A stretch of 64,000 bases of DNA from Halalkalicoccus jeotgali B3 (GTDB lineage Archaea > Halobacteriota > Halobacteria > Halobacteriales > Halalkalicoccaceae), in contig NC_014297.1 of the NCBI RefSeq assembly GCF_000196895.1, positions 1,246,119 to 1,310,118 of the forward strand. The letters run 5' to 3'. Under the pieces are notes generated by a model. It did not search any database and had not been told where the DNA came from. It worked only from the letters and a program-made list of their open reading frames with translations. Below are positions 1 to 64,000 of this stretch, piece after piece. A program made the translations under genes and the position numbers. Within the stretch, counting starts at the first letter, position 1. Every line of letters starts with the position of its first letter.

Positions 1-1
1 G

Positions 2-127
2 GAGTTCGATGGGGACGAGCGAACTGAACGGCGCGTCCGTGCGGTCGGTTTGGTGTTGCTCGCGATCGGGACCGTCGTGGCTCCGGCCCGGAGGTCGATC
101 TCGATCGTGCTCGAGAAGTCGAGATAG
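2..127 (+). CDS. C-terminal end of a truncated protein at the window edge
   Basis: An open frame enters from the left edge and ends at TAG 125-127. The 41 visible residues hold an Arg-rich stretch, then one hydrophobic segment (roughly residues 17-28) and a basic tail, which would fit the last membrane helix of a small membrane protein. The start and most of the gene lie outside the window, so no family can be named. The frame could be chance in GC-rich DNA. Confidence 0.4.
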   Translation, partial: EFDGDERTERRVRAVGLVLLAIGTVVAPARRSISIVLEKSR

Positions 128-295
128 GAACAACTAGCTCTGCTGAAAGTATAAACTTTCTTACTAGATCTACGCCAGTCGTGAAACGTCGTTAGTAGTG
201 TATCAATTCGGTAAAATGAAGAAAAACGGAATGAAATCTCGTGTCATTATATGTACTTGTCTAACACATAGGAAAACAGACACGAGGTGTCCCCG
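128..295. other. AT-rich intergenic region
   Basis: About 170 bases, clearly richer in A and T than the flanks, lie between the edge fragment and the small membrane protein gene at 296. AT-rich tracts near 145-170 and 205-265 could hold archaeal promoters. No RNA gene or repeat was recognised. Confidence 0.4.
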
Positions 296-562
296 ATGTC
301 AGTACCCTCCATTCACACGGACAACACGTCCGGCTGCGCGGACCCCGAACAGCCCACCGATCATGCGAGTCGATTCGATGCCGCGGCCCTCGCCCGTCCG
401 GTCGAGGCGGTCGCCTTCTGGAGCGCGATTGCCCTTCCGTTTCTGTATCTCCCGTTGTTGGTCAGCGGGCTCGGCTCGACGGCCCAACTCACCGCGTTTC
501 TCGCGTTGCTCGCCGTTCACGCCGCTTCGATCGTTGGCGGTCACCGGTATAATCGACGCTAG
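296..562 (+). CDS. Small two-helix membrane protein, unknown function
   Basis: Encodes 88 residues from ATG 296; a GTG three codons upstream is possible. The first 40 residues are polar with one Cys. Two hydrophobic segments follow (about 43-60 and 65-82), ending in a short basic tail, so it should be an integral membrane protein with a soluble N-terminus. The family is not recognised. It faces away from its neighbours and appears monocistronic. Acidic residues in the N-terminal part and the codon pattern argue for a real gene. Confidence 0.6.
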   Translation: MSVPSIHTDNTSGCADPEQPTDHASRFDAAALARPVEAVAFWSAIALPFLYLPLLVSGLGSTAQLTAFLALLAVHAASIVGGHRYNRR

Positions 563-703
563 ACGACTACTGTTCGTTCGTCGTATCGAGTGCGTTCCGG
601 GGCGAAAAGTCGGACACTCCCTGGAGCCGGTTCGTCGGATCCGTCGAATCGTTCGCCGGGACAGTGACGTATGGCCGGACTGTTCGGTCGGGAAAACGAA
701 CGT

Positions 704-1509
704 CTACCGGTCGTGTTCACGGGCGGTTTCGGGTTCTTCGTCTCCGGATGGTCTCTGATCCGGAACCGCCGCCTGTGGCGTCTCGTGGGTTACCTCGAGG
801 AAGGCGTCCTCCAGACTCCGCTGTTTGCCGGTTTCCGCGCGCCGTTTCAGGTCGTCGGGCGACCCCTCCGCGACGAGACGTCCGTCGTGAATCACGCCCA
901 CGGCGTCGGCGAGTTCGTCGACGACGGGGAGGATGTGCGTCGAGAGGAGGATCGTCATCTCCTGGGCGGCGAGCTCCGCGATGGTATCGCGCATGGTCCG
1001 GGCGGCCCGTGGATCCAGGCCCGTCGTCGGTTCGTCGAGGAATACGACCTGCGGGCGGTGGAGAACCGCCTGCATGATACCGAGTTTCTTTCGCATCCCC
1101 GTCGAGTACGAGTCGATGCGCTTGTCGGCGCCCTCGACGAGGTCGAAGCGCTCGAACAGTTCGGTCATCCGCTCGCGGGCTTCCGTCTCGGGGACGTCGC
1201 GGAGACCGGCGATATATGTCAACTGTTCGCGGCCCGTCAACTCGTCGTACAGGGGGGCTCGTCGGGCAAGTAGCCGATGTGGGGCGTGACGCTATCGCGG
1301 TGCTCGATAGAGGCCCCGGCGACGCGTGCGGTGCCGCTGGTGGGCCGGGTAAGCGTCGTGAGCATCCGCATCGTCGTCGTCTTTCCTGCGCCGTTGGGCC
1401 CCAGAAACCCATAGACGCTCCCCGATTCGATCGAGAGGGTGAGATCGTCGACCGCGGTTTCCTCGCCGTAGCGTTTGGTCAGTCCTCTCGTTTCGATAGC
1501 AGCGGTCAT
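704..1509 (-). pseudogene. ABC transporter ATP-binding protein, frameshifted
   Basis: Two adjacent frames on the minus strand together make one ABC-2 type exporter ATPase. The N-terminal part (1237-1509) has the Walker [10 protein letters not shown] and runs to GYLPDEPP. The second frame (704 to about 1250) continues with the expected [16 protein letters not shown], a YSTGMRKKL signature, the Walker B VVFLDEPTTGLD and the H-loop STH. The break falls at a run of six G (1252-1257, plus strand), where a seventh base would restore the frame. The whole would be about 268 residues. No permease gene lies on the same strand downstream, so this looks like an orphan or decayed exporter subunit, unless the shift is a sequencing error or programmed slippage. 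Confidence 0.85.
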
Positions 1510-1529
1510 GGCTCGTGTTACTCCCGGGC

Positions 1530-1543
1530 CCGTATATATTTTC
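1530..1543 (-). promoter_or_regulatory. Probable TATA box for the ABC ATPase gene
   Basis: On the minus strand an AAAATATATAC tract lies about 22-32 bases ahead of the ATG at 1509, in otherwise GC-rich DNA. The spacing fits a leaderless haloarchaeal transcript. Confidence 0.55.
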
Positions 1544-1685
1544 TTGCTGACTTATTATGAAATATTGTGGCGGAGGGCGGCGTAAGCGTAGCCGACGGCC
1601 GAGGGAGCGTCGGCTCTCAGTACAGCGAAAAGCATTACATTTGTCCACTTTCAAATTTGAAATGCCAAAATCATAAGTATATAGG

Positions 1686-2663
1686 TTACAGTCGGTCGGT
1701 TATCGCGGCCCGCATCGCGGGGAGTTCAGCGACGAGTTGGCGGCGCTTGATCAGGCAAAAGCCGACGAAGATAATCAAAAAGCCCCCGATGGTCGCTGGA
1801 TCGAGCGCCTCGGCGAGCAACAGCCACCCGGCGATCGCCGTGACGACCGGAACGACGTAGGAGACGAGGTTGATCTCGATCGGTCCAAGCCGTTCGAGCA
1901 GGTCGAAATACAGGAGAAAGCCGACCGCGCTCGAGACGACCGCGAGGTAGGCGAGCGCGAGGACGGCCTCGGAACTCCACTCGACGGCCGCGAAAGCCTC
2001 ACCCGGCATCCAGACGGAGAGGGCATGCATCAACAGCGCGCCCAGCGCCATCGACCAGCCCTCCAGCGTTTCGATCGGGAGTTCGGCCTCGGCCCGTCTG
2101 AGCAGGACGCTTCCGAGGGCGAAGGCGGCCGCACCGGCCAGGATCAGCCCCGTCGCGATCACGTCCGCAGAGAGGACGTTCCCGGGATCCGGACGCGAGA
2201 GGATCGCGACGCCGGCCAGTCCGAGCGCCATCCCGAGGAGGCCGGCGGGCGCGAGACGCTCGCTCGGGAGCAAAACGCGTGCGAAGGCGGTCGTCAGAAC
2301 GGGCGAGAGGCTGACGATCACGGCCGCCATCGCGCTGGTAACGCTCTGTTGGCCGACGAAGAGAAAGGCGTGATACGCGGCGATCAGTAGGGTGCCGCCG
2401 ATCCCGACCGCGAGCCACTCCTCGCGAGTGCGGGGAACGGGTCGGTCGGTCGCGTAGGCGGCGTAGGCAAGCATGAACGCCGCCGCGAGGTCGTACCGGA
2501 GGGCGGCAAAGAGCACGGGCGGGAAGTACTCGAGACCGGCCCTGATGGCGACGAAGGCGGTCCCCCAGGCGACCGCCAACAGGAGAAACGAGGCGACGGT
2601 TCGGTACCGGCTCACGTCGGAACTGTCGGGGCGACCGCCTTGAAGGGCTCGACTCTGGGCCAT
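1686..2663 (-). CDS. EamA/DMT-family drug-metabolite exporter
   Basis: A 325-residue integral membrane protein with about ten hydrophobic helices arranged as two EamA repeats (about residues 25-155 and 170-305), the usual length and build of the drug/metabolite transporter superfamily. The first repeat starts with the family-typical VAWGTAFVAIRAGLEYFPPV. Members export amino acids or other small metabolites; the substrate cannot be read from sequence. It is divergent from the RNase H gene, with starts only 31 bases apart, so the two share one short promoter region. Confidence 0.88.
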   Translation of the reverse strand: MAQSRALQGGRPDSSDVSRYRTVASFLLLAVAWGTAFVAIRAGLEYFPPVLFAALRYDLAAAFMLAYAAYATDRPVPRTREEWLAVGIGGTLLIAAYHAFLFVGQQSVTSAMAAVIVSLSPVLTTAFARVLLPSERLAPAGLLGMALGLAGVAILSRPDPGNVLSADVIATGLILAGAAAFALGSVLLRRAEAELPIETLEGWSMALGALLMHALSVWMPGEAFAAVEWSSEAVLALAYLAVVSSAVGFLLYFDLLERLGPIEINLVSYVVPVVTAIAGWLLLAEALDPATIGGFLIIFVGFCLIKRRQLVAELPAMRAAITDRL

Positions 2664-2675
2664 ATTTATATAGAA
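2664..2675 (+). promoter_or_regulatory. TATA box between divergent DMT and RNase H genes
   Basis: TTTATATAG sits about 23-30 bases ahead of the ATG at 2695, matching leaderless haloarchaeal promoters. The 31-base gap between two divergent starts means the opposite promoter must overlap it. Confidence 0.5.
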
Positions 2676-2694
2676 TCGCCGTCATACTGGAGGT

Positions 2695-3318
2695 ATGGCC
2701 GCCTATGGCCGCCGGTCCCTCCGAGATCGCTTCGACAGCGCGCCGACCCCCCACGTCGCCCACCCGCCGCGAACCCACCACCGGGACTTCTACGTCGCGA
2801 CCGACGGGTCCTATCACCTCCACGACCATCGCGCAGGGATGGGGGTCGTCATCGAGACGCGCGACGGCACGCGCGTGGCGCGCTTTGCTCTCCCGACGAC
2901 GGCGACCGACAACAACGTCGCCGAGTACCAGGCGCTTCACTTCGGGCTGGACGTACTGGCCGCCCGTGCTCCATCGACCGCCCGCATCGGTGTCCTCACC
3001 GATCACGACAGTCTGGCGACGAACGTCAACAGCGCCGCGCTCACTCACGACGGCTGGGGTCCCGGTGAGATACGCGTCCCGCTCGCCAGCCAGAACCACT
3101 GGCGCGGAATCCGCGCGCGCATCGCCGGGTTCGGGGAACTGCGCGCAGCGGTGATCGACGGGACCGACAACCCTGCCCACCCGCTCGCGAACTCGCCGAA
3201 GGAGTACGCCCACGTCAACCGCGAACCCGACCGGTGTGTCCGACCCGAGACGCCCCCTGTGAGCAGCACGCCGGGCGTCCCGCCGCCGTCACGCGCCGAC
3301 CGCCACGCGAGCGACTAG
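2695..3318 (+). CDS. RNase HI family protein
   Basis: A 207-residue protein with the RNase HI active-site order: Asp in ATDGSY (D37), Glu in NNVAEYQAL (E77), Asp in LTDHDS (D103), and a late Asp in GTDNPAHPLA (about D158). These residues bind two metal ions to cut RNA in RNA-DNA hybrids. The core covers about residues 31-165. An N-terminal 30-residue arm and a C-terminal tail of about 40 residues, rich in Pro and Arg, are extra and probably disordered. GGAGG precedes the ATG closely. Its stop overlaps the stop of the convergent M24-like gene by four bases. Confidence 0.82.
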   Translation: MAAYGRRSLRDRFDSAPTPHVAHPPRTHHRDFYVATDGSYHLHDHRAGMGVVIETRDGTRVARFALPTTATDNNVAEYQALHFGLDVLAARAPSTARIGVLTDHDSLATNVNSAALTHDGWGPGEIRVPLASQNHWRGIRARIAGFGELRAAVIDGTDNPAHPLANSPKEYAHVNREPDRCVRPETPPVSSTPGVPPPSRADRHASD

Positions 3319-4385
3319 TCGAGTTCCAGAACCGCCGGCCGTTCGAGCTCCAGCCCCCCCTTCGAGACCGACCGAGTCGGCCACTCGCCCGTCGTCGTCA
3401 GGACCTCCGGTTCGTCTTCCCTTACTAGCACCGTATCCTCGCTTTTCGCACCCTGCACCGTGGGGTTCCACGCGTAGGCCATCGGGAGCGTCACCTCCCC
3501 GTCGTGCCACGGGGTGGCGATCCACTCCCGTCCCTGATAGCCCGCTGCCCCGCCCTGGTGGTGGTGTTTCCACTCGCGAGGATAGCTCACCTCGCGGTAA
3601 GCTTCTTGAATCGCCTCGAAGACCTCGCGGGCTTTGCCGCCGGTTCGCCCCACCTGTCGAGTCGCGGCTAGTGCCGCCGTTTCCACCTTCGTTGCCGCCT
3701 CGTGACGCGATTCGAGCCACTCGGGGGCGTCGAACGCCACGGTGCGGGTACAACTGGCGTGCAGACCGTCCCGACGGGCGGTCACCGAGACGAGCGCGTA
3801 CTTCCCGAGCTTCTTCGTCGTCGGCGTGTAATGGCGGTACTCGCGGGCGCGTTTCGCCCCGCCGACGAGCGCTACTGGCGAGTCGATCCCCTGCTCGGCG
3901 AGCTCCCCTCGGAGGTCGGCGGCCACCTCACGTTCCGTACTGGTGGGTTCGAGCTCCCGACAGACCCCTTCGAGGACCTCGGCTGTCTCGCGACCGAGTT
4001 CGCGATACGTCTCGATGTCGCCGTCCGTCAGCGGGTAGCGAAGCGCCGAGATATCGACGTGACGGAAACCGGGCACCCGGAAGTCCGCGGCCGCCCGTCC
4101 GTCGGTGTAGGAAGCGACCGCATCGGCGAGCGAGCCGGAGTACCAGTCGTAGGTCACGATCCGCTCGTCAGAGAGTTCCTCCTCCGCGAGCCGCGCGGCC
4201 TCGATGTTGTCGGTGATGACGGTGACCTCGTGGCCGTCATAGCCCGCGGCGGCGACGCCGAGGTCGCCCGCGCGGTCGACGACGTTGGTCCCGCCGGTGA
4301 GCCACGCGAAGTTCTCCGGCCGGGCGAGCCAGATCGAATCGAGGTCGTGGCGCATCCGGTAGGCGTCTAGTCGGGTCCGTTTCAT
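3315..4385 (-). CDS. M24 (creatinase/aminopeptidase P fold) protein, metal ligands largely lost
   Basis: 356 residues from the ATG at 4385. The N-terminal creatinase-like domain covers about 1-120 and the pita-bread domain 125-350. Active M24 enzymes have Asp-Asp-His-Glu-Glu metal ligands. Here the segment normally reading D-x-G...SDMTRT is VSVTARRDGLHASCTRT (199-214), lacking both Asp. The HHHQGG stretch (274-279) keeps a His, the IEPG position reads AWNP (305-308), and only the last Glu (E316 in SEDTVLV) remains. It may therefore be a non-catalytic binding protein, or use another mechanism. Longer upstream frame exists, but homology starts at this Met. Confidence 0.78.
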   Translation of the reverse strand: MKRTRLDAYRMRHDLDSIWLARPENFAWLTGGTNVVDRAGDLGVAAAGYDGHEVTVITDNIEAARLAEEELSDERIVTYDWYSGSLADAVASYTDGRAAADFRVPGFRHVDISALRYPLTDGDIETYRELGRETAEVLEGVCRELEPTSTEREVAADLRGELAEQGIDSPVALVGGAKRAREYRHYTPTTKKLGKYALVSVTARRDGLHASCTRTVAFDAPEWLESRHEAATKVETAALAATRQVGRTGGKAREVFEAIQEAYREVSYPREWKHHHQGGAAGYQGREWIATPWHDGEVTLPMAYAWNPTVQGAKSEDTVLVREDEPEVLTTTGEWPTRSVSKGGLELERPAVLELD

Positions 4386-4508
4386 GGTCGCGAATCGCCC
4401 GGCAGGACCAAAACTGCCGGGGACCGTTCCCGGTTGGACAGACCTATGTGCGGCCGGCCCCGAAATCCGGACGATAGCCATGACGCGAGTCACGACACGG
4501 GGGCGACG

Positions 4509-5339
4509 ATGAGCCGCGACCGACTGCGGTCCCTCCTGTTGGCGACGACCGGCCTCACGTACGTCCTGTTGTTGATCGGTATCTATACTGCCGCTTCGGG
4601 TGCCGGCCTGACCTGTGCAGGGCGTTGGCCGCTGTGTGACGGCGCCGTCTTCGGGCTGTTTCCCGCCAACTGGCCCAGTTTCATCGAGTGGTTCCACCGC
4701 CTGATCGCCATGATCGCCGGGTTCGTCGTGATCGGCGCGACCTACGGGGCCTGGCGCTGGCAGGACGGCCGTCGGATCCGACTGGCGATGACCACCGCCC
4801 TCGCGCTGTATCCCGTTCAGGCGTTGCTGGGGGCCGGGACGGTGCTCGATTACTCGTTGTTCTACCTTACGGCGCACTTTCTCACCGCACTCACGATCTT
4901 CGGATCGCTCGTGCTCGCGACGCTGTGGTACGTCGCCGATATCGCGAGTATCAGACGAGTCCGATCCGCGCTGTTCGTCGCCGTTGGGCTGTTTCCGGTC
5001 CTCGTCGCGCTCTCGCCGGGGACGCTGGTCGACCACACGGCGGCCGTACAGGCGATTTACTATGCGATCGGCCTCGCACTGTTCGCGACGCTGCTTGCAG
5101 CAGCCGTCTGGTCGGGTCTCCTCGAAGCGACCGCGTCCCGCCTCTCGCGGGTGCGCCTGCTTGCGGGCGTCGGGGCCGCGACACTCGCCGCCCAACTCCT
5201 GTTGGGCCGGTACGTCTACACCGACCTGATCCAACTGCTCGATGCGACGGCGATGGCCGCCGCGTTCCTGATCGCCGTCGCCGCCGCGTGGCTCACCGCT
5301 CGGATCGAACCGGCCGCGGCCAGCCCGCAGGCTCAGTAG
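4509..5339 (+). CDS. ctaA: Heme A synthase (CtaA/COX15 family)
   Basis: 276 residues with eight hydrophobic helices in two four-helix repeats. The first repeat carries the external loop GAGLTCAGRWPLCDG (C36, C43) and the heme-ligand His in EWFHRL (H63) and YLTAHFLTA (H123). The enzyme oxidises the C8 methyl of heme O to give heme A for cytochrome oxidase in the membrane. The second repeat is more degenerate: His occurs in LVDHTAAVQ, but the usual second His near the end is not obvious. I chose the ATG at 4509 over an upstream one at 4434, because the residues before it are polar and unlike the family. Its end overlaps the convergent zinc-ribbon gene. Confidence 0.83.
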   Translation: MSRDRLRSLLLATTGLTYVLLLIGIYTAASGAGLTCAGRWPLCDGAVFGLFPANWPSFIEWFHRLIAMIAGFVVIGATYGAWRWQDGRRIRLAMTTALALYPVQALLGAGTVLDYSLFYLTAHFLTALTIFGSLVLATLWYVADIASIRRVRSALFVAVGLFPVLVALSPGTLVDHTAAVQAIYYAIGLALFATLLAAAVWSGLLEATASRLSRVRLLAGVGAATLAAQLLLGRYVYTDLIQLLDATAMAAAFLIAVAAAWLTARIEPAAASPQAQ

Positions 5340-5482
5340 TAGTACAGTTCGAACGCGCTCTCACAGTCGAGACAACTCTCGACGCTGCCAGTCAGCCGGC
5401 CGTTCTCAGGCGACGGGGTCATCGTCGCCGCGGTCGGGGCGCCACAGTGCGGGCAAGTAACGCGGAGTTCGGTGGAGGACAT
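5333..5482 (-). CDS. 49-residue zinc-ribbon micro-protein
   Basis: Reading from ATG 5482 gives a 49-residue acidic protein with two Cys pairs, CPHC (10-13) and CLDC (37-40), ending in three Tyr. This is a single-zinc ribbon of the kind frequent among haloarchaeal micro-proteins, whose roles are mostly regulatory or unknown. The coding frame overlaps the 3' end of the heme A synthase gene by seven bases, convergently. Confidence 0.72.
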   Translation of the reverse strand: MSSTELRVTCPHCGAPTAATMTPSPENGRLTGSVESCLDCESAFELYYY

Positions 5483-5538
5483 AGACGCTACCGTTCGAAC
5501 TGCTAACATATAGTTACGACGGCCCTATCGACCGGGCC

Positions 5539-6987
5539 TCACATGAAGTCGCCCAGACCCGACTGCGAGTCACTGGCGTCGGCCTGCTCGTCGTCGTCGG
5601 TTTCCATCGACTCGGTATCGGCGTCAGGTGACGCCGACTTCTCGGCCGTCGGGTCCTCTTCGGCGTACGTTCGGCGCGCACCCTCGAATGCCCCGCCCGA
5701 GCTCTCGACAGCGGCCTCCTCGCGTAGGCGCTCTGCGTCCGCGACGATGTCCTGGACCTTGTTGGTGTCCTTCCCGCTGCCGGTGACGAAGGCGACGTGT
5801 TCGGCGTCCAGTTCGTATCGGGCGGTCATCGCCACCGTGAGTTCGCGATTCTTACAGTGATGGGTCATCGCGGCGAGGTAGGGCAGGACCTCTCGGCGGG
5901 CACTCGACATGCTCACGCCACCGGATTCGGCGATCTTTTGGGCGACGTAGTCCCGGCGGTCGCGCGCACCCCGGGAACTCCCGAGTTTGCGCCAGTAACT
6001 CGGCGGGCCATACCGGGTCCATCCCCCTTTCGGCTCGCGGCGGGCGGCGGCGACCCCGGCGGTCATGTTGTCGCCCGCGTAGCGCCAGTACGAGTAGTTC
6101 TGCGTCGCACGCACCCGCCCGAGCCACCGGTCCGCCCGCGCGAGGGCGCTGTAGGCGTCGGCGAGTTCCCTCCCCGCGAAGTCCTTGGGGACGTTGTCCT
6201 CGATCCAGTTGATGAGGTCGTCGGGCGTCTCGTCGACCTCATAGGAGGCATAGAGCGCCTCCTGTGCCCCTTTCTCCTTGATCACCTCGTCGAGGAAGTC
6301 GAAGATCCCCTTGGTGCGGTCGCGCTCACCCGTGACGACCGCCTCGGCGGTGAGGCGATCCTCGCGTTCGGCGAGCGCCTGCAGGTCGTTGACCGCCGAG
6401 CGCAGGTCGCCGTCGGTGTTTTCGGCGATCGCCTCCAGAGCTTCGGCTTCGAATTCGATGCCTTCCTGTCGGCAGATGTCCCGCAACACGGGGACGATCG
6501 AGCGCTTCGAGACGTCCCGAAACTCGACGGTTTCACAGCTGTTTCGCAGGTTCTGGGACATGTCGTAGAACTCGTTTGCGATCAGGACAACCGGCTGGTT
6601 CGCCGACTTGATTACGTCCGTGACCGCGCGCGAGCCGCCGTAGTCGACGTTCCCGTGGAAGTTGTCTGCTTCGTCGAGGATCACAAGCCGCCGGCCCGCG
6701 GTCCCGCCGGTGAGGGTGCCGCTCTTTGCCGCCTCGCCGGCGATCCGTTTCACGATGTCGGCCTTTCGCTGATCCGAGGCGTTGAGTTCGATCGTCGGCC
6801 AGCCTAGGTCGTTCGCAAGCGCGTGGGCCGCCGAGGTCTTCCCGACGCCGGGGCTCCCGTGGAGGATGACCGCTTTCTGGTGGTCCTCCCAGCTCTCGGC
6901 CCACTCGCGGAACGCGTCGCGGGCCTTGTCGTTGCCCCGCACCTCCGACAGCGTCGAGGGGCGGTACGTCTCCGTCCAATCGGCCAT
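5539..6987 (-). CDS. rfcL: Replication factor C large subunit
   Basis: 482-residue clamp-loader AAA+ subunit. It starts MADWTETYRPSTLSEVRGN, with Walker A HGSPGVGKTS (43-52), Walker B LVILDEADN (101-109) and sensor-1 region LIANEFYD. The C-terminal helical region is followed by an acidic, low-complexity tail that ends QSGLGDFM, a PCNA-interacting peptide. RFC-L joins the small subunits to open the PCNA ring and load it on primed DNA. The start at 6987 is the family start; upstream in-frame Met codons add unrelated residues. It is divergent from the SGNH hydrolase gene. Confidence 0.95.
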   Translation of the reverse strand: MADWTETYRPSTLSEVRGNDKARDAFREWAESWEDHQKAVILHGSPGVGKTSAAHALANDLGWPTIELNASDQRKADIVKRIAGEAAKSGTLTGGTAGRRLVILDEADNFHGNVDYGGSRAVTDVIKSANQPVVLIANEFYDMSQNLRNSCETVEFRDVSKRSIVPVLRDICRQEGIEFEAEALEAIAENTDGDLRSAVNDLQALAEREDRLTAEAVVTGERDRTKGIFDFLDEVIKEKGAQEALYASYEVDETPDDLINWIEDNVPKDFAGRELADAYSALARADRWLGRVRATQNYSYWRYAGDNMTAGVAAARREPKGGWTRYGPPSYWRKLGSSRGARDRRDYVAQKIAESGGVSMSSARREVLPYLAAMTHHCKNRELTVAMTARYELDAEHVAFVTGSGKDTNKVQDIVADAERLREEAAVESSGGAFEGARRTYAEEDPTAEKSASPDADTESMETDDDEQADASDSQSGLGDFM

Positions 6988-7082
6988 TACCGGAGGGAGG
7001 GCCGAGGCGCGTTTAGTGGTTGCGAACTCCTGAACGGAATCCGGCAGAACGCCTTTATGCCCCGTCCGGATAGCCGGAAGCG

Positions 7083-8336
7083 ATGGTAACCGTCGTTCCA
7101 ATAGCGCTCGGTGTCGTCGCTCTCGCAATCGCCGCGGAGGTCGTCTCCCAGCGCGCCCTCGAACGCTACGGAGAGGGACTGGGTAGCATGCCGACCGTGG
7201 TGCTGGAGGAGTTCCCCGAGATCAGCTCCGGGCTGCTCGGAAAGTACACCAGCTTCGACCCCGATCTCGGGTGGGTCCCCCAGCCCGATCAGCAAAAACA
7301 GAAAGACACGGGCGATCACCTCCCCGGCGAGGAGGTCGAGAGCGTCGTCACCTACTCGACCGACGAGTACGGCAGCCGGGTCTGTCCCGCCGCTGACCGC
7401 GATGAGGGCCGCGGCGCGGTCTCGACGTACGGCGACTCGTACTGCTTTTGCCGGGAGGTCGACGACGAGGATACCTTCCAGAACCGCCTCGCACGGAGGA
7501 TAGACGCCCACGTCGGCAACTACGGCGGGGGTAACTACGGCCTCGATCAGGCGCTCTTGCGGATGAAACGCCAGTACCCCGAGGACCCGACCGATCACGT
7601 CTGTATCGTCGTGACCGCCTCCTCGATTGCCCGGATCCTCTCGGTCTGGAAGCACTACCAGGAGTTCGGGAACGTGCTGGCGGTCAAACCGCGCTACGAA
7701 CTCCGGGACGGCGAACTCGAACTCCTCGAGAGCCCCGTCGACGAGAAAGAAGACCTCCTTGACCTCGAATCCCGTGCGCCCTTCCTCCGGACCCACGACG
7801 GCCACTACGAGAACTGGTTCAAACCGCACCTCGCCAGTTTCCCCTACGCAACCGACTTCCTCGACGACCCCGACCAGGTCAAGTACGCGCTCTACGCCGC
7901 GGGAATGGACCTCGAAAGCGAGTACGGGATCTCGATCCCGGGGGTCGACCTCGGCGCGCGCCAGGCCGCGACGACCCTGCGGCTCGAACAGTCCCGCGTG
8001 CGCTATCACGAGCGACTGTTCGAGGAGAAGGCGGACCTCTTCGACGCGCTGATCGGCGAGTTCGTTTCGTACGCCGACGAACACGACTTCACGCCGACGT
8101 TCGTCATGGTCCAGCAGCTCCGATACGCAGCCCACGAGGCCGACCGTGGCCCGATCTACGGCGACCTCATGGACCGGCTCGACGAGCGCTATCCCGACCT
8201 GGAAACGATCGACATGGCCGAGCACCTCTCGGGCGACCCCGAGTCTCTGTACGTCCAGCGCGGCGAGGGCGGTCACTACAGCCCCGAGACCAACGCACGA
8301 ATCGCCGAGGTGCTCGAAGAGCGTCTGATCGAGTGA
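7083..8336 (+). CDS. Membrane-anchored SGNH/GDSL-type hydrolase
   Basis: 417 residues. A hydrophobic N-terminal segment (about 5-20) can act as an uncleaved anchor, placing the rest outside. SGNH-like blocks are visible: block I STYGDSYCF with S119, a Gly/Asn-rich block NYGGGNYGLDQ (146-155), and a late HYSPETNAR with H398 as block V. Such domains often act as esterases on acetylated glycans or lipids. The closest match in style is with archaeal and bacterial cell-surface acyl-ester hydrolases, but no substrate can be given. It is single, followed after about 40 bases by an acetyltransferase gene. Confidence 0.68.
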   Translation: MVTVVPIALGVVALAIAAEVVSQRALERYGEGLGSMPTVVLEEFPEISSGLLGKYTSFDPDLGWVPQPDQQKQKDTGDHLPGEEVESVVTYSTDEYGSRVCPAADRDEGRGAVSTYGDSYCFCREVDDEDTFQNRLARRIDAHVGNYGGGNYGLDQALLRMKRQYPEDPTDHVCIVVTASSIARILSVWKHYQEFGNVLAVKPRYELRDGELELLESPVDEKEDLLDLESRAPFLRTHDGHYENWFKPHLASFPYATDFLDDPDQVKYALYAAGMDLESEYGISIPGVDLGARQAATTLRLEQSRVRYHERLFEEKADLFDALIGEFVSYADEHDFTPTFVMVQQLRYAAHEADRGPIYGDLMDRLDERYPDLETIDMAEHLSGDPESLYVQRGEGGHYSPETNARIAEVLEERLIE

Positions 8337-8375
8337 CGCACACAACGGTTTTACCGTGGGTTGCGAAGAGCCGTC

Positions 8376-8999
8376 ATGTTCCCCGAGACGATCGCGACGG
8401 ATCGCCTCAGACTCGAGCGACTGACTCGTGAGCTGGTCGATCCCCTCGAAGCCTACGAGCATTTCGCGAACGGCGACGACATCGAGGAGGAGACGCAGCA
8501 TATCTCGTGGAACCCCCACACCACCCCGAAGGAGACGTGGGACGTCCTCGGCGAGTTCGAGGAGCGGTGGGAACAGCGCGAGGACGCCATCTATGCTCTC
8601 TTCCCCCGTGAGGGCGAGGCGGGGACGGGCGAGTTCGCCGGAACAACTGGCTTGCACTTCGAGTGGGACAAGCACGCCGCGGACCTCGGCATCTGGCTGC
8701 GAAAGCCGTTCTGGGGGCGTGGGTACTCCGGCGAGCGCGCGGCCGCCCTGTTCGCCCTCGCGTTCTCACGGCTCGACCTCGAACTCGTCTCGGTAGCTCA
8801 TTTCTCCGGCAACGAGCAGTCGAAACGAGCCATCGAGAAGTACGTCGAGCGCTTCGGTGGGCGATACGAAGGCCGGCTGAGAAACCATCTCGTCGACGCC
8901 GACGGCGAAGTCCACGACGCGCACCGCTACAGCGTTTCACAAGAAGAGTGGTCCGATGCCGTCTCGGAGGAACGCACGGCCGTTTCCTTCGAAGGCTGA
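8376..8999 (+). CDS. GNAT acetyltransferase, RimJ/RimL type
   Basis: 207 residues from the ATG at 8376. It begins with the RimJ/RimL-like signature PETIATDRLRLERLT and holds the acetyl-CoA binding part as LGIWLRKPFWGRGYSGERAAAL, followed by a VSVAHFSGNEQSKRAIEK segment typical of the family. Such enzymes N-acetylate protein N-termini or small amines. An in-frame start at 8361 would add five residues. It ends two bases from the convergent amidohydrolase gene. Confidence 0.85.
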   Translation: MFPETIATDRLRLERLTRELVDPLEAYEHFANGDDIEEETQHISWNPHTTPKETWDVLGEFEERWEQREDAIYALFPREGEAGTGEFAGTTGLHFEWDKHAADLGIWLRKPFWGRGYSGERAAALFALAFSRLDLELVSVAHFSGNEQSKRAIEKYVERFGGRYEGRLRNHLVDADGEVHDAHRYSVSQEEWSDAVSEERTAVSFEG

Positions 9000-9001
9000 G
9001 C

Positions 9002-10177
9002 TTACTCCCCGTCCGGCAACTCGCCCGCGACGACCGCCCCACCTTTGAGAACCGCCGTCGGCTCGCGGAGCAACGAGACGTCCTCCAAGGGGTTGCCCTC
9101 GACCACGAGCAGGTCGGCGTATTTCCCGGGTTCGAGGACGCCCACGTCGAGGCCGACCACGTCAGCGGCGCTCGCAGTCATCGCCTCGATCGCTTCCGCC
9201 TCACTCATCCCGTGTTCGACCATAAAGGAGATCTCCGTGCTGTTGGTCCCGTGGTAGTTGAACGGGGTACCGACGTCGGTGCCGCCCGCGATGTTCACGC
9301 CCGCCTCGTAGGCTCGTTTGAACGACTCGATGTGGCGTTCGTAGACGTTACTGGTCTTCTGTGAGCTCTCCTCGGTCGCCTGCTCTGCGTTGCGTGCGAT
9401 CCGGTAGGGCGCCGAAAGGGTCGGCACGAGCGTCACGTCGTTGGTGACGAGCATGTCGATCGCCTCCTCGTCCATGAACGTGCCGTGCTCGACCGTGTCG
9501 ACGCCCGCCGCGGCCGCGGCCTTGATCCCCTCGGCACCGTGGGCGTGGGTCGCCACGTGGACCCCCCGCCGGTGGGCCTCGTCGATCAGCGCCTCCAGTT
9601 CCTCGCGGGTAAAGGCGAGCGTCTCGGGGTCGGTTCCGGGCGTCGTCACGCCGCCGGTCGCCATGAACTTGATGAAGCCCGCCCCCTGTTTGACCTGCTC
9701 GCGGACCGCCCGTCGACACTCGGTGGGCCCGTCGACCTCCCGACCGAGGTGGTGGCCGTGCCCGCCCGTAATCGTGATCGAGCGACAGTTCGCGAGGGTA
9801 CGGGGTCCGGGGACGTCCCCGCGGTCGATCGCGCGTTTGAGGACGACGTCGAGGTCGCGAGCGCCCATCGCGCGTACGCTCGTCACGCCCGATTCGAGGG
9901 TCGTCCGGGCGTTTTTCACCTCGCTCAGCGTGAGTTCGGCGTCGCTCTGCCCGACGACGTCTTCGACGGTCGCCTGCCCCGACAGGGAGAAGTGAACGTG
10001 GGCATCGACCAGGCCGGGCAGTATCGTGTGGCCCGACAGCGAGAGCACGGACTCCTCGCCCTGTGGCTCGGCGTCGCCGACCGCCTCGATCAACCCCGAC
10101 TCAGGGTCCATACGGATCGCTCCGTCCGCCGTGACTTCCTCGCGCCCGTCGAACAGGCGCGCGTCCCGCAGAATCAT
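9002..10177 (-). CDS. Amidohydrolase, prolidase-like (imidazolonepropionase-related) family
   Basis: 391 residues with the complete metal-dependent amidohydrolase motif set: HVH (H60, H62), carboxylated Lys in FIKFMATGG (K170), His in THAHG (H211, H213), EHG (H231), and Asp in GGTDVG (D301). A small beta-sandwich made of the N- and C-terminal ends flanks the TIM barrel. The Lys-containing binuclear type with GHGHH after the first strand resembles the Xaa-Pro/Xaa-Arg dipeptidase-like group of cytoplasmic enzymes. The substrate remains unknown. The protein starts at ATG 10177 just after a short gap from the zinc-ribbon membrane protein gene, which points the same way. Confidence 0.85.
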   Translation of the reverse strand: MILRDARLFDGREEVTADGAIRMDPESGLIEAVGDAEPQGEESVLSLSGHTILPGLVDAHVHFSLSGQATVEDVVGQSDAELTLSEVKNARTTLESGVTSVRAMGARDLDVVLKRAIDRGDVPGPRTLANCRSITITGGHGHHLGREVDGPTECRRAVREQVKQGAGFIKFMATGGVTTPGTDPETLAFTREELEALIDEAHRRGVHVATHAHGAEGIKAAAAAGVDTVEHGTFMDEEAIDMLVTNDVTLVPTLSAPYRIARNAEQATEESSQKTSNVYERHIESFKRAYEAGVNIAGGTDVGTPFNYHGTNSTEISFMVEHGMSEAEAIEAMTASAADVVGLDVGVLEPGKYADLLVVEGNPLEDVSLLREPTAVLKGGAVVAGELPDGE

Positions 10178-10232
10178 TACCGGTGTTTATCGGTGCGGGT
10201 GCTTGAATGGCACGAAGCGCGCGCCGAACCCG

Positions 10233-10625
10233 TCAGCGTTCGTGACCGTCGGTCACCGGGAGGTCCGACCCACACCACTCGCAAAAACCCACCTCGGCCG
10301 AGAGTTCGCGAGCACAGTGCGGACAGCGGCGGGACTCCCGGATCTCCTCGGCGAATCGTTCACGGCGTGCGATCAGGTAGGCGTCAACCACGCTCGCGGC
10401 GGCGGCGAGGGCTAGCGGAAACACCTCCCGGAAAGGTGCCGCCACGAGTGCGGCCGGACTCTCGAGCGCGCTCGCCGGAACGAACAGCGTCGACACCGCG
10501 GTGACGACGAGCAACCAGCCGAACGCGCGCTTCCAGCGCCGGAGGTAGATGTGCCCGAACCCGATCACCGGAACGGCGAGTGCGGCCGCGAGCCACGGCC
10601 GCTTTCGATTCGCTGGTCCGTCCAT
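10233..10625 (-). CDS. Membrane protein with C-terminal zinc ribbon
   Basis: 130 residues. Three hydrophobic segments (about 11-25, 34-52, 60-85) are followed by a cytoplasmic zinc ribbon, CPHC...CEWCGSDL (about 100-122). The basic N-terminus with a GFGHIYLRRWKRA loop resembles small TM2-like or zinc-ribbon proteins found widely in haloarchaea. No function is known. It lies upstream of, and in the same direction as, the amidohydrolase gene. Confidence 0.72.
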   Translation of the reverse strand: MDGPANRKRPWLAAALAVPVIGFGHIYLRRWKRAFGWLLVVTAVSTLFVPASALESPAALVAAPFREVFPLALAAAASVVDAYLIARRERFAEEIRESRRCPHCARELSAEVGFCEWCGSDLPVTDGHER

Positions 10626-10693
10626 GTCCTAACTGAACGGTCAGTCAGTAGTAAGGATTACGGAACCCGGGATTTCGTATCGTCGGCTCCGCT

Positions 10694-11182
10694 TTATTCG
10701 AGCGGACGGGCGATCATCTCGCCCCACGGCTCGAAGCCGTGGCGGTCGTAAAAGGCGCGCGCACGGGCGTTGGCGGGGTCGACGTCGAGGACAAGGCGTT
10801 CAAGCGGGAGGGTCTGCTCGCGTGCGAGCGCACACGCCGCCGCCATCAGGTCGTCGGCGACGCCGGTCCCCCGGTGTTCGGGGGCGACGTAGAGTTCGTT
10901 CACCACCGCAGCGTCCCAGATCATCGCCAGTCGCTCCGGGAGGACGAAGACGTAGCCAACGAGGCCGTCGTCCTCGGCGACGGTCAGACAGCGCGGATCG
11001 TCCGCGACACAGCGCCCGACCCATGCGAGATACCGCTCGCGGTACGCGTCGGTGAGTTTCGCCTCGTAGGTCGTTTCCTTCGTCTCGCCGCCGGTTTCCG
11101 CGCCGAGTCCGCGCTCGAAGGCTGCTTTGAGCGTCCACAGATCGTCGTCGTCCGTTCCGGGTTCGTACGGTCTGGTCTCCAT
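10694..11182 (-). CDS. GNAT acetyltransferase
   Basis: 162 residues with the GNAT fold. The acetyl-CoA motif A is VNELYVAPEHRGTGVADDLMAAA (about 91-113) and the end motif ARAFYDRHGFEPWGEMIARPLE. The substrate cannot be inferred. It stands alone between two genes of the same orientation, with its own short upstream gap. Confidence 0.87.
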   Translation of the reverse strand: METRPYEPGTDDDDLWTLKAAFERGLGAETGGETKETTYEAKLTDAYRERYLAWVGRCVADDPRCLTVAEDDGLVGYVFVLPERLAMIWDAAVVNELYVAPEHRGTGVADDLMAAACALAREQTLPLERLVLDVDPANARARAFYDRHGFEPWGEMIARPLE

Positions 11183-11218
11183 GGCTCGTCTTCGCGGGGC
11201 CCGCGTTTCGAGTTGTCG

Positions 11219-11860
11219 TTAGTCCTCGCTCAGATACTCGGCGGTGCGTGCGGTGGTGGTCGTCCGGAGGTCCTCGACGATCCGTCTCGTGATGGCCGCA
11301 CCGCTTGCGACCAATAGCACGAACTGTTCGCCGGTCAGGGCGACGGGGAATCGGCGCCCGTTGGCCCGGACCGTATCGAACCCGGTCCCGTAGTGGGTGT
11401 CGGCGGTCGTTCCGAGTTCGACGACGTTGAGGACGTCAACGGTGAACCCCCCGTCGTGCCAGAACACCAGGTCCCCCGTGATCATGTAATACCGGTCGTA
11501 CACCGGCCAGAAAGCGTTGATTCCGGAGCCGAACGAGTCGAGGACGATGTGTGCAAGCGTCATCGAGACGATGGCGACCCAACACACCTGAACGCCGTAA
11601 GTCCCCCAGCGACCGGACACGAACGAGCGCTCGCGCCAGTAGACATCCCAGATCAGAAGAACGGAGAGCATGATCGGAAACAACACCGAGTGCAACGCCG
11701 CCCGATGGGCGCCGGGGATCACGAACCCGACGAACACGTCGAGGTCGGGAACGGCCGCCGCCCCCATCACGACGAAGATGGCTCGCGTATCGAAGTGATC
11801 CGCGAGAAGCACCGCACCGATCAGTCCGCCCAGAGCGATGTGGACCGTCACAGGTGGCAT
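11219..11860 (-). CDS. Membrane-bound metal-dependent hydrolase (YdjM/DUF457-like)
   Basis: 213 residues from MPPVTVHIALGGL (ATG 11860). An ATG 15 bases upstream also exists, but a CTATATGAG element at 11882-11889 fits 22-30 bases ahead of the chosen start. Features of the family are the early His in VTVHIAL, PDLDVFVG after the second helix, HRAALHS (HxxxxH) and a later HIVLDSF. Together they form a predicted metal site inside a membrane protein with four to five helices. Members are linked to lipid or wall metabolism only by similarity. The last 90 residues are less conserved and end near a final helix. Confidence 0.75.
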   Translation of the reverse strand: MPPVTVHIALGGLIGAVLLADHFDTRAIFVVMGAAAVPDLDVFVGFVIPGAHRAALHSVLFPIMLSVLLIWDVYWRERSFVSGRWGTYGVQVCWVAIVSMTLAHIVLDSFGSGINAFWPVYDRYYMITGDLVFWHDGGFTVDVLNVVELGTTADTHYGTGFDTVRANGRRFPVALTGEQFVLLVASGAAITRRIVEDLRTTTTARTAEYLSED

Positions 11861-11880
11861 GATACCACGTACCATTCGTT

Positions 11881-11890
11881 CCTATATGAG
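11881..11890 (-). promoter_or_regulatory. TATA-like element that supports the start at 11860
   Basis: CTCATATAG on the minus strand lies 22-30 bases ahead of the ATG at 11860 but only about 7 bases ahead of the alternative ATG at 11875, which favours the shorter product. Confidence 0.45.
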
Positions 11891-12003
11891 TCTGTTCGCT
11901 ACCGAACGTCAGGAGAGTGCTCCGTATCGGTACCGACAGCTATGTGTGTGTTGTAGACGATCGTCGAAGCAATGTTCGTCACGAGCAATACCGGGGGCCG
12001 GTC

Positions 12004-12726
12004 GTGAGTTCCCGCTCGCCGCGGGAGGAACTCGCCGAGAAGGTCGCCGGGGAGATCACCCTCAGCGAGGATCCCGGAGCCACGTTGCGAAAGTGGCGCA
12101 GCGACTTTACGGTCTCCCAGACCGAACTCGCCGAGGAGCTCTCGATCTCCTCGTCGGTGATCAGCGACTACGAGAGCGGCCGTCGCGAGAGTCCGGGGAT
12201 CGCGGTCGTCCGGCGGATCGTCACCGCGTTGCTCGACATCGACGAGCGCCGAGGCGGCGGCCGGATCCGCCAGTACGCGCGCGTGATCTCGGCGGGCTTC
12301 GAGAGCGACATCGTTCAGGACCTCCGGGAGTACCCCACGACGATCCCGCTGGCGCGTTTCTACGACGCGATCGACGCCACCGAACTCGTATCGGGCAACT
12401 CGGATCGCATCAGCGGTCACACCGTAATCGACAGCATCGAGGCGATCACGAGGCTGTCGAGCGAGGAGTTCTACCGCCTCTACGGGCAAAGTACAAACCG
12501 CGCGCTGGTGTTTACCGGCGTCACGCGGGGCGAATCCCCGCTAGTGGCGATGCGCGTCGTGAACCCGACGCCGAACGCGGTCGTCCTCCACGGGCTTTCG
12601 GAGGACGACCTCTGGGAGCACGCTCCCGATCTCGCGCGGGTCGATGGGTTCTCGCTCGCGGTCTGTAATACGGACATCGAGACGACCCTCGAACGGCTGG
12701 GGGAGCTCCCTCAAGTGACGAGATAG
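12004..12726 (+). CDS. Helix-turn-helix (XRE-type) transcriptional regulator
   Basis: 240 residues from GTG 12004 (an in-frame ATG at 11917 would add 29 unrelated residues). A Cro/CI-type HTH covers about residues 27-75: LRKWRSDFTVSQTELAEELSISSSVISDYESGRR. The C-terminal 130 residues form an unnamed sensing or oligomerisation domain with the conserved archaeal pattern RALVFTGVTRGESPLVAMRVVNPTPNAVVLHG. This architecture is typical of archaeal XRE regulators found next to metabolic genes. The target is unknown. Its end overlaps the convergent acetyltransferase-like gene by 16 bases. Confidence 0.85.
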   Translation: MSSRSPREELAEKVAGEITLSEDPGATLRKWRSDFTVSQTELAEELSISSSVISDYESGRRESPGIAVVRRIVTALLDIDERRGGGRIRQYARVISAGFESDIVQDLREYPTTIPLARFYDAIDATELVSGNSDRISGHTVIDSIEAITRLSSEEFYRLYGQSTNRALVFTGVTRGESPLVAMRVVNPTPNAVVLHGLSEDDLWEHAPDLARVDGFSLAVCNTDIETTLERLGELPQVTR

Positions 12727-13580
12727 TACGGGTCGGCGAGGATCTTCGGCGTGAGTACCTGCCGGATATCGCGGGCGCGAAACGCGAAGACCTGCAAGCC
12801 GTTCAGATCGTAGCTATCGAGGACGCCCGCACGTTCGAGGTCCTCGCGGATCTTCGCCCGGTTCCACGTCATCGCCATCGTATACTCGTGCGAACGGTGG
12901 GTGATCGACTCACAACTCCCGTCCTCGCGACAGATCACTCCCTCGTACTCGACGATCTCGACGTAGGGCACGTTCAGGCGGTTTTCGAGGTAGTGGATGT
13001 GCGAGGAGCGAAGCCAGTCGGTTCCGACGTTCAGATACTGGACGTTCTCCCGATCCAGTTTGGCGAAACAGCCGTCGGCCGCCCAGGTGTCGTCCTGACG
13101 GCAGTCGTCGAACCGGTAGGGTCCCCGGACCAAAATCGAGTTCGTCGGGTCGTCGGTCCGGTACTCACAGTCCTCGAGAAACAGCCGCGAGAACGCCCCA
13201 AATCTCGGCATCGAGTGTCGTTTGTGGTAGATTCCCCCGTCGACCGACCGAAACGCGGGCGTGAATCCCGGGTTGAGTATCGACCCGAAGCGGTCGTCGA
13301 GTCGATTCAGGAGGAATACGTAGGGGTCCCGGTCGAACGCTCGGCTGATGTCGCGCAGACCGACGTGAACGAAGACGGCGTCGGTCCCCGCGTGCGAATC
13401 CAGCACGGACTCGAAGTCGGCTTCCGAGACGGTCCCGACGTCGTAGTTCCGTCGCTTTCGCCGGAGGGCCATCGAGGTCCGGTTGCGGAGTGCCCGACCG
13501 CGGTGGTAGCCCTCCGTCGCAGTCCGGAGCGTCGTGTCGATGCGCGAGTCCCCCCGTCGGTCCACCAGTGGTAGCTCCAT
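12711..13580 (-). CDS. Aminoglycoside N3-acetyltransferase-like protein (AAC(3) fold)
   Basis: 289 residues from ATG 13580. The order of conserved patches recalls the AAC(3)/YokD family: an early HVGLRDI strand, a middle TPAFRSVDGGIYHKRHSMPRFGAFSRLFL region (the family has a MPTFT...FR..G....P...G.....FR pattern), and a later strand-loop with DWLRSSHIHYLENRL resembling the H...E/H active-site segment. The family transfers acetyl from acetyl-CoA to an amine, but many members act on unknown substrates. The assignment rests on pattern order only. The gene sits alone beside an XRE regulator, converging with a 16-base overlap. Confidence 0.5.
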   Translation of the reverse strand: MELPLVDRRGDSRIDTTLRTATEGYHRGRALRNRTSMALRRKRRNYDVGTVSEADFESVLDSHAGTDAVFVHVGLRDISRAFDRDPYVFLLNRLDDRFGSILNPGFTPAFRSVDGGIYHKRHSMPRFGAFSRLFLEDCEYRTDDPTNSILVRGPYRFDDCRQDDTWAADGCFAKLDRENVQYLNVGTDWLRSSHIHYLENRLNVPYVEIVEYEGVICREDGSCESITHRSHEYTMAMTWNRAKIREDLERAGVLDSYDLNGLQVFAFRARDIRQVLTPKILADPYYLVT

Positions 13581-13607
13581 GTTCCCCCTCGTCAGTAGTG
13601 TTGTCAA

Positions 13608-13749
13608 TCCAACTAATCAATGTATCGCATATCACGATACGGATACGTACCGTCGGAGAAATGTTTCAGACCTGCTCGATTTGTTATAATGTTGAATACA
13701 TAAATCCTATTCAAATAGAGTAAAGTTACATACTAACTCATACTCGATA
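13608..13749. other. AT-rich promoter region between divergent genes
   Basis: About 140 AT-rich bases separate the start of the AAC(3)-like gene from the M14 peptidase gene. Several AT tracts, including one around 13690-13735, could serve as promoters for both sides. No repeat or small gene was recognised. Confidence 0.45.
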
Positions 13750-16410
13750 ATGAAGAGATCAGTTGCGGACGGCCGATTTTCTGACGTACCGGTCTCCCGG
13801 CGACGATTCGTCCAGTTGTCGGCCATGACAGCCGGCGCGCTCGCGTTACCGGGCAGCGCACACAGCGATCACACCTCCGAGAAGACGGGCGATCTCTACG
13901 AGTTCGTCAGGAACCACACCCCCGAGGAGTACCGTATCCCGACGCTGATCCGAATCGACGACGGGTCGGCATTCGAGGCGCTCTCCGCGCTCGACGGGAT
14001 CGAAGCCTACCGCGAGACCAGAGAGCCCGAACCCGCGGCCTACGGCCGACTCGACGGGGCGGCAGTCGCGACGGTCCTCGACGTCGGGGGCGTCTCGGAA
14101 CTCGAGTACGCGCCGGGGGCGAACCCGTTCTGGAAGCTCGGTGTGTTCCCCTCGAGGGTGTTTCCGGCCGTCGAGGACAGCGTCGGCTACATCGGCTTCG
14201 AGGAGTGTGAGGCCGGCCTTGCGGCGCTCGCGGAGGCCCACCCCGAGCGGCTCGCGCTCACCTCGGTCGGCGAGAGCCCCGGCCACCGGGACCTGTTCGA
14301 GGGCGATACGGACCCGAAGGACCTGTGGGTGGCCGAACTGACCAACGACGTCGGGAACGACTCTTCGTTCGAGGAGAAGGACAAGCTCGTCTACACCCTC
14401 TCGATCCACGGCGACGAGCGCGTCGGCGTCGAGGCCGGGAGCCGGTTCATCGAGCGGGTACTCGCGGGCGAGGAGCCGGCCGTCGAGGACCGCCTCGACG
14501 ACGCCGTACTCGTGTTCCTGTACGCGAACCCGGACGGGTGGGTCGCCCGGGAGCCTCGGTATCCGAGCCCGGACGACGGCTTCGAACGCGTGAGCGCGAC
14601 TGGGGTCGATCCGAATCGCCAGTACCCGACCGCGGGCCGGATCGACCCGGTCCACTACCCGGCGGACCCGGACGGGGCGGACCTCATCGACGACGCCCCC
14701 GGCGTCGACGGGGATATCCCCGAGCGCGTCGCCGAGCACGCACCCGACGCGCTCTCGATCGCCCGGCACATGCGTGGGTACGAGAACGTCGAACTGTTCT
14801 GTGACCTCCACGGGATGCACTGGTCCGAGCAGTTCGTCGTCTCGCTGGTCGCAAACGCCCAGTACGACCACCGTCGACTCGCGGAGATGGACCTGCTCAA
14901 CCGCGCGATCGGGGCGGAACTCGAAGCGGAGATCGGCTCGCTCGAGGAGAACCGCGAGGCGCTCTCGATCGGGGCCGAGCGCTACGATCCCGTCCGCGAG
15001 GAGGGTGGGGAGGTCCCCGACGCGGAGGCGATGGTGCCCGAGTCGCTGTACGACTTCGGAACGGTCTACGACACCCTCGGATACAGCACCACGGGCGCGT
15101 TGCTGGGCTGGGCGGCCCACCCCGAGGAGGCCGGCGGGCTCGGCGCGAAGTCGATCGCCCTCGAGATGGCCTTCTCGAACACGATCTCGCCGATGCGACT
15201 GGAGTACAGCCCCGAACTGCTCGACGTGCAGGTCGGTGCGTACCTCGGCGCGCTCCGGGCGGCCAGCCGCGAGGCCCCCGCCGACCGGGACCCGTCGATC
15301 TCGGGGGAGGGCTCGACCGCGGTCGTCACCACCGACGACCTCGCTCGGTCCTCGGACGCGCTCTCGTTCGTCGGCGCGCGCTCCGAGGAGACCCGTACCA
15401 CTGCGGAGATCGACCCGCGGGGCGACGAGACGGTCACGTTCGGCGTCTCGGCGCCGACCGACGAGATATCCCTTCGCCTCCGTGCCGACGGGACCGAACC
15501 GCTTCACGCGACGGTCTTCGGTCCCGACGGGGCAGAACGCCACGCCTTCGACGGCACGAGCACCACGTCGGGCCGGGACCCGAGTTGGACCGTCGCCGAC
15601 CCCGCCGTGGGCCAGTGGCGCGTGGCGATCTCGAACCCGCGGTCGGTCCGCGCCGAGGTCGCCGTGCTGGTCGATGCGGTCGTCTCGGATGCAAGCGCCG
15701 ACCCGCCGGACCCGCGGGACGTACTGGGGTACGAACAGCGCCTCTACGAGACGAACCCGCTGTCGTATTTCGAGTCCTACGCCGAGTTCGCCGAGGGAAG
15801 CGTCGAGTTCGTCTCGCCGGCGGAGGTCGCCTCGGGCGTCCTCACTGACGGCGACCGGCCGGTCTACGACGCCGTGGTCCTGATCCACGACTCGTTCGAA
15901 GCCCCGGAAGCGATCGACGAGTACGTCGAGGCCGGCGGCTCGCTCGTGCTCACCGATTCGGGTGTCGAGTTGCTCTGCGATCTGCACGCCGGGTCGCTCT
16001 CGGTGATCGGCTCCCGTGCGATCACCACCGGTCGGCGGGAGTTCGCCGCGCTCGACGAGTACCGGGCGAGTGAGCACCCCCTGCTGGCCGAGACCCGCGG
16101 GATCGAACGCGAACTCTGGACGCTCGCGCCGAAGGGCTACGCCATCGGGGAGGAAGCGCCGGTCACGTCCGTCGTTCCCGAGGTCTTCGAGGCCGCCGGG
16201 GGGTCGGTCGCCGCGACCATCGGCGGCGGCGTCGCCGTCGGCTCGATCGGAAACGTCCACGTGATCGGAAGCCTGCTGCCCCCGAGCAGTCAGGCCCACC
16301 TTCACCCGTTCGGTCTGCTCGATCACAGCGTCTCGATGCTCGGGCACACGATCCTCTCGAACGCGCTCGGCTACGCGGTCGGTCGGGGCGAGAACGAACC
16401 GCTGTTCTGA
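13750..16410 (+). CDS. Tat-exported M14 zinc carboxypeptidase, large
   Basis: 886 residues. The N-terminus has a twin-arginine signal: SRRRFVQ (16-22) followed by a hydrophobic stretch ending near GSAHS. The peptidase domain (about 145-505) has the M14 zinc site HGDE (H220, E223) and the later His in CDLHGMHW (H354). It also has substrate-binding DPNRQYP (about 289) and a candidate catalytic Glu in IALEMAFSN (about 472). It should cut C-terminal residues outside the cell. The remaining 380 residues contain a beta-rich, pre-peptidase-like region and a Rossmann-like part with YDAVVLIHDSFEAPEAIDEYVEAGGSLVLTD. No neighbour shares its strand closely, so it is probably monocistronic. Confidence 0.88.
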   Translation: MKRSVADGRFSDVPVSRRRFVQLSAMTAGALALPGSAHSDHTSEKTGDLYEFVRNHTPEEYRIPTLIRIDDGSAFEALSALDGIEAYRETREPEPAAYGRLDGAAVATVLDVGGVSELEYAPGANPFWKLGVFPSRVFPAVEDSVGYIGFEECEAGLAALAEAHPERLALTSVGESPGHRDLFEGDTDPKDLWVAELTNDVGNDSSFEEKDKLVYTLSIHGDERVGVEAGSRFIERVLAGEEPAVEDRLDDAVLVFLYANPDGWVAREPRYPSPDDGFERVSATGVDPNRQYPTAGRIDPVHYPADPDGADLIDDAPGVDGDIPERVAEHAPDALSIARHMRGYENVELFCDLHGMHWSEQFVVSLVANAQYDHRRLAEMDLLNRAIGAELEAEIGSLEENREALSIGAERYDPVREEGGEVPDAEAMVPESLYDFGTVYDTLGYSTTGALLGWAAHPEEAGGLGAKSIALEMAFSNTISPMRLEYSPELLDVQVGAYLGALRAASREAPADRDPSISGEGSTAVVTTDDLARSSDALSFVGARSEETRTTAEIDPRGDETVTFGVSAPTDEISLRLRADGTEPLHATVFGPDGAERHAFDGTSTTSGRDPSWTVADPAVGQWRVAISNPRSVRAEVAVLVDAVVSDASADPPDPRDVLGYEQRLYETNPLSYFESYAEFAEGSVEFVSPAEVASGVLTDGDRPVYDAVVLIHDSFEAPEAIDEYVEAGGSLVLTDSGVELLCDLHAGSLSVIGSRAITTGRREFAALDEYRASEHPLLAETRGIERELWTLAPKGYAIGEEAPVTSVVPEVFEAAGGSVAATIGGGVAVGSIGNVHVIGSLLPPSSQAHLHPFGLLDHSVSMLGHTILSNALGYAVGRGENEPLF

Positions 16411-16422
16411 GCGTCCGACGGT

Positions 16423-17766
16423 CTACTCGACGAAGCGGTACTTGCGTTCGCCCATCCGGCCCCAGCCGTCGAAGACGAACTCGGCTTCGGGCGCGGTGAA
16501 CTCCTCGACGTCCGCGTCGGTCTCGACGTCGTGGTTGTGGACGTCGTGGACGCGCTCGTACTCGTCATAGGAGAGGTCGTACCGCTTCTCGATCCCCTCG
16601 TCGACGGTCATCGCCTCGATCTTCTCGGTCCAGCCCTCCTGGACGGTCTCGGCGTGGATCTCGGCCTGCGCGCCGCTGCCGTAGGATCCAACGAGCAGGC
16701 GCTCGCCGGCCAGGTCGCGTCCCTCCTCGGCGGCGGTCTTGAGTGCGCTCGCCCGGGCGAGGTGGACCGAACCGGTGTACCAGTTGCCGACCTCCCGCGA
16801 GATCGAAAGCGTGGGATCGACGACCCGCGCGTACCACTCCTGATAGGCGTCGGTGCGTTTGAGCCCGTCCATGTACTCGCTGAGCGCTTCTTCGAACGTC
16901 CCGTCGTCGTCGAAGGCCTCTTCGCGGGGCTGGCGACCGATCTCCCCGGCCAACTCGTCTTCCTTCTGGGTGTCGCGGATCATGTGACGATAGCCGAAGA
17001 GCGCGGCCTTCCGGACCATCCCCGGGAACGGGGTGTGAAACGGGATGTACGTGAAGTCCTCGGTGTGCGTGCGCCCGGCGACGCTCTCGAAGTCCTCCAG
17101 GGCCTCGCGCATCCGGGAGAGATACACCTGCACGGAACGCTTGCCGTCGACCGAGGGGAACTGCTGGTTCGGTTTGAGGAAGTCGGTCTCGTCGGCGCTC
17201 CCGTAGCCCTGCTCGGTCGAGAGCGCCACGAGGTCGGGCTCCTCGGAGATGAGCATGGCGACGGCACCGCCCCCCTGTGTGGCCTCGCCGGGGTCGTTTC
17301 TGGCGTACAGTGCGGTGTCGGTCGCGATCACGAGCGCCGAGCGACCCCTGTGTCGCCCGGCCTTGATCCAGTTGTAGGCGTCGTCGATCGACTGGGTGCC
17401 CGCCAGACAGGCGAACTTGCGTTCGCCCTTGTTGGCGTGGCTGAACTCCCCGTCGAAGACGGCCTCCAGACAGCCCGCGATGTAGGTCGAAACGGGCTTC
17501 GAGTTGTCGAAGGAGCTCTCGGTCGCGACGTCGATCCGCCCGATGTCCTCGGGCCCGAGCCCCTCGCGTTCCATCAGGCGGTGGGCGGCGTTCGCGCCCA
17601 TCGTGACGATGTCCTCGTAGGTGTCGGGAAACGAACTCGCGTTCAGTCCGAGGCCCTTGGTGTACTTCTCGGGATCCTCACCCTTCGCCGGCGCGAAGGT
17701 GTTCGGCAGATCGAGCTTGAGCTTCCCGGTTCGGATCTCGATGGCGTCGATACCGACGTCTGTCAT
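16423..17766 (-). CDS. mvaS: Hydroxymethylglutaryl-CoA synthase
   Basis: 447 residues. The catalytic triad of HMG-CoA synthase is visible: Glu in ATESSFD (E83), Cys in KFACLAGTQS (C120) and His in YIPFHTPFPGM (H244). The enzyme joins acetyl-CoA and acetoacetyl-CoA, the first committed step of the mevalonate route to archaeal isoprenoid lipids. Length and layout match the haloarchaeal form, which resembles bacterial and eukaryotic enzymes more than the short archaeal type. A TATA-like tract lies ahead of ATG 17766. Confidence 0.96.
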   Translation of the reverse strand: MTDVGIDAIEIRTGKLKLDLPNTFAPAKGEDPEKYTKGLGLNASSFPDTYEDIVTMGANAAHRLMEREGLGPEDIGRIDVATESSFDNSKPVSTYIAGCLEAVFDGEFSHANKGERKFACLAGTQSIDDAYNWIKAGRHRGRSALVIATDTALYARNDPGEATQGGGAVAMLISEEPDLVALSTEQGYGSADETDFLKPNQQFPSVDGKRSVQVYLSRMREALEDFESVAGRTHTEDFTYIPFHTPFPGMVRKAALFGYRHMIRDTQKEDELAGEIGRQPREEAFDDDGTFEEALSEYMDGLKRTDAYQEWYARVVDPTLSISREVGNWYTGSVHLARASALKTAAEEGRDLAGERLLVGSYGSGAQAEIHAETVQEGWTEKIEAMTVDEGIEKRYDLSYDEYERVHDVHNHDVETDADVEEFTAPEAEFVFDGWGRMGERKYRFVE

Positions 17767-17785
17767 GTGTCGTAACTATCGTGCG

Positions 17786-17796
17786 GATTATATGGG
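17786..17796 (-). promoter_or_regulatory. TATA box for mvaS
   Basis: CCATATAATCC on the minus strand lies about 21-30 bases ahead of the mvaS ATG at 17766, the usual place for a leaderless haloarchaeal promoter. Confidence 0.55.
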
Positions 17797-17896
17797 TCTG
17801 TCGACTATTGATTCGACGATCGACGAAATAATCGGGCCGCTGTCGGGCTCTCGGGCGGGCGGGTCCGCGAAAACCGTCGCGTGGGCCGGTCGGTCC

Positions 17897-18481
17897 TCAG
17901 TCCTCGTCCTCTTCCTCGATGACTTCGGGGTCGCGCATCGCGCTCTGAAGGCTGTCGAGGCCGTTGACCCACTCGGCGACGAAGCCGTACTCGATCTCCT
18001 CGCCGACGCTCACGTCCAGATCCTCGCCGTCGATGATCCGGGTACCGCCCTGCGCGCAGTAGCCAAGAGCCGCGTCGAAGTCCTCCTCGGCCTCGGCGTC
18101 GGCAGCGGCGTGGACGTACTCCTCGACGGTGGCTTCCTCGCTCGCGCCCCGGAGGATGAACTCCTCGGCGGCAGCGAAGACACAGACGAGACTGGTCTGG
18201 ACGCCGTCGATCAGGAAGGCGGTTTCCTCGTTCTCGACCTCGACGTCCGAGAGGACGATCTCCCGGACCTCCGCGAGTTCCTCGACGGCCTCCTCCTCGC
18301 TCAACTCGCCCTCCTCGTGGGCGCTGACGATCTTCGCGACGGCGATGGCGGCGTCGTCCTGCAGGTTGAGAAGCAGGCGCGCCGAGTCCTCGTCCTCGGG
18401 GTCGATGTCCTCGGCTTTCAAGCGGTCGATCCAGTTCTGCCAGCGTTCCTCGGAGTAGAACGCTTCGGGCGGGGTGCTCAT
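17897..18481 (-). CDS. DUF2150 family protein
   Basis: 194-residue, strongly acidic, mainly helical protein matching the haloarchaeal DUF2150 family: it starts with the FYSEERWQNWIDRLK segment and has the repeated acidic stretches and LINLQDD-like core (LLNLQDDAAIAV). It has no catalytic motif, membrane segment or zinc site. Function is unknown. It lies upstream of mvaS in the same direction, with a gap of about 130 bases, and follows the TatD gene by 36 bases, so it may be cotranscribed with that gene. Confidence 0.85.
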   Translation of the reverse strand: MSTPPEAFYSEERWQNWIDRLKAEDIDPEDEDSARLLLNLQDDAAIAVAKIVSAHEEGELSEEEAVEELAEVREIVLSDVEVENEETAFLIDGVQTSLVCVFAAAEEFILRGASEEATVEEYVHAAADAEAEEDFDAALGYCAQGGTRIIDGEDLDVSVGEEIEYGFVAEWVNGLDSLQSAMRDPEVIEEEDED

Positions 18482-18517
18482 ACCGAGAGGTGTCGACCCG
18501 CGTTCAAAGCCCTTTCT

Positions 18518-19351
18518 CTACTCGTCCAGTGTGCTGACCGTATCGATCCCGTAGACTTCCTCGGGTGTCTCGACGTGGGCGGTCCGGATCGCCCCCTCGT
18601 AGCCCTCCTCGCGGAGCCAGGTCACCCGTCGGGGGACGGTCTTGGGTCCCAGCACCGCCCCCGGACGGTCGGGATCGTCGATGAAATCGGTCTCCATCAT
18701 GAAGGGCGCGTTCGATTCGGCCGCGCGCCGGAGTTCGTCCCTCTGACAAATGACGCTCGGGGTCGGACCCTTCAATCGGCCGTTCGCGTAGTGCTTGACG
18801 ACGCGGTGAGCGGGTAAGCCACGCTCCTCGGCCCACTCAGCGATCTCGGTGAGGTCTTCGCTACCCTCGGTGTGGAGTTGAACCGCACACTCGTGGTCCG
18901 CGCCGAGCGAAAGGGCGTGTTTGAGGACCGCGTTCGAGGCCTTCCAGACGGCCTCGCTCACCTCGTAATGCGGTCGGCCGGACTTGAGGCCAAGCGCCGC
19001 CCCGCTCGCGACGTACTCCCCGGCGCGATCCAGCCCCGCGCGCATGATCTCACCCGCCTCCTCGGGTGTGTGGCCCGCGTCGGTCAGTTGTGAGATCAGT
19101 CCCGGATGGACGCCGAGGATCGGCCACGCACACCCATCGAGGACGTCGGTGGCCTCGGCGACGGCCCCCAGCGTCGTCTCGAAGACGGACTCGAAATCCG
19201 CACCCGCGTCGGGCAGATCCCCGAGGTGCCAGGAGGGTTTGTTGACGACGAGCAGGTGGGTGCCGCCGGCTCTCGAAAAGTCTTTGACGGCCTCGACCCC
19301 CTGACCGTGATCGGGATCGAGGTGCATGTGATCGTCGAGGATCGGCTCCAT
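18518..19351 (-). CDS. TatD-family metal-dependent hydrolase
   Basis: 277 residues from ATG 19351. It starts EPILDDHMHLDP, giving the HxH metal motif (H8, H10), and continues with ILGVHPG, QLHTEG, VKHY and METDFIDDP, the usual order of His, His and final Asp ligands in TatD-like TIM-barrel hydrolases. This family includes 3'-5' DNases and uncharacterised archaeal enzymes; the haloarchaeal group is longer than bacterial TatD and its substrate is unknown. The genes for the NYN protein, TatD protein and DUF2150 run in one direction with short gaps. Confidence 0.82.
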   Translation of the reverse strand: MEPILDDHMHLDPDHGQGVEAVKDFSRAGGTHLLVVNKPSWHLGDLPDAGADFESVFETTLGAVAEATDVLDGCAWPILGVHPGLISQLTDAGHTPEEAGEIMRAGLDRAGEYVASGAALGLKSGRPHYEVSEAVWKASNAVLKHALSLGADHECAVQLHTEGSEDLTEIAEWAEERGLPAHRVVKHYANGRLKGPTPSVICQRDELRRAAESNAPFMMETDFIDDPDRPGAVLGPKTVPRRVTWLREEGYEGAIRTAHVETPEEVYGIDTVSTLDE

Positions 19352-19382
19352 ACCCGGCCTTCGCGTGCGCACCCGAAAGGGC

Positions 19383-19856
19383 CTACGTATCGCCGTCGAG
19401 CAGGACCGCCTCCTGGGCGGCGTTGCGCAGTGCGTCCGAGCGCCCGTACGTACCGGGTGCGACCGCGACGGTGTGGATCCCCCGTTTGGCTGCCTTCTCG
19501 AGGACGGGCTTGAAGTCGGTGTCCCGCGAGACGACCATCAGGGTGTCGACCGCGTCGGTATAGACGAGTTCGGTGGCGTCGATCGCGAGTTTCACGTCGA
19601 CGTCGCCGCTGGTGATGACCACCTCGTACCCGCGGGCTTCGGCGGCCTGAATCAGTCCGGGCGTGGCGTGTTCGTCGAGGTAGAGTCGCGTCGCGACGAG
19701 GGTGCCGGCGTCGTCGCCGACGGCACGCACGTCGTCCAGATCCACGTCGAACTCCTCGCGCAGCACGTTGGGCCCGTCGACGAGCAATCCGACCCGCCGG
19801 CGCTCCGAGCGCTCGCTCCGGAGCCGCCTCACGACCTGTCGTAAACCCCCGACCAT
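19383..19856 (-). CDS. NYN-domain protein (PIN-like nuclease fold)
   Basis: 157 residues from ATG 19856. The fold has the conserved acidic positions of NYN/PIN nucleases: LLVDGPN (D27, N30), SGDVDVKLAIDA (about 84-93) and VVSRDTDF (D112, D114). It closes with the TLxxVSxDTDFxPVLxxAxxxGxxT motif of the archaeal TIGR00288-like group. Members are thought to cleave RNA, but this is not shown for the archaeal group. The longer in-frame extension upstream covers gcvT on the other strand and is not real. It is divergent from the gcvT operon. Confidence 0.83.
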   Translation of the reverse strand: MVGGLRQVVRRLRSERSERRRVGLLVDGPNVLREEFDVDLDDVRAVGDDAGTLVATRLYLDEHATPGLIQAAEARGYEVVITSGDVDVKLAIDATELVYTDAVDTLMVVSRDTDFKPVLEKAAKRGIHTVAVAPGTYGRSDALRNAAQEAVLLDGDT

Positions 19857-19949
19857 GCGTTTCCCACCGTGGAGGCCCCCCAAAACCGTATCGAAGTTTC
19901 GGCGGGATCGGAGGGAAACCCTTAGCCCCTCGCGTGCGACACCGGAGGT

Positions 19950-21032
19950 ATGTCCGAGCAAGAACCGCCGCTGTACACCACCCACGAGGAGCGGGGCGCG
20001 AAGTTCACCCCCTTCGGTGGGTGGGCGATGCCCGTCGAGTTCGACTCCATCCGAACCGAACACGAGGCCGTCCGCGAGTCGGCCGGGATCTTCGACGTCT
20101 CGCACATGGGTGAGATCGAGGTCTCGGGGCCGGACGCCGCCACGCTCCTCCAAGGACTGACGACCAACGACGTCGAGTCCCTCTCCGTAGGGCGCGCCCA
20201 GTACTCGACGATCACGAACGAGGAGGGTGTCATCCTCGACGACACCGTGATCTACCGCCTCGCAGAGGAAGAGTTCTTGTTCATCCCGAACGCGGGCCAC
20301 GACGGGGAGATGGAGGAGCGGTGGGTCGAGCATCGAGCGGAGTGGGACCTCGACTGTGCAGTCGAGAACCGAACCGACGAGTGGGCGATGTTCGCGATCC
20401 AGGGCCCCGACGCGGCGGCCCTCGTTTCTAAAGCGGCTGGCGAGGGACTGCGGGACCTCTCCCGGTTCTCGATCACGCGCGCCGAGGTCGCGGGCACGGA
20501 GTGTCTGTTCGCTCGCACCGGCTACACCGGCGAGGACGGCTACGAGGCGCTCGTGCCGTGGGACGGTGCCGAAGGGGTGTGGGAGGAGTTCGACTGCCAG
20601 CCCTGTGGACTCGGTGCCCGCGACACCCTCCGGATCGAGGCGGGCTTCCTGCTTTCGGGCCAGGACTTTCACTCGGAGGAAAACCCCAGAAACCCCTACG
20701 AGGCGCGCGTGGGCTTCACTGTCGATCTGGATACCGAGTTCGTCGGTCGGGACGCGCTCGCGCGCGTCGACGAGAACGGTCCCGAGGAACTGTTCGTCGG
20801 CATCCGCCTCGAGGAGCGTGGAATCCCGCGACAGTGCTACGAGATCCGCGCCGACGGGGAGCCGGTCGGCGAGGTCACCAGCGGGACGATGAGTCCCACG
20901 CTGGGTGAACCCATCGGGTTGGGCTACGTTCCTACCGACTACGCCGAGGAGGGAACCGAGGTCGCGGTGCGGATCCGCGGGACGGACAAAAGGGCAAGGA
21001 TTGAAGCCCCCGGCTTCCTCGGTGATAGGTAA
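19950..21032 (+). CDS. gcvT: Glycine cleavage system T protein (aminomethyltransferase)
   Basis: 360 residues, the normal length for GcvT. It carries the N-terminal [15 protein letters not shown] and [11 protein letters not shown] signatures, the folate-binding region around GYTGEDGYE and the C-terminal [21 protein letters not shown]. It transfers the aminomethyl carbon from lipoyl-GcvH to tetrahydrofolate, releasing ammonia. First gene of gcvT-gcvH-gcvPA-gcvPB; its stop shares one base with the gcvH start (TAATG). Confidence 0.96.
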
Positions 21033-21403
21033 TGAGCTTCGAGGTACCCGAGGACCTGTACTATCTGGCCTCACACGAATGGATCGACCCCGAGACCGGG
21101 CGAGTCGGAATCAGCGAGTTCGCACAGGACGAACTCGGCGACGTGGTGTTCGTCGAACTCCCCAACGAGGGCGAGGATCTCACCCAAGAGGAGGAGTTCG
21201 GCGTCGTCGAGTCGATCAAGGCCGTCTCGGACCTCTATTCGCCCGCAAGCGGCACGGTGACCGCGGTCAATGAGGCGCTGTTCGACCGGCCAGAACTCGT
21301 CAACGACGACCCGTTCGGCGAGGGCTGGATGCTCGAACTCGACGTCGCGGACGACCTCGACGGGGTGCTGTCGGCGGCGGAGTACCGCGAGCAGATCGAG
21401 TAG
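21032..21403 (+). CDS. gcvH: Glycine cleavage system H protein
   Basis: 123 residues with the lipoyl-attachment motif [19 protein letters not shown]63 being the lipoylated Lys. GcvH shuttles the aminomethyl group among P, T and the dihydrolipoamide dehydrogenase. The gene starts on the last base of gcvT, so translation is coupled. An 80-base gap with a possible internal promoter separates it from gcvPA. Confidence 0.96.
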
Positions 21404-21482
21404 CGAAACCCCGCCGTTCATGTACTCGTACCCGTAAGAGCCGCCATGAACCGGCGGACGAACGCTACGCTTTTGACGATGT

Positions 21483-22820
21483 ATGATGACACGACACAGC
21501 CGCGGTAGTCCCTTCGCACCCCACACAGACGGGGAGACGGCCGCGATGCTCGAGGCGGTCGGCGCCGAGAGCATCGAGGACCTCTTCGACATCCCCGAAC
21601 CGATCCGGTTCGACGGCGAGTTCGGGATCGAGCCGCGAAGCGAGCGCGAGATCAGAACGGAGATGCGGGCGCTCCTGGGGAGAAACGACGACCTCACGGA
21701 GTTCCTCGGACGCGGGCACTACGACCACTACGTCCCGTCGTTGGTCGATCACCTCGCCGATCGCTCGGAGTTCCTCACGAGCTACACCCAGTACCAACCC
21801 GAGATCACCCAGGGCTTTCTCCAGGTGCTCTTCGAGTACCAGTCGATGCTCGTCGAACTCACCGGATTGGAGGTCGCGAACTGCTCGATGTACGACGCCG
21901 CGACGGCGCTCGGTGAGGCCGCGACGCTTGCGGACAGGGTGCGGGAAACGAGCGGTTCGACCGTTCTGGTCCCCGAGTTGCTCCGCGAGGAACGTCGCTC
22001 GGTGCTCGAAAACTACACCGAGGGCGCGGGACTGACCGTCGAGACGTATCCTTACGAGGACGCCAACGCAGACCGGGAGGCGCTCGCGGACCTCGCGAGC
22101 GAGGGGACGGTGATGATCTACGCCGAGAGCCCCACCGTCCGGGGGACCGTCGAAGAAGGGCTGGGAGCGATCGCCGACATCGCCCACGACGAGGACGCGC
22201 TGTTCGTTCTGGGCTCGGATCCGGTCGCCCTCTCCGTGCTCGAAGAGCCCGCGAACGTCGGCGCCGATGTGGTGATCGGGGACGCCGCGACGCTGGGACT
22301 GGGCACGAGCTACGGGATGGGGCTCGGCCTTTTCGCCACCCGCGAGGGGTTCGTCCGGCAGGTCCCCGGACGGCTGGTGGGTGCGAGTACCGATTCAGCG
22401 GGTGAACGGGCCTACACGCTGACGCTCCAGACGCGCGAACAGCACATCCGGCGCGAGCGCGCAACCAGCAATATCTGTACGAACCAGGCGTGGGTCGCGC
22501 TTCGGACCGCGATCCACGCGGCCTCGCTCGGGCCCTCCGGGCTCGTCGACCTCGCGAGCGACTGTCTGGAGGCGCCTGCCGAGCTGGCCGACCGTCTCGA
22601 CGACATCGTCGGGGTCCAGGCCCCGGTCCACGACCGCCACCATTTCCGGGAGTTCGTCGCCCGGACCGACCAGCCCGCCGAAGCGGTCCGCGAAACCCTA
22701 GAGGAGTACGGCTTTGCGGTCCACGCGATCGACGATCACCTCGTGCAGGTCTGTGTAACCGAGACCAATCGCAAGAAAGCGGACGCGCTGGTCACCGCGT
22801 TCAGGGAGGCCGCCAAATGA
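21483..22820 (+). CDS. gcvPA: Glycine dehydrogenase (decarboxylating) subunit 1
   Basis: 445 residues corresponding to the N-terminal half of the P protein. Characteristic segments include [50 protein letters not shown] and NVSMYD-like [10 protein letters not shown]. With subunit 2 it forms the PLP enzyme that decarboxylates glycine and hands the aminomethyl group to GcvH. Two consecutive Met codons open the frame (21483 or 21486). The stop overlaps the gcvPB start by four bases. Confidence 0.95.
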
Positions 22821-24244
22821 CGCTCGAATACACGCAAGCGCGCTGGAACACGGACGACGAGGGGTACGAGCCGCTGCTCGCCGAGAAGAACGAGGAGACC
22901 GTCGATACTGACGACGTTCCCCTCCCGGACGACCTGAAACGGGACTCGCTAACGCTTCCCGAGCTCTCAGAACCCGAGCTCGCGCGCCACTACACCCGCC
23001 TGTCCCAGATGAACTACGGAGTCGATAGCGGCCCCTACCCGCTGGGCAGCTGTACGATGAAGTACAACCCCAAGTTCACAGAAGACGTCGCGGCGCTGTC
23101 GTCGGCCGGGGTCCACCCGGATCGCTCGCCGGGAAGCGTTCAGGGAACTCTCGAACTCCTCGCGCGACTCGAAGAGCAACTCGGGCGCATCGGCGGCATG
23201 GACGCCGTCACCCTTCAGCCGCCCGCGGGTGCGGCCGGCGAGTTCGTCGGCATCCTGATCGCGAAGGCGTATCACGAGTCACGCGACGATGAGCGCACGG
23301 AGGTCGTGATCCCCGACGCGGCCCATGGAACGAATTTCGCGAGCGCCGCACTCGGCGGCTACGACGTCGTCGAACTCCCTTCCGGCGAGGACGGCCGGGT
23401 CGATCTCGACGCCCTCGAAGCCGCCCTCTCCGAGGAGACCGCGGCGCTGATGCTTACGAACCCCAATACGCTGGGGCTGTTCGAGCGCGAGATCGAGGAG
23501 ATCGCAGGGATGGTCCACGACGTCGGCGGCTTGCTCTACTACGACGGTGCGAACCTGAACGCCCTCCTTGGGCGGGCGCGCCCCGGTGACATGGGTTTCG
23601 ACGTCATGCACTACAACGTCCACAAGACGTTCGCGACGCCCCACGGCGGGGGCGGCCCCGGCGCGGGCCCCGTCGGCGTGGTCGAGGAGCTCGCGGAGTT
23701 CCTGCCCAGCCCGCACGTCCGAGGGGGCGACAGTGGTTACGAGCTGTTCGAGCCCGAGAGCACCATCGGCAAGGTCCACGGCTTCATGGGCAACTGGCTC
23801 GTCCTCATCAAGGCGTATGCCTACATCGCCCGGCTGGGTGACGGGGGCCTTGCCGATGCGAGCGCGAAGGCCGTGCTCAACGCGAACTACCTCGGGAGCC
23901 GGATCGAGTACGAGGTTCCATACAGCCCGTTCCACCACGAGTTCGTCGCGAGCGCGGGCGAACAGGACGCCGCCGACGTCGCAAAGCGAATGCTCGATTA
24001 CGGTGTCCACCCCCCCACCACCAAATGGCCCGAACTCGTCGGAGAGGCGCTGATGACCGAGCCGACCGAGATCGAGAACAGACGGTCGCTCGACCAACTC
24101 GCCGCGGCGTTCAACGCGGTCGCGAGCGAGGATCGAGCGGCGGTCGAGACAGCCCCCGAACGAACAACCGCCGGACGGATCGACCAGACGGAGGCCGCAC
24201 GGAACCTCCGGCTCTCGTGGCAGTCCCTCGACGACAGTTCATAA
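22817..24244 (+). CDS. gcvPB: Glycine dehydrogenase (decarboxylating) subunit 2
   Basis: 475 residues from ATG 22817, which overlaps the gcvPA stop as ATGA. It carries the PLP-binding Lys in [24 protein letters not shown] (K270) and family segments [12 protein letters not shown]-like [13 protein letters not shown] (74-86). It pairs with GcvPA as the split two-subunit P protein used by archaea and many bacteria. Confidence 0.96.
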
Positions 24245-24308
24245 CTGGCCGGCACTCTCGGGGGGTCAGTTAGCAACTCTTACTATCTACCCTCCCTTCG
24301 ATTAATAC

Positions 24309-24734
24309 ATGACCGTCGTTAGCGTCTCGATGCCCGAGGAGCTTCTGAACAGGATTGACGAGTTCGCGGACGACCACGGCTACACCGGCCGCAGCGAGGT
24401 GGTTCGGGAGGCCTCTCGGAACCTGCTGGGCGAGTTTCAGGACCGTGAACTCGAGGGCCACGACCTGATGGGCGTCGTGACCGTGCTGTTCGACTACGAG
24501 ACGACGACCGTCGAGGAGCGCATGATGCGTCTGCGCCACGAACACGAGTCGCTGGTCGCCTCGAACTTCCACAGTCACGTCGGCGATCACTACTGCATGG
24601 AGCTGTTCGTCCTCGAGGGCGATCTGGAGTCGATCTCGCAGTTCGTCGGGAAGGTCCGGGCGACGGGCGACGTCCTCACCGTGGATTACTCGGTGATCCC
24701 GGTCGACGATTTCGCGGCGACGCTCTCGAAATAG
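24309..24734 (+). CDS. nikR: NikR-type nickel-responsive regulator
   Basis: 141 residues. The N-terminal ribbon-helix-helix (3-45: [19 protein letters not shown]...[13 protein letters not shown]) binds DNA. The C-terminal ACT-like part holds H77, H88, H90 and C96, exactly the 11-2-6 spacing of the nickel ligands known in Escherichia coli NikR (H76, H87, H89, C95). NikR dimers pair into a tetramer that represses nickel uptake genes when nickel is bound. No nickel transporter or hydrogenase/urease gene is in the window, so its targets are elsewhere. A TATA-like tract and short leader precede the gene, separate from gcvPB. Confidence 0.88.
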
Positions 24735-24742
24735 ACGGCCGT

Positions 24743-25915
24743 TCAGTCGTCGTCGGAGCGCTCCGAAACCGCCCCTTCTCGCCTCACCGCATCCGAGCGC
24801 CCGCTCTCCGAGCCCGTCCAGTCGAGTCGGCGCTGGAGGTACAGCGCGACGTGGACCAGCGCGAGCAACACCGGCACCTCGATCAGCGGGCCGACGACGG
24901 TCGCGAAGGCGACGCCGGAGCCGACGCCGAAGACCGCGACCGCGACGGCGATCGCGAGTTCAAAGTTGTTCGAGGCGGCGGTGAATCCGATCGCGGTCGT
25001 CGTCGAGTAGTCCGCACCGATTCCCCGACCCATTCCGAAGCTCACGAAGAACATCACGACGAAGTAGATCGTCAGCGGCACCGCGATCAACAGCACGTCG
25101 CCCGGCGAAGCGACGATGTTCTCGCCCTGCGTGGCGAACATCACGATCACGGTGAACAGCAGCGCGATCAAGGTCAAGGGATCGATCCTCGGAACGAACT
25201 GCTCGTCGTACCACTCCTCGCTTTTCGTTCGGGTCCCCAGATACCGCGAGAGGAACCCGGCGGCGAAGGGAATCCCAAGGAAGACGACGATCGCCTGGAT
25301 CACCTGCATCGGGGTGATGTCGAAGGTCGTGATACCTGCGACGAGCGATTCCATGCCCAGAATCGGCGGGAGAACGAGCGCGAAAAACCAGACGTACACC
25401 CCGTAGGTGAGGATCTGAAACAGGCTGTTGAACGCCACCAGCCCGGTGACGTACTCGGGCGAGCCCTCCGCGAGTTCGTTCCAGACCAGCACCATCGCGA
25501 TACAGCGGGCCATCCCGATGAACACCAGCCCGAGGAAGAACTCCGGGCGCGCGGGCAGACCCGGGACGAGCCCGCCGAAGAAGACCACCGCGAGCGAGAA
25601 CATCAGCGTCGGTCCGATCAGCCAGTTCTGGATCAGACTGAGCCCCAGCACGCGCCAGTTACGAAACACGGTCGGCAACTGCGAGTAGTCGGCCTTCGCG
25701 AGCGGCGGGTACATCATCACCACGAGGCCGATCTCGACGAGGTGGAACTCCCGGATCGGGCCGACGATGGAGGGCGCGACGAAGCCGAGGCCGACGCCGA
25801 TAGCCATCGCGGCGAAGATCCAGACGGTGAGGTACTTGTCCAAGAAGTCCATCGAGCGCGGATCGCCACAGGCCTCACAGTCACAACCGGGTCCGTGGTC
25901 GTGCTCGACGCTCAT
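24743..25915 (-). CDS. acr3: Arsenite efflux permease Acr3
   Basis: 390 residues from ATG 25915. Ten hydrophobic helices follow a hydrophilic N-terminus. The segment GLVFIGMARCIAMVLVWNELAEGSPEY contains the conserved functional Cys of Acr3 (C138), and the late EVPVLLALVHVALY end is typical. It exports arsenite from the cytoplasm using the membrane potential. The N-terminus carries an extra CDCEACGDP cluster (C11, C13, C16) that could bind metalloid. A longer upstream frame overlaps the RidA gene, so this Met is preferred. It closes head-on with nikR. Confidence 0.92.
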   Translation of the reverse strand: MSVEHDHGPGCDCEACGDPRSMDFLDKYLTVWIFAAMAIGVGLGFVAPSIVGPIREFHLVEIGLVVMMYPPLAKADYSQLPTVFRNWRVLGLSLIQNWLIGPTLMFSLAVVFFGGLVPGLPARPEFFLGLVFIGMARCIAMVLVWNELAEGSPEYVTGLVAFNSLFQILTYGVYVWFFALVLPPILGMESLVAGITTFDITPMQVIQAIVVFLGIPFAAGFLSRYLGTRTKSEEWYDEQFVPRIDPLTLIALLFTVIVMFATQGENIVASPGDVLLIAVPLTIYFVVMFFVSFGMGRGIGADYSTTTAIGFTAASNNFELAIAVAVAVFGVGSGVAFATVVGPLIEVPVLLALVHVALYLQRRLDWTGSESGRSDAVRREGAVSERSDDD

Positions 25916-26009
25916 CGCGTCTTCCCCGGAGATGCGGTGGTCGTCGTTGTCCGACTCGATTCGACTCGGTCGCGTGGGTGTTCCAGTATCTGTCTCATCG
26001 GTATCGTGC

Positions 26010-26459
26010 TCACTCCTCGGCGGCGACGACGTCCAGTTGGATCCCCGCTCCACCGGGCAGCGAGCAGACCCCGACGGTCGTCCGCGGCGGGAACTCGCCG
26101 TCGAAGCGCGCCCGGTAGACCTCGTCGACCGCCTCGCGCACGTCGAGGTCGGTCAACTGGACTTCGACCTTCATCACGTTCTCCAGCGTCGCACCTCGCC
26201 TATCGAGCATCGCTTCGAGACGGTCGAGACACGCCACAGTTTGCTCATCAATTGAATGAGTGTTCAACACGTTTCCGTCGCGTTCGGGGAGGACCCCTTC
26301 GAGAAAGAGGAGGTCAGAACTCCCCGACCGCTGGCCGAACGCGCCGGTGGTTCCGATTCCCTCGCGCTGTTTCCGGCTCTCGTTGCTCGGTCGATCGATT
26401 CCACTCGAGACGGTCGAGCCGTCGTTCCGCGTCATCCGTTCGCCGAATGATTGAACCAT
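26010..26459 (-). CDS. RidA/YjgF-family protein with N-terminal extension
   Basis: 149 residues from ATG 26459 or 141 from ATG 26435. The RidA core starts near residue 36 (IGTTGAFGQRSGSSDLLFLEGVLP) and ends PPRTTVGVCSLPGGAGIQLDVVAAE; the R of PPRTTV (the usual site Arg) is present. RidA proteins hydrolyse reactive enamines or imines or act as chaperones. The first 35 residues are polar and not part of the fold. It sits just upstream of acr3 in the same direction; the DNA around its start and in the gap to the next gene is AT-rich. A role in arsenic tolerance is only suggested by position. Confidence 0.72.
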   Translation of the reverse strand: MVQSFGERMTRNDGSTVSSGIDRPSNESRKQREGIGTTGAFGQRSGSSDLLFLEGVLPERDGNVLNTHSIDEQTVACLDRLEAMLDRRGATLENVMKVEVQLTDLDVREAVDEVYRARFDGEFPPRTTVGVCSLPGGAGIQLDVVAAEE

Positions 26460-26558
26460 ATTTCAATTGAATATACAGTCATTCATAAATCCATTGCTAC
26501 CGGCACGGGTCGTCGGTGTAGTCTGCGACCGGGTCGAACTATCAATGGAAAGGGCGGA

Positions 26559-26948
26559 TCAACGGGTACCGTCGAGAACGACCAGAAGCGCGCTCGCACG
26601 CGGAGTCGCCCGGTACTTGCGCCACCGTCCGTCCTTACGTTTGGTGACGAGGTCGGTATCAACGAGCTTCGCGAGCGCGTGGCTCACGGCGCTGTCGCTG
26701 ACGTCCATCAGCGGCGTGAGCTCACAGACACACAGTTCGCTGTCGGCTTCCACCAGCAGCCGGACGAGTCGGTATCGCGTCTCGTTGCCCAGCGCCGCGA
26801 GGGCCCCGACGTCTGTCGAGAGCGCCTCCTCGTCGACCAGCGCGTCGAGTTCGTCCAGTTCGTCGAGGCGCTTCTGGAGGTCCTCGCTACGACACTCTCC
26901 GAGCTCGTCTGCCAGATAGCGCTCGATCCGACTCGTCGCTTCGGCCAT
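26559..26948 (-). CDS. arsR: ArsR-family metalloregulator (first copy)
   Basis: 129 residues from ATG 26948. A winged helix (about 45-125) with the motif ELCVCEL (C73, C75) in the helix that carries the As(III)/Sb(III) site of ArsR proteins. Recognition helix DVSDSAVSHALAKLVDTDLVTKRKDGRWRKYRA is typical. The N-terminal 40 residues are an acidic helical arm. ArsR represses its operon until arsenite binds. It is divergent from the second ArsR gene and points toward ridA-acr3. Confidence 0.88.
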   Translation of the reverse strand: MAEATSRIERYLADELGECRSEDLQKRLDELDELDALVDEEALSTDVGALAALGNETRYRLVRLLVEADSELCVCELTPLMDVSDSAVSHALAKLVDTDLVTKRKDGRWRKYRATPRASALLVVLDGTR

Positions 26949-27014
26949 ACAAACAGTTGTCCGATTACTCAAATAAGGGTTCCGGCGCGCTCATCGGTAG
27001 CCGACCGCAACAGC

Positions 27015-27050
27015 TATATTAGCAACTGCTTATATTAGAATACACTAATA
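27015..27050 (+). promoter_or_regulatory. Repeated TATATTAG elements and palindrome: candidate ArsR operator/promoter
   Basis: TATATTAG occurs at 27015-27022 and 27031-27038. The second copy also forms the left arm of a perfect inverted repeat TATTAG-AATACA-CTAATA (27033-27050) that ends on the first base of the arsR2 start codon. The spacing (12 to 19 bases from ATG) puts one copy over the basal promoter. This matches the way ArsR-type repressors cover TATA boxes and starts. That ArsR binds here is inferred from position. Confidence 0.55.
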
Positions 27051-27418
27051 TGGTCGAGACGAACCAGTTTCAGGAGGCTGTATCGACTCCGACAGACGGG
27101 GAGGGATGCTGTTCTCCGGCACCGCAACCGGACGCCGCTGTCGTCGAGGCGGACGTGCGATTGCTGTCGGCGCTCGCAAGCGAGACGCGCTACGAGGCGC
27201 TTCGAGTGCTCGCGGATGCGGAGGGCGAACGCTGTGCCTGTGAGATCGAGAGGGCGCTTCCCGTGAGCCAGAGCGCGGTCAGCCAGGCGCTGGGTGCGCT
27301 GTACGACGCCGGCCTCGTCGAGCGCCGAAAGGAGGGGCGGTGGCGCTACTACCGGCCGACCGAGCGTGCACGAGCCGTGATCGAGACCCTCGACGCCGTC
27401 CGGAGTGAGCGGCGATGA
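27050..27418 (+). CDS. arsR: ArsR-family metalloregulator (second copy)
   Basis: 122 residues. The N-terminal tail has adjacent Cys (C20, C21 in GEGCCSP), and the winged helix holds the metal motif ERCACEIE (C62, C64). Recognition helix PVSQSAVSQALGALYDAGLVERRKEGRWRYYRPTE is typical of the family. It differs clearly from the first copy, so the two are not a recent duplication. Its stop overlaps the arsM start by four bases, so it forms an operon arsR-arsM under the palindrome at its start. Confidence 0.9.
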   Translation: MVETNQFQEAVSTPTDGEGCCSPAPQPDAAVVEADVRLLSALASETRYEALRVLADAEGERCACEIERALPVSQSAVSQALGALYDAGLVERRKEGRWRYYRPTERARAVIETLDAVRSERR

Positions 27419-28209
27419 CCGGTGGAATCGATCCGGCCGAGCAGCGCGCGGCCGTCCGCGAGCGGTACGCGACGATCGCCACGGGGGACTCGGAGGGGTG
27501 CTGTGATTCCGGATCCTCGGGGTCGTGTAGTGGCTCGTCCGAGGAGGCGAGCGAGCGACTGGGCTACTCGTCCGACGAGATCGGAGCGGTCGCGGGCGAG
27601 GCGAACCTCGGGTTGGGCTGTGGGAACCCGACCGCGATCGCGGATCTGCGGCCCGGCGAGACGGTCCTCGATCTCGGTTCGGGCGGCGGGTTCGATTGCT
27701 TTCTGGCAGCCCGCCGGGTCGGCCCCGAGGGCCGCGTCATCGGCGTCGATATGACCCCCGAGATGGTCGAGAAGGCACGAAAGAACGCCGAGAAGAACGA
27801 CGCCGGGACCGTGAGCTTTCGCCTCGGCGAGATCGAACACCTGCCGGTCGCGGACGAAAGCGTCGACGCGATCGTCTCGAACTGCGTGATCAACCTCTCG
27901 GCGGACAAGCCGAGGGTGTTCGCGGAGGCCTTTCGCGTCCTGCGTCCGGGCGGGCGACTGGCCGTCTCGGACCTCGTGCGCACGGCCGAGCCCCTCGACG
28001 GGCTACGGGCCGACCCCGAAAGCGTCGCGGCCTGCGTGGCGGGTGCCGCGACGATCGAGGGACTCGAAGCGATGCTCGCGGCGGCGGGCTTCGAGGACGT
28101 CGGAATCGACCCGAAAGACGACAGCGAGGAGTTCATTCGCGAGTGGTCCGACGAGCGCGACCCGAGCGAGTTCGTCGTCTCGGCGACCATCGAGGCCCGA
28201 AGACCGTAG
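27415..28209 (+). CDS. arsM: Arsenite S-adenosylmethionine methyltransferase
   Basis: 264 residues. The Rossmann SAM motif VLDLGSGGGFD lies at 84-94. Conserved ArsM cysteines are visible: C69 in LGLGCGNP, C157 in SNCVINL and C207 in AACVAGA, plus a Cys-rich N-terminal stretch with CC (29-30) and C38. ArsM methylates As(III) through these three cysteines to methylated arsenicals. It is translationally coupled to the upstream arsR and convergent with arsC. Confidence 0.93.
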   Translation: MTGGIDPAEQRAAVRERYATIATGDSEGCCDSGSSGSCSGSSEEASERLGYSSDEIGAVAGEANLGLGCGNPTAIADLRPGETVLDLGSGGGFDCFLAARRVGPEGRVIGVDMTPEMVEKARKNAEKNDAGTVSFRLGEIEHLPVADESVDAIVSNCVINLSADKPRVFAEAFRVLRPGGRLAVSDLVRTAEPLDGLRADPESVAACVAGAATIEGLEAMLAAAGFEDVGIDPKDDSEEFIREWSDERDPSEFVVSATIEARRP

Positions 28210-28251
28210 CAGCGACTCATAATCGAGCGTGCCGTCGGGTCGTCGGCCCGG

Positions 28252-28689
28252 CTACTGCTCGGGTTCGATCTCGGCGAAGTACTCGTCGAACAGCGCTTCC
28301 ACCCGGTTCGCGATCTCGTCGCGGATGGCCCGCACCTCCTCGGGGTCCTTCCCGTCCGGGTCGGGGAGGTCCCAGTCGCGCACGTCGGTCTCGGCGTCGA
28401 GATCGAGCGTCGAACAGCCCATGGTCGCGACGGCGGTACAGGATTCGAGTTCCGCTTCGGAGATCTCGCGGGGCGCGCGATCGGAGAGGTCGATGTCGAG
28501 GTCGGCCATCGCCTCGATCACCTCCCCGTGGACCGCCTCGGCCGGCAGCGTCCCGCCGGTGACGATGGCGAGGTCCTCGCCCAGTCCCCGCCGCTCGCGT
28601 TCGCGCTCCGCGAACGCGGTGGCCATCTGGCTACGGCCGGCGTTCTGGACACAGACGAATCCGAACCGGATCGGCGGCTCCGAACTCAT
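28252..28689 (-). CDS. arsC: Arsenate reductase, low-molecular-weight phosphatase type
   Basis: 145 residues. The P-loop CVQNAGRSQ (C13 to R19) and the later WDLPDPDG (about 112-119) with the general acid Asp are those of thioredoxin-linked ArsC/LMW phosphatases. Reduction of As(V) to As(III) would feed Acr3 efflux and ArsM methylation. Additional cysteines C83 (LESC) and C91 (GCST) may form the redox relay. It starts at ATG 28689, ahead of an AT-rich promoter-like stretch. Confidence 0.9.
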   Translation of the reverse strand: MSSEPPIRFGFVCVQNAGRSQMATAFAERERERRGLGEDLAIVTGGTLPAEAVHGEVIEAMADLDIDLSDRAPREISEAELESCTAVATMGCSTLDLDAETDVRDWDLPDPDGKDPEEVRAIRDEIANRVEALFDEYFAEIEPEQ

Positions 28690-28781
28690 ACGGGTAATTC
28701 TGGGAGGGCTGTAGCTTTACTGCTACTATGTGGGCTATATACCCCTATGGACCTCCTGTGGGTCCGTGAGGCGGCGTGCGA

Positions 28782-28943
28782 TCAGGCCTGGCTGGAGTCG
28801 ATCCCGTTGATCTGGACGAACCCGTAGTCACAGTCGGGACAGTGCCACTTTACCTTCTCGCCCAGATGGAGCGTCGTGCTCGCCGCCCGGTAGAACGTGC
28901 GTTCGGCCCCGCACTCCGGACAGTCGTGGTCGAGTTCCTGCAT
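28782..28943 (-). CDS. 53-residue double-Cys-pair zinc-ribbon protein
   Basis: 53 residues from ATG 28943. Two Cys pairs, CPEC (8-11) and CPDC (35-38), flank a basic strand (KVKWH), with the tail GFVQINGIDSSQA. This is a typical haloarchaeal small zinc-ribbon protein with conserved DYGFVQINGI ending. No function known. Acidic N-terminus and strong GC codon bias support translation. Confidence 0.75.
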   Translation of the reverse strand: MQELDHDCPECGAERTFYRAASTTLHLGEKVKWHCPDCDYGFVQINGIDSSQA

Positions 28944-29028
28944 ACCGGTCCTCGAACGCGCCGGCGCTTAACCGTGATGATTCCTCGTCCCAGCCGTAGC
29001 AGAGAGCGCGACAGACCGCGGCGTCGGA

Positions 29029-30243
29029 TCACTCGCTGACGGTGGTCCGAGGGCTGACGCTGCCGGTCTGACGGTAGACGCCGTAGACGAGGATCGCGCC
29101 CGCGAGCAACGGAATGACCGCACACGCCGCGTACACCGGCGAGAAGCCGACCGATTCGACCAGCGGCAAAGAGAGCACCGGCCCGAGACCCCCGCCGATG
29201 TCCCCGAGGACGTTGTTCGTGCCCATCGCCCGCCCCGTCCGGTCCTCGGGGGTCAGATCCGCGAGTAGGGCGATCAGCGGGCCGCTGGTGCCGCCCTGGC
29301 CCGCGCCGATAAACACGCAGGCAAGCAGCAGGCCGCCGACCGAGCCCGCAACGGTGAGCAGGAGAAAGCCGACGAACGAAACAGCCAGAAAGGCGAGGAG
29401 GACGGGCACGCGCCTTCCGAGGCGGTCGCTTACGACCCCGCCGCCCAGCATCAACACCGACGCCGAGAGGACGGTGATCGCCATGAGCACGCCGGAGGTG
29501 GCCTGCGGGCCGTATTCGAAGACGGAAAAGTCGTTCGCGGCCAGAAAGAGCACGAGCGTCGAGAAGAGCGCGCCGAGGTAGGCGAAGTACAGCCCGAAGT
29601 TGACGAGTCCGACCGTGAGCGCGGGGACCGTCGTTTCGATTTCCCAGGGCTTGATCGCCGTCTTGGCCCCGCTGACGTGGGTTTCGGGAATGGTCGCGGA
29701 CGCGAGCACGCCCGCGACGAGGGCGAACGCCGCCGCGAGCGCGAAGGCTGTGGGAATCGAGAACAGTTCGCTCACGACCCCGCCCAGCACGAGGCCGGCG
29801 GGAAAGCCGAGCGTCATCCCGCCCCGAACGACGCCCATGTTGGTGCCCCGCGAGGCGCCGGTGCTCACGTCGGCGGCGATGGTGTAGGCCGTCGCGAACA
29901 CGAGCGCGCTGCCGATCCCCCAGATCACGCGTGCGAGCAGGAACCACGCCTCGGGGGAGGCAGACAGCATCGCGGCGATATACCCGAGGGTGGCGACGGC
30001 TTCGACGAACAATCCCGTAATAAAGGGACGACGAGTGCCGATCCGGTCGACGAGCGCACCCGCGGGGGTGTTCGCGACGGTCCGCGTAAATCGGTTAGCA
30101 CTCAGGATGATCCCGACGAGAAACGGCGAGATCCCCAGTATGCTCCCGAGGTTCGGGAGGATCGGAAAGACCACGCCGCCGCCGAAGCCGACGAAGAAGG
30201 TGCTGAGGATGACCGCGAGTACGATCGTGTGGTCGCGTCTCAC
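29029..30243 (-). CDS. MFS transporter
   Basis: 404 residues with 12 hydrophobic helices and the MFS loop motif GALVDRIGTRRP between helices 2 and 3 and VSDRLGRRVP in the second half. It has a typical drug-efflux-like DHA1 shape. The substrate is unknown. Although next to the arsenic genes, nothing in it points to metalloids. Confidence 0.87.
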   Translation of the reverse strand: MRRDHTIVLAVILSTFFVGFGGGVVFPILPNLGSILGISPFLVGIILSANRFTRTVANTPAGALVDRIGTRRPFITGLFVEAVATLGYIAAMLSASPEAWFLLARVIWGIGSALVFATAYTIAADVSTGASRGTNMGVVRGGMTLGFPAGLVLGGVVSELFSIPTAFALAAAFALVAGVLASATIPETHVSGAKTAIKPWEIETTVPALTVGLVNFGLYFAYLGALFSTLVLFLAANDFSVFEYGPQATSGVLMAITVLSASVLMLGGGVVSDRLGRRVPVLLAFLAVSFVGFLLLTVAGSVGGLLLACVFIGAGQGGTSGPLIALLADLTPEDRTGRAMGTNNVLGDIGGGLGPVLSLPLVESVGFSPVYAACAVIPLLAGAILVYGVYRQTGSVSPRTTVSE

Positions 30244-30382
30244 GCCGTAGACGGCCTCCGACGCGAGCGAGGACGGGCGTCCATTGGGGCCTCTACCCCG
30301 CTTGCGCGTTTAGGGCTTGTCGCTGCGGCACGGCCTTCCGGGAGCCCTCGGAAGCTAAGTGGGTCCGCGCGCTCTCGTCGGT

Positions 30383-30916
30383 ATGAAGGTCTACACCGGC
30401 CGCGGCGACGAGGGACAGACCGACCTCCGGACCATGGAACGGGTCTCGAAGACCAGCCCCCGGATCGATGCCTACGGCACGGTCGACGAGGCCAACGCGC
30501 TGGTGGGGACGGCGCGGCCGGCTGGCTACGACGACGTCGACGACCAGCTACGGGGGATCCAAAACCACCTTCACGTCCTGCAGGCGGACTTCGCGAACCC
30601 CGACCCCGACGAGGACGACCACCGCGTGCGCGAGGCACACGTCGAGCAGTTGGAGGCGTGGATCGATTCCTACGACGAGGAACTCGACCCCCTCCAGCAG
30701 TTCGTCCTCCCGGGGGGCAGCGAGACGGGCGCGAAACTGCACCACGCCCGCGCCGTCGTCCGGCGGGCCGAACGCCGCGCCGTCGCGCTCGCCGAGGACG
30801 AACCGATAAACGAGGTCGCCGTCGTCTACCTCAATCGCCTCTCGGACGCGCTGTTCGTGATCGCACGGGCGGTGAACAAACGCGAGGGCGTCCGCGAGGA
30901 GAACCCGACGTACTGA
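30383..30916 (+). CDS. pduO: Cob(I)alamin adenosyltransferase, PduO type
   Basis: 177 residues from ATG 30383. It carries the N-terminal TGRGDEGQTDL loop for ATP, the helix-lined site with VDEANALVG and FVLPGGSETGAKLHHARAVVRRAERR (ATP-binding Arg and Glu residues) and the terminal LNRLSDALFVIAR. PduO adenylates cob(I)alamin to coenzyme B12. It ends one base from the convergent adenine deaminase gene. Confidence 0.94.
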   Translation: MKVYTGRGDEGQTDLRTMERVSKTSPRIDAYGTVDEANALVGTARPAGYDDVDDQLRGIQNHLHVLQADFANPDPDEDDHRVREAHVEQLEAWIDSYDEELDPLQQFVLPGGSETGAKLHHARAVVRRAERRAVALAEDEPINEVAVVYLNRLSDALFVIARAVNKREGVREENPTY

Positions 30917-30917
30917 C

Positions 30918-32621
30918 CTATCGAAGGCCGACCAGTTCGCGCGCCCGAACGTCGGCGTAGCCCGAAAACGAGAGTTTCAGCGCGGGGACGCCCGGAAACG
31001 AGAGCGTCTGGATCGCAAGCAGTGGGCGGTCGACCCCGACCCCGCGGGCCCGGAGCGCGCTCTCGACCGTGCCAGTCAGCGTCGCCGTCTCCTCGACGTC
31101 GAGGTCCGAGCAGAGCCCGCCGACCCGCAGCGGGAGTTCGGCGACGATCTCCCCGTCGGCGACCGCCCACCCGCCGCCCATCCCCGCGACGCGCGCGGCG
31201 GCGCGGGCCATCTCGCGCTCGTCGGCCCCGACGACGATCACGCCGGGGCGCTCCCAGGCCAGCGACGTGGCCACCGCACCCGATTCCAGCCCCAGCCCCG
31301 TCAGAAAGCCGGTAAACCCCCCCTCGCTGTCGGCGCGCCGATCGAGCAACGCGGCCTTGAGCACGTCCCCGTCCGGATCCGGCCGGAACCCGCCGCCCTC
31401 GACGACCGGCGAGACGCGCTGTTCACCGGTCAGGAGTCCGCCTTCGAGCGTGATCGCACGTACCCAATCGCCGTCGGCCGGTGTCGAAAACGCCCCGGGA
31501 TCGGTCGGGATCGAGACGCTGTCGTAGAACTCCGGGGGGTACTCGCGGTTGCGCGGGCCGACAGTGGCCGAGCCGTTTCTGACGACCACCTCCCCGCCGC
31601 TGACGACGGTCTCGACTCGCACCCCTTCGAGGTCCGAGAGCACGACCACGTCGGCGACGTTGCCCGGCGCGAGCGATCCGCGGTCCGAGAGGCCGAAGTG
31701 TTGGGCCGGCGAGAGCGTCGCCATCCGGATCGCGTCCGTCGGTTCGATGCCGGCCTCGATGGCGCGGCGGACCACCCGATCCATGTGCCCGTCGGTCAGA
31801 TCGCGCGGCCAGACGCCGTCGCTCGACAGCGAGCACTCGGCGGGGTCGACCCTGTCGATGGCCGCGGCCAGCGCCTCGATGTCGTCGCGAACCGACCCAC
31901 ACCGCCCGACGACGTGGATCCCGTTTTCGGCGCGCTCGATGACTCCCTCGCGAGTGATGGCCTCGTGGTCGTCGTCTATAATCGAGGCGAAGGCGGCGAG
32001 GTCCGCCCCGCGACAGCCCGCGGCGTGACCCGTCACCGGCTTGCCGACCTCGCCGGCGCGCTCGTAGAGCGCCTCGGCGGGCGTATCGCGGCCGACCGCG
32101 TGGATCCAGCCGCTCTCGCCGACCCCCACCACCCGGTCGTCCGCGAGCAGGTCGAGCAGTTCGCTCGCCTCCTCGTCGGTCGCCGCCGGGGGCTCGAACG
32201 TATCGAACAGCGGGGTCGGCGGGAGGGTCGCCCGTACGGTGACCGGCAGGTAGGCGGTCGCCGCGAGGAACTCCTCGATTCCGGACGGGCCGAACGAACC
32301 GAACCCCGAGCACTCGGAGATCACCGTCGTCGTCCCGCCCTCCAGCGAGTAGTGGTAGGCCAGTTCGTAACACTGCTGGAGGTCGAGATGGGTGTGGGCG
32401 TCGATAAAGCCCGGAACGACCGCCCTGCCGTCGGCGTGGATGACCTCGGTGTCGGGGCCGACCGCCGACTCGGGGTCCGCGGGGAGCGCCGCGACGCGGT
32501 TGTTGACGACCGCGACGGCCCGCGACTGGAACTCGCCCAGTTCGGGGAGTAACACCCGTCCGCCCTCGACGACGAGGTCCGCGGACGCCTCGCCGAGCGC
32601 GACCATCTGGAGGTCGTTCAT
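30918..32621 (-). CDS. ade: Adenine deaminase
   Basis: 567 residues from ATG 32621 (an in-frame upstream Met is less likely). The N-terminal domain has FIDAHTHLDL, the metal-binding HxH; later SGWIHAVG and GHAAGCRGADLAAF follow. LSSDGVWPRDLTDGHMDRVVRRAIEAG is the family segment with the metal Asp. The C-terminal domain ends with PALKLSFSGYADVRARELVGL. The enzyme converts adenine to hypoxanthine in purine salvage. It closes head-on with pduO. Confidence 0.93.
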   Translation of the reverse strand: MNDLQMVALGEASADLVVEGGRVLLPELGEFQSRAVAVVNNRVAALPADPESAVGPDTEVIHADGRAVVPGFIDAHTHLDLQQCYELAYHYSLEGGTTTVISECSGFGSFGPSGIEEFLAATAYLPVTVRATLPPTPLFDTFEPPAATDEEASELLDLLADDRVVGVGESGWIHAVGRDTPAEALYERAGEVGKPVTGHAAGCRGADLAAFASIIDDDHEAITREGVIERAENGIHVVGRCGSVRDDIEALAAAIDRVDPAECSLSSDGVWPRDLTDGHMDRVVRRAIEAGIEPTDAIRMATLSPAQHFGLSDRGSLAPGNVADVVVLSDLEGVRVETVVSGGEVVVRNGSATVGPRNREYPPEFYDSVSIPTDPGAFSTPADGDWVRAITLEGGLLTGEQRVSPVVEGGGFRPDPDGDVLKAALLDRRADSEGGFTGFLTGLGLESGAVATSLAWERPGVIVVGADEREMARAAARVAGMGGGWAVADGEIVAELPLRVGGLCSDLDVEETATLTGTVESALRARGVGVDRPLLAIQTLSFPGVPALKLSFSGYADVRARELVGLR

Positions 32622-32714
32622 CCGTCCACCACCGCCCGCTTGCACGCTGGCATGGCACGTGGTACCAGAGCGGGGATTAAACCTGTTGTGTCACGACCGG
32701 CGGGCCGGGAGACA

Positions 32715-32728
32715 GAATCCTTAAGTCG
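32715..32728 (+). promoter_or_regulatory. Probable promoter of the tRNA gene
   Basis: AATCCTTAAGTC lies about 24-36 bases ahead of the tRNA 5' end, an AT-richer patch in GC-rich DNA with the form of an archaeal TATA box. Confidence 0.5.
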
Positions 32729-32751
32729 AGTCCGGGGAAACAACTCGCTGC

Positions 32752-32826
32752 GGGTCGGTGATCTAGTCCGGTTATGATACCTCCTTCACACGGAGGAAGT
32801 CGGCGGTTCGAATCCGCCCCGACCCA
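32752..32826 (+). tRNA. tRNA-Val (anticodon CAC)
   Basis: A 75-base cloverleaf: acceptor arms GGGTCGG with CCGACCC, D-arm region 32759-32779, anticodon stem CCTCC with GGAGG around the loop TTCACAC (anticodon CAC at 32787-32789), and the T arm GGCGG-TTCGAAT-CCGCC. The discriminator base is A. CCA is not encoded, and no intron is visible. It decodes GUG valine. Confidence 0.97.
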
Positions 32827-32871
32827 CTGATTCTGTGGCGGTACGCGAGTATCCGACGTGATAGCTGGACG

Positions 32872-32886
32872 AATAGATATATATTC
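32872..32886 (+). promoter_or_regulatory. TATA box for the transducer gene
   Basis: AGATATATATT (about 32875-32885) lies 23-33 bases ahead of ATG 32908, giving a leaderless-type promoter. Confidence 0.6.
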
Positions 32887-32907
32887 TCAGACATTAATTT
32901 TGACTAA

Positions 32908-34389
32908 ATGACAGCTGTGGATCAGACGGCCGAGGACGGATCGATCGCCCTCGGCGTCGGGTACGAGGCGGTGCTCGACGGGATCCGGTATCCCGCGTTC
33001 GTCCTCGACGCCGAGCGCCGGGTCGTCGCGTGGAACGGGGCGCTGGCGGCGTTCACGGGGACGCCGCGCGAGGAGATTATCGGTCGAACGGAAGCCAGCA
33101 CCGCCTTCTATCAGGACGGCCGTCGGGCGAAGACGCTCGCCGATAAGGTGATCGAGGCGCCCGAATCGGCCGACGAGGTCTTCGACGTGCCCCGGACGGA
33201 CGCCGAGGGCACGGCCTACGGCGACGAGAGCACCATGTTCAACGCCCGCGGCGAGGAGCGAAACATCCGCTTTACGGCGACGCCGCTGTACGACGGCGAG
33301 GAACTGGTCGGCGCGGTCGAGACCGTCCGGGACGTCACCGACGAGAAGCGCCGCGGCGAGGCAATGGAGCGGCTGGTCGAGGAGACCGTCGAGACGATGA
33401 GCGCACTCAGCGCGGGCGAGTACTCGGCGCGCGCGAGTTTCGACTGTGAAGCCGGAGTCATCCGCGAGGACCTCCTCGGCGTGGTCGACGCGACCAACCG
33501 GCTGGCCGACCGCTTCGAGGCGCTGATGGACGACCTGCAGGCCGAATCGGAGACCCTCTCGGTGACCATCGACGACGCCGCCGGCGCAGCCACCGAAATC
33601 GACGCCCTGACCGACGAGCAGAACCGCTCGTTGCGGACGGTCGCCGACGGGATGGGCGAGTTCAGCGCGAACATGCAGGAGGTCGCGGCGACCGCCGCTG
33701 AGGTCTCGAACGCCGCCGACGCGGCGACCCAGGCGACGAGCGCCGGTACCGACGCCAGCGAGAACGCCCGCGAAGCGACCGACGAACTCGTCGCGACGAG
33801 CGACCGACTCACCGGGACGGTCCGCGAACTCGACGAGCGGATGGCCTCGATCGAGAACGTCGTCGAGGTGATCGAGCGCGTCGCAGACGAAACGAACCTG
33901 CTCGCGCTCAACGCTTCGATCGAGGCCGCACGCGCCGGCGAGGCCGGTGCGGGCTTTGCGGTCGTCGCAAACGAGATCAAATCACTGGCCGACGAGACGA
34001 AGACACACACCACTGAAATCACCGCACTCCTCGACGGCGTTCAGGAGCAGACGGCGGTCACCGTCGAGGCCGCAGAGCAGTCGAACCGGCTGGTCGAGGA
34101 CGCCACGGGCGAGATCGACGAGGCGTTCTCGGCGCTCTCGCGGATCGAGGAGGCGGTCGACGAGGCCGCCTACGGTATCGAGGAGGTCGTGGCGGCCAAC
34201 GACCAGCAGGCCGCGACGATCGAGGAGGTCACGGCGACCGTCGAGGACGTGACCGAGCAGTCCGACGAGATAACCGATCTGAGCGGCGATATCGTCGACC
34301 GGACGACCGCCCAGCAGGAGTCGCTCTCGTCGCTTTCGGCCCACCTGCGCTCGGACCGATCGCGGGCGGACCCGTCAACTGACGGGTGA
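32908..34389 (+). CDS. Soluble PAS-containing chemotaxis/phototaxis-type transducer
   Basis: 493 residues with no membrane segment. A PAS domain covers about 15-145 and a HAMP-like helical region about 150-225. A methyl-accepting signalling domain follows (about 230-480) with the hairpin tip [48 protein letters not shown]. It should sit in the cytoplasm, sense a small ligand, redox state or light through PAS, and control CheA. The repeated Ala/Glu-rich helices carry the adaptation sites. No che genes lie nearby. It has its own promoter just after the tRNA gene. Confidence 0.9.
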
Positions 34390-34422
34390 ACCTATTAGTA
34401 CGTCGCCGGTCTGGGAACGGAC

Positions 34423-34503
34423 ATGACCGCTGGACTCAAAGGACTGCTCAAACGCGTTTTCACACTGAAGCTGCTCCGGAAACTCCTCCGGAAGATCCGG
34501 TAG
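34423..34503 (+). CDS. 26-residue cationic amphipathic peptide
   Basis: ATG 34423 to TAG 34501-34503 encodes 26 residues. Lys and Arg alternate with Leu (GLKGLLKRVF, then KLLRKLLRKI), giving one strongly basic amphipathic helix and no acidic residue. That is unlike the acidic haloarchaeal proteome. A CCTATTAGTA tract lies 24-33 bases upstream, in the leaderless promoter position. It converges with a 40-residue membrane protein gene, their stops one base apart. It could be a membrane-active peptide, a tiny regulator or a chance frame. Confidence 0.45.
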   Translation: MTAGLKGLLKRVFTLKLLRKLLRKIR

Positions 34504-34504
34504 C

Positions 34505-34627
34505 CTAGAGCAAGCCGACGAGCCGATAGAGCAACCCGATCACGAACAGCGCGACCAGCAGGGCCGTCACCACGGGGACGGCCGGCGAGAGCGTCCCCGG
34601 TCCGGTTCCGAACTCGGTGTCGAACAT
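34505..34627 (-). CDS. 40-residue single-helix membrane micro-protein
   Basis: ATG 34627 gives a 40-residue product with a Gly/Pro-rich N-terminus and one hydrophobic helix (about 16-38, VTALLVALFVIGLLYRLVGLL). The predicted place is the membrane, and the sequence resembles short haloarchaeal membrane proteins of unknown role. Stop codons of this gene and of the basic peptide gene lie one base apart. Confidence 0.6.
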   Translation of the reverse strand: MFDTEFGTGPGTLSPAVPVVTALLVALFVIGLLYRLVGLL

Positions 34628-34673
34628 ACACGCCACTCTCGCCGATGGTGGATAAGCCTTCCCTCGGCGCGGG

Positions 34674-35306
34674 TCATCGGTCCTCGAGGACGACCGCGAC
34701 CTCGTTGGTCCGCATGAACGGCGGGGTCAGCGGCGGATCGTAGCGCAACAGGACCGGCTCGCCGACGGTGGCGATCCCACGGTCGGCGAGCGCGTCGGCG
34801 AGACGAGCCGTAATCCGCCGCGTCCGGTCCTCGGTCGCGTACCACGAGAACGACGCGATCCCGAGGGTTCGCTCGGGGTCGACGACGAGCCGTACCGACG
34901 GGTCCGTGGGCAGCGGTGCGTCCTCGGGGTCGTATTCCGACGGGAGGTAAAACGCCATCCGAACGCTTCCGTCCGCGGGCACGTCGGTGGTTCGGACCGG
35001 CGCGGTCATCGGGATCTCGACGCCCTCGGTTCTGTCGGTCCGGACCGGGGCGGTCATCGCGATCTCCTCGCGTCGCTCGTTCGCACCGCTGATGTACTCG
35101 AACAGCCGGCCGAAGGCCACGCGCTCGTCGGGGGCGGTGGTCTCGACGGCTATCGTCGGGGGATAGCGACGGAGTTCGACGCCGTCGAACCGATCGAGCA
35201 CCTCGTACGGGACGCGCTCGGCGGCACGTGCCCGATGGAGCCGTCTCGCTGAAACGGCGGTGAAGAGGGCGATCCCGGCGGCGAGGGCGACGGTTCGGCG
35301 GTTCAT
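34674..35306 (-). CDS. SOUL/HBP heme-binding family protein
   Basis: 210 residues from ATG 35306. An N-terminal hydrophobic stretch (about 5-18) may act as signal or anchor. The SOUL domain covers about 30-208, with VELRRYPPTIAVETT at the start, the paired EIAMTAPVRT and EIPMTAPVRT strands and the late FSWYAT...RRITARLADAL pattern. Members bind tetrapyrroles or act in membranes, but the archaeal role is unknown. An upstream in-frame Met is present and is not favoured because the added residues have no homology pattern. Confidence 0.85.
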   Translation of the reverse strand: MNRRTVALAAGIALFTAVSARRLHRARAAERVPYEVLDRFDGVELRRYPPTIAVETTAPDERVAFGRLFEYISGANERREEIAMTAPVRTDRTEGVEIPMTAPVRTTDVPADGSVRMAFYLPSEYDPEDAPLPTDPSVRLVVDPERTLGIASFSWYATEDRTRRITARLADALADRGIATVGEPVLLRYDPPLTPPFMRTNEVAVVLEDR

Positions 35307-35383
35307 GTCTCGAGGAGGCGCCCGGGCGGCAAATACCTGCGTTCGCGGAAAACAGTTTAGTAGCGAGCACCCACAGACGGGGT

Positions 35384-36145
35384 ATGGCAATCCGAGACGC
35401 GACCCGTTCGGACGTCGCGGCCATCCGCGAGGTGGCCCGCCAATCGCTGCGGACGTCCTACGCACACTTTCTGGAGGAGCAAACGATCGATGACGCCGTC
35501 GAGCAGTGGTACGGCGACGGCCGACTCGAGGAACTGATCTCCGACGAGGCCGACGACGTCTCGATTCCCGTCCTCGAGGTCGACGGCGAGATCGTCGCGT
35601 TCGCTCAGTGTTACCTCGTCGAGTTCCCCGAGCGCGTCGGCGAGATCCACTGGCTGCACGTCGATCCCGAACACCGCGGCGAGGGCTACGGCTCGCAGCT
35701 CTACGAACACGTCCGCGAGACGTTCGAGGAGGAGGGAATCGACCGGTTCAAGGGCTTCGTCTTCGCGGAGAACGAACCCGGCAACGAGTTCTACGAGCGC
35801 CGGGGCTACGAGTCGGCCTACACCCACACCCAGGAGATCGCCGGCGAGGAGTACACCGAGAACGTCTGGGTCGATATTCCCGAAGGCGAGCGGTATCGCC
35901 GTGCGGTCGAGCCCCACGAGGACGCGGACGGAACCACGCTGTACGTCGCCTACCGGGAGGCCTCCGTGGGATCGCGCGGAGCGTTTCACGTCGCCTATCT
36001 CGACGAGGACCTCGAGGAGCGCTACGGCTGGTTCTGTTCGGCCTGCGAGAGTTTCGACAACGCGATGGACGCCTCGGGCCGGATCGTCTGCAACGAGTGT
36101 GGGAACACCCGCAAGGCGACGCGCTGGGACGCCGCCTACCTCTAA
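35384..36145 (+). CDS. GNAT acetyltransferase fused to a C-terminal zinc ribbon
   Basis: 253 residues. The GNAT domain occupies about 1-150, with acetyl-CoA motif IHWLHVDPEHRGEGYGSQLYEHV and the end motif NEPGNEFYERRGYE. A second half follows with a zinc ribbon: FCSACESFDNAMDASGRIVCNECGNTRKATRWDAAYL, two Cys pairs (about 218-221 and 235-238). The ribbon may bring the enzyme to its target or nucleic acid. Known haloarchaeal homologues keep both parts. It precedes the threonine synthase-like gene by 38 bases, same strand. Confidence 0.83.
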   Translation: MAIRDATRSDVAAIREVARQSLRTSYAHFLEEQTIDDAVEQWYGDGRLEELISDEADDVSIPVLEVDGEIVAFAQCYLVEFPERVGEIHWLHVDPEHRGEGYGSQLYEHVRETFEEEGIDRFKGFVFAENEPGNEFYERRGYESAYTHTQEIAGEEYTENVWVDIPEGERYRRAVEPHEDADGTTLYVAYREASVGSRGAFHVAYLDEDLEERYGWFCSACESFDNAMDASGRIVCNECGNTRKATRWDAAYL

Positions 36146-36183
36146 CCCGTAGGCTCTTTTCGCCGCCCGCCGTCGCCTCGCGT

Positions 36184-37332
36184 ATGTCGACCGTCCGATG
36201 TTACGACTGTGGCCGTTCGTTCGCCTTTCCCGAGCGAAAGCGCTGTGAGTGTGGCGAACCCCTCTGGTTCGACCATGGGGAAGTCGCGTGGCCCGATCGA
36301 CGCGATCCGGGGATGTGGCGCTACGCCGACTCGCTTCCCGCCGCGGCCCCCGCGGGCGTCGGGGCCGCCGCCGGCGGCACGCCGCTGGTCCGGGCGCCCC
36401 GCCTCGATACCGGCGGCGTCGAACTGTACCTGAAAGACGAGGGGCAGAACCCGACGGGAAGTTTCAAGGACCGGGGCAGCGCGCTGGCGGTCGCCTCCGC
36501 CCGCGAGCGCGGGATCGATCGTGTGGGGACCGTCTCGCATGGCAACATGGCGATGAGCACCGCCGCGTGTGCGGCCGGCGCGGGATTGGAATGTACGGTC
36601 TGTGTCCCCGCCGACATCCCCGAGGAGCGTCTTGCCCATATTGCACGTTACGGCCCCGAAATCCTGCGCGTCGAGGGCGAGTACGGTCGTCTGTACGAGC
36701 GATCCTTAGAACTAGAGGGGGTTGACTTCGTCAACTCCGATACCCCGCTTCGGGTCGCGGGCCAGAAGACGGTCGCCTACGAGATCTGCGAGGCGTTCGC
36801 GTCCGACGTCCCCGACGCGATCGTCCTTCCGGTGTCTAGCGGCGGCCAACTGAGCGGGATCTGGAAGGCGATCCTCGAACTGCGCGCCGCCGGCCTGATC
36901 GACGAACGCCCCCGCCTGTACGCCTCTCAGGCGAGCGCCTGCGACCCGATCGTCCGGGCGTTCGGGGCCGACAGACGGGAAGTGAGCCCGATCGAGGGTG
37001 GGGAGACGATCGCCTACTCGATCGCCAACGCCGACCCCCCGAGCGGAAATCGGGCGCTCGCGGCGCTGCGGGATACGGATGGCGGGGCGGTGTCGGTATC
37101 CGACGATGCCATCCGCGCCGCCCAGCGACGACTCGCCCGCAAGGGGGGCTTTCGCGTCGAGGCGTCCTCGGCGGTCGCCTACGCCGGTCTCGAACGACTA
37201 CTCGAGCGCGGCGAGATCGGCTCCGGAGAGCGCGTCGTGGTGATCCTCACCGGGAGTGGGTTCAAGGAATCCGACAGCGTTTCGATCAACGCGAAGAGGG
37301 TCACACTCGACGCGCTGACGGGCGCGTTCTAG
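36184..37332 (+). CDS. thrC: Threonine synthase family PLP enzyme
   Basis: 382 residues from ATG 36184. An N-terminal zinc-ribbon-like part (C6, C9, C21, C23) is followed by the PLP domain with K95 in NPTGSFKDRG and the phosphate loop SSGGQLSG (about 219-226). The ending GSGFKESDS matches the haloarchaeal threonine synthase family. It converts O-phosphohomoserine to threonine, although haloarchaea have several paralogues, so related cysteine- or diaminobutyrate-type activity is possible. It follows the GNAT gene closely and may share its transcript. Confidence 0.85.
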   Translation: MSTVRCYDCGRSFAFPERKRCECGEPLWFDHGEVAWPDRRDPGMWRYADSLPAAAPAGVGAAAGGTPLVRAPRLDTGGVELYLKDEGQNPTGSFKDRGSALAVASARERGIDRVGTVSHGNMAMSTAACAAGAGLECTVCVPADIPEERLAHIARYGPEILRVEGEYGRLYERSLELEGVDFVNSDTPLRVAGQKTVAYEICEAFASDVPDAIVLPVSSGGQLSGIWKAILELRAAGLIDERPRLYASQASACDPIVRAFGADRREVSPIEGGETIAYSIANADPPSGNRALAALRDTDGGAVSVSDDAIRAAQRRLARKGGFRVEASSAVAYAGLERLLERGEIGSGERVVVILTGSGFKESDSVSINAKRVTLDALTGAF

Positions 37333-37557
37333 GACTGTCGCGATACCCCCGAAGACGCGACAAGAGTTATAGGGGTGTCCCGCGACACTACGATTGAATA
37401 GAAACATCGAAACCGTGTCCGGGGTTCGGTGTTCGTTCGAACGATTCCGATCCGGTCGGAGTCGAGCCCGTCCAGCCGTGTGAGAGAACGACTCGCTTGC
37501 CATCGTTTCTCGGGTACGGAGCTACTGGCGGCAGCGGTCGAGACCGGACGAAACACA
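37333..37557. other. Intergenic region with possible promoter for the ligase gene
   Basis: 225 bases between thrC and the GshA-like gene. A GTTATAGGGG tract lies near 37366 and the region 37390-37410 is AT-richer. No RNA gene or extended repeat was seen. A short inverted pair GTCGCG / CGCGAC near 37337 and 37382 could be a weak hairpin. Confidence 0.35.
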
Positions 37558-38640
37558 ATGAAAACGAGCATCGAGGTGGAGTTCTGGGTGATCGACCGGG
37601 ACGGATCGCTGACCGATCCCGGGGATCTGACGGAGATCTCCCCACAGGTCGAAGAGGAGTTCGTCGACTGTCTCTTCGAGATAAAGACGACCCCGTGTGA
37701 GTCGATCGACGAACTGCGCGACGAACTGGTGGGACGACTGGCCGAAACCATCCGCGAGGCGAAGCGACGCCGAAAGGCACTCGTGCCGCTCGGCACGCCG
37801 ATCAACGGCGGAGACATCGCCCAGTTTCCCGAGGAGCGAAGCCGCATCCAGCGCCGGGTCCTCGGTGAGGACTTCGACTATGCCAAACACTGTGCGGGCA
37901 CGCACATTCACTTCGAGAAGCGTCGCATCGTCGACCAGTTGAACGCGCTCGTCGCGCTGGATCCAGCCCTCGCGCTGGCGAACTCCTCGCCGTACTACAA
38001 GGGCCGACGGGTCGCCGCCGGCGCACGGCCCTACATCTACCGCAAGCGGGGCTACGCCCAGTTCCCCGATCACGGCCAGCTCTGGAGCTACGTCGATAGC
38101 GTCGCCGAGTGGAACGACCGCCTCACCGAGCGCTACGTCGAGTTCGAGCGCGCCGCGCTCGATGCCGGGATCGACGAGCGCACGTTCAAACGCCACTTCA
38201 CGCCCGACGATACCATCTGGACCCCCGTCCGACTGCGGAAGGCCTACCCCACCGTCGAGTGGCGCTCGCCCGACGCCACGCTCCCGAGTCAGATCCTCCG
38301 CCTCGCCGAGGAGATGTACGCGGTCGTAGAGCGGGCAAACGAGAGCGTCACCATCGAGGGCCACCACGGGTTCGCGACCGACGACGGGCTGGTGTTGCCG
38401 GAGTTCGACGTGGTCCGCGAACTCACCGACGCCGCCATCCACGAGGGACTGGGGGCGGATCGCGTCCGCTCGTACCTCGACGGAATGGGATTTGCGGTCG
38501 ATGCCTACGACCCGCTCACCGAGCGCCTCGACGGCCAGGAGTACGTCGGCGAAGCGGACGCCCGCTCGCTCAGAACGACGTACGCTCGCCGGCTCGAACG
38601 CGACGTCGCCCGTCTCGAAAAAGGGCAGCAGCGCGTGTAG
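37558..38640 (+). CDS. gshA: Glutamate-cysteine ligase family protein (GshA-like)
   Basis: 360 residues from ATG 37558; in-frame residues upstream are not family-like. The start MKTSIEVEFWVID holds the metal-binding Glu residues typical of the GCS2-type carboxylate-amine ligases. Further family marks are CLFEIKTTPCESIDELRDEL, AGTHIHFEKR and the late PTVEWRSPDATLPS with the substrate Arg. Haloarchaea make gamma-glutamylcysteine as their main thiol, and a glutamate-cysteine ligase of this family is known in Haloferax. Whether this gene is that one or a paralogue cannot be settled here. It ends one base from the convergent sucD gene. Confidence 0.8.
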   Translation: MKTSIEVEFWVIDRDGSLTDPGDLTEISPQVEEEFVDCLFEIKTTPCESIDELRDELVGRLAETIREAKRRRKALVPLGTPINGGDIAQFPEERSRIQRRVLGEDFDYAKHCAGTHIHFEKRRIVDQLNALVALDPALALANSSPYYKGRRVAAGARPYIYRKRGYAQFPDHGQLWSYVDSVAEWNDRLTERYVEFERAALDAGIDERTFKRHFTPDDTIWTPVRLRKAYPTVEWRSPDATLPSQILRLAEEMYAVVERANESVTIEGHHGFATDDGLVLPEFDVVRELTDAAIHEGLGADRVRSYLDGMGFAVDAYDPLTERLDGQEYVGEADARSLRTTYARRLERDVARLEKGQQRV

Positions 38641-38641
38641 T

Positions 38642-39511
38642 CTACAGCAAGTCCTCGACGTTGTCGGCGACCTCCTCGGGGGTGTCCCCGACGGGAACGC
38701 CAGCGTCGTTCAGCGCGTCGATCTTCGATTCTGCGGTGCCCGTCCCGCTGCCCGAGACAATGGCACCGGCGTGGCCCATCCGCTTGCCCGGCGGGGCCGT
38801 GCGGCCGGCGATGAAGCCCGCGACAGGGGTGTCCATGTTCTCGGCGATGAACTCGGCGGCCTGCTCTTCGTCCTCGCCACCGATCTCGCCACACATGACG
38901 ACCGCGTCGGTCTCGGGGTCCTCTTCGAACAGCGAGAGGGCGTCGACGAAGGAGGTGCCGATGATCGGGTCGCCGCCGATACCGACGGCGGTCGTCTGAC
39001 CCAGCCCGCGGTTGGTGAGGTTGTCGACGACCTGGTAGGTCAGGGTGCCCGAGCGCGAGACCAGCCCGACGTTACCCGACGAGAAGATGTTGCCGGGTAG
39101 GATGCCGAGTTTGGCCTCGTCGGGGGTGATAAGGCCGGGACAGTTCGGACCCACGAGGTGGGTGTCGACCTCCGAGAGGCGCTTGTAGACCTTGCTCATG
39201 TCCTGGGTCGGGATCCCCTCGGTGATCGCGACCGCGAGGTCGAGCTCGGAATCGAGCGACTCGAAGATGGCGTCCGCGGCGAACGCCGGCGGGACGAAGA
39301 TAACGGAGGCGTCCGCGTCCTCCTCGCGCACGGCCTGGGAGACGGTGTCGTAGACCGGCACGCCGGCGACCTCCTGGCCGCCGCGTCCGGGCACCGCGCC
39401 CGCGACGACGTTCGTGCCGTACTCCATCATCTGTTCGGTGTGGAACTTCCCCTCGCCGCCGGTGATGCCCTGGACGACCACGCGGGTGTCCTCGTCGACT
39501 AGAATGCTCAC
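38642..39511 (-). CDS. sucD: Succinyl-CoA ligase alpha subunit
   Basis: 289 residues from the GTG at 39511 (another GTG three codons upstream exists, 39520). It begins [27 protein letters not shown] and has the CoA-binding Rossmann part with [32 protein letters not shown], whose His is phosphorylated. With SucC it links succinyl-CoA cleavage to nucleotide phosphorylation. It follows sucC with a 79-base gap. It ends head-on to the GshA-like gene. Confidence 0.95.
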
Positions 39512-39590
39512 GCGAACCACCTCGTGGTGAGGGTGAAGTTATCGTGCGCGAGCGAGCGAACTCCGTGAGCGAGCGAGTGTACGATTGAAC

Positions 39591-40736
39591 TCATTGGTGG
39601 ACCTCCTGTGCGTTCTCGACGGCACGCTGAACCGCTTCCTCCAGCGTCTGTTCGACCTGTACTAGATCGGCGTTCAGGATTTCCATGCCCTCCTCGGCGT
39701 TCGTCCCCGCCAGTCGGACGACGACCGGTTTCGGAATCTCGTCGAACTGCTCTAAGGCGTTGTTGATCCCCTTTGCGACCTCGTCGCCGCGGGTGATGCC
39801 CCCGAAGATGTTGAACACGACCGACTCGACGTTCTCGTCGGAAAAGACCATGTCCAGCGCGTTCGCGATCCGGTCGGCTTTCGCACCGCCACCGACGTCG
39901 AGGAAGTTCGCGGGCTCACCACCATAATAATCGACCAGGTCGAGCGTCGTCATCACGAGACCGGCGCCGTTGCCGATGATGCCGACGTCGCCCTCCAGGC
40001 GGACGTAGTCGAAGCCATACTCGCCGGCCTTTCGTTCGAGGTCGTCGGTGTAGGACTCCTCTTCCATTTCGGCCAGCTCGGCCTGGCGAAAGAGCGCGTC
40101 CTCGTCGATGTTCATCACGGCGTCGGCCGCGATGACCTCGCCGTCGCTGGTGACCATCAGCGGGTTGATTTCGGTATCGGAGGCGTCGCGGTCGTCCCAG
40201 AGCGAAAAGAGCGTCGTGAGGACGCTCGAAACGTCGCCTGCGACCTCGCGGTCGATCCCGGCGTCATAGACCACCCGGCGGGCCTGATAGGGCTGGAGGC
40301 CGAAGGCGGGGTCGACGTGCTCGCGGGCGATCGCGTCGGGGTCCTCTTCTGCGACTTCCTCGATGTTCACACCGCCCTTTCGTGAGACCATCGCGACGGG
40401 TTTCCCTTCGCCCCGGTCCATCGTCACGCCGACGTAGAGTTCGTCGACGAAGTCGACGGCCTCCTCGACGAGGACGCGTTCGACGGTGTAGCCTTTCAGG
40501 TCCATCCCCAGGATCGAGTCGGCGGCCTCGCGGGCCTCCTCGTCGTTCTCGACGAGTTCGATCCCGCCGGCCTTGCCGCGCCCACCGACCTGCACCTGCG
40601 CCTTGACGGCGACTGGATACCCGACCGACTCGGCCGCAGACAGCACCTCCTCGGTGCTTTCTGCGAGTTGCGAATCGGGCGTCGGGATGCCCGCGTCGGC
40701 GAACACCGACTTCGCCTGATACTCGTGGAGCTTCAT
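39591..40736 (-). CDS. sucC: Succinyl-CoA ligase beta subunit
   Basis: 381 residues, starting MKLHEYQAKSVFADAGIPTPDSQ. The ATP-grasp domain has AVKAQVQVGGRGKAGGIEL, and the C-terminal flavodoxin-like part has NIFGGITRGDEVAKGI. It forms the TCA-cycle ligase with SucD. The gene precedes sucD in the same operon, transcribed leftwards. Confidence 0.97.
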   Translation of the reverse strand: MKLHEYQAKSVFADAGIPTPDSQLAESTEEVLSAAESVGYPVAVKAQVQVGGRGKAGGIELVENDEEAREAADSILGMDLKGYTVERVLVEEAVDFVDELYVGVTMDRGEGKPVAMVSRKGGVNIEEVAEEDPDAIAREHVDPAFGLQPYQARRVVYDAGIDREVAGDVSSVLTTLFSLWDDRDASDTEINPLMVTSDGEVIAADAVMNIDEDALFRQAELAEMEEESYTDDLERKAGEYGFDYVRLEGDVGIIGNGAGLVMTTLDLVDYYGGEPANFLDVGGGAKADRIANALDMVFSDENVESVVFNIFGGITRGDEVAKGINNALEQFDEIPKPVVVRLAGTNAEEGMEILNADLVQVEQTLEEAVQRAVENAQEVHQ

Positions 40737-40860
40737 TGGTGACTCGAACGGAACTCCTGCGTACGGCGAGTTAGTAGTACCGAAAGCGGTCGCAATGCTT
40801 GCCGCGAGGGGGCGATTCGCCGGGAATCGTCCGGTCCGTTGATTCCGGGTCGATGGCGGC

Positions 40861-41568
40861 TCACTCCTCGTCCTTCCACTCGCCGGCCTCGACGCCGTGG
40901 TACTCGCCTTTGGCCTGCCGTGGAGTCGGCCACGCCGTCAACGCGAGCGCACAGGTGTAGTACGCGAGGACGGTTCCGACCACGACCGTCCCCGGGACCC
41001 CCGGCATCGCGGCGGTCTCGACCCAGCCCTCCCCGGGAACGAAGAGGCTGATCCGAAACAGCCACGCCAGGAGCAGCACGCTCAACAACAGGAAGTAGAC
41101 CCGTCGCAGTCGTCGTGTTATCGCCTCCCGGGCCGAAACCTTCAACGTGGGGTTTCGCAGGTCGTCGGCGAGGTCGGTGCGCCATTCAGGTCGGATCGAG
41201 CTCTCGGGGTTGAAGGCGTTGGCGAAGACGTTCTCCTCGATCATCCGGACTCGTGATCGCGTGGCGTCGAACGACCGGTAGCGCCTGATGTCGAAGACGA
41301 GAAAGACCGACAGGGCGAACATGCCGATCAACAGGAAGTACGGCGGACTCTCGGACGAGGCGAACGACAGCGAGAGGACGGCGGCGATCACGGCGATGGC
41401 CCAGTCGGTCGTCAGGTCCAGCCTGTCCAGCCGTTTCGACATCTGTCCGACCTCCCCCCGGTAGTAGTGAGGCAGCAGGGCCAAGAAGTCCGAGGCCTCC
41501 GTGCCGGCTTTCGCGGCCACCTCACGCGCCTCGTGGGTCTCGGGGTCGAATCGATCGGTTCGGTCCAT
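40861..41568 (-). CDS. DUF2270 membrane protein
   Basis: 235 residues. Four hydrophobic segments (about 56-70, 78-95, 152-174, 185-210) follow an N-terminal hydrophilic region with the LALLPHYYRGEVGQM motif of the DUF2270 family. Between helices 2 and 3 lies RRYRSFDATRSRVRMIEENVFANAFNP, the most conserved loop. Function unknown; probably membrane-bound with a cytoplasmic domain. It is divergent from the ABC exporter ATPase gene, starts about 100 bases apart. Confidence 0.85.
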   Translation of the reverse strand: MDRTDRFDPETHEAREVAAKAGTEASDFLALLPHYYRGEVGQMSKRLDRLDLTTDWAIAVIAAVLSLSFASSESPPYFLLIGMFALSVFLVFDIRRYRSFDATRSRVRMIEENVFANAFNPESSIRPEWRTDLADDLRNPTLKVSAREAITRRLRRVYFLLLSVLLLAWLFRISLFVPGEGWVETAAMPGVPGTVVVGTVLAYYTCALALTAWPTPRQAKGEYHGVEAGEWKDEE

Positions 41569-41671
41569 GTTCCCACTAGGCGCCCACGACCAAAGCTCTG
41601 GACGCCCCGGCGGTCCCGAACAGGCTTCCGCATCCGTCGCGCTTTATCGTCGCGAGCGCCTCGGTTCGACA

Positions 41672-42682
41672 ATGACGCTTGCGATCGACGCGACCGATCT
41701 CGAAAAGGAGTACGGCGACGTCCGGGCGCTCGACGGCCTCTCGCTGTCGGTCGAGGCCGGGGAGTTCTTCGGTCTTCTCGGGCCGAACGGTGCGGGCAAG
41801 ACCACGTTCATCAACACGCTGGTCGGACTGGTCAGAAAGACCGGCGGCGAGGTCAGCGTCTTCGGCGAGGACGTCGAGGACGACTACCGGGCGGTGCGCG
41901 ACAGCATCGGGCTGGCCCCACAGGAATTCAACGTCGACCGGTTTTTCCCGATCCGCGAGGTGTTGATGCACAAGGCGGGCTACCATGGCGTGAGCGAGGC
42001 CGAACGGGAGCGACGGGCCGACGAGGCGCTCAAACTCGTCGGGATCTACGACAAGCGAAACACCCGTTTCGACTGGCTCTCGGGTGGGATGAAGCGCCGG
42101 CTCCTGCTCGCGCGTGCGATCGTCACCGAGCCGGACCTCCTGATCCTGGACGAGCCGACCGCGGGCGTCGACGTCCAGTTGCGCCACGACCTCTGGGAGG
42201 TGATCAACCGGCTGAACGACGAGGGGACGACGATCCTTCTCACTACGCACTACATCGAGGAGGCCGAACGCCTCTGTGACCGGGTCGCGATCATGGACTC
42301 GGGCCGGAAGGTCACGGTCGCCACACCCGAGGAACTGACCGAGCGGGGCAGCGACACGATCACCGTCGAACTGCGCGACCCGCCAGCGAACGCCCCGCCC
42401 CTCGACGGGATCGAAGCGATCGAGGGGACGCGACTGGAGGGGGACCGACTGGCCGTCCGGGTGGCCGGGAGCGGCGGTCGGGTCGCCCCCCGAGTGCTCA
42501 ACGCCCTCGAAGACAGGGGTCACGAGATCACCGACATCGAGATCTCGCGCACGTCGCTGGAGGAGATCTTCGTCGAACTCACCGAAGGACAACGCGGGAG
42601 CGGTGACCCCGAGGAGAACGACGAAACCGACGAGGACGGTGTGACCGACGGGACGGCGCGTCTCGCTGGGGAGGCGCGCTGA
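41672..42682 (+). CDS. ABC-2 exporter ATP-binding protein
   Basis: 336 residues from ATG 41672. It carries Walker [10 protein letters not shown] (37-45), signature LSGGMKRRL, Walker B LLILDEPTAGVD and the H-loop THYIEEAERL. A C-terminal extension of about 120 residues is typical of DrrA/NodI-like exporter ATPases. It powers export by the permease encoded immediately after; its stop shares one base with the permease start (TGATG). The ATPase is intact, but its partner permease is broken by the 5,072-bp element, so in this configuration the exporter should lack a full permease. Confidence 0.93.
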   Translation: MTLAIDATDLEKEYGDVRALDGLSLSVEAGEFFGLLGPNGAGKTTFINTLVGLVRKTGGEVSVFGEDVEDDYRAVRDSIGLAPQEFNVDRFFPIREVLMHKAGYHGVSEAERERRADEALKLVGIYDKRNTRFDWLSGGMKRRLLLARAIVTEPDLLILDEPTAGVDVQLRHDLWEVINRLNDEGTTILLTTHYIEEAERLCDRVAIMDSGRKVTVATPEELTERGSDTITVELRDPPANAPPLDGIEAIEGTRLEGDRLAVRVAGSGGRVAPRVLNALEDRGHEITDIEISRTSLEEIFVELTEGQRGSGDPEENDETDEDGVTDGTARLAGEAR

Positions 42683-42950
42683 TGGCCGCAAACCCCCTCT
42701 CGGCGCGCTTTTATACGCTGCTCGAACGCGAGGTCCAGCGGTTCGTCCGCCGGCCGTGGAACACCTTCCTCCCGCCGATGATCACGAACGTACTCTACTT
42801 CTCCGTCTTCGGGGTGATCCTCGGGACGCGCATTCAGGAGATCCAGGGCTTCTCGTACATCCTGTTTCTCCTGCCCGGGCTCGTGGTGCTGGGTGCGATC
42901 TCGAACGCCTTCGAGAACGCCTCGTTTTCGATCTTTCACGGCCGGTGGAA

Positions 42951-42960
42951 CGAGTACATC
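42951..42960 (+). repeat. attL core (10-bp direct repeat)
   Basis: CGAGTACATC. The host side has the arm GTGGAA (42945-42950) and the element side ATCAATCT (42958-42965). The same ten bases occur at 48023-48032. They encode N-E-Y-I of the permease with the bases on either side. Confidence 0.85.
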
Positions 42961-42970
42961 AATCTAAACG

Positions 42971-42983
42971 TGTGTAAAAGGTT
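42971..42983 (+). repeat. Left arm-type motif of the attachment site
   Basis: TGTGTAAAAGGTT, close to the reverse complement of AACCTTTACACAA at 47986-47998 (one base longer here). Both lie just inside the element, in opposite orientation, and so could be integrase or accessory-protein arm sites. In addition GTGTRYA follows both core arms after four bases. Confidence 0.55.
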
Positions 42984-42987
42984 GTGA

Positions 42988-43229
42988 GTACTTATAATAT
43001 AAAGAGTATTCTCAGTATCACCTCAGTCGTGTCGAGATCCTTGGATTCTTGGATTCATATCAGTCTTCATATCTTTTTTATTTGGCGAGAGAATCCTTCC
43101 TTCTCGTATCCCGTCCGACCTGACTTCAGAAATCCCTCTACTCCTCGTTCAGTATAATGAAAAGTCTGTACACATATTATGTAACATTTCCGAAAGCTTT
43201 AAGTATCAGGAGATTGTAACTATATACGT
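42988..43229. other. Left-end non-coding region of the element
   Basis: About 240 AT-rich bases without a convincing gene. The right end holds a CTTTAAGTAT promoter element (43197-43206), 24-33 bases ahead of the first element gene. A TAATATAAAG stretch near 42997-43006 could be another TATA box reading inwards. Confidence 0.5.
43197..43206 (+). promoter_or_regulatory. Promoter of the first element gene
   Basis: CGAAAG followed by CTTTAAGTAT gives a BRE-plus-TATA arrangement about 24-33 bases ahead of ATG 43230. Confidence 0.55.
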
Positions 43230-43373
43230 ATGACGCATAATATCATTCGAATGAATCAAAGCGAGAAGGATCGGCTCATGAAATCTATCGAAAAGAGGTA
43301 CGGCGACCCCAATCGTATTTCTCACGGGCTCGCTATTGCTGAATTATCGGAGGAGGCTACAAAGAATGAGTGA
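43230..43373 (+). CDS. 47-residue element protein, unknown
   Basis: ATG 43230 to TGA 43371-43373. The product is 47 residues and mainly helical, with a basic start (MTHNIIRMNQSEKDRLMKSIEKRYG) and an acidic end. It may be a small DNA-binding or regulatory protein; no family is recognised. The next gene starts eight bases before its stop, so translation of the two is likely coupled. Codon choice is AT-rich like the rest of the element. Confidence 0.55.
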   Translation: MTHNIIRMNQSEKDRLMKSIEKRYGDPNRISHGLAIAELSEEATKNE

Positions 43374-43671
43374 TACTCAAATGGCGCGAATGGCTGTCGC
43401 TCTATCGAGTCACTCTCCGAAGTATAAGGAGTATTCCGAAGAAGAAGAAGTGATCGAAGAATTACTTAAGGAGGAGGTCGAGCATACGACGAAACTACTT
43501 GAATCGAGAATTGCTATTAGTTCGAACGACGAAGATACTCAGTCGATTAGTGAGTTGAAGAAGTCTCTGCCGTCTACTGATACAGTCACCGAATTGGAGG
43601 AGTCTCATGGCTCTGAGAAGGCACAGCACATTCTCGATAAACAGAAAGAATTGCGAGAATTGCGAAAATAA
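43366..43671 (+). CDS. 101-residue acidic helical element protein, unknown
   Basis: ATG 43366 is preceded by GGAGGAGG (43349-43356). The product (MSDTQMARMAVALSS...) is very rich in Glu, Ser and Lys, has no hydrophobic helix and probably forms long helices or a coiled coil (EEEEVIEELLKEEVEHTTKLLESR). It overlaps the 47-residue gene by eight bases. No homology recognised. A role in copy control or partition is possible, but nothing in the sequence proves it. Confidence 0.6.
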   Translation: MSDTQMARMAVALSSHSPKYKEYSEEEEVIEELLKEEVEHTTKLLESRIAISSNDEDTQSISELKKSLPSTDTVTELEESHGSEKAQHILDKQKELRELRK

Positions 43672-43827
43672 TTACATAGAATGATCTCTCTAATTTAATT
43701 TACTGAAAGAAAACTGCAAGTGTGATCGACACACCGCATATCCTATGAATTCCATATTGTGGTATGTGACGGTGCTACTTAAATCTGTCGATCACTTGTC
43801 AGGAAGACGAGAGCATTCAATTCATGA
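43672..43827. other. Promoter region of the Rep gene
   Basis: An AT-rich stretch of about 155 bases with a GCTACTTAAAT element near 43774-43784, about 45 bases ahead of ATG 43828. No other feature is visible. Confidence 0.4.
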
Positions 43828-44613
43828 ATGTCAACTACAGATACTACAAGTGTACAAACGTATAGTGATCGACCGAATATTCCCATTAAGGGTAAAGAAT
43901 GGAGCGACGTAGAGTATTCTTTCAATAAAAAATTGAGTAAGACAGCACCTCATATTTATATGGGCACCGCGACTCCCCGCTTCACAAAGCCGCATGGAGA
44001 TTATCATTACGCGAGGATCAAAGCAGTATCCGATTACTGTGAAGAACACTATGATCCTCTCACGACCGTCTGGCTCTCTCTTCAAGCCGACGAGAAAATC
44101 AGGGGAGAGTGGGTAGATCCATTGATGCACGACGATGGTTTCAGATCTAATGCCGTGAAACAATCCCTCTTTCGTGTGAGAAAGAAACTCGACGTAGACG
44201 AATGGGCTGGCTGTTGGCTGATGAGTCCAAGAAGAACAGGCTATAGCCACCGGCACTATGCTCTATGGATTAACAAGGAGGTCGAAGTAAGTGATTTTCA
44301 TTCGGTGATCGATAGCCATGTACGTAATCACCCGACGGCTTCGAGTGAGAAAAACCAGTATAGAGACGCGATTCAGATTCGGCAAGGCGATGAGGTGAAA
44401 GGATTACCTGCCGAGATTGCTCATAATCTTCCCGAGATCGGAGCCTCTACTGATGTGAGAAGCGTCGATGAAGCGAGACGCTGGTGCTCGATGTACTGGT
44501 TCGATGATCGGATTCGATTTCAAGAATTAGGGAGCTTCAGAGAGTATGCCGAAGACAGTCGTCCAGAGAGAGAAGGTGTGTTCAAACACGGGCGAGGTTG
44601 GGTGAATGAATGA
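43828..44613 (+). CDS. rep: Putative HUH-type rolling-circle replication initiator (Rep)
   Basis: 261 residues. The middle contains the HUH metal motif in YSHRHYALWINKE (H141, H143), preceded by a strand with the motif-1-like VWLSLQAD (81-88). A Tyr-bearing helix DEARRWCSMYWFDDR (Y223) could supply the nicking Tyr. The order motif 1, HUH, Tyr fits Rep proteins of small haloarchaeal plasmids and pleolipoviruses, which nick the origin and start rolling-circle replication. The match is by motif order only. Many positive charges and Trp residues are unusual for the host proteome. The gene is followed by a TGTTACGATCCTT copy of the repeat used in the 45.2-kb cluster. Confidence 0.6.
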   Translation: MSTTDTTSVQTYSDRPNIPIKGKEWSDVEYSFNKKLSKTAPHIYMGTATPRFTKPHGDYHYARIKAVSDYCEEHYDPLTTVWLSLQADEKIRGEWVDPLMHDDGFRSNAVKQSLFRVRKKLDVDEWAGCWLMSPRRTGYSHRHYALWINKEVEVSDFHSVIDSHVRNHPTASSEKNQYRDAIQIRQGDEVKGLPAEIAHNLPEIGASTDVRSVDEARRWCSMYWFDDRIRFQELGSFREYAEDSRPEREGVFKHGRGWVNE

Positions 44614-44615
44614 AG

Positions 44616-44628
44616 TGTTACGATCCTT
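44616..44628 (+). repeat. Outlying copy of the origin-like repeat
   Basis: TGTTACGATCCTT starts three bases after the rep stop codon; the same 13 bases occur at 45251-45263 inside the repeat cluster. A short hairpin ATCCTtcAGGAT follows immediately. Confidence 0.5.
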
Positions 44629-44720
44629 CAGGATGTCATAGAACTCTTACCATGGTCGCTATTTTCACGGGTAGTCAGGACGAATTGACCGATATGTAGA
44701 GCCTGCGAATCTATCAGAAA

Positions 44721-44731
44721 CTATTTTATCC
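44721..44731 (+). promoter_or_regulatory. TATA box of the element membrane protein gene
   Basis: CTATTTTATCC lies 21-31 bases ahead of ATG 44752, in the normal place for a leaderless promoter. Confidence 0.5.
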
Positions 44732-44751
44732 GATAAACGACAATAGAAAAC

Positions 44752-45105
44752 ATGGCATGGATGGCTCAAGGGCTGGTTTTACTGTTTTTCTTGGTGCTTA
44801 CTGGCCAGTATGCGTATCGGGAAGCGAAGAGGGAGAACCGGTCGTCACCGAGGCTTCGAGGGATCTTCTGGATAGTGTTCGGTATCCGAGGGGCCGTCAC
44901 CTATCTTGTTCAGATCCAAAAACGAGAGTGGAAGCGATTAGGATGGATTGGATTTTCGCTACTACTCTTTGCGGTGTGGGCCGTCGGAACCTTCGGCTTC
45001 TGGGGACTAAGCGGTGGTTTTCATCTTTGGGGAGGACTGTTCGCTGGGCTCCTCGTCCTGTATTGGCAATTCAACCTCGAACAGGAGGGGGATGAGTTTA
45101 GATAG
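44752..45105 (+). CDS. 117-residue element membrane protein
   Basis: Three hydrophobic segments (about 5-20, 38-52, 64-105, the last possibly two helices) with basic loops (KRENRSSPRLRG, QKREWKRLGW) between. The tail is short and acidic. Many Trp and Gly residues give a plasmid-like composition. No family recognised; possibilities include plasmid maintenance, surface exclusion or virus-like membrane protein. Confidence 0.55.
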   Translation: MAWMAQGLVLLFFLVLTGQYAYREAKRENRSSPRLRGIFWIVFGIRGAVTYLVQIQKREWKRLGWIGFSLLLFAVWAVGTFGFWGLSGGFHLWGGLFAGLLVLYWQFNLEQEGDEFR

Positions 45106-45486
45106 CTCACCATCGAGATATAACCGTGAAGTAGTGCCACTATATCTACCGATTCCACCCCTCCGAAGAGAGGGTATGAACTGTTCTATGACACCCTCAT
45201 CCTTATTATGTGGTTCATGTGATAACACAGAATCCATCGAATCATCGATCTGTTACGATCCTTATTATGTGGTTCAGAGAGATGAGAGTATCCTTCGATC
45301 CTCAAATCATATAATGGTCATCGAATAAATCACTCAATCCATGAACCATATAATAGTCATCGTAACAGATCAATTACTCCTCGTATCTGACTCTATGATT
45401 ACATGGACGATAGTATCGATCAGCGGGCGATGGTCCGACGATCTCGATATAGAGAATCCTCATACCACATACATGACATCGATCCA
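45106..45486. repeat. Inverted and direct repeat cluster: candidate replication origin or partition site
   Basis: 380 bases without a gene. Copies of one motif are: direct, TCCTTATTATGTGGTTCA at 45199-45216; direct, a 30-base version at 45247-45276 (starts GATCTGTTACGATCC, ends ATTATGTGGTTCA); inverted partial, CATATAATGGTCATCG at 45308-45323; inverted full, 45342-45371. The 30-base copies at 45247-45276 and 45342-45371 form arms that match at all but about four positions, with a 65-base loop. This could fold as a cruciform. Its place after rep and between oppositely oriented genes suits an origin, iteron cluster or bidirectional terminator. Confidence 0.65.
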
Positions 45487-45993
45487 TCACCGCTCCTCGA
45501 AGTGACGGCAGTCGAGAGAGTGAGTGAGCTGATCGAATCCTCCGAGTTTCGAGAGTAGTTCGTGTTCACAGTCACGGCACTTCTCGTATTCCTCGCCTCC
45601 CTGATCCTCCGGTTCGATGTGAGTACTGTATGCCTTCTGAAGAGCCTCACGTCCATCCTGAGAGCCGCCGTCCGTCACGAGAGGCGTAGACATTGCCACC
45701 ATGATCGGCGCTCTTAGGAGGCAAGCGAGGCCGTGTTTACACATCCCTGAATGGTACTCGAAGGCCTTGCACGTGCAACGAACGGGCATCCCGTCCTCGA
45801 AGTGAACGCTGTAGGTATGGCCATTCTCGCCCTCATACGACGTGTTGTGAACGTTCACGACCTCGTGGGAGGCGATGCAGGTGAACTGATAGCAGTCGTC
45901 CTGTGCCTTCAAGAGAGCGCCGCTGGTAGCTCCCTCGATCAGGTCCTTCTTCGATCCGATACCGTTTTCCGATCCGCTTGTGTCTACTGACAT
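45487..45993 (-). CDS. SWIM zinc-finger protein
   Basis: 168 residues from ATG 45993 (a GTG at 46011 would add six). The SWIM motif is CTCKAFEYHSGMCKH (C73, C75, C85, H87), following a beta strand typical of that fold (YSVHFEDGMPVRC). A second possible zinc site near the C-terminus has CRDC and later CRHF. SWIM domains bind DNA or proteins and are common on haloarchaeal plasmids and viruses. Immediately upstream lies a perfect six-base hairpin GGGTTG-ATCC-CAACCC, which may be an operator. Its stop abuts the repeat cluster. Confidence 0.8.
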   Translation of the reverse strand: MSVDTSGSENGIGSKKDLIEGATSGALLKAQDDCYQFTCIASHEVVNVHNTSYEGENGHTYSVHFEDGMPVRCTCKAFEYHSGMCKHGLACLLRAPIMVAMSTPLVTDGGSQDGREALQKAYSTHIEPEDQGGEEYEKCRDCEHELLSKLGGFDQLTHSLDCRHFEER

Positions 45994-46009
45994 GGGTTGA
46001 TCCCAACCC
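45994..46009. promoter_or_regulatory. Hairpin directly upstream of the SWIM gene
   Basis: GGGTTG, ATCC, CAACCC make a perfect 6-bp stem with a 4-base loop, ending next to ATG 45993. A second near-perfect repeat GGCTTCGGTG / CACCGGAGCC lies at about 46012-46037. Both could be operator sites or block translation. Role unproven. Confidence 0.5.
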
Positions 46010-46097
46010 ACGGCTTCGGTGCTGCAAACACCGGAGCCACTTTCTATAATGGCTCGCCGTGAGTTACATCAACCTATGAGCCATACCCATATAAAGC

Positions 46098-46115
46098 TAT
46101 CTGAATAATACTGAT
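46098..46115 (+). repeat. 18-bp direct repeat, copy 1
   Basis: TATCTGAATAATACTGAT, identical to the copy at 46341-46358. In both copies AGATATAC- or TATATATA-type AT tracts and TATCCTA follow, so the similarity extends further in a relaxed form. Confidence 0.7.
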
Positions 46116-46340
46116 ATGATATACGTATCCTATAGATCCTGTGCTCCGTTCTGAGAGCGATGAGTCTGAAGAGGTCATATGATACTCGTATCAATGCCAT
46201 TCCTCTGAGGATGCCAGCACGTTCCATAGAATTGAATCCTACTCATACTCATTCCCTCAATCGAGGGCTTACTCTCTCCAATATATGAAACATCTGAGCA
46301 TTACTGTATATAGATATAAACACTTTGCATGTCTTTATAG

Positions 46341-46358
46341 TATCTGAATAATACTGAT
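46341..46358 (+). repeat. 18-bp direct repeat, copy 2
   Basis: Second exact copy, 243 bases from the first. The downstream flank ATAAGTTATATATATATCCTA resembles the flank of copy 1. Confidence 0.7.
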
Positions 46359-46450
46359 AAGTTATATATATATCCTACATATGTAAAACGACCCCATGTA
46401 AGTATGAAGATGCTGTATTCCGACAATAGAGTACACTGAAAGCTCACATC

Positions 46451-47452
46451 TCAATATGGTGTGAATGCTCTTGCCGCCTTCTTATGATCCTCTTCTGCCA
46501 TCTTCATATAGATTTCAGTTGTTTCAAGCTTTTCATGTCCGAGGAGAGCTTGAAGATTCCTCGGATTAATGCCACTCTTGATAGCCTGCACCGCGTAACT
46601 GTGTCGAAGGGTGTGGCTTGTAATCATATTGAGCTTTCTCTTACCACCTGCATAGCTCCCGGCAGTTGATTGTAAGTCGGCAGACTCTGCCGCTCCTTTC
46701 ACAATTTGATTAATATAATCCGTGGTAACATGAGGATTCGTCTGTGTTGGGAAGAGATACGTATCAATATCTTTACCTACTAAGTTCTTCCCTCTGTATC
46801 CATCAAGGTATTCATCCATCAGAAAATCGATATACTCAGGGTTGTAGTACACAGTTCGAGAAGACGGTGACTTGGATTTGAAGGAGGGGATGTATATCGA
46901 TGTCTCCTGTCTGTCAATCTCATCCATTTCGATAGACGCAAGTTCTCCGACTCGCATTCCTGTGTTGAATTGAAGTCGTATAAGAAGCTCATTTCTTCCG
47001 ATAGGTGACGGCACATTTCTACAGAGAGTATCGATCTCATCAGGCGAGAGATATTGAATACCCTCTTTATTTTGAGACTTCCGAGATTTCTTCGTATCTC
47101 CTCTGAGGATTTTCTTGTCGTCCTTGTCGAAGCCCTCGTATGGATTTTCAGGCACCTTCGGCATGTCGAAGATGTCGGTCATCTTCGCACACTCCTGATA
47201 GAAGACGCTCACTGCCGAGACGTGAGTCGTGATCGTCGTCGGAGCATAGTCGTCTCTTGAGAGTTGCGTAGTATATGCGCGTAAATCTGCCGTTTGTGCA
47301 TCCCATACAGTTTTTTCTCTTGATTCTTCAAGAAATGTCTTCCAATGTTTGATATTCCTCACATATCTCGATGCCGTCGCTCCCGTTTCCGAACGAGAGA
47401 TGTCATTCCGACGATGCTCGAATTCTTCGAGGATTCCATTCCAGTTCATCAT
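46451..47452 (-). CDS. int: Tyrosine integrase of the element
   Basis: 333 residues. The N-terminal SAM-like DNA-binding domain covers about 5-105. The catalytic domain has Arg in FNTGMRVGELA (R167), Lys candidates in FKSKS (192-194), HTLRHSYA (H280, R283), LGHEKLETT (H306) and the nucleophile Tyr in TEIYMKM (Y315). All key residues are present, so it should be active. It is coupled to the upstream gene by an ATGA overlap (47449-47452). Its natural substrates are probably the two core sites at 42951 and 48023. It most resembles XerC/D-type integrases of haloarchaeal mobile elements. Confidence 0.92.
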   Translation of the reverse strand: MMNWNGILEEFEHRRNDISRSETGATASRYVRNIKHWKTFLEESREKTVWDAQTADLRAYTTQLSRDDYAPTTITTHVSAVSVFYQECAKMTDIFDMPKVPENPYEGFDKDDKKILRGDTKKSRKSQNKEGIQYLSPDEIDTLCRNVPSPIGRNELLIRLQFNTGMRVGELASIEMDEIDRQETSIYIPSFKSKSPSSRTVYYNPEYIDFLMDEYLDGYRGKNLVGKDIDTYLFPTQTNPHVTTDYINQIVKGAAESADLQSTAGSYAGGKRKLNMITSHTLRHSYAVQAIKSGINPRNLQALLGHEKLETTEIYMKMAEEDHKKAARAFTPY

Positions 47453-47958
47453 TCTCGTTTAATGTACACAGTTTTCTCGTTACTGTGGAGTCGCTCTACT
47501 CGGCTCGTCATATTTATGATATTATCAAGAGCGTCCTCCACCGTCTCCAAATCAGCACCTATAGATGATGCGATTTCATCTGCCGTGATCCCGTATTCCG
47601 CGTAATACCTTGTTCGATCAGCCGGAGGTACAGGGATCGCGTATTGAAGAAGGATCTTTGATAGATCATACAGTTCTCCTTCAGTTGATTGCTGATTATC
47701 CATATGGGTGACAGTCGTCTGAATATCAGAGACGTTTTCCTCCAATTCATTGAGCGCACTCATCAACTCTTCAGACGCGCCTGTGTCTCTCTGAGGAGCC
47801 TGTCGATTCTGTGAATGTAATCCTTCGAGTTCTCTGAAAACGCTTGTACGGATCAATTCTGCAAGGCTCTCATACTCTCCTGAGAGCACAGCATCTTCCC
47901 ATTTCTCTTTCCTCTGTTCATTGACGACGAGAGCAATTCGTGGTTTTTCTGAAGGCAT
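47449..47958 (-). CDS. RHH/winged-helix protein coupled to the integrase
   Basis: 169 residues. The first 50 (RIALVVNEQRKEKWEDAVLSGEYESLAELIRTSVFREL) look like a ribbon-helix-helix. A linker follows, then a helical stretch rich in Glu and Gln, then a winged-helix-like region (about 105-168) with AEYGITADEIASSIGADLETVEDALDNI. Start lies 64 bases from the right core. The four-base overlap with int implies one transcript. In the pleolipovirus SNJ2 type of module, small genes in the integrase operon help or steer recombination, so an excision or direction factor is a plausible role, not shown here. Confidence 0.7.
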   Translation of the reverse strand: MPSEKPRIALVVNEQRKEKWEDAVLSGEYESLAELIRTSVFRELEGLHSQNRQAPQRDTGASEELMSALNELEENVSDIQTTVTHMDNQQSTEGELYDLSKILLQYAIPVPPADRTRYYAEYGITADEIASSIGADLETVEDALDNIINMTSRVERLHSNEKTVYIKRE

Positions 47959-47985
47959 ACCTTCTCTTTATCGAGGAGCACCTTG

Positions 47986-47998
47986 AACCTTTACACAA
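47986..47998 (-). repeat. Right arm-type motif of the attachment site
   Basis: AACCTTTACACAA on the plus strand, the inverted match of TGTGTAAAAGGTT at 42971-42983. It lies 25 bases from the core and ahead of the RHH gene, so it might also regulate the int operon. Confidence 0.55.
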
Positions 47999-48022
47999 CT
48001 TCTTGTACACCATCAGATTGAT

Positions 48023-48032
48023 CGAGTACATC
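48023..48032 (+). repeat. attR core (10-bp direct repeat)
   Basis: CGAGTACATC, identical to 42951-42960. The element side has the arm AGATTGAT (48015-48022) and the host side ATCCAC (48030-48035). Joined to the left end it gives the host site with arms GTGGAA / ATCCAC around CGAGTAC. Confidence 0.85.
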
Positions 48033-48527
48033 CACGAGACGATCACCTCGCCGCTTTCCTACACCGAGATGGTGCTTGCGTACGTCCTCTCGAGCGCTTC
48101 CAGAGGGATCGTCGTCGGGATCATCATCGCGGTCATCGGCGCGTTCTTCACCCCGGTGGGGGTCGAACACCCCCTGTACCTCGTGGCCTTTCTACTCGTG
48201 GTCACGCTGCTGTTTGCCGCCCTCGGAATCGTCGGTGGGCTGGTCGCCGAGGACTTCGACCACCTGACAGTGATGAACCAGTTCATCCTCCGCCCGCTGG
48301 TGTTTTTCGGCGGCGTCTTCTACTCGCTCGAGATCCTGCCGTCGCTGTGGCGGACCGCCTCGCTGTTAAACCCGATGGTCTACATGGTCAACGGCGTGCG
48401 CTATGGGTTTCTTGGTTACTCCGACGTGGACCCGAACGCCGCGCTTGCGGTACTCTCGGGGCTGACGCTCGCGGTGATCGCGCTCGATATCGCCATGTTC
48501 GCACGGGGCTACGGGCTGACGGACTGA
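48023..48527 (+). pseudogene. ABC-2 permease, C-terminal fragment
   Basis: Host permease resumes here in the same codon phase: HETITSPLSYTEMVLAYVLSSASRGIVVG and four hydrophobic helices follow, ending ARGYGLTD. It has no good start of its own; an in-frame Met inside the element opens the frame but has no family match and overlaps the RHH gene. Rejoined with 42682-42950 it makes a full permease of 257 residues. Confidence 0.88.
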
Positions 48528-48566
48528 GGGGGTAGGGTTTTGTCGTCCGAACCCGACTCCCCGCGT

Positions 48567-49520
48567 ATGCGTGCGGTACGATACCACGACCACGGCGGCC
48601 CCGAAGTACTGAGCGTCGAGGAGATCGAGCGACCCGAACCGGGCGGACACGAACTGCTCGTCCGGGTCGCGGCCGCGGGGGTCAACCCCGTCGACACCTA
48701 CTTCCGCGAGGGATCGTTCCAGCCCTATCAGCTGCCGATGACGCCCGGCTCGGACTTCTCGGGTGTCGTCGAGGAAACGGGCGACTGGACAGCCGGATTC
48801 GAGGCGGGCGATCGGGTGTTCGGAACCGGTCTCGGACGGGACCACCAGGGCACCTACGCCGAGTACGCGCTCGTGCCCACCGATAGGGTCGCCCACCTGC
48901 CCGAGAACGTCGACTTCGACGCGGGCGGCGGGGCGGGTGTCGCCGCCGTGACCGCGTGGCGCGCGCTGATCGACCACGCGGGCCTCGAACCCGCAGAGAC
49001 CTGCCTGATCCACGGCGGTTCCGGCGGTGTCGGACACGCCGCCGTCGGACTGGCGGCGGCGACCGGCGCGGAAGTGGTGACGACCGCCGCGCCGGAGTAC
49101 CACGACGTGTTGGAAGAACTGGGCGCCGATACCGTCCTCGACTACGCCGACGAGGACCTCGAAGAAGCGGTCGGGAAGTACGAACCGGCGGTGATCCTCG
49201 ACCATCGCCTCGACGAGTACCTCGATTTCGACGCGGCGGTGGCCCAGCAGGGTGCGCGGATCGTCGGGATCGGCAACACCCGACCACAAGCGGGCTGGGA
49301 GAACGTCCCGGCCGCCCGTGCAAAGGAGCTCACCGTCCAGTTGATGAGCATGTTCAACACGCCCGACCTTTCGGCTCGTCTCGAACGGGTCGCGCGACTC
49401 ATGGAGCGCGAGACGCTGTCGATCCACGTCGATCGGTGCTATCCACTTGAGGAGGCGGGCGAGGCCCAGCGCGCGGTGGTAGAGGAGAGCTTCCTCGGCA
49501 AACTCATGGTCGAACCCTGA
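48567..49520 (+). CDS. NADPH:quinone reductase (zeta-crystallin type, MDR)
   Basis: 317 residues from ATG 48567. It begins MRAVRYHDHGGPEVLSVEEIE, with the N-terminal catalytic fold without zinc ligands and the Rossmann motif CLIHGGSGGVGHAAVGLAAATGAEVVTTA. This is a one-electron quinone reductase or enoyl-type oxidoreductase of the medium-chain family. It ends one base before the convergent HalOD1 gene. Confidence 0.88.
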   Translation: MRAVRYHDHGGPEVLSVEEIERPEPGGHELLVRVAAAGVNPVDTYFREGSFQPYQLPMTPGSDFSGVVEETGDWTAGFEAGDRVFGTGLGRDHQGTYAEYALVPTDRVAHLPENVDFDAGGGAGVAAVTAWRALIDHAGLEPAETCLIHGGSGGVGHAAVGLAAATGAEVVTTAAPEYHDVLEELGADTVLDYADEDLEEAVGKYEPAVILDHRLDEYLDFDAAVAQQGARIVGIGNTRPQAGWENVPAARAKELTVQLMSMFNTPDLSARLERVARLMERETLSIHVDRCYPLEEAGEAQRAVVEESFLGKLMVEP

Positions 49521-49521
49521 C

Positions 49522-50121
49522 TCAGTCGCCGACGTAGTACCACATCGCGTTGCCCTTCGCGACGTCGGGACAGGCCCCGAGTCCGGGCTTGACGACGGTC
49601 TCCCACCACCCGCCGTCGGGAATCGCGTACTCGCCCGGATAGCAGGGATAGACCTCGCGGATGAAGTCGCTCCGGCGGGCGCTGCCCTGGCCCCTAAGGA
49701 AAGCGTAGGCGGCAAGGATCGCCCGTCGGCGTTCGGTCTGTTCGGTGCCGGTCCCCGGGATGTATCGGTCCTCGATGAGGCTGCGGACCTGCTCGGGAGC
49801 GTCGCATTTGGGCTGGCGCGGTCGGTCGGTTTCGACGACGATCCGCCCGCTCGCGTGGACGGTGACCGCACAGTCTTTGTAGCGAAACGAGAGCGGGTCG
49901 TCGTCGCTCTCGTTGTCGAGGTGATCGCGGATCGAATCGGTGTCGACGACCGATTCCAGCGGCGGGACGAGGTCCATCGGGGCTTGGTCTCTGGCGGCGG
50001 CGATGGCCGTCGTGACGGCGACGATGGGCGACGTGTCGGCGGTGGGCGGGTAGTGGATCTCGTGGGTGGTGCCCTCGCCTTCAGTCGTGTCCGGCCGGCG
50101 GATCGGGTCGTCTTGTGACAT
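49522..50121 (-). CDS. HalOD1 output domain protein
   Basis: 199 residues. The HalOD1 domain spans about 33-105 (SPIVAVTTAIAAARDQAPMDLVPPLESVVDTDSIRDHL...LSFRYKDCAVTVHASGRIVVE), a domain specific to haloarchaea and common at the output end of signalling proteins. The last 90 residues (EQVRSLIEDRYIP...RRAILAAYAFLRGQGSARRSDFIREVYP) suggest a winged-helix part. It follows the DUF7504/wHTH gene by four bases in the same direction; the pair likely forms one regulatory unit. Confidence 0.72.
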   Translation of the reverse strand: MSQDDPIRRPDTTEGEGTTHEIHYPPTADTSPIVAVTTAIAAARDQAPMDLVPPLESVVDTDSIRDHLDNESDDDPLSFRYKDCAVTVHASGRIVVETDRPRQPKCDAPEQVRSLIEDRYIPGTGTEQTERRRAILAAYAFLRGQGSARRSDFIREVYPCYPGEYAIPDGGWWETVVKPGLGACPDVAKGNAMWYYVGD

Positions 50122-50125
50122 GGTC

Positions 50126-51016
50126 CTAGTCGTCTCGTCTATGAGTTCGGTCGAGGAGTCGGTCGACGTGTGCCGGCTCGACCGCGAGTGCGGCGGTTCG
50201 TCCCGTCCAGTCGACGCTCACCAGCTCGTCGTCGGCCAGTTTGGGGAGCCCGGCGTGGTAGAGATCGATCGCGACCAGACGCGCGTTCGCGGGGTCGCGT
50301 CCCTCGGGGTGGTGGGCGTTCTCGTCGGCGGCGACCCGGCCGGCGATCGTCTCGATCGAAAGGGTTCCCGCGTCCCGCAGCACCCGCAACACCCGCTGTT
50401 CGCGCGAGTCGGCCACGGCGTTCTCCGTGGTTTCGACCGCCACGACACGGTCGAAGGCGTCCCCGATCATCGAGAGGGTGTGGTCGTCGTGGTCGCGCGG
50501 GTCGACCCGCACGTAGGCGATCGCGCCGGTCATCCGCAGGCGCTTCGCGAGGGCCTCGACGAACGACGCCGTTCGTCTGGTCCCGACGTGTTCGATCACC
50601 GGCGTCAGCGATTCGAGCCAGATCACCGTCTGCTGGTCGGTGTGGAGCCACTCGGTGATGTAGAGGTTGATCGCAGTGTAGAGTTCGGCCAGATCGCTCG
50701 GGCGCTCGACGGCCGTCAGCGGCAGGTCGACCGTCTCGTGGGTCGGGCGCTCGGGGGTCGCGGGAGCGATCGGCGTTCCGATACGGATCGCGCCCGTCTT
50801 GACGGGCAGTTCGCCGAGTTGTCGCTCGCAGGCGTCGACCCATTCGAGGGGGTCCAACTGCGTCGTGATCGCCAGCACGTTCATCCTCGCCGGATCGCGC
50901 TGGTCCCAGATCGGTCCCCAGGCTTCCTCGGAGGGCCCCCGGAGCAGGATCGTCGCCGGACCGTCGCCGTCCTCCCCGATCCCACCCGGCGTGACCGACT
51001 GTGAGGTCTGCGTCAT
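50126..51016 (-). CDS. RecA-like (DUF7504) protein with C-terminal winged helix
   Basis: 296 residues. The N-terminal two-thirds looks like a KaiC/RecA-related strand-helix domain (ATILLRGPSEEAWGPIW...MNVLAITTQLDPLEWVDACERQL, later TVIWLESLTPVIEHVG), without a clear Walker A. The last 80 residues (REQRVLRVLRDAGTLSIETIAGRVAADE...VAIDLYHAGLPKLADDELVSVDW) form a winged helix of the haloarchaeal DUF7344 kind. It is transcribed just ahead of the HalOD1 gene. Such pairs are thought to act in signalling; the stimulus is unknown. Confidence 0.68.
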   Translation of the reverse strand: MTQTSQSVTPGGIGEDGDGPATILLRGPSEEAWGPIWDQRDPARMNVLAITTQLDPLEWVDACERQLGELPVKTGAIRIGTPIAPATPERPTHETVDLPLTAVERPSDLAELYTAINLYITEWLHTDQQTVIWLESLTPVIEHVGTRRTASFVEALAKRLRMTGAIAYVRVDPRDHDDHTLSMIGDAFDRVVAVETTENAVADSREQRVLRVLRDAGTLSIETIAGRVAADENAHHPEGRDPANARLVAIDLYHAGLPKLADDELVSVDWTGRTAALAVEPAHVDRLLDRTHRRDD

Positions 51017-51165
51017 ACTCGCCCCTCAACCGGGAGCGGCAAGTACCTTGTCGTTCGTCGGCCGGTATCGGCCCGTGGACAGGTCAGATCGGGGAATTTC
51101 GCCCGCCTCCCTCGGATCCCGTCCCGGCGGTCGGATTTATTCACGTCGGCGTCCAAACGGGGGAC

Positions 51166-51867
51166 ATGTCCGCGAACTTCGAATACGACGGGCGGGTGGT
51201 ACTGGTGACTGGCGCCTGTGGCGCGCTCGGCAGCGCGGTCTGCGAGGCGTTCGACGCGGCGGGCGCAAGCGTCCACGCGACCGACGTGATCGACGTCGAG
51301 AGCGAGGATTCGCTGCTCGATCCCGACCGCGTCGAGTTTCATCGGGGCGACCTCACCGACGAGGACGACGTCGAGCGGGTCGTCGAGGCGGTCGTCGACT
51401 CGGCGGGCCGACTCGATTATCTGGCGAACGTCGCCGGGACGTGGATGGGCGGCCAGCCCATCGACGAGACCGACCTCTCGGAGTTCGAGACGGTCCTCGA
51501 TGTGAACCTGAAAAGCGCCTTTCTGGTCTCGAAACACGCCCTGCCCCATCTCCGGGAGACCGACGGTGCAATCGTCTCGGTCTCGGCGCGGGCCTCCCTC
51601 AAGGGCGGTGAGGGCGACGGTCCCTACCGGGCCTCGAAGGCCGGCGTTCGGCTGCTGACCGAGACCCTCGCCGAGGAGAACCGCGGGACGGTTCGAGCCA
51701 ACTGCGTCATGCCCAGCGTGATCGACACGCCCGCGAACCGCGAGATGATGGACCCCAAGGAGGAGTGGGTCGATCCCGCCGACATCGCCGAGGTGTTTCT
51801 GGTCCTCTGTAGCGACGCGACGGGTCCCACGAGCGGCGCAGCAGTCCCGGTCTATGGCGAGGCCTGA
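51166..51867 (+). CDS. Short-chain dehydrogenase/reductase
   Basis: 233 residues from ATG 51166. The NAD(P) motif is TGACGALG (15-22), the structural motif is NVAGT (88-92) and the active site is S140 with YRASK (Y154, K158). The ending LCSDATGPTSGAAVPVYGEA is typical of the classical 3-oxoacyl-reductase-like type. The substrate is unknown. It stands alone between two signalling and transport genes. Confidence 0.88.
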   Translation: MSANFEYDGRVVLVTGACGALGSAVCEAFDAAGASVHATDVIDVESEDSLLDPDRVEFHRGDLTDEDDVERVVEAVVDSAGRLDYLANVAGTWMGGQPIDETDLSEFETVLDVNLKSAFLVSKHALPHLRETDGAIVSVSARASLKGGEGDGPYRASKAGVRLLTETLAEENRGTVRANCVMPSVIDTPANREMMDPKEEWVDPADIAEVFLVLCSDATGPTSGAAVPVYGEA

Positions 51868-51993
51868 CCCCTCGCTTCGCCGGAGTGTTCGACGTCCCAC
51901 CGATCCGATTCCGGCGTGATCCCGCCGCAGGGGAGTGATTCGATCCGTTCGGCGGCGCTCGAAATCATGTCATTTGCTTTCATGTATCGGTGG

Positions 51994-52004
51994 GTTTATA
52001 TACG
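51994..52004 (+). promoter_or_regulatory. TATA box of the NSS transporter gene
   Basis: GTTTATATAC lies 22-31 bases ahead of ATG 52025 in a leaderless-type position. Confidence 0.6.
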
Positions 52005-52024
52005 GTGGTGCGAATCTTGGCCCC

Positions 52025-53380
52025 ATGTCACAACGAGAGACGTGGGCGACCAGAACGGGGTTCATCCTGGCCGCCGTCGGCAGTGCGGTTGGCCTGGGGA
52101 ACATCTGGCGGTTCCCGTTCCAGACCTCGGCCAACGGCGGGGCGGCCTTCCTGGTCGTCTATCTGGCGGCGGTGTTGTTGATCGGGATCCCGGTGATCCT
52201 CGCGGAGTTCGCGATCGGGCGACGGGCGAACGTCGACGCCGTCAAGGCGTTTCGTAACCTCGATAAGCCGAATTGGCGCTTCGTCGGGGCGATCGGAATC
52301 CTCGCGTCCTTCTGGACGCTGTCGTACTACAGCGTCGTCGGCGGGTGGGTCACCCGCTACATCGCCGGCAGCGTCACCGGCAACGCGCTCGCGGCCCCCG
52401 AGAGCTACTTCGGGGCGGTCTCGGCTGGCGTCCCCGCGGTCATCACTCACGCGATCTTCATCGCGGTGACGATCGGTATCGTCGCCTTCGGCATCGAACG
52501 GGGGATCGAACTCGCGACGAAGTTCATGGTCCCGAGCATCGTCGTCCTGCTCGTGATTCTGGCGGGATTCGCCGCCACGCTGCCCGGCGCGGGCGAGGGC
52601 TACGCCTTCTTCCTCTCGCCCGATTTCGGCGTGGTCGCCGAGAACTGGCAGTCGATCCTGCCGGCGGCGTTCGGACAGGCGCTCTTTTCGCTGTCGCTCG
52701 GCTTTTCGGTGATGATCACCTACGCGTCGTACCTCGGGAGTGACGACAGCCTCTATGCCGACGGACTGGCGATCGCGATCACGAACACGTTCGTGGGTGT
52801 GCTCGCGGGACTGGTCGTCATGCCGCTGCTGTTCGCTCAGGGCGTCCCGCCGGGCGAGGGCGGTGCCGGTGCGGTGTTCATCGCGATTCCGACGGCGCTC
52901 GCGGAACTGCCCGGCGGTGGACTGGTCGGACAGGTCATCGGCGTCGTCTTCTTCGCGGTCGTCTTCATCGCCGCGCTGTCGTCGGCGATCAGTCTGCTCG
53001 AGGCCGTCGTCGCCTACGCCGTCGACACCTTCGGAATCGCCCGCGCGCCGGCCGCCGTCGGGCTGGGGATCGCCGGCTTCCTTCTCGGAATTCCCTCGGC
53101 GCTCGACACCGCGTGGCTCGACTGGTTCGACGGGCTCGGCGTGACGCTGTTCCTGCCGCTTGCGGTGCTTGCGGTCGTCGTGTTCGTCGGCTGGATCATG
53201 GGCGGGGAGGCTGTCGACGAACTCCGGCGTGGCTCCTCGCTTGGCGTCGGGCCGGCGTGGCTGTGGTCGCTGCGGACGTTCGTGCTCGTCGTCGTGCTGG
53301 TGGTCGTCGCACTCAACTTCAACGACCTCTTTCTCACGCCCGAGACGGGCTACTACATCGTTCCGGCCCCGCTGCAGTAG
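52025..53380 (+). CDS. Sodium-dependent transporter, NSS/SNF family
   Basis: 451 residues with about 12 hydrophobic helices. The first helix holds FILAAVGSAVGLGNIWRFPFQTSANGGAAFLVVYL, the LeuT-fold sodium and substrate signature. Later SLSLGFSVMITYASYL is also typical. Such carriers import amino acids or related solutes using the sodium gradient, suited to a salty habitat. The substrate is not readable. Residues before MSQRETW are not part of the family. Confidence 0.93.
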   Translation: MSQRETWATRTGFILAAVGSAVGLGNIWRFPFQTSANGGAAFLVVYLAAVLLIGIPVILAEFAIGRRANVDAVKAFRNLDKPNWRFVGAIGILASFWTLSYYSVVGGWVTRYIAGSVTGNALAAPESYFGAVSAGVPAVITHAIFIAVTIGIVAFGIERGIELATKFMVPSIVVLLVILAGFAATLPGAGEGYAFFLSPDFGVVAENWQSILPAAFGQALFSLSLGFSVMITYASYLGSDDSLYADGLAIAITNTFVGVLAGLVVMPLLFAQGVPPGEGGAGAVFIAIPTALAELPGGGLVGQVIGVVFFAVVFIAALSSAISLLEAVVAYAVDTFGIARAPAAVGLGIAGFLLGIPSALDTAWLDWFDGLGVTLFLPLAVLAVVVFVGWIMGGEAVDELRRGSSLGVGPAWLWSLRTFVLVVVLVVVALNFNDLFLTPETGYYIVPAPLQ

Positions 53381-53455
53381 CCCCGATCGGGCTCGACCGT
53401 GCGGAACGTTTTTGATCGACTCGGTAATGGGTTGGCGTATGCTGAACCGTGATGG

Positions 53456-55018
53456 ATGGTGGTGGCCGTGACCATCGACGACGACATCGAGGAGCTCCGC
53501 GAACTGAAGGCGGAGGCCGAACTCGGCGGGGGCGAAGACCGTATCGAGTCCCAACACGAGAAGGGCAAGATGACCGCCAGAGAGCGCATCGAGTACTTCC
53601 TCGACGAGGGTACCTTCCACGAGTTCGACCAGCTTCGGACCCACCGGAACCACAACTTCGGAATGGAGGAACGCAAGATCCTCGGCGACGGCGTCGTCAC
53701 GGGCTACGGCGACGTCAACGGCAGAAAGACGTTCGTCTTCGCCCACGACTTCACCGTCTTCGGGGGCTCCCTCGGGGAGGTGTTCGCCGAGAAGATCTGT
53801 AAGGTGATGGATACCGCCATGGAGGTCGGTGCGCCCATCGTCGGGCTGAACGACTCCGCGGGCGCGCGCATCCAGGAGGGCGTGGTCTCGCTTGCGGGCT
53901 TTACCGAGATCTTCCACCGAAACCAGAAAGCCAGCGGCGTGGTCCCACAGATCTCCGGGATCATGGGGCCGTGTGCGGGCGGGGCGGTCTACTCGCCCTC
54001 GATCACGGACTTCATCTTCATGGTCAAGGACACGAGCCACATGTACATCACCGGCCCGGGGGTGATCGAGACCGTCACCGGCGAGCAGGTCACCCAGGAG
54101 GAACTGGGCGGCGCGCGCACGCACGCGAACCAGACCGGGGTCGCGCAGTTCGCCGCCGAGAGCGAGAAGGCCGCGCTGGACGACATCAAGCGCTTGCTCT
54201 CCTACGTTCCCCAGAACAACGTCGAGGACCCCCCGAGGGTGGAACCGTGGGACGACCCCGAGCGCCGGGACGAGGAACTCAACCGGATCGTCCCCGACGA
54301 GCCCCGCAAGCCCTACGACATGGTCGACGTGATCGACGGGGTCACCGATGAGGGGGCCTTCTTCGAGGTCGCCCCCGAGTTCGCGAAGAACATCGTCGTC
54401 GGCTTCTCCCGGCTCGACGGCCACTCCATCGGGGTGGTCGCCAACCAGCCACGGGCCAACGCCGGGACCCTGACGGTGGATTCGAGCATGAAGGCCTCGC
54501 GGTTCGTCCGGTTCTGTGACGCCTTCAACGTCCCCATCCTCACCTTCGTCGACGTGCCCGGCTATATGCCCGGGACGGATCAGGAACACCGGGGGATCAT
54601 CCGTCACGGCGCGAAACTGCTGTACGCCTACTCGGAGGCGACGGTGCCGTTGCTGACGGTGATTACCCGCAAGGCCTACGGCGGGGCCTACTGCGTGATG
54701 GCCTCGAAACACCTCGGGGCGGACGTCAACTACGCCTGGCCCACAAGCGAGATCGCGGTGATGGGTCCCCAGGGCGCGGTGAACATCCTCTACCGCCAGG
54801 AACTCGAGGAGGCCGACGACACCGAGAAACGGCGCCAGGAGCTGATCGACGAGTACAGAGAGGAGTTCGCGAACCCGTATACCGCCGCCGACAGGGGCTT
54901 CGTCGACGACGTGATCGAACCCGCAGACACCCGCTCGCGGCTCGTCGACGACCTCGAAATGCTGCGCTCGAAACGCGAGTCCCAACCGGAGAAGAAACAT
55001 GGAAACATCCCACTATAA
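53456..55018 (+). CDS. pccB: Propionyl-/acetyl-CoA carboxylase carboxyltransferase (beta) subunit
   Basis: 520 residues; a GTG at 53468 gives the more usual family start ([13 protein letters not shown]). The carboxyltransferase halves are seen as [74 protein letters not shown] and [19 protein letters not shown]. It transfers CO2 from carboxybiotin to propionyl-CoA or acetyl-CoA. The end overlaps the pccX start; the locus continues with pccA and birA. Confidence 0.95.
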
Positions 55019-55256
55019 CCTCGACCTCCCGGACGACGCAAGCGAGGACGAAGCCGCGGCGATCGCTGCCGCCATCGGATCGCACCTGCGTGCCCAGGAG
55101 GCCGCCGCCACCGAGGGCGACGAGCCGACGTGGGAGGGCGAACGCTGGACCTTCGCGGGTCGGGTCGAGGCCACACAGGGGCGGCGAATACGCGTACCGA
55201 GCGGCGCGCCGACCGACCGGTGGGCGGCGGCGGGCCGAACCGATAGAATGAGGTAA
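54999..55256 (+). CDS. pccX: PccX-type small subunit of the carboxylase
   Basis: 85 residues, highly acidic at the start with a Trp-containing core [36 protein letters not shown]. It lies exactly between pccB (20-base overlap) and pccA (22-base gap), as in Haloferax mediterranei, where a third small subunit PccX is known from the propionyl-CoA carboxylase. It resembles acyl-CoA carboxylase epsilon subunits of actinobacteria. It has no catalytic residue of its own; a structural role is expected. Confidence 0.83.
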
Positions 55257-55278
55257 TCCACTCGGAGATAATTCAACA

Positions 55279-57105
55279 ATGTTCAGGAAAGTCTTAGTCG
55301 CGAACCGAGGTGAGATCGCCGTGCGCGTCATGCGCGCGTGTGAGGAACTCAACATCAGCACGGTCGCCGTCTACAGCGAGGCCGACACGGATTCGGGCCA
55401 CGTCAGATACGCCGACGAGGCGTACAACGTCGGCCCTGCGCGGGCCGCCGACTCGTATCTCGATCACGAGGCGGTGATAGAGGCCGCACGGAAGGCCGAC
55501 GCCGACGCGATCCACCCCGGATACGGCTTTCTCGCGGAGAACGCGACGTTCGCCGCGAAGGTCGAGGAGACGGATGGCATCACGTGGATCGGCCCGAAGA
55601 GCGACGCGATGGAGCAACTGGGCGAGAAGACCAAGGCCCGCCGGATCATGCAGGAGGCGGGCGTGCCGATCGTCCCCGGGACGACCGACCCCGTCGAGGA
55701 ACCCGAACAGGTACGGGAATTCGGCGAGGAACACGGCTATCCGGTCGCGATCAAGGCAGAAGGCGGCGGGGGCGGGCGCGGGATGAAGATCGTCCACGAT
55801 CCCGAGGAGGCTGACGAGCAGCTCGAAAGCGCGAAACGCGAGGGCGAGGCGTACTTCGACAACGACTCGGTGTACGTCGAGCGCTTCCTCGAGAACCCCC
55901 GGCACATCGAGGTCCAGATCCTCGCCGACCACGCCGGCAACGTCCGGCATCTGGGCGAACGGGACTGCTCGCTGCAGCGGCGCCACCAGAAGGTCATCGA
56001 GGAGGGTCCGAGCCCGGCGCTGACCGACGAACTCAGAGAGCGGATCGGCGAAGCCGCCCGCCGGGGCGTGAGCGCCGCCGAGTACACCAACGCCGGCACC
56101 GTCGAGTTCCTCGTCGAGGAGGACGTAGAGCGGGAGGGCGGCGAACTGCTGGGCTCGGAGACGGACTTCTACTTCCTCGAAGTGAATACGAGGATCCAGG
56201 TCGAACACACCGTCACCGAGGAGATCACGGGCATCGACATCGTCAAGTGGCAACTTCGGGTCGCCGCCGGCGAGGAGATCGGGTTCGCACAGGACGAAAT
56301 CGAGATCGACGGCCACGCGATGGAGTTCCGGATCAACGCCGAGAACGCGGCCGAGGAGTTCGCGCCCTCGACCGGCGGGAAACTCGAAACCTACGACCCG
56401 CCGGGTGGGATCGGCGTGCGCATGGACGACGCGCTCAGGCAGGGCGATTCGATCGTGACGGATTACGACTCGATGATCGCGAAGCTGATTGTGTACGGCA
56501 GCGACCGCGAGGAGTGTCTCTCGCGGAGCCTGCGCGCACTGCGCGAGTACGAGATCGAGGGGATCGTGACCGTGATCCCGTTCCACCGACTGATGCTCGC
56601 CGACGAGCGGTTCGTCTCGGGTACCCACACCACGAAGTACCTCGACGACGAGCTGGACAGGAGTCGCATCGAGGAGGCCCAAGCTCAGTGGGGCAGCGAG
56701 ACCGACGGCGCGAGCGACGACGAAGACGTCGTCCACCGCGAGTTCACCGTCGAGGTCAACGGCAAGCGTTTCGAGGTCGATCTCGAAGAACGAGGCGCCC
56801 AGGCGGTCGGTAGCGCAGGCGGTGGCGGCGCCGCACAGCCCCCCCAGCCGGCCGGGGGAAGCGACTCCGGTGGCGAGGAGGTCGCCGCCGACGGCGAGCA
56901 AGTGACGGCGGAGATGCAGGGCACCATCCTCTCGGTGGAAGTCGAGGAGGGCGACGAGGTCGAAAGCGGCGACGTGCTCTGTGTGCTCGAAGCGATGAAG
57001 ATGGAAAACGACGTGGTCGCCTCCTCGGGCGGGACCGTCGCGCAGGTTCTGGTCGGCGAGGGAGAAAGCGTCGACATGGGCGATACCCTGGTGGTCATCG
57101 ACTGA
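55279..57105 (+). CDS. pccA: Biotin carboxylase/biotin carrier fusion (alpha) subunit
   Basis: 608 residues. The biotin carboxylase part (about 1-455) starts [24 protein letters not shown] and carries the ATP-grasp segment [12 protein letters not shown] and [15 protein letters not shown] linker rich in Gly, Ala, Pro (500-530) leads to the carrier domain with [16 protein letters not shown]574 is the biotinylated Lys. Together with PccB and PccX it makes methylmalonyl-CoA for propionate and 3-hydroxypropionate-linked metabolism, or malonyl-CoA. birA follows directly after the stop codon. Confidence 0.96.
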
Positions 57106-58029
57106 ATGGAAACACGGAAGGCACTCTGTGACGCCCTGGCCTCGGGGCCCGTCTCTGGCCCCGACCTCGCCGAGGAGTTGGGTGTATCGCGCAACGCCGT
57201 CTGGAAGCAGGTCGAGGAGCTTCGCGAATCGGGCTTCGAAATCGAGAGCACTGACGCAGGGTATCGAGTCGTCTCGGTTCCCGAGTTCTGTGGCTCGGCC
57301 GTCGAGTACGGGTTGGACGCCCCCTACGAGATCGAGTACCACGAGGCGATCGACAGCACGAACGCCCGGGCACGGGAGTTGGCGAAAGCCGGCGCGGGGC
57401 GCGTTGCCGTCCTCGCGGGCGAACAGACCGCCGGCCGGGGCCGGCTCGAACGGGCCTGGAGCGCTCCGAGCGGTGGGATCTATCTGAGCATCGTCCTTCG
57501 CCCCACGATGACGCCGATGCAGGCACCCCTCCTGACGCTTGCGGGTGCGGTGGCGACGACCCGCGCGCTCCGGGAGGCGGGCGTCGACGCCGGCATCAAA
57601 TGGCCCAACGACATTTTACTGGCATCCTCGGGCGAGAAGCTCGTCGGGATCCTCACCGAGATGGAGGGCGAGGCCGATCGCGTCTCGTGGGTCGTCTGTG
57701 GGATCGGGGTCAACGCCAACGTCGACGCTGCTGCGCTCCCCGAGGGCGCGACCAGCGTCCGCGAGCAGGTCGGCGATATCGACCGACGCGTGTTCACCCA
57801 GCGCCTCCTCGAGGAATTCACGACGCTTCGGGCCGACCCCGACGCGATCCTCGACAGGTGGCGCGAGCACGCGCTCACGCTCGGCCAGCGCGTGCGCGTC
57901 GAAACAGGGGCGGGCGACGTCGTCGGTCGAGCACTCGACATCGAGTCCCCCGGCCGACTGGTGATCGGGACCGACGAGGGCGAGGTCCGGGTACACGCCG
58001 GGGACTGCGAGCACCTCCGACCGGTCTGA
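57106..58029 (+). CDS. birA: Biotin-protein ligase with N-terminal HTH
   Basis: 307 residues. The N-terminal winged helix (about 1-58) has VSGPDLAEELGVSRNAVWKQVEELRESG, so it may repress transcription like Escherichia coli BirA. The catalytic domain holds the GRGRLERAW biotin/ATP loop (110-118) and the KWPNDIL segment with the catalytic Lys. Together with the neighbours it makes sense as the ligase that charges PccA (K574). Start is the base after the pccA stop, so the two are likely cotranscribed. Confidence 0.95.
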   Translation: METRKALCDALASGPVSGPDLAEELGVSRNAVWKQVEELRESGFEIESTDAGYRVVSVPEFCGSAVEYGLDAPYEIEYHEAIDSTNARARELAKAGAGRVAVLAGEQTAGRGRLERAWSAPSGGIYLSIVLRPTMTPMQAPLLTLAGAVATTRALREAGVDAGIKWPNDILLASSGEKLVGILTEMEGEADRVSWVVCGIGVNANVDAAALPEGATSVREQVGDIDRRVFTQRLLEEFTTLRADPDAILDRWREHALTLGQRVRVETGAGDVVGRALDIESPGRLVIGTDEGEVRVHAGDCEHLRPV

Positions 58030-58031
58030 TC

Positions 58032-58478
58032 TCAGTCGAGGTCCTCCTCACGAACCCGAACGGTGAGGACGGGGACCGGCGAGCCCCGGACGACGCGCTC
58101 GGCGACGCTCCCCAGCAGGAGGCGGTCGATCCCGCCCCGCCCGTGGGTGCCCATGACGATCAGGTCACAGCCCTCCGCCTCCGCGTATCGGACGACCTCC
58201 TTCGAAGGGGTCCCCTCGATCAGGGCCGTCTCGACGGGGACGCCGTATCGATCGGCGATCTGCCGGACGCGTTCGAGCGCCTTCTCGCCGTCCTCCCGGA
58301 GCATGTCGCTGACGCCCTCCCAGGAGGTCTCCATCGGGAGGCTCGCGAAGCTCGCGGTGTTGACGACGAAGACGGCGTGGATCGTCGCCCCGTGGACGTC
58401 CGCGAGCGCCGCGGCCTGTTCGATGGCGCGCTCGACGCCCGCCGACCCGTCCGTGGGAACGAGAATCCGGTCGTACAT
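58032..58478 (-). CDS. Universal stress protein (UspA family)
   Basis: 148 residues from ATG 58478. It starts MYDRILVPTDGSAGVERAIEQAA and ends with the nucleotide-binding motif GTHGRGGIDRLLLGSVAERVVRGSPVPVLTVR (G-x2-G-x9-G-S form). It is a single-domain stress protein whose gene converges with birA, two bases apart. Confidence 0.92.
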   Translation of the reverse strand: MYDRILVPTDGSAGVERAIEQAAALADVHGATIHAVFVVNTASFASLPMETSWEGVSDMLREDGEKALERVRQIADRYGVPVETALIEGTPSKEVVRYAEAEGCDLIVMGTHGRGGIDRLLLGSVAERVVRGSPVPVLTVRVREEDLD

Positions 58479-58502
58479 GTGCACGTTGTTCGCATACCGA
58501 CC

Positions 58503-59531
58503 TTAACTGTGTTGCGCCGGGTGGAGCACCTCGCTGACGTCCGAGACGCCGGCCCGGCGTACGACCGCCCGCACCGGATCCCGAACCCCCGCGAGGTTGT
58601 CCGAATCGCCGTCGAGGACGCACAATCGGGCCTCCCGCCCTTCCTCGATCGTGCCGGCGTCGAGCCCCATCAACTCGGCACCGGCGCGGGTCGCCATCGC
58701 GAGCACCTCGGGCGCGTCGAGGGTCGTGACCTTGGCGGCGAACTCCATCTCGCGGAACATCGAGGGGCTGTTGAGCATCACGTTGTCCGTCCCGAGCGCG
58801 ACGGTGGTTCGCTCGACCAGTTCCTCCATGGGCGGCAGGCCCACGTTCGTTACCAGATTGGCCCGCGGACAGACGACGACCGGAATCTCCTGTTCCTCAA
58901 CCCGGTCGAGGTGCTCGTCGCTCGCGTTGACCATGTGGACGAGATAGTCGGAGTCGAGATCGAGCGCGGGGACGATGTCGTCGGTGCGGTTCTCGCCAGC
59001 GTGGATGCCGAAGGGCTTGCCCGCTTCGCGAGCCGCTTCGCGCTCGCGCGTGAAATCGGCGTCTGCCGCGCCGCTGGCGCCGTAACCGTCGCCCGCTTCG
59101 AGGGCTGCGAGTTCGTCACGTCCCATCGCGAAGGCCTCGACCGGGAGCCCCTCGGCCGCTTCTCTGAGGACCGAGACGCCGTCGGCCCCGCCCTCGCGGA
59201 AGTCGAGAAAGCCCGTCACGCCGCCCGCGTGCATGAACTGGATCGATCTCTTGATGGCTTGGACCATCTCCTCGCGGTCGCTCTCACGAAGCAAACGGTG
59301 TTTCAGCCCGTCGGGTGGCGCGACGAGTTCCTCCAGGGTCAGTCCTCGCCCCGCTTCCTTGGCGATGGAGTCCCCGATGTGGGTGTGGGCGTTGATAAAG
59401 GCGGGAACGACGATTCGGTCGCTCTCGACGCGCTCTTCCTCGATTGCGGTGATGTGCCCGTCCTCGCAGACGACCCGTCCCTCGACCGGGGTGTACTCTG
59501 GCCCTCGGAGGACGGTCCCCTCGACGATCAT
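58503..59531 (-). CDS. Amidohydrolase (cytosine deaminase/chlorohydrolase-like)
   Basis: 342 residues from ATG 59531. The HxH motif is NAHTHIGD (H49, H51); next come GIHAGENRTDD with the HAGE pattern, YLVHMVNAS, CPRANL and ALGTDNVMLNSPSMFREMEFAA with the metal Asp. This order is that of the ATZ/TRZ-type mononuclear deaminases, usually acting on guanine, adenosine or S-adenosylhomocysteine-like substrates. It is shorter than bacterial members. It follows the HD-domain gene in the same direction. Confidence 0.83.
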   Translation of the reverse strand: MIVEGTVLRGPEYTPVEGRVVCEDGHITAIEEERVESDRIVVPAFINAHTHIGDSIAKEAGRGLTLEELVAPPDGLKHRLLRESDREEMVQAIKRSIQFMHAGGVTGFLDFREGGADGVSVLREAAEGLPVEAFAMGRDELAALEAGDGYGASGAADADFTREREAAREAGKPFGIHAGENRTDDIVPALDLDSDYLVHMVNASDEHLDRVEEQEIPVVVCPRANLVTNVGLPPMEELVERTTVALGTDNVMLNSPSMFREMEFAAKVTTLDAPEVLAMATRAGAELMGLDAGTIEEGREARLCVLDGDSDNLAGVRDPVRAVVRRAGVSDVSEVLHPAQHS

Positions 59532-59570
59532 ATCGGGGACAGTCGCTCGCGGGATTTGAACCCGGCCATT

Positions 59571-60803
59571 CTACTCGGCGCCGACGCCGAAGCGATCTAG
59601 CGTGGTGTAGAGCCCGGGCCTCGCGTCGCTGATCAGCGTGCCATCGGTGTCGAGCCCGAGGACGGCCTCGGTCGCGTGGCCCACCCGTTCTGTGGCCTCG
59701 GCGGGCGCGTACACCCCGAGGCGCCACTGGTTGAGCTGTGACTGCCTGAGTGTGCGAACGAGTGGCGATTGCTCGTCCAGTCGGCGGATCTCCCCGCCGA
59801 CGACCACGCGGGTGCTCGATTCGGTCATCTTCGGGTACGCCGGCACGTCGAGGACCACGCCGTCGGGTTCGATGCCGGCGCGGTCCGCGATCGTCTCCTC
59901 GTAGTCGACGAGCGCCTCGTGATCGAGGTCGAGCAGGTCGCCCGGAACGTCCCGGTACTCGGCCCAGACGGCCCGCTTGAAGAGGTTCCGGTGGGCGAGC
60001 CGACGGGCGATTTCCGATGTGCGTTCGGTCGTCCGCAGCGCCACGAGTAGGTCGTGGTCGTCCATCCTCCTGAGGTCCCTTGGGTCGGTCCTCGCCGCGA
60101 TCAGTCGTTCGGCCCCCCGACGGAGCATCGACTTGCCGATCCGGGCGACGTGGTGGCTGTAGACGGTGGGGTTCATCAGTGCTCGGGCGACCAGCAGGCT
60201 CTCTGCGGTCTGGACGTTGCCCTCACCCAGCACGAGTTCGTCCTCGACGAAGCGCAGTTCCCGAACGAGCCGACCGTGGTCGATGGTGCCGTAGGGGACG
60301 CCGGTGTGGTGGGCGTCCCGCACGAGGTAGTCCATCCGGTCGACGTCGAGTTCGCCCGAGACCAGCCCCCCGTACTGGCCTTCGCCGTGGATGAGCCCGG
60401 CCACTCGGTCGGGGTCGAGGTCGTACTCGGCGAGGACCGCCTCGACCGAGCCGCCGTCGATGATCCCCTCGACGTCCTCGTGGTACTTGCCGGTGTGGCG
60501 CTCGATGACGTCCTCGACGTTGTGGCTGTAGGGGCCGTGACCGATATCGTGTAAGATTGCGGCCGCCCGGATTCGCTCGGCAGTTCGACCCTCGATTCCG
60601 AGTTGGGAGAGCGCTTCGCAGGCGAGGTGATAGACGCCAAGGGAGTGCTCGAAGCGGGTGTGGTTCGCGGAGGGATAGACCAGCGAGACGGTCCCGAGCT
60701 GCGAGATGTGGCGCAGGCGCTGGACCTCGGGGGTGTCGAGCAGCGCGCGGGCGACCCCGTCGACTTCGATGTGGTCGTGGACGCTGTCCTTGATCGTCTT
60801 CAT
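59571..60803 (-). CDS. HD-domain phosphohydrolase (SAMHD1/dGTPase-like)
   Basis: 410 residues. HD-type metal residues are visible: HTRFEHSLGVYHL (H53), AAILHDIGHGPYSH (H85, D86) and a late Asp in SGELDVDRMDYLVRDAHHTG. The first 200 residues form the HD fold; the rest is helical with strands. The class hydrolyses dNTPs or other phospho-compounds. Start at 60803 matches the family start MKTIKDSVHDHIEVDGV. Confidence 0.88.
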   Translation of the reverse strand: MKTIKDSVHDHIEVDGVARALLDTPEVQRLRHISQLGTVSLVYPSANHTRFEHSLGVYHLACEALSQLGIEGRTAERIRAAAILHDIGHGPYSHNVEDVIERHTGKYHEDVEGIIDGGSVEAVLAEYDLDPDRVAGLIHGEGQYGGLVSGELDVDRMDYLVRDAHHTGVPYGTIDHGRLVRELRFVEDELVLGEGNVQTAESLLVARALMNPTVYSHHVARIGKSMLRRGAERLIAARTDPRDLRRMDDHDLLVALRTTERTSEIARRLAHRNLFKRAVWAEYRDVPGDLLDLDHEALVDYEETIADRAGIEPDGVVLDVPAYPKMTESSTRVVVGGEIRRLDEQSPLVRTLRQSQLNQWRLGVYAPAEATERVGHATEAVLGLDTDGTLISDARPGLYTTLDRFGVGAE

Positions 60804-60907
60804 ACCCGATCTGGGTCGTCCGCGTGCTTAAACCGCCGGACCGAGCGAATCTACGGTGGCTACACGTCACTCGTCGGATCCATCCCGATGGAAAATCCCG
60901 ATCCGGA

Positions 60908-61213
60908 TTATATGAAGCCGAGTACGAACGCGACGATCCCGATCGTACCGAGAAGTGCTGCCGACTTGTGATCGATATCGGGATCGTTCACGTCGATATC
61001 GGCAAACTCGCCCCATTCGAAAAGGACCGCAATACCCATGACGATCAAGCAGATCGCTCCGACCGAACCAGCTAGATCTGCTAAGAGATCGATTGGGACT
61101 GCGCCCGGATCGGAGAGTACTCGTGGAACCGCCTGAAAAGAGAGACCATTGTGTTGCGCGAGGAAAAATCCCATACTCAGAGGTACGAGACCGAATGCCC
61201 TTGGTTCAGCCAC
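60908..61213 (-). CDS. 101-residue membrane protein, unknown
   Basis: Starts with GTG 61213, 19-31 bases after a minus-strand TATA tract (61232-61244). The product has hydrophobic segments at about 8-20, 45-65 and 85-101, and a DPDIDHKSAALLG loop. No family is recognised. The gene and its flanks are less GC-rich than their neighbours, which may mean recent arrival. Confidence 0.6.
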   Translation of the reverse strand: MAEPRAFGLVPLSMGFFLAQHNGLSFQAVPRVLSDPGAVPIDLLADLAGSVGAICLIVMGIAVLFEWGEFADIDVNDPDIDHKSAALLGTIGIVAFVLGFI

Positions 61214-61231
61214 GCTAGTATGTTTTACTTT

Positions 61232-61244
61232 CTATAATAAATAT
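61232..61244 (-). promoter_or_regulatory. TATA box for the 101-residue membrane protein gene
   Basis: ATATTTATTATAG on the minus strand lies 19-31 bases ahead of the GTG at 61213, supporting that unusual start. Confidence 0.5.
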
Positions 61245-61323
61245 TTTCTTCCGATGTGATTCGTCGTTTTCAGGCACCGATTCGTATCGCTCTCGGAGAT
61301 AAATCGCCTGTCAGCGTTGGCGG

Positions 61324-62604
61324 CTACAGTGCAGCGGCGATCCCGTCGGCCCAGCTCAGGAGGGATTCGTCCTCACCGTAGCGCGCGACACACTGCAGCC
61401 CGAGCGGGAGTCCGTCAAGTTCGCCCGCCGGCAGCGCCATCGTCGGCAGCCCGCAATGGGTCCACGGGAGGTTCATCACCGGATCGCCCGTATCGTCGAT
61501 CCCCTCCGGTGCGGGCCCGGGTGCGCCCGGACAGACCCAGACGTCGATCCCCTCCTGATCCATTTCCCGCTCGACGGCCTCGCGGAGCGCGCCGCGTCCG
61601 ATTCGCGCTTCGCAGAGCTCGCCGACGTCGACGTCGTGACCCTCGCGGATCAGGTCGGCGGTCGCTTCGGCGTAGCGATCGCCGTGCTCCGCAAAGCGCT
61701 CGCTGTGGGACAGCGCGGTCTCGGCGGCGACCAGACGTTGATGCCGGTCGTTGATCGCGTCGATATCCTCCAACAGCGCGACCCGCCGAACCTCGTAGCC
61801 CGCCGTCTCCAGTCGGGCGACCTGCTCGTCGAAGGCCTCGCGGGCCGCCGGGTCGGCCTGGTCGAGATACGGCCCCTCGGGGACCCCTAGCGTCGGCACT
61901 CCAGTACTCTCGGGCCGCCAGTGCTCGTAGAGGACGCTCGCGGCCAGTTGTGCGCCCGCCACGTCCTGCGTGAAAAAGCCGACGTGATCCACTGAGGGTG
62001 CGACCGGGAGCACGCCACCGATGGGGATCCGTCCGTAGGTCGGCTTCAGGCCGACGATCCCGCAGAACGCGGCCGGGCGGATCACCGAGCCGATGGTCTG
62101 GGACCCCAGTGCCAGCGGGCAGAAGCCGGCGGCGACCGCCGCGGCTGAACCACTGGAGGAACCGCCGGGGGTGTGCTCGGGATCGTGGGGGTTGCGCGTC
62201 GGACCGGGCTCGAAGTAGGCGAACTCGGTCGTGACGGTCTTTCCGAGTACGAGCGCGCCGGCTTCCTTGAGCGCCCGTACGCTGTCGGCCTCGGGGCCGG
62301 TCACCGTCTCGGACGGGACGGTCGAACCCGCTTTCATCGGGAACCCCTCGACGTTGAAGATGTCCTTTACCCCCACTGGAACCCCGTACAGCGGCGGTCT
62401 CGTCGCCGGATCGTCGAATCGGGCTTCGAGCGCGCCCGCCTCGCGCTGGAGTCGGTCCCATCGGGCCGGTTCGTCGAGCAGCGCCTCGATTCGCGGTTCG
62501 GCACGCTCGACGCGTCCTTCGAAGGTCGCAAGATATTCGCCGAGTTCGATATCACCGGTCCGAAGCACTCTCGCGATGTCCGCGAGCGGTTCGTCGTCGA
62601 TCAT
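61324..62604 (-). CDS. Amidase signature family enzyme
   Basis: 426 residues. The Ser-Ser-Lys triad is visible: K80 in VGVKDIF, the Gly/Ser-rich HTPGGSSSGSAAAVAAG (145-160) with a catalytic Ser near 150, and S173 in GSQTIGSVIRPAAFCG. GatA-like enzymes need a GatC and GatB; none are nearby, so this is a stand-alone amidase acting on an unknown amide. It is followed by the AtoE-like transporter gene in the same direction. Confidence 0.88.
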   Translation of the reverse strand: MIDDEPLADIARVLRTGDIELGEYLATFEGRVERAEPRIEALLDEPARWDRLQREAGALEARFDDPATRPPLYGVPVGVKDIFNVEGFPMKAGSTVPSETVTGPEADSVRALKEAGALVLGKTVTTEFAYFEPGPTRNPHDPEHTPGGSSSGSAAAVAAGFCPLALGSQTIGSVIRPAAFCGIVGLKPTYGRIPIGGVLPVAPSVDHVGFFTQDVAGAQLAASVLYEHWRPESTGVPTLGVPEGPYLDQADPAAREAFDEQVARLETAGYEVRRVALLEDIDAINDRHQRLVAAETALSHSERFAEHGDRYAEATADLIREGHDVDVGELCEARIGRGALREAVEREMDQEGIDVWVCPGAPGPAPEGIDDTGDPVMNLPWTHCGLPTMALPAGELDGLPLGLQCVARYGEDESLLSWADGIAAAL

Positions 62605-62656
62605 TCCCGAACCGAGGGGGCCTCACCCCTTAATCGTTGATGATCGTTATCAGGGA

Positions 62657-64000
62657 TCAGTACGGCAGGAAGTACAGCCCGACGGCGATCACGGGCGCGA
62701 GCGCGACCATGACGATCAGGGTGTAGCCGAGGATGTCCCGCGCGTCCATCCGGGTGATGCCCAGAAGCGGGATTGCCCAGAAGGGCTGGAACATGTTGGT
62801 CCACATGTCGCCGGCGCCGTAGGCGATGATCGCCTGTCCGGGTTCGACACCGAGTTCGACCGCGGTTCCGCCAACGATTCCGCCGATGATGCCCCACTCG
62901 CCGCCGCCGCTGGGGACGAAGATGTTCATGACGCCGCCGAGGAGCCACGCCACGACCGGGAACGTCGCCGGCGTGGCGACGTCGAGTAAGAACGCCGCGA
63001 TCAGATCCGAGAGCCCGGAGTTCGAGATGATCCCCAAAATTCCGGCGTAGAAGGGAAACTGCAGGATGATTCCCGCCGAACTCTCGGTCGCGTTCCGAAT
63101 CGCGCCCATGTAGGCCGTCGGCGTGCCGTAGAGGAAGAGGCCAGCGGCGATGAAGGCGAAGTTGAAGACGTTCAGATCGAGGGCCTCGCCCAGACCCGCC
63201 GTCGCGAAGTGCTGGAGGACGTAGACGAACATCCCCGTCCCGACGAGGTAGGCGATCAGTCGGCTCTCATTGAGCCGTTCGGAGGGGGTCCGTGCGACAG
63301 TCTCGCCGCCGTCGGACCGCGGCTCCGTGTCGGGCCCGTCGAGCAGTTCGGGCGCGTACTCCTCGATCCCCACGGCGTGATCGGGTTCGGGCGCGAGGTA
63401 GTACATCAGCGGAACGACCGTCAGAAAGACCATGACAGCGAGCCCGAACGCGTACAGGGTAAAGGCGCTCTCGGAGAGGGGGACGACCCCGATGACGTCC
63501 TCGAAGACGTGGCCCTCGGTCGCCGAGAGCAACCCGGCGCTCGTCGAGGGGCCGACGTGCCAGATCACCTGACTGGTGTAGCCGGCCGCGCACAAAAGCG
63601 GGTAGTGGAACGTCTTCCCGCGCTCGCGGCCGGCTCGGGCGACGAAGACCGCGAAGATCGCCCCGACGATCAGCCCGACCCCCCAGTGGAAGTAGCCGGC
63701 GCCCATCGCGACGGCCGCGACGAGCGCGGCCGCCTGCGACCCGGTGTCGGGTATCGAGGCGATCCGGTCGAGCAGGCCGCTGACCTGCTCGGAGTCGGCG
63801 ACCGCGTAGCCGGTGACGAGAATGAGCACCATCTGCATCGCGAACTCCAACAGGGTCCAAAACCCGTCGTACCAGTTGACGATGTTCGCGAGCGGGCCGT
63901 CCGAGGTGAACGCGAGCGCCGCCACGTACGCGATCAGCGTGAGGCCGATCGCGAAGATAAACGGGCTCGGTACCCACCGCTCGGACCAGCGTGCGACCGA
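62657..64000 (-). CDS. Short-chain fatty acid transporter (AtoE-like), 5' end outside the window
   Basis: The frame runs from the window edge to 62657, giving at least 447 residues with about 11 hydrophobic helices. It carries the family start ERWVPSPFIFAIGLTLIAYVAALAF, then FWTLLEFAMQMVLILVTGYAVA, LVAAVAMGAGYFHWGVGLIVGAIFA, AIIAYGAGDMWTNMFQPFWAIPLLGI and ILGYTLIVMVALAP. The family imports acetoacetate or short-chain fatty acids. The start Met lies beyond 64000; the visible start near 63925 is not real. Confidence 0.88.
   Translation of the reverse strand, partial: SVARWSERWVPSPFIFAIGLTLIAYVAALAFTSDGPLANIVNWYDGFWTLLEFAMQMVLILVTGYAVADSEQVSGLLDRIASIPDTGSQAAALVAAVAMGAGYFHWGVGLIVGAIFAVFVARAGRERGKTFHYPLLCAAGYTSQVIWHVGPSTSAGLLSATEGHVFEDVIGVVPLSESAFTLYAFGLAVMVFLTVVPLMYYLAPEPDHAVGIEEYAPELLDGPDTEPRSDGGETVARTPSERLNESRLIAYLVGTGMFVYVLQHFATAGLGEALDLNVFNFAFIAAGLFLYGTPTAYMGAIRNATESSAGIILQFPFYAGILGIISNSGLSDLIAAFLLDVATPATFPVVAWLLGGVMNIFVPSGGGEWGIIGGIVGGTAVELGVEPGQAIIAYGAGDMWTNMFQPFWAIPLLGITRMDARDILGYTLIVMVALAPVIAVGLYFLPY

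Follow-up and report, generated by a model that had tools for sequence, protein, structure and literature searches.

A 5-kb integrative element in a haloarchaeal ABC permease gene, and relatives that insert at the same codon and in some cases carry a second permease

The window analyzed here, a 64,000-nucleotide stretch of the Halalkalicoccus jeotgali B3 genome, contains an ABC transporter operon whose permease gene is interrupted by an element of 5,072 bp (42951-48022). The ends of the element are two copies of a 10-bp direct repeat, CGAGTACATC (42951-42960 and 48023-48032); the 64-kb window holds a third copy at 35091 on the minus strand and no others. GC content changes from about 65% in the window to 45% between the repeats. 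Because the window sits in a 2.8-Mb contig, an assembly join is unlikely. The features of the locus, in window coordinates, are the following:

41672..42682, plus strand, ATP-binding subunit of an ABC transporter, in an operon with the target permease (TGATG overlap), assigned from the ORF and its start context
42682..42987, plus strand, 5' half of the permease gene, cut by the element; its final 8 codons are element DNA
42951..42957, plus strand, 7-bp core CGAGTAC in attL, inside the 10-bp repeat
42958..42986, plus strand, left attP arm, an inverted repeat of 47994-48022
43230..43373, plus strand, 47-aa ORF with no family match
43336..43671, plus strand, 111-aa ORF with no family match, its start likely further downstream
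43828..44613, plus strand, rolling-circle Rep-like protein (PF07232/DUF1424; weak, 25.1 bits against a cutoff of 23), with an HRH motif
44752..45105, plus strand, small membrane protein
45199..45379, no strand, non-coding repeat block with a 19-nt direct repeat and a 38-nt inverted repeat
45487..46011, minus strand, SWIM zinc-finger protein (PF04434, 26.3 bits against a cutoff of 19.6)
46451..47452, minus strand, Xer-like tyrosine integrase (PF00589, 4.8e-26; PF02899) with SAM-like and catalytic domains
47449..47958, minus strand, 169-aa DNA-binding-like partner, overlapping the integrase start
47994..48022, plus strand, right attP arm
48023..48029, plus strand, 7-bp core CGAGTAC in attR, inside the 10-bp repeat 48023-48032
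48023..48527, plus strand, 3' part of the permease gene, in frame once joined to 42950

The left part of the permease reads W-N-E-Y-I and then runs into the element as N-L-N-V-C-K-R-L-stop. The stop eight codons past the first repeat (42951), and the resumption of the gene after the second (48023), had been described in the original prediction and were confirmed. Joining 42950 to 48023 gave a single stop-free frame of 257 aa plus stop containing W-N-E-Y-I-H-E-T-I-T, with the insertion point at codon 90 of 257, in the middle of the gene. The joined protein matched PF01061 (9e-31) and NF011648/PRK15066 above cutoff; judged by these profiles, the split gene is an ABC-2 permease, YadH-type by NF011648. 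In nearly all of the related loci that were checked, an ATPase homologue was located directly 5' of the permease.

The original prediction proposed an integrative element with a tyrosine integrase in a protein gene, repaired exactly in frame on excision, and staked this on relatives with an intact permease and NEYIHET at the junction. All six other genomes of the genus carried an uninterrupted full-length permease (87-95% amino acid identity, no stops), with the junction motif NEYIHET in five and NKYIHET in the sixth. The joined 43-nt junction of the window was identical to that of L004 and one base different from that of L003. Both att direct repeats at the two ends and an empty site in relatives are thus present for the window element, which supports the prediction, and the repaired frame matches the uninterrupted gene of the congeners.

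Within the element, the integrase retained its catalytic residues R167-K194-H280-R283-H306-Y315, all invariant columns in alignment A1. Family searches with the 169-aa partner gave no confident match; its fold appears to combine a ribbon-helix-helix-like start, a coiled coil, and a C-terminal HTH-like part, and a homologue was present at the same place in most related elements. The DNA at 44752-45105 was 73% identical to a gene on the Haloarcula halophila plasmid NZ_CP119562, on which the membrane-protein gene adjoins an ArdC-like gene. No plasmid record searched held the whole element, the only match being the piece around the small membrane-protein gene, and a search with attP among viral contigs gave no match. 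Neither a pleolipovirus spike/membrane protein nor an NTPase module was found among the main ORFs scanned in this 5-kb element, which these ORFs do not mark as a pleolipovirus provirus. Its gene content suggests that the element is probably a small integrative plasmid of the rolling-circle type. The repeat block at 45199-45379, which includes two copies of the 19-nt direct repeat ATCCTTATTATGTGGTTCA, could be a replication origin.

Reconstruction of the window attP placed CGAGTAC between 29-bp inverted arms with 22 pairing positions, the first 8 of them without a mismatch. The local-alignment test of this pairing was significant (22/29 reached in 0 of 1000 shuffles); an ungapped test of outer-arm symmetry on the window was not. 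Inverted arms were seen in G225, G517, and G518 as well (p 0.006 or less), and the arm inverted-repeat test was not significant in G271, G510, G432, G153, and G228. The chromosomal attB, GTGGAACGAGTACATCCAC, is imperfectly palindromic, with symmetry at 5 of the 6 inner positions, and GGA-N9-TCC or a near variant surrounds the core in most relatives.

As the window element is without a replacement permease of the kind described below, the host most likely lacks the transporter for as long as the element is in place. The same lack, together with the intact gene retained by all congeners and the failure to find a circular form in the viral contigs or plasmid records searched, could indicate a decaying remnant that is unable to leave, with the permease reduced to a pseudogene. 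We consider such decay rather unlikely, as the integrase frame and its six catalytic residues are intact, both att sites are intact, and the joined frame is free of stops.

Relatives were collected by an integrase search of 394 genomes of the order, followed by family searches and a scan of named genomes. In other genera and families, five more elements were found to interrupt this permease at the codon used by the window element:

Haloarchaeobius sp. FL176 (L062), 3.3 kb
Halorientalis persicus (L078/L105), 2.7 kb
G225 (L063), 4.3 kb
G510 (L103), 3.5 kb
G517 (L104), 5.0 kb

The six permease-splitting elements differ in length (2.7-5.1 kb) and in gene sets. Their flanks join in frame in five cases, and G225 has one extra A at attR. 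The core CGAGTAC occurs in attL and attR of five insertions and is replaced by CGACTAC at both ends of the sixth, G510. This identity of the core at both ends while the arms diverge (GTCC versus ATCC in G518) fits a 7-bp overlap region. The integrases of the other five elements were 43-46% identical to that of the window, indicating no recent kinship between the window element and these five.

Since core and target are common to all six, a single ancestral insertion with vertical inheritance might be considered. This is extremely improbable: the hosts span four families in which the permease is intact in most members, empty sites lie between the hosts, the window integrase is no closer to the rest than the identity given above, and close integrase relatives hit other genes. 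A regulated interruption, like skin/sigK or the comK prophage, in which cued excision switches the permease on, would account for a mid-gene insertion with exact repair and for independent elements at one codon. We judge it very unlikely, because the permease is interrupted in none of the six congeners, the contents of the elements differ, and relatives offset the damage with a second permease.

The insertion site coincides with the most constant part of the target. Among 758 windows of the permease gene compared across 30 relatives, the 14-mer TGGAACGAGTACAT, which codes W-N-E-Y-I, ranked first in conservation and was exact in 24 of the 30. At the threshold used, 280 of the 394 genomes contained the permease itself. 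By analogy, the use of this target would parallel that of tRNA genes, a short site being kept constant by selection on the host.

Related integrases were associated with other protein genes. Some of these are candidate targets assigned from a repeat and one joined frame, and gene names besides the permease are our reading of translations and not library matches. A related element in Halorubrum xinjiangense (L064, reverse-oriented 5745 and 10872) occupies the last codons of aEF-2 (PQSIDYF-stop) with the end restored; aEF-2 is also the target of a thaumarchaeal casposon (PMC6563490). A related element in Halopenitus persicus lies inside a histidine kinase gene, and others are in an ABC exporter gene, close to the end of a gene for DoxX, and, in G432, at the end of a gene whose product terminates in RYILG-stop. 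Secretion-type ATPases are also hit, one of them in both G335 and G455; two related elements, L073 and L107, have the common target AELMTEANYLNP in a type II/IV secretion-type ATPase. Three genomes contain related elements (L068, L069, and L074) in genes for Old Yellow Enzyme-type flavin oxidoreductases; these lie at the MCQ(YS) motif, where the left half ends in SPMCQ followed by a common element tail, NEYIQR. No tRNA gene was found at any of the 25 integrase loci scanned. The earlier remark that protein-gene attachment is uncommon in archaea is fair in general but does not extend to this integrase clade, for which protein genes look like the rule on the loci read.

Profile and structure comparisons place the integrase nearest to the XerA/XerC/pNOB8-like archaeal recombinases, with which it has a palindromic site in common; the closest solved structure was XerA 5hxy (3e-23). 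It differs from them in that the clade is mobile, uses an attB in a protein gene, and has its own partner gene, and its score against the XerA profile NF040815 (137 bits) is under the equivalog cutoff of 220. The SNJ2-type integrases of betapleolipoviruses are likewise haloarchaeal tyrosine integrases with short att sites (13-14 bp) and small partner proteins. In these enzymes, however, the His/TrpIII site is substituted (PMC7547991), HisIII being Ala or Val, and the target is a tRNA gene, while the present clade retains HisIII (LLGH with H306 invariant) and makes no use of tRNA. Membership in the SNJ2 type was ruled out by the score of 21.6 bits (E 0.027) against the HHPV4 integrase, the retention of H306, and the lack of a tRNA at the loci examined; in the tree, the SNJ2 type forms a very long outlying branch. 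Comparison with phages returned only distant matches, under 30% identity among the matches listed, and comparison with viral contigs returned a single 24% match.

Archaeal attachment to protein genes is on record for virus BJ1 in the HMG-CoA reductase gene and for Msmi-Pro1, and 14 of 68 thaumarchaeal elements lie at protein genes, in their 3' ends (PMC8371274, PMC6563490). These elements likewise combine a tyrosine integrase, short att repeats (from 8 bp), and a protein-gene target, and some of their target genes are recurrent, as here. In contrast to the thaumarchaeal cases, which are 3'-distal and replace the stop in the worked example (PMC6563490, PMC8371274), the present insertion is at codon 90 of 257, six distant hosts share the site, and a full second gene comes with two of the elements. 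In the literature searched, most subscription journals excepted, no report was found of elements from several families attaching repeatedly in mid-gene at a single conserved codon, nor of a full replacement gene inside attL.

That second gene was found in the G225 and G517 elements: attL is followed directly by a complete second permease on the same strand, and its start codon and the stop codon of the truncated host gene overlap (ATGA in G517, 8 bp in G225). Between the two copies identity is 77%; they are approximately 64% identical to most host permeases of the split genes and 58% identical to that of G271, with a GC content of 47-52%. Their identity of 90% at second versus 42% at third codon positions indicates purifying selection (dN 0.17, dS saturated), and the replacement permeases are presumably functional. 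The integrases of G225 and G517 are not sister, and their hosts belong to different families.

A third copy was located in G317 (L128, G317:C29:26000-40000, about 6904-7978), between decayed native halves at a locus in which no integrase was found. The order there is the ATPase gene, the native N half (internally deleted and extending to WNEYV), 14 attP-arm-like codons, an intact permease that begins in an ATGA overlap and shares 77% identity with the copy in G517, and the decayed native C-terminus. The attP-arm remnant scored 28/48 against G225 (0 of 2000 shuffles) and 26/48 against G517. We read this locus as a fossil gene swap, in which an element would have replaced the gene and then been lost.

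All three replacement copies fell into one clade of the permease tree (100/100). Permeases of this clade are also resident in several genera where the first clade is otherwise the one present; at the threshold used, matches were obtained in 41 of 394 genomes, most without a scar, and among the loci read no scar was found at resident second-clade copies other than G317. An element-specific permease clade was rejected, as the copies cluster together with permeases resident in other haloarchaea; element copies may therefore derive by capture from such hosts. G343 gave two permease matches, and its locus C81 is an intact, ordinary permease locus. The residence of this clade in many haloarchaea would also suit extra permeases that are plain cargo or a tandem paralogue and have no part in repair of the target. 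We find that account unlikely, given that two elements with non-sister integrases, in hosts of different families, place the copy immediately inside attL with its start overlapping the truncated stop, and that in G317 the second permease alone survives. Replacement by the element family, which would integrate at the most conserved permease motif, install its own full-length version in the operon, and fix the swap on its later loss, leaving the patchy second clade as its product, has in our estimation an even chance of being correct. Spread of the second clade through such swaps is possible.

SXT/R391 ICEs, at the 5' end of prfC, and prophages that restore icd or tRNA 3' ends replace the terminal part of their target. 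They too integrate in conserved genes and limit the damage; unlike them, the elements described here supply a complete divergent homologue in the middle of an operon. Integration of SXT/R391 ICEs at prfC has been described (PMC2791158).

We propose, with a probability of about 0.9, that the window element integrated through recombination of its attP with the permease half-palindrome by a Xer-like tyrosine integrase, that excision rejoins the gene, and that some relatives replace it. The sequences themselves document the boundaries, the empty sites and the repair of the frame, the recurrence of the target, the conservation of the core, the replacement copies, and one fossil. In the proposed mechanism, the 29-bp inverted arms around CGAGTAC would recombine with the natural half-palindrome GTGGAACGAGTACATCCAC, which codes the invariant W-N-E-Y-I motif. 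The clade would take as attB short DNA words coding invariant protein motifs, and such words would be available in most haloarchaea, as tRNA genes are for other integrases. Insertion disrupts the permease and excision would rejoin it exactly; the integrase likely catalyzes both directions, the 169-aa partner may aid or steer it, and the element likely replicates as a circle. In some same-site relatives, the whole second permease just inside attL would be translated from the interrupted operon and so replace the gene, and loss of the rest of the element would make the swap permanent.

A 2021 review of archaeal tyrosine recombinases described recombination at protein-gene sites as untested and asked about dyad symmetry (PMC8371274, section 19). 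The present clade suits this question, since it offers a single attB word with six natural insertions, together with empty sites and measured dyads. It illustrates two ways of limiting the harm of insertion into a gene, by restoring its 3' end with an exact copy or by bringing along a complete substitute, the latter being a concrete route by which a divergent homologue could replace a chromosomal gene. The short attB could also be portable for haloarchaeal genetics. Finally, similar-looking 90-aa proteins were observed in two of the permease-splitting elements, at 10997-11266 in L062 and 6934-7206 in L078.
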